From the NCBI GenBank assembly GCA_015657605.1, contig JACDQO010000355.1, positions 1 through 10,227 on the forward strand: a stretch of DNA of 10,227 bases. Reading direction: 5' to 3'. The position numbers and the translations under genes were made by a program. The stretch is from Limnohabitans sp. Lineage in GTDB: Bacteria; Pseudomonadota; Gammaproteobacteria; Burkholderiales; Burkholderiaceae_C. Positions 1 through 10,227 of this stretch are shown here, one piece after another (position 1 is the stretch's first letter; each line of letters starts with the position of its first letter). The notes under the pieces are model-generated. The model saw only the letters and a program-made list of their open reading frames with translations, was not told the origin of the DNA and made no database searches.

Positions 1-537
1 AACCGACATCCCGAGCTGGAAGATCTGAATCTGTATTTTTTGGGTGCGTATGGCCTGGGCTGGCTGGCACATGCGGTGCGCCATGCCAAATTTCAAGCGC
101 AAGCGATCGGCGTGGCTGGCATGTTGTTGCTGGGTGCGGTAGCCTGGTGGCTGGAGCCCCGGTGGCGCGTGGCCACGGCTTGGGGCGTGGCGATTTGCCT
201 GGCGTGTGCACCCCAAGCTTGGTGGATGGGCATGGGCCAAACCATGAGCCCTTGGCGGCAAGGCATGGGTTGGTTGTCGCGTGTGTCCTACAGCGTCTTT
301 GTGGTGCACTTCGTGGTCAGTCTGGTGGTCAATGCCGTGGTCACCCACGTCTGGCCCGCTGACCTGTGGGCCAACGCCATGGGCATGCTGGCTTCGCTGA
401 TCCTGTCCTTGCTGGCAGGCGCTTGGCTTTACGAAAAAGTCGAAAAGCCCGCGGCTACTGGACGGCGCTGGTGGGTTTGGAGCGAGGTGTTCATCGCCAG
501 CGCACTGCTGGCGATGTTGATCAATGGGACGCTTTGA
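1..537 (+). CDS. Acyltransferase 3 family membrane protein, C-terminal part
   Basis: The reading frame is open from the first base of the window, so the gene starts upstream and only the last 178 residues are visible. They are strongly hydrophobic, with about five probable membrane segments (roughly residues 31-48, 53-70, 88-110, 118-135 and 155-173 of the visible part). The segment SYSVFVVHFVV (residues 96-106), followed by two further helices and a closing YEKVEKP, resembles the end of acyltransferase-3 family proteins, integral membrane enzymes that move acyl groups onto sugars or other exported molecules. The catalytic N-terminal part lies outside the window, so neither substrate nor activity can be judged. 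The stop codon lies inside the end of the converging cphA gene (17 bp overlap), leaving no room for a separate terminator. I see no functional tie to cyanophycin beyond adjacency. A different polytopic membrane protein remains possible. Confidence 0.7.
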   Translation, partial: NRHPELEDLNLYFLGAYGLGWLAHAVRHAKFQAQAIGVAGMLLLGAVAWWLEPRWRVATAWGVAICLACAPQAWWMGMGQTMSPWRQGMGWLSRVSYSVFVVHFVVSLVVNAVVTHVWPADLWANAMGMLASLILSLLAGAWLYEKVEKPAATGRRWWVWSEVFIASALLAMLINGTL

Positions 538-3091
538 CTTTGGCCGTGATGTAGGCCAGGGCTTCTTCGACTTGGTCGATCAAGATCAAGCACAGGTCAC
601 CCGGTGACAAGCGAGACAAAGCCACATCGATCGCATTGAACTCACCTTGAATGTCCTGAATATGGGTGGTTCGGACAGCACCTTGCAAACCCTCGCGCAA
701 CAAACCGAGGACTTCGCCGTCTTCACGGCCCCGCTGACAGGCATCTTGGTAGAGCAACACTTCATCAAAGGCTTTGCCCAAGATGTGGGTTTGGTCCCGG
801 ATGTCTTGGTCGCGCCGGTCCCCAGCGCCACTGATGACCACCATGCGTTTGTGGGCGGGCATGTTCTCGACGGCTTGCACCAAGGCTTGGATGGCATCGG
901 GGTTGTGGCCGTAATCGGCGATCAGGGTGGCACCCCGGTAATCAAAGACATTGAAGCGTCCAGGCACGCCTTGGATGTCGCTGACAAAGCTGGACAAGCC
1001 TTCGGCAATGACCGACCAGGGCATGTCCACAGCCCATGCCGCGCCCACTGCGGCCAAGACGTTTTCCGTTTGGAAACCGATTTGGCCTTGCCGGGTCAGT
1101 GGCACTTGGCTCAAAGGGATGCGAAAGGTTTGTTGCCCCTTTTGGGCCACGATGTCGCCTTTGTCCAGATACACCACACGCTTGCCTTGGGCGCGGTGCG
1201 TGGCCAGCACGGGTTGGTTGGGATCCAGCGCGAAGTAGGTCACCTCTCCGGGGCAGTGTCGGCCCATGGCGGCGACGGCCGGATCGTTGGCATTGAGCAC
1301 GGCCATGCCTTCAGGATCCACGTTGAGCACGATCACGCGTTTGACAACCGTGAGGTCTTCCAGCGTGGTGATGTAGTTCAAACCCAGGTGGTCGCCCGTG
1401 CCCAGGTTGGTCACCACGGCCACTTGGCAGCGGTCAAAGGCCAAGCCTTCGCGCAGCAGGCCACCCCGTGCAGTTTCAAAAACCGCCACATCCATTTCGG
1501 GGTGCATGAGCACGTTGCGGGCGCTGCGGGGGCCACTGCAGTCACCCGAATCGGTTTGCCTGCCATTGACATAAACGCCATCGGTGTTGGTCATGCCCAC
1601 ACGCAGACCCTGACTGCGCATCAGGTGGGCGATCAAGCGAACAGTCGTCGTCTTGCCATTGGTGCCGGTCACGGCCACCACCGGGACGCGCCCAAGGTCA
1701 CCTGAGGCGTACATGTGTTCGATCACGGCCTTGCCCACGTCGCGGCCTTTGCCATACGACGGACTGATGTGCATGCGCAGACCCGGTGCCGCGTTGACCT
1801 CCACAATGCCGCCGTTTTGCTCTTCAAGGGGGCGTTGGATGGATTCGCACACCACATCCACGCCACAGATGTCCAAACCCACCATTTGTGCGGCTTCGAT
1901 GGCGCGGCTGGCCACTTCGGGGTGGACGTCATCGGTCACGTCGGTGGCGGTGCCACCGGTGGAGAGGTTGGCATTGTTGCGCAGCAAAACCCGGCGGCCC
2001 TTGACTGGGATGGATTCGGGTTGCAGGTCCTGTTCGTGCAAGCGACCGATGGCAATGTCATCGAAACGAATCTTTGTGAGTGAAGTGGCATGGCCATCGC
2101 CGCGGCGCGGATCGGCATTGACCAGGTCAACCAATTGCCGCACCGTGTGTTTGCCATCGCCCACCACCAAAGGGGGCTCACGGCGCGAGGCTGCCACCAG
2201 CTTGTTGCCCACCACCAACAGGCGGTAGTCATGACCTGGCAAGAATTTTTCGACCATCACCACGCCGTAGCGCAGGGCGGTGGCATAGGCTTTGTCAAAG
2301 GTCGTGCGGTCCGAGATGTTGACCGAGACCCCTTTGCCTTGGTTGCCATCTTGAGGTTTCACCACCACAGGCAAACCGACTTCTTGGGCGATCTGCCACG
2401 CTTGCTCTAAGCTGGTGGCCGGTTTGCCCAAAGGCACAGGCACACCTGCTGCGTGCAGCAAGCTCTTGGTCAGTGCCTTGTCTTGGGCGATGGATTCGGC
2501 GATGGCGCTGGTGGTGTCAACTTCGGCCGCTTGGATGCGGCGTTGCTTGGCGCCCCAGCCAAACTGCACCATGCTCCCATCGGTCAGGCGTCTGACGGGG
2601 ATACCCCGTGCCAATGCAGCGTCCACAATGGCCGCTGTAGAAGGCCCTAGGCGCACGTCTTCGTCGAGTTCATGCAAATGGGCAATCGACGCTTCGAGGT
2701 CAAAACCCATGCCCGAGATGGCGGCGTTGCAAAGTTTTTCCGCCAGTTCAAGGGCTTTGCGGCCCACTGTTTCTTCGGAATACTCCACCACGACTTGGTA
2801 GACGCCGGGCTCTTCGGTGGGTGTGGTCCGGCTGAAGGAGACGGGGCAACCGGCTTGTATCTGCAAACCCAAAGTGACCTTTTCCAGTGCATGGGCCAAG
2901 CTGACGGCCAGCCCAGGCCGAACAGCATCAAACGGGCCGACTTCGGGAAAAATTCGGCGCAGGTGTTGCTCGGTGGGGTGTTGTGGACTGAGGCCTTGTT
3001 CGTCTGCCGTGCAGGTGACGATGGCTTCGATGGCCGTGTGACGGCTCCACAAGTTGGGACCGCGCAAAGCGCGAATTCTGGACACTTCCAT
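521..3091 (-). CDS. cphA: Cyanophycin synthetase CphA
   Basis: Cytoplasmic enzyme that builds cyanophycin by alternately adding aspartate to the backbone and arginine to its side chains, using two ATP-dependent sites. The 856-residue product has the usual bacterial length. An N-terminal domain (about 1-200) opens with MEVSRIRALRGPNLW, typical of betaproteobacterial CphA. An ATP-grasp module follows (about 200-460), with VKPQDGNQGKGV (244-255), RNNANLSTGG (371-380) and the metal-binding EVNAAPG (431-437). The Mur-ligase module carries an intact P-loop GTNGKTTT (476-483), FETARGG (538-544) and ADYGHNP (725-731) of the C-terminal domain. The frame runs upstream to position 3337, but the ATG at 3091 matches the family start and has AGGA ten bases before it; the extra upstream stretch overlaps the cphA' end and looks non-coding. 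It lies 35 bp downstream of cphA', almost certainly in one operon. No frameshift is seen. Confidence 0.95.
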   Translation of the reverse strand: MEVSRIRALRGPNLWSRHTAIEAIVTCTADEQGLSPQHPTEQHLRRIFPEVGPFDAVRPGLAVSLAHALEKVTLGLQIQAGCPVSFSRTTPTEEPGVYQVVVEYSEETVGRKALELAEKLCNAAISGMGFDLEASIAHLHELDEDVRLGPSTAAIVDAALARGIPVRRLTDGSMVQFGWGAKQRRIQAAEVDTTSAIAESIAQDKALTKSLLHAAGVPVPLGKPATSLEQAWQIAQEVGLPVVVKPQDGNQGKGVSVNISDRTTFDKAYATALRYGVVMVEKFLPGHDYRLLVVGNKLVAASRREPPLVVGDGKHTVRQLVDLVNADPRRGDGHATSLTKIRFDDIAIGRLHEQDLQPESIPVKGRRVLLRNNANLSTGGTATDVTDDVHPEVASRAIEAAQMVGLDICGVDVVCESIQRPLEEQNGGIVEVNAAPGLRMHISPSYGKGRDVGKAVIEHMYASGDLGRVPVVAVTGTNGKTTTVRLIAHLMRSQGLRVGMTNTDGVYVNGRQTDSGDCSGPRSARNVLMHPEMDVAVFETARGGLLREGLAFDRCQVAVVTNLGTGDHLGLNYITTLEDLTVVKRVIVLNVDPEGMAVLNANDPAVAAMGRHCPGEVTYFALDPNQPVLATHRAQGKRVVYLDKGDIVAQKGQQTFRIPLSQVPLTRQGQIGFQTENVLAAVGAAWAVDMPWSVIAEGLSSFVSDIQGVPGRFNVFDYRGATLIADYGHNPDAIQALVQAVENMPAHKRMVVISGAGDRRDQDIRDQTHILGKAFDEVLLYQDACQRGREDGEVLGLLREGLQGAVRTTHIQDIQGEFNAIDVALSRLSPGDLCLILIDQVEEALAYITAKVKASH

Positions 3092-3126
3092 GAAGATCGG
3101 TTCCTGTTGTTTTTTGTCGAGCCGAT

Positions 3127-5297
3127 TCAGGCTGCCGGGATTTGGCCGTAACTTTTGACACCGGCGCGAATCAGGTCTGCATCCATGCCCATGGCCCAGG
3201 CCGCACAAGCGGCCACCAGCATGTCTTGGGTGCTGAGCAAGTTGTTTTTGAGCAAACGTGACACCCCGGGACGCTGAACGGACAACACCGACTGCTCGGC
3301 GACGCCTTCGGCCAAAATCAACTGGCCATCGCGCCAAAAGCCAACGCGTCCACCTTCTTTTTGGTGGGCCTGCAGCCGTTCTTGGTGTTCATCGTAGGCA
3401 AAGAGAATCACACCGCCGTCGCAAAATTCGGCGAGTTCGGCCACCGCCTCAACTTCGGCGTTCAAGACGGCATAGCCCGTGGGCAGCACCAAGTCGATTT
3501 GCGTGCGGATGTAGCTGGGCATTTTTTCGTCAGGCCCTGGGTACAAATCTTCCAAGGGTGCTGCTTTGGGCATTTGGGTGACGATGCCGACTTGGCAGCG
3601 GTCATAGGCCAAACCTTGGGTGAGCAGATGGCGGGCATCGCTTTCAAAGACGGCGGCTTCAACCGAACGGTTGATGAGCAAACGCTCGGCCTGGTCAAAG
3701 TCCATGGCGTTGCCTTTGAAGAGGCAACGTTGGTTGGCGTACAAGCCTTCAGCACAGGCCAGACCGGTGAACAGGCCTTGCAAATGCAAAAGCCAAGCAA
3801 TCAATTTGGCACTTTTGGTGGTGTCGCCATCGCCCATCAGGCCGACCACTGGAATCCGGCCCGTCTCATGGGGCGAGATCAGGTGTTCGGCAATCGCTTG
3901 GCCGACCAATCGGGGCTGACCCTCGGCAGGGTTCAGGTGCATCAACAGGCTGGGGCCTGCATTGACTTCAACCACCACGCCCTGAGTCCCCAAGGGTTGG
4001 CAAATGTCGGGGGTCACCACGTCCACGCCTGCGATGTCCAAACCCACCACGCGCGCAGCCAGAACCGCCTGAGCCGCCACATCGGGTGCACCACATCGGT
4101 GATGTCGGTGGTCATGTTGCCAGTGCGTTTGACCAGCACCGACTGACCCAGCGCGGGCACGCTGTCGATGGTCAAACCTTGGCGAGCCAGTTCCAGCACT
4201 TCTGGGCTGTTGTCTGCCAAGACCACCAATTCGAGGGGCAAGCTACCGACACTGCCGCGGCGGGGGTCTGAATTGATTTGGAGCTCGACCAATTCGCGCA
4301 CAGTGTGTTGGCCATCGCCGGTGACGCTGGCGCCTTCCCCGCGGCATGCGGCAATCATGCGGTCGCCCACCACCAACAAACGGTGCTCAGAGCCACGAAC
4401 AAAGCGCTCCACGATGACATCACGGCCCTGGGCCAAGGCGATGTCGTAAGCGGTTTCGATCTCGCTTTGTGTACTCAGGTCAAGCGACACCCCGCGTGCG
4501 CGGTTGCCATTGCTGGGTTTGACGCAAACAGGCAAACCGATCTCTTGTGCTGCGATCCAGGCGGCAGCTGGGCTGTCAACCACTTGACCTTCGGGAATGG
4601 GCACGCCGCACATGGCCAAGAGTTTTTTGGTCAGGTCTTTGTCTCTGGAGATGCCTTCGGCAATGGCGCTGGTCCGGTCGGTCTCGGCCGTCCAGATGCG
4701 GCGCTGCTTGACGCCATGGCCCAGCTGAACCAGGTTGCCCACATTCAGCCGAATGAAAGGCACGCGACGGGCGTAGGCCGCCTCCACAATGCTGGAGGTG
4801 CTGGGGCCGACGTGCAGAGCATCGACCGTCAGGGCCAACTGGGCCACGGCGCCAGGCACATCAAAGGGTGTGTCGTGGATGGCGGCCAAAATCAGCTCGC
4901 GCGAGAGTTCGAGCGACTTTCTGCCCACGGTTTCGTTGTCTGTGCGGATCACCACTTTGTACACGCCACGCGGACCGGCTTCGCGCGCTTTGCCAAAGGC
5001 CATGGGCATGCCTGCCAGGGTTTGCAATTCGAGGCTGACGTGCTCCAGAATGTGCCCAGCCCAGGTGCCTGTGTCCAGGCGTTGAAAAAATCCACCACGA
5101 ACACCCGGGGTGCAGTGGTGCTCGATCATCAGAGGCAACCAAGCTTTGAGCCGTTCATTGAAACCTGGCAGCAGGTTAGAGGGGTAATCTTCCAGCTCCC
5201 CGATGTCGATCAGGGCTTCCATCACCGAGCGGTAGGTCCAGATGTTGGGTCCGCGCAAATACGTCAAGCGCAGAAATTCGATATTTTTGGGACTCAT
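3127..5297 (-). CDS. cphA': CphA' (second cyanophycin synthetase-like protein), frameshifted in this sequence
   Basis: Divergent paralogue of the downstream CphA. The frame is open from the ATG at 5297 to a break near 4083, then continues in another frame from about 4080 to the stop at 3127. Restoring one base turns VHP-MW into VHP-DVAAQAV and gives 723 residues. Shared blocks with CphA include LRGPNIW, ETVGRKSLEL, VGPSTSSIVEAA, KQRRIWTAE and EVNAGPS. The ATP-grasp module (about 215-475) differs in its loop, GNRARGV where CphA has GNQGKGV, and lacks several residues of the RNNANLSTGG block. In the Mur module the P-loop is replaced by GDGDTTKS (489-496), with no lysine in the GKT position, and the protein ends before the ADYGHNP domain. 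It may act as a one-site synthetase, like CphA2 proteins, or as a partner of CphA; both are inferences. No clear Shine-Dalgarno site is seen. An in-frame TTG lies two codons upstream. First gene of the cph operon. Confidence 0.88.
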
Positions 5298-5471
5298 ATG
5301 CAAAAGGTGCGGCGATACAATGAACTGCCGATTGTGGCATTGGCCTTCACGTGCGCTGAAAAATCAGGATTCAAATTGAACATGGGCAATCTTGTGGAAG
5401 CAGTGGGCCAGATCAAGGTTTTCATTCTCGTTACGCACCCTCTGCGTGACGAGCACACCGCGGTTTTTGAG
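5298..5471. promoter_or_regulatory. Divergent intergenic region between cphA' and the ABC transporter gene
   Basis: This 174 bp stretch separates the starts of two diverging transcription units and so should hold promoters for both. I cannot place a confident -35/-10 pair on either strand. A TACAAT at 5316-5321 could be a plus-strand -10 box, but the nearest TTGGGA (5287-5292) is 23 bp away, too far. A small odd palindrome, TTCAAATTGAA (5370-5380), could be an operator half-site arrangement or chance. There is no convincing hairpin terminator. The plus-strand ABC frame stays open through the region, with in-frame ATGs at 5298 and 5382, so part of it could be coding if the true start lies further upstream. 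Confidence 0.35.
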
Positions 5472-7766
5472 ATGATTCCAACACCTGCTTCAGTTTTGCC
5501 GCTTCCGGGGATTCCGGAGGCTTGGCAAGCAGAAGTTCACGCCATTCTTCAACCCCAAGAAAACGTCTCAGCCGGGCTGGAGGTTGACCTGGATGGGAAA
5601 TTGTTTTTCGCCAAAAGCCTGGTGATTTTGACCGATCAAAGGGTCTTGTTTGGCTCGGGCGTGCAAAAAACTTGGCAAAGCTGGCCACTGCAGCCAGATT
5701 TGAGCCTCAAGCTGAGCGATCACGCTGGAGTGGGTACTTTGGCATTGGTTTCGTCAACCGAGCAGCTGGCCGTGTGGCGTTTTACCTTGGGCTTGCAATC
5801 GGCTGCGGCCCGCTGGGTTGCCCAGTTTGAAAAACAGCAAGCCCAGCTTTCGGGCAACGGCACACCGTTGCAGCAAAGTTTGTCGGTTGCCGTGTGCCCT
5901 GTGTGCCAAGCGGTCATGCGAGAGGACGATGACGAGTGCCCTAGCTGTGGTCGCGAAGACCTTGCACCCCCATCGACCTGGACGCTGCTCAAACTCTGGC
6001 GTTTTGCCAAGCCCTACAAAAAGTCTTTGTTCGCGGGATTTGTCGCTGACCTTGGCCTCCACCGCAGCCACCTTGGTGCCCCCTTACCTGACCATGCCCC
6101 TGATGGACGAGGTATTGATTCCCTACCAAAACGGTGTGGCCATCGACTCAGGTCTCGTGTCACTTTACTTGTTGGGTCTGTTCGGCGCGGCTTTATTGGC
6201 CTGGGGCTTGGGTTGGGCCAAGACCTATATTTTGGCTTTGGTGTCCGAGCGCATTGGGGCTGATCTGCGCACGACCACCTACGACCATTTGTTGAATTTG
6301 TCTTTGGAGTATTTTGGGGATCGCCGCACCGGCGACTTGATTGCCCGCATCGGCAATGAAACAGACCGTATCAATGTGTTTTTGTCGCTGCATCTGCTCG
6401 ATTTTGCGACCGATGTGCTGATGATTTTGATGACCGCGATCATCCTGTTCACCATCAACCCGACGCTGGCATTGGTGACCCTGCTGCCCCTGCCGTTCAT
6501 CGCTTGGCTGATCCACTTGGTGCGTGAACGCTTGCGCACAGGATTTGAAAAAATTGACCGCGTCTGGGCCGAAGTCACCAATGTGTTGGCCGACACCATC
6601 CCCGGCATCCGGGTGGTCAAGGCCTTTGCACAAGAAGACCGCGAGTCCAAGCGGTTCAAAGATTCAAACCAGCACAACCTGATGGTGAATGACCGCTTGA
6701 ACCGTGTGTGGGCCTTGTTTTCACCTACCGTCACCCTCATGACCGAGGTGGGCTTGTTGGTGGTGTGGGGCTTTGGCATTTGGTTGGTGTCGAAAGACCA
6801 AATCACCGTGGGCGTGTTGACGGCTTTTCTGGCCTACATCGGCCGCTTTTATGGCCGTTTGGACACCATGAGCCGCATCGTCTCGCACACGCAAAAAGCA
6901 GCTTCGGGGGCCAAGCGAATTTTTGACATCTTGGACCATGTTTCCAGCGTGCCCGAGCCCGTTCGGCCAGTCGCTTTGCCAGAGCGCGTGCAGGGCCGCA
7001 TCACGGTACGCGATGCCGGCTTTCGCTATGGCAACCGGGCCGTGATCCGGCAGTTGAACCTGGACATTTTGCCTGGCCAGATGATTGGTCTGGTGGGCCA
7101 CAGTGGCTCTGGCAAAAGCACGCTGGTCAACCTGATTTGTCGCTTTTACGATGTGACCGATGGGTCGATTGAATTGGATGGTACCGACATTCGGCAATTG
7201 AAAATCGCCGACTACCGCAGCCAAATTGGCTTGGTTTTGCAAGAGCCTTTTCTCTTTTTCGGGACCATCGCGGATAACATTGCGTATGGCAAACCAGGCG
7301 CCACCCGTGAAGACATCGTGGCGGCTGCGCGGGCGGCACACGCCCATGAGTTCATCATGCGCATGCCGCAAGCCTATGACTCCTTGGTGGGCGAGCGGGG
7401 GCAAGGTCTGTCGGGTGGCGAGCGCCAGCGCATCTCGATCGCCCGCGCTTTGTTGATCACCCGCGCATTTTGATTTTGGACGAGGCCACTTCGGCGGTCG
7501 ACACCGAGACAGAAAAAGAAATCCAACGGGCCTTGGACAATTTGGTCCGGGGCCGCACCACGATTGCGATTGCGCACAGGTTGTCGACCCTGCGCAAAGC
7601 CGACCGTTTGGTGGTGATGGACAAAGGTGTCGTCGTGGAAGAGGGCTCGCACGATGAGTTGATCGCTGCAGAGGGCGCTTATTGGCGCTTGTACGAAGCG
7701 CAGCAGCGCCAAGCGGAGGCCGAGACGGTCTTGGGCGGTGGCCTCGAACAGAAGGTGCTCGCATGA
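5472..7766 (+). CDS. ABC exporter with N-terminal PH-like and zinc-ribbon extension (cyanophycin-associated family), two frameshifts
   Basis: Fused permease-ATPase half-transporter, about 764 residues after repair. Residues 1-120 form a soluble domain ([10 protein letters not shown] at 53-62, PH-like in flavour). A four-cysteine zinc ribbon follows (CPVC 142-145, CPSC 156-159). A type I exporter membrane domain with about six helices then spans roughly 175-480. The ATPase has Walker [10 protein letters not shown] (about 541-549), signature LSGGE (about 645), Walker B ILILDEA and the H-loop IAHRLST. The frame changes near 6043 (one extra base, or two missing) and near 7459 (one base missing; ITRAF should read [11 protein letters not shown]), and the two cancel. 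The start is uncertain: 5472 fits where recognisable protein begins, its ribosome site is weak, and in-frame ATGs exist at 5382 and 5298. The stop overlaps the DUF1854 start. I recall this family as recurring beside cyanophycin genes; its substrate is unknown. It should sit in the inner membrane, probably as a homodimer. Confidence 0.88.
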
Positions 7767-8227
7767 ACACATTTGATTTGCAACGCGATGCTTTTGGCCA
7801 ATGGGTGTTACACATGCCCGACGGTGCCCAGCACGCGCCCGTCACGGCCTTGCGGGCTTATCCCGTCACCTCGCCCCACGGGGGCGTGGCGCTGATGGAC
7901 TCGGAAGGGCACGAACTGATCTGGGTGGATGCCCTGAGTGATCTGCCCCCCGACTTGCAATCGCGTGTGCTGCAAGCCTTGTCCGAGCGGGAATTTTTGC
8001 CCGTCATCGACCGGCTGGAAAGTGTCAGCAGTTTTGCCACCCCCAGCACCTGGACGGTCCAAACCGATCGCGGCACGGCCCGTTTTTTACTCAAAGGCGA
8101 GGAAGACATTCGCCGCCTGACGGGCACGGTGCTGCTGATCAACGACGCCGATGGTGTGCAGTACATGATCCGAGATTTGGCGGCCATGGACAAACACTCG
8201 CGCAAACTGCTGGACCGTTTTCTCTGA
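7763..8227 (+). CDS. DUF1854 family protein (cyanophycin-associated)
   Basis: Small soluble protein of 154 residues with no signal peptide or membrane segment. The second half carries the features I associate with DUF1854: [12 protein letters not shown] (residues 107-118), [16 protein letters not shown] and a closing [12 protein letters not shown]. The open frame reaches back to 7682, but the ATG at 7763 overlaps the ABC transporter stop as ATGA, has AAGG seven bases upstream, and begins the conserved protein, so that start is well supported. The overlap implies translational coupling and roughly matched production, which suggests it is an accessory or regulatory partner of the transporter. 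I recall the pair as recurring next to cphA genes; biochemical function is unknown. It is intact, unlike its neighbour. The stop is 6 bp from the stop of the converging MBL gene. Confidence 0.88.
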
Positions 8228-8233
8228 GTCGCC

Positions 8234-9611
8234 TTAAAGGATGAACTTCTCATAGCGGCCAGACCGAGCCTTGCTCGGGCACCAGGCGCGCCATTTGACC
8301 TCATGCTCGATGCGCTGGCGCAGCATGTCGGACGCTTCGCGCTCACCGTGCACCACATACACCTGCCCGGGTGCGCTGGGCATTTTGTGCAGCCAACTCA
8401 GCAGCTGGTTGGCGTCGGCATGCGCCGAGGCCGACTCGATTTGTGCTACTTCGGCCCTGACCGTCACATCTTGTGCATGGATGCGGATGGTGCTGCGGCC
8501 ACTGGCCAAGGCCGCCCCGCGTGTACCTGGGGCCTGATAACCCGTCAGGATGATCATGTTGCGGTGGTCGCCCGCGTATTGCGCCAAGTGGTGCAAGACG
8601 CGCCCCCCAGTGGCCATGCCACTGGCCGCCAGAATCACCATGGGGCCGTGCCGGTGCACCAGTGATTTGGACTGCTCCGGTGTTTCCAGCATGGTGGCCA
8701 CATGGTCCATTTGGCGCACTTCTTGCACATTCAGGCGGTGCTCGCCCGGGTGGCGCTCAAACAAGGCCGTGGTGTGGATCGCCATGGGGCTGTCCAGAAA
8801 AATCGGCAAACCCTTGGGAATTTCTCCTGCGGCCTTGAGCTGCGCAATGGTGTGCAGCACAGCCTGCGCTCGCCCCACGGCAAACACCGGCACCACGGCC
8901 ACGCCGCCGCGTGCAGCCAGTTTTTTCAGCAGTACCCCGAGTTCTTCGAACAGCTTTTCATGGGGGTGCTGGCGGTCACCATAGGTGGATTCGATCAGCA
9001 CCGTGTCGGCCTGTGGCGGCGGCTCCGGCGGGTTCATCAACGGGTCATCAGGGCGACCCAATCGCCAGAAAACAAAATGCGCCGACGCCCACATCGAGCA
9101 GCAAACTGGCCGCACCCAGGATGTGCCCGGCAGGCTGAAAGCGGCACTTCCAGCCGCGAATGGGCTCGAACCACTGGCCCTGGTGCTCGGCGTGCAATTG
9201 TTTCAGGCAGTGGATGGCCTCTTGCTTGGTGTACAGCGGCAGGGCCGGGGCGTGTTTGGAAAAAGCGTGGCGGTTGGCAAAAAAAGCGTCTTCTTCTTGA
9301 ATGTGCCCGCTGTCGGGCAGCAGAATGCTGGCCAGATCGCATGTTGCTGCAGTGGCATGCACCCGCCCCCGAAATCCGTTTTTCACCAGCAAAGGCAAAT
9401 AGCCGCTGTGGTCCAGGTGCGCGTGGGTCAACACCACCGCATCGATGTGCGCCGGGTTGGCGGGCAGGGGACTCCAGTTGCGCAGGCGCAGTTGTTTGTA
9501 GCCCTGAAACAGCCCGCAATCGACCAGCAGCCGTTTTTGGTTGTGCTCGATCAGGTACTTGGAACCGGTGACGGTGTCGGCTCCGCCAAGGAAGGTGATG
9601 GTGGCGCTCAT
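8234..9611 (-). CDS. MBL-fold beta-CASP RNA-processing type metallo-hydrolase, two frameshifts
   Basis: Predicted zinc-dependent RNase or RNA-processing enzyme of the CPSF73-like beta-CASP group, cytoplasmic, 459 residues after repair. The N-terminal part shows FLGGADTVTGS (7-17), the aspartate in LVDCGLF (about 31), zinc motif HAHLDH (63-68) and GHILGAASLLLDVG (162-175). The later part shows ESTYGDR, ASGMATGG, GYQAPGTRG, SAHAD and VVHGE, typical of the beta-CASP and RNA-specificity regions. Two single-base losses near 9086 and 9060 break the frame; between them a third frame reads RILFSGD, which contains the expected metal-binding aspartate, and restoring one base at each site joins everything as SGDLGRPDD. 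ATG 9611 is chosen because the conserved fold begins there; there is no visible Shine-Dalgarno site, and an in-frame TTG exists at 9659. An FNR-like box sits upstream. A role in general RNA decay or in low-oxygen physiology is possible; the RNA target is unknown. Confidence 0.87.
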
Positions 9612-9645
9612 GCGCCCATGTTCACGGCATTGGCTGGCTCGGGGT

Positions 9646-9659
9646 TTGACTTGGGTCAA
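9646..9659. promoter_or_regulatory. Putative FNR/Anr-type binding site upstream of the MBL gene
   Basis: TTGAC-TTGG-GTCAA is a perfect 5-4-5 palindrome close to the FNR/Anr/CRP-superfamily consensus TTGAT-N4-ATCAA. Its centre (9652.5) lies 41.5 bases upstream of the chosen MBL start codon at 9611. FNR-type activators bind near -41.5 at class II promoters, so transcription could begin at or next to the ATG, giving a leaderless message. That would agree with the missing ribosome-binding site and with a weak GAACAT -10-like hexamer at 9618-9623. This is inference from pattern and spacing; the palindrome could be coincidental. Confidence 0.5.
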
Positions 9660-9690
9660 CGAATGAACCGACCTGCCACTTCATCCCGAA

Positions 9691-9764
9691 GTGCGAGAGG
9701 GGCTGCGGCGGGTGACGATTTTTGCGTACCCGCCATGAGGAACCCGCCGCAGCCCCTCTCGCAC
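9691..9764. repeat. Perfect 23 bp inverted repeat between dnaJ and the MBL gene
   Basis: The arms at 9691-9713 and 9742-9764 are exact reverse complements, very GC-rich, around a 28-base spacer (9714-9741). The left arm begins GTGCGAGAGG and the right arm ends CCTCTCGCAC. A second, weaker pairing is possible inside it, GGCGGGT (9707-9713) with ACCCGCC (9728-9734), and ACCCGCC is repeated directly at 9742-9748. On the minus strand the hairpin lies about 75 bases after the dnaJ stop, but no run of T follows on either side, so it is not a standard intrinsic terminator. It could be a factor-assisted terminator, an mRNA-stabilising hairpin, or a copy of a dispersed palindromic repeat. Confidence 0.8.
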
Positions 9765-9839
9765 CAACCAGCAAGTCAGACATGGCATCCGCGTGAGCGC
9801 AATCATGTCGGGGCTGAAGCCACCGACCTACCGAAATCC

Positions 9840-10227
9840 TCAAGCCCCGAAGAAGCCCTTCAACTTATCGGTCCAGGTTTCGCCGCTGGGCTGGTGTTTG
9901 CCGCCACCTTTGGAGAGCGACTCCTCAAACTCCTTGAGCAGCTTTTTCTGGTGCTCGGTGAGCTTGACAGGTGTCTCGACTGTGATGTGGCAATACAGGT
10001 CGCCCGGGTAACTGCCGCGCACGCCCTTGATGCCCTTGCCGCGCAAGCGGAACTGCTTGCCCGTCTGGGTGCCTTCGGGGATGTCGATGGCCGCTTTGCC
10101 GCCCAAGGTCGGCACTTCGATCTCACCACCCAAAGCCGCTTTGGAAAGTCTGATCGGCACCGCGCAATGCAGGTCGCGCCATCGCGCTCGAAGATGTCCG
10201 TTGCTTTTTCAGGCGGATCTCGATGAA
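9840..10227 (-). CDS. dnaJ: Chaperone DnaJ, C-terminal part, two frameshifts
   Basis: The end of the Hsp40 co-chaperone that delivers unfolded proteins to DnaK and stimulates its ATPase. The gene enters from the right edge, so the J domain, Gly-rich region and zinc fingers are outside the window. The clean frame from about 10160 holds [51 protein letters not shown] and [15 protein letters not shown], standard for the second substrate-binding domain and dimerisation tail, ending KGFFGA. In the last 67 bases the frame is broken twice: one base appears missing near 10175 (restoring [10 protein letters not shown]) and another indel lies near 10205-10209 in a T run (restoring roughly RLKK..DIFERDG). 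The exact residues at the second site are uncertain. dnaJ is essential for heat tolerance, so sequence error is likelier than decay. It is tandem with the MBL gene, 228 bp apart. Confidence 0.93.

Follow-up and report, generated by a model that had tools for sequence, protein, structure and literature searches.

An ABC exporter and a DUF1854 protein accompany a split pair of cyanophycin synthetases in Limnohabitans and its relatives: a possible transport arm of a cyanophycin system lacking cyanophycinase

The window analysed here, a stretch of 10,227 nucleotides of Limnohabitans sp. DNA, is contig 45 of a source genome which is 62% complete and consists of 520 contigs. Two cyanophycin synthetase genes are located on the minus strand, namely the full-length cphA (521..3091; start set by the match to the orthologue in locus L002) and cphA' (3127..5297), a shortened paralogue recognised from its translation, family matches and orthologue motifs. 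On the plus strand, the gene of an ABC exporter of the half-transporter kind (5472..7766) is followed by the gene of a 154-residue DUF1854 protein (7763..8227), whose frame is intact and whose ATG at 7763 overlaps the exporter stop codon at 7764-7766, giving a 4 bp overlap. The cphA' start at 5297 (minus strand) and the exporter start at 5472 (plus strand) are separated by 174 bp (5298..5471), read from the sequence as the presumed divergent promoter region. The original prediction had described an exporter and a DUF1854 gene which overlap and diverge from cphA'-cphA over 174 bp; this layout stands, except that the exporter is not a single open frame here.

The exporter frame is interrupted twice, by single-base breaks at about 6.04 kb and about 7.46 kb, and so lies in three pieces. 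Comparison with close relatives reveals breaks of the same sort in cphA', in a beta-CASP gene and, towards the window's 3' end, in dnaJ. The exporter frame is unbroken in all three of the loci L002-L004, which are 88.6-91.2% identical to the window at the DNA level, and the intact L002 orthologue is 764 residues long. Since at least four neighbouring genes are broken and the exporter is intact in the relatives, the breaks point to sequence error in the assembly rather than to a dead exporter gene. The beta-CASP gene itself (8234-9659, minus strand) lies in two frames and resembles a beta-CASP ribonuclease of the metallo-beta-lactamase kind. The larger piece scores 201 bits with cas14_MBL_CASP and 152 bits with aCPSF1, both far under the NCBIfam cut-offs, and on its sequence the gene is best described simply as a beta-CASP family protein.

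Close to the cphA' start within the intergenic region lies the core ATACAATGA, a possible promoter or operator. This core is kept at 80% or more in an alignment of 35 Limnohabitans-type intergenic regions including that of the window; the alignment covers regions of this type, those of far relatives giving no useful alignment. Shared control of the two transcripts had been proposed from the arrangement; it may exist, and it gains no backing from a crude scan in which sigma-54, NtrC-like and ArgR-like patterns were found in 0 of 67 intergenic regions and no common regulator site appeared.

Both proteins of the divergent pair belong by score to NCBIfam families, the exporter to NF052233 (CphA_assoc_ABC) and the DUF1854 protein to NF052234 (CphA_assoc_prot). 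The three exporter pieces score 181.2, 977 and 161.3 bits with NF052233, of which the middle piece alone passes the cut-off of 880. An ABC_membrane domain is joined to an ATPase domain carrying Walker A (at 7096), Q-loop, the signature LSGGE (at 7408), Walker B and H-loop, as in exporters of the ABCB type. All of these ATPase motifs are intact in the window, and they are conserved together with the transmembrane domain across 54 orthologues with 59-91% identity to that of L002. The membrane and ATPase domains and their fold are common to TM287/288, MsbA, Sav1866, TAP and HlyB. In contrast to those exporters, the window protein has an additional N-terminal head, predicted to consist of a PH-like domain and a zinc ribbon, and a DUF1854 partner.

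The putative PH-like domain corresponds to 5517..5853 (plus strand; coordinates carried over from L002). In the AlphaFold model of the L002 exporter, seven strands are present within residues 32-105 and are followed by a helix at 106-127, an order of elements that fits a seven-stranded barrel with a C-terminal helix. No Pfam or PDB sequence match was obtained for this part, and a structure search with the exporter model was filled by ABC domains and returned no confident library match for the head; the confidence of the model is medium, and its matches to known folds show a large rmsd. Between the PH-like and membrane domains lies a zinc-ribbon-like CxxC...CxxC segment (5886..5957, plus strand), whose cysteines C142, C145, C156 and C159 are each kept in at least 90% of the 54 orthologues. 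Its zinc-ribbon matches are all sub-threshold, and the segment is absent from the exporters of L084 and L089 and from four exporter-DUF1854 fusion proteins (P0124, P0125, P0127 and P0128). A C39 peptidase was not found in the N-terminal piece, for which 11 Pfam families matched, all under cut-off.

ABCB-type exporters transport many substrates. The curated families closest to this one are exporters of lipid A, peptides and drugs. By score the protein is not MsbA, as the intact distant orthologue in L110 reaches 479.5 bits against a cut-off of 602, and this orthologue is under the curated cut-offs for MsbA, HlyB and TAP alike; the largest window piece scores 319.5 bits with the MsbA model, the gene being in pieces. 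We therefore agree with the original prediction that the substrate cannot be read from the sequence, and the peptide substrate considered below is an inferred one.

The DUF1854 protein matches PF08909 at 150.5 bits (cut-off 26.8) and NF052234 at 212.8 bits (cut-off 150). Among 71 DUF1854 sequences 13 columns are invariant, and neither histidine nor cysteine is among them; on sequence, the protein appears to be without a recognisable catalytic set. Its predicted fold, for which a PH-like fold was considered, gave no confident library match of any kind. Elsewhere, exporter and DUF1854 occur naturally as a single protein, as seen in 62 of 62 long hits among the 7,997 candidates with most shared words, to which the fusion scoring was confined. 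Six of these fusion proteins carry organism names, all Myxococcota. In three fusions the DUF1854 portion scores 141.6, 130.4 and 147.9 bits, just below the NF052234 cut-off of 150. Long DUF1854 frames in seven Burkholderiales loci were rejected as fusions, as they appear to extend back across the exporter gene out of frame with it, and P0121 and P0122, which look like assembly or frame artefacts, were set aside. The pairing of exporter and DUF1854 is well supported, and the DUF1854 protein may bind the exporter directly in the source organism.

The arrangement was surveyed in 80 loci, the best of 116 that contain a relative of DUF1854; 36 of the 80 (L002-L037) are Limnohabitans-like with at least 70% identity. 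Carriers of the locus include strains of Limnohabitans, Massilia and Thiobacillus. In 79 of the 80 the gene immediately upstream of DUF1854 is the exporter, the exception being a locus that starts at a contig edge, and cphA and/or cphA' is present within the fetched flank of 71. This exporter-DUF1854-cphA arrangement is far beyond chance. When the nine loci with neither synthetase gene in view were checked at the level of the whole genome, together with L060, CphA over cut-off was found in nine of the ten; the tenth, G253, has a 636-bit match of the cphA' type, along with a short fragment of another copy. Where both genes are in view, exporter and cphA' are divergent in 71 of 77 loci and run in the same direction in six. 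The DUF1854 gene overlaps the exporter end in 63 of 103 loci, begins within 60 bp of it in 38 and lies farther away in two, the start codons being those chosen by a script.

Beyond the four core genes, each family seen in the flanks of the 47 loci surveyed is confined to six loci or fewer. No recurrent outer-membrane channel or periplasmic hydrolase dedicated to the module is seen beside it in these loci, and full secretion of a product is therefore not supported. Genes resembling those of polar amino-acid uptake ABC systems, as read from the sequences, occur near the module (ATPase in 6/47 loci, permease in 5/47); they flank L065, L066, L072, L074, L080 and L099 and are possibly linked to arginine or aspartate supply. 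Carriage of the module as mobile cargo or on plasmids was considered as well and rejected: a tblastn search of 72,556 plasmid records at E 0.001 returned no match to DUF1854, and the lack of a recurrent flanking family also disfavours it.

The window CphA matches TIGR02068 at 970.5 bits (cut-off 850). It has no N-domain Cx19HxxEH motif and keeps the Mur-domain P-loop GTNGKTT. The state of CphA', whose gene has one frame break near 4.1 kb in the window, is complementary, with the N-domain motif kept, the P-loop degenerate and the C-terminal lobe absent. Cx19HxxEH is a zinc-peptidase motif which, according to the available part of PMC9262961, makes primers in the N domain of CphA1. Among the 75 loci with both proteins, this motif is absent from every CphA and present in every CphA'. 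All 75 CphA have the P-loop, recognised by pattern in 73 and read as GNNGKT in two; 70 of the 75 CphA' are without it. The C-terminal lobe, too, is lost in most CphA'. Five longer CphA' of 876-884 residues, four from Pandoraea (L048, L050, L053 and L057) and that of L086, retain the P-loop and perhaps represent the state preceding the shortening of CphA'. In genome G372 a single CphA was found, and it carries both motifs. The distribution of motifs suggests a division of labour between CphA and CphA' after duplication. Loss of the N-domain motif alone is no marker of the exporter type, since 10 of 12 cyanophycinase-linked CphA are also without it; what is special to the exporter type is that the partner CphA' retains it. 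With its Mur-type site mostly lost, CphA' may resemble the cyanobacterial beta-Asp-Arg polymerase CphA2, a CphA relative described in the accessible text of PMC10206079 as having a single synthetic active site. The two differ in the N-domain motif, which CphA2 lacks in the account given in the same part of PMC9262961 and which CphA' has in 75 of 75 loci.

Co-occurrence was examined in a main sample of 250 Burkholderiales genomes and in a phylum sample of 299, with many genomes in common. DUF1854 is present in 88 of the 250 and CphA over cut-off in 93, with 86 having both; in the two genomes with DUF1854 only, cphA' and part of cphA adjoin the pair (L096 and L097). The pair being common in genomes without cyanophycin genes, which would have spoken against a connection, is thus not what is found within the Pseudomonadota sampled. 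In the phylum sample, all 18 genomes with DUF1854 are among the 22 with CphA. The sole carrier outside Burkholderiales in that sample is G372, the only one of 48 genomes of its class with the module; as this genome is 8% contaminated, the contig may be foreign. Pair and cphA are both kept at large distances from each other in G169 (2.3 Mb), G137 (0.78 Mb) and G190 (0.35 Mb), and likewise far apart in two Nitrosomonas genomes, which shows that the association is not merely one of shared neighbourhood. The shared physiological role of the pair and cphA that had been proposed is strongly supported by this co-occurrence, the distant-locus genomes included. An archaeal control genome, that of Sulfolobus acidocaldarius, contains DUF1854 and gave no CphA hit at E 1e-150, which counts against the generality of the cyanophycin link.

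No cyanophycinase lies beside cphA in the window, and the 62% complete source genome gave no TIGR02069 match. Among the 250 Burkholderiales genomes this family is over cut-off in 19, ten of them with strong matches (233-265 bits). The seven genomes that have CphA without DUF1854 are all within these ten, and an eighth of the ten, G212, has no DUF1854 and a CphA match below cut-off. Among the 88 DUF1854 genomes the cyanophycinase family is over cut-off in six, strongly so in G055 and G249; in the other four it scores 136-172 bits and lies away from cphA. G055 and G249 (L115 and L116) have both kinds of system, the cyanophycinase being carried by a second cphA locus in which exporter and DUF1854 are absent from the stretch fetched. 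This second locus contains two further full-length cphA genes. The four CphA genomes of the phylum sample without DUF1854 each have a cyanophycinase at most 300 bp from cphA. No cyanophycinase was found in the exporter-type genomes G372, G521 and G511 or in twelve further ones (G010, G029 and G250-G259), and the ten cyanophycinase-linked cphA loci that were fetched are all without the pair. The strongest statement that can be made is that the cphA loci examined carry either a strong cyanophycinase or the exporter-DUF1854 pair.

In a tree of 62 CphA and CphA' sequences built from 705 columns, the 12 cyanophycinase-linked copies form one clade with a support of 1.0, apart from the remaining 50 sequences, which come from exporter-type systems; the sister node has a support of 0.18 after midpoint rooting, a value that may be a re-rooting artefact. 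The split follows one deep, old branching within the CphA tree. The 250 genomes therefore do not count as independent trials, and a Fisher p-value computed from them overstates the case.

The association of the pair with cyanophycin is already known. The names of NF052233 and NF052234, "cyanophycin metabolism-associated", state association only and give neither mechanism nor substrate. A cluster like that of the window was described from activated sludge in 2023 as 'Group 1', with two cphA copies, an ATP-binding ABC transporter and no cphB (PMC10687191). The part of that paper available mentions neither DUF1854 nor an exclusion rule, fusions or the active-site split; insertion sequences are reported there as flanking the cluster, in contrast to the flanks surveyed here, where no family recurs widely. 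Compared with the classical cphA-cphB operon, with which it shares a homologous CphA synthetase, the present system has no cyanophycinase, two complementary CphA paralogues, and an exporter with DUF1854. The scarcity of the degrading enzyme has been recorded before: PMC10206079 (2023), in the portion accessible, gives a recognisable cyanophycinase in 2.8% of 903 beta-proteobacterial cphA1 genomes, calls this unanticipated and leaves the reason open, and excerpts of PMC5178258 and PMC5670224 note the missing enzyme as well. In the literature searched, no paper brings DUF1854 together with an ABC transporter, DUF1854 goes unmentioned in the papers listed among the matches, and no experiment on the module was recognised. 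Nor did the searches bring up the exclusion rule, the fusions or the motif split, which is no proof that these are unpublished. Adames and colleagues reportedly detected no cyanophycin in R. eutropha H16 in 2013.

That an exporter is found where a depolymerase would be looked for suggests, short of proof, that a cyanophycin product is passed out through the membrane. The earlier argument that cyanophycin, as an intracellular polymer, needs no exporter is weak at this point: these systems are mostly without cyanophycinase, so that the usual logic of storage and recovery need not apply. It seems possible, and we propose it tentatively, that the pair serves as the transport arm for a second type of cyanophycin system, one without cyanophycinase, and exports a cyanophycin-derived peptide, with DUF1854 as a subunit of the exporter. 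In such a system CphA would synthesise the chain, and CphA', with its zinc-peptidase site kept and its Mur-type site mostly lost, would trim chains or make primers. The exporter would be an ATP-driven homodimer of the ABCB type whose head, PH-like and usually also with a zinc ribbon, lies on the cytoplasmic side, and DUF1854 would be its dedicated cytoplasmic partner subunit. Its cargo, an oligomer or chain end derived from cyanophycin, would be carried to the periplasm and either used outside the cytoplasm or broken down by general peptidases.

Alternatively, the pair could replace cyanophycinase within ordinary storage, with DUF1854, or CphA' together with the exporter, acting as a different breakdown enzyme. 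The alternation of pair and strong cyanophycinase at each cphA locus examined would fit such a role, as would the only remaining N-domain peptidase motif being that of CphA'; cyanophycinase isozymes yet to be recognised are also proposed in the accessible part of PMC10206079. However, the invariant columns of DUF1854 offer neither histidine nor cysteine, nothing in the library confidently matches its predicted fold, and we consider this alternative unlikely.

An overflow valve for nitrogen that cyanophycin stores or gives off, through which arginine, the beta-Asp-Arg dipeptide or further amino acids would leave the cell, would agree with the gene linkage and the exporter type. Most known bacterial exporters of amino acids belong to other families, and little dipeptide is expected without cyanophycinase. 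These points make such a valve improbable, even with the uptake-like gene pair in the flank of 5-6 of 47 loci and the occurrence of IadA/IaaA in 70.9% of beta-proteobacterial cphA1 genomes, the figure given in the same portion of PMC10206079. A lipid flippase or membrane-remodelling pump that would coat or anchor granules of cyanophycin, or CphA, at the membrane is suggested by the MsbA-type models among the best general matches and by the predicted head, since binding of lipid or protein is common among PH-like folds. Yet the intact L110 orthologue stays under the MsbA cut-off, the PH-like assignment is one of predicted topology alone, and the ten fetched cyanophycinase-linked cphA loci do without the pair, so that we hold a flippase to be a rather poor prospect. 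A regulator that senses polymer, arginine or energy state and controls CphA and CphA' without real transport would account for two accessory cytoplasmic modules and the tight pairing with the synthetases, and is very unlikely given ATPase motifs and a transmembrane domain conserved in 54 orthologues as for a working pump.

Export of a cyanophycin-derived peptide thus remains our preferred reading, and it receives indirect support, provided that the strain carries the module, from Variovorax paradoxus EPS, where a cyanophycin synthetase is 27-fold up and uniquely so in biofilm (PMC7494200, Table 1, the part of that source drawn on here). A broader reading, which we regard as doubtful, is that two lineages of cyanophycin metabolism exist, one of storage with cyanophycinase and one of divided CphA and CphA' with ABC-DUF1854 export. 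The latter would be the lineage of most cphA-bearing beta-proteobacteria sampled, its peptide acting outside the cytoplasm, for example in the periplasm or the biofilm matrix. For the rarity of cyanophycinase in cphA1 genomes, a candidate answer is that these bacteria use another kit, made up of CphA', exporter and DUF1854. The split also questions the assumption that every cphA gene stands for an intracellular nitrogen store.
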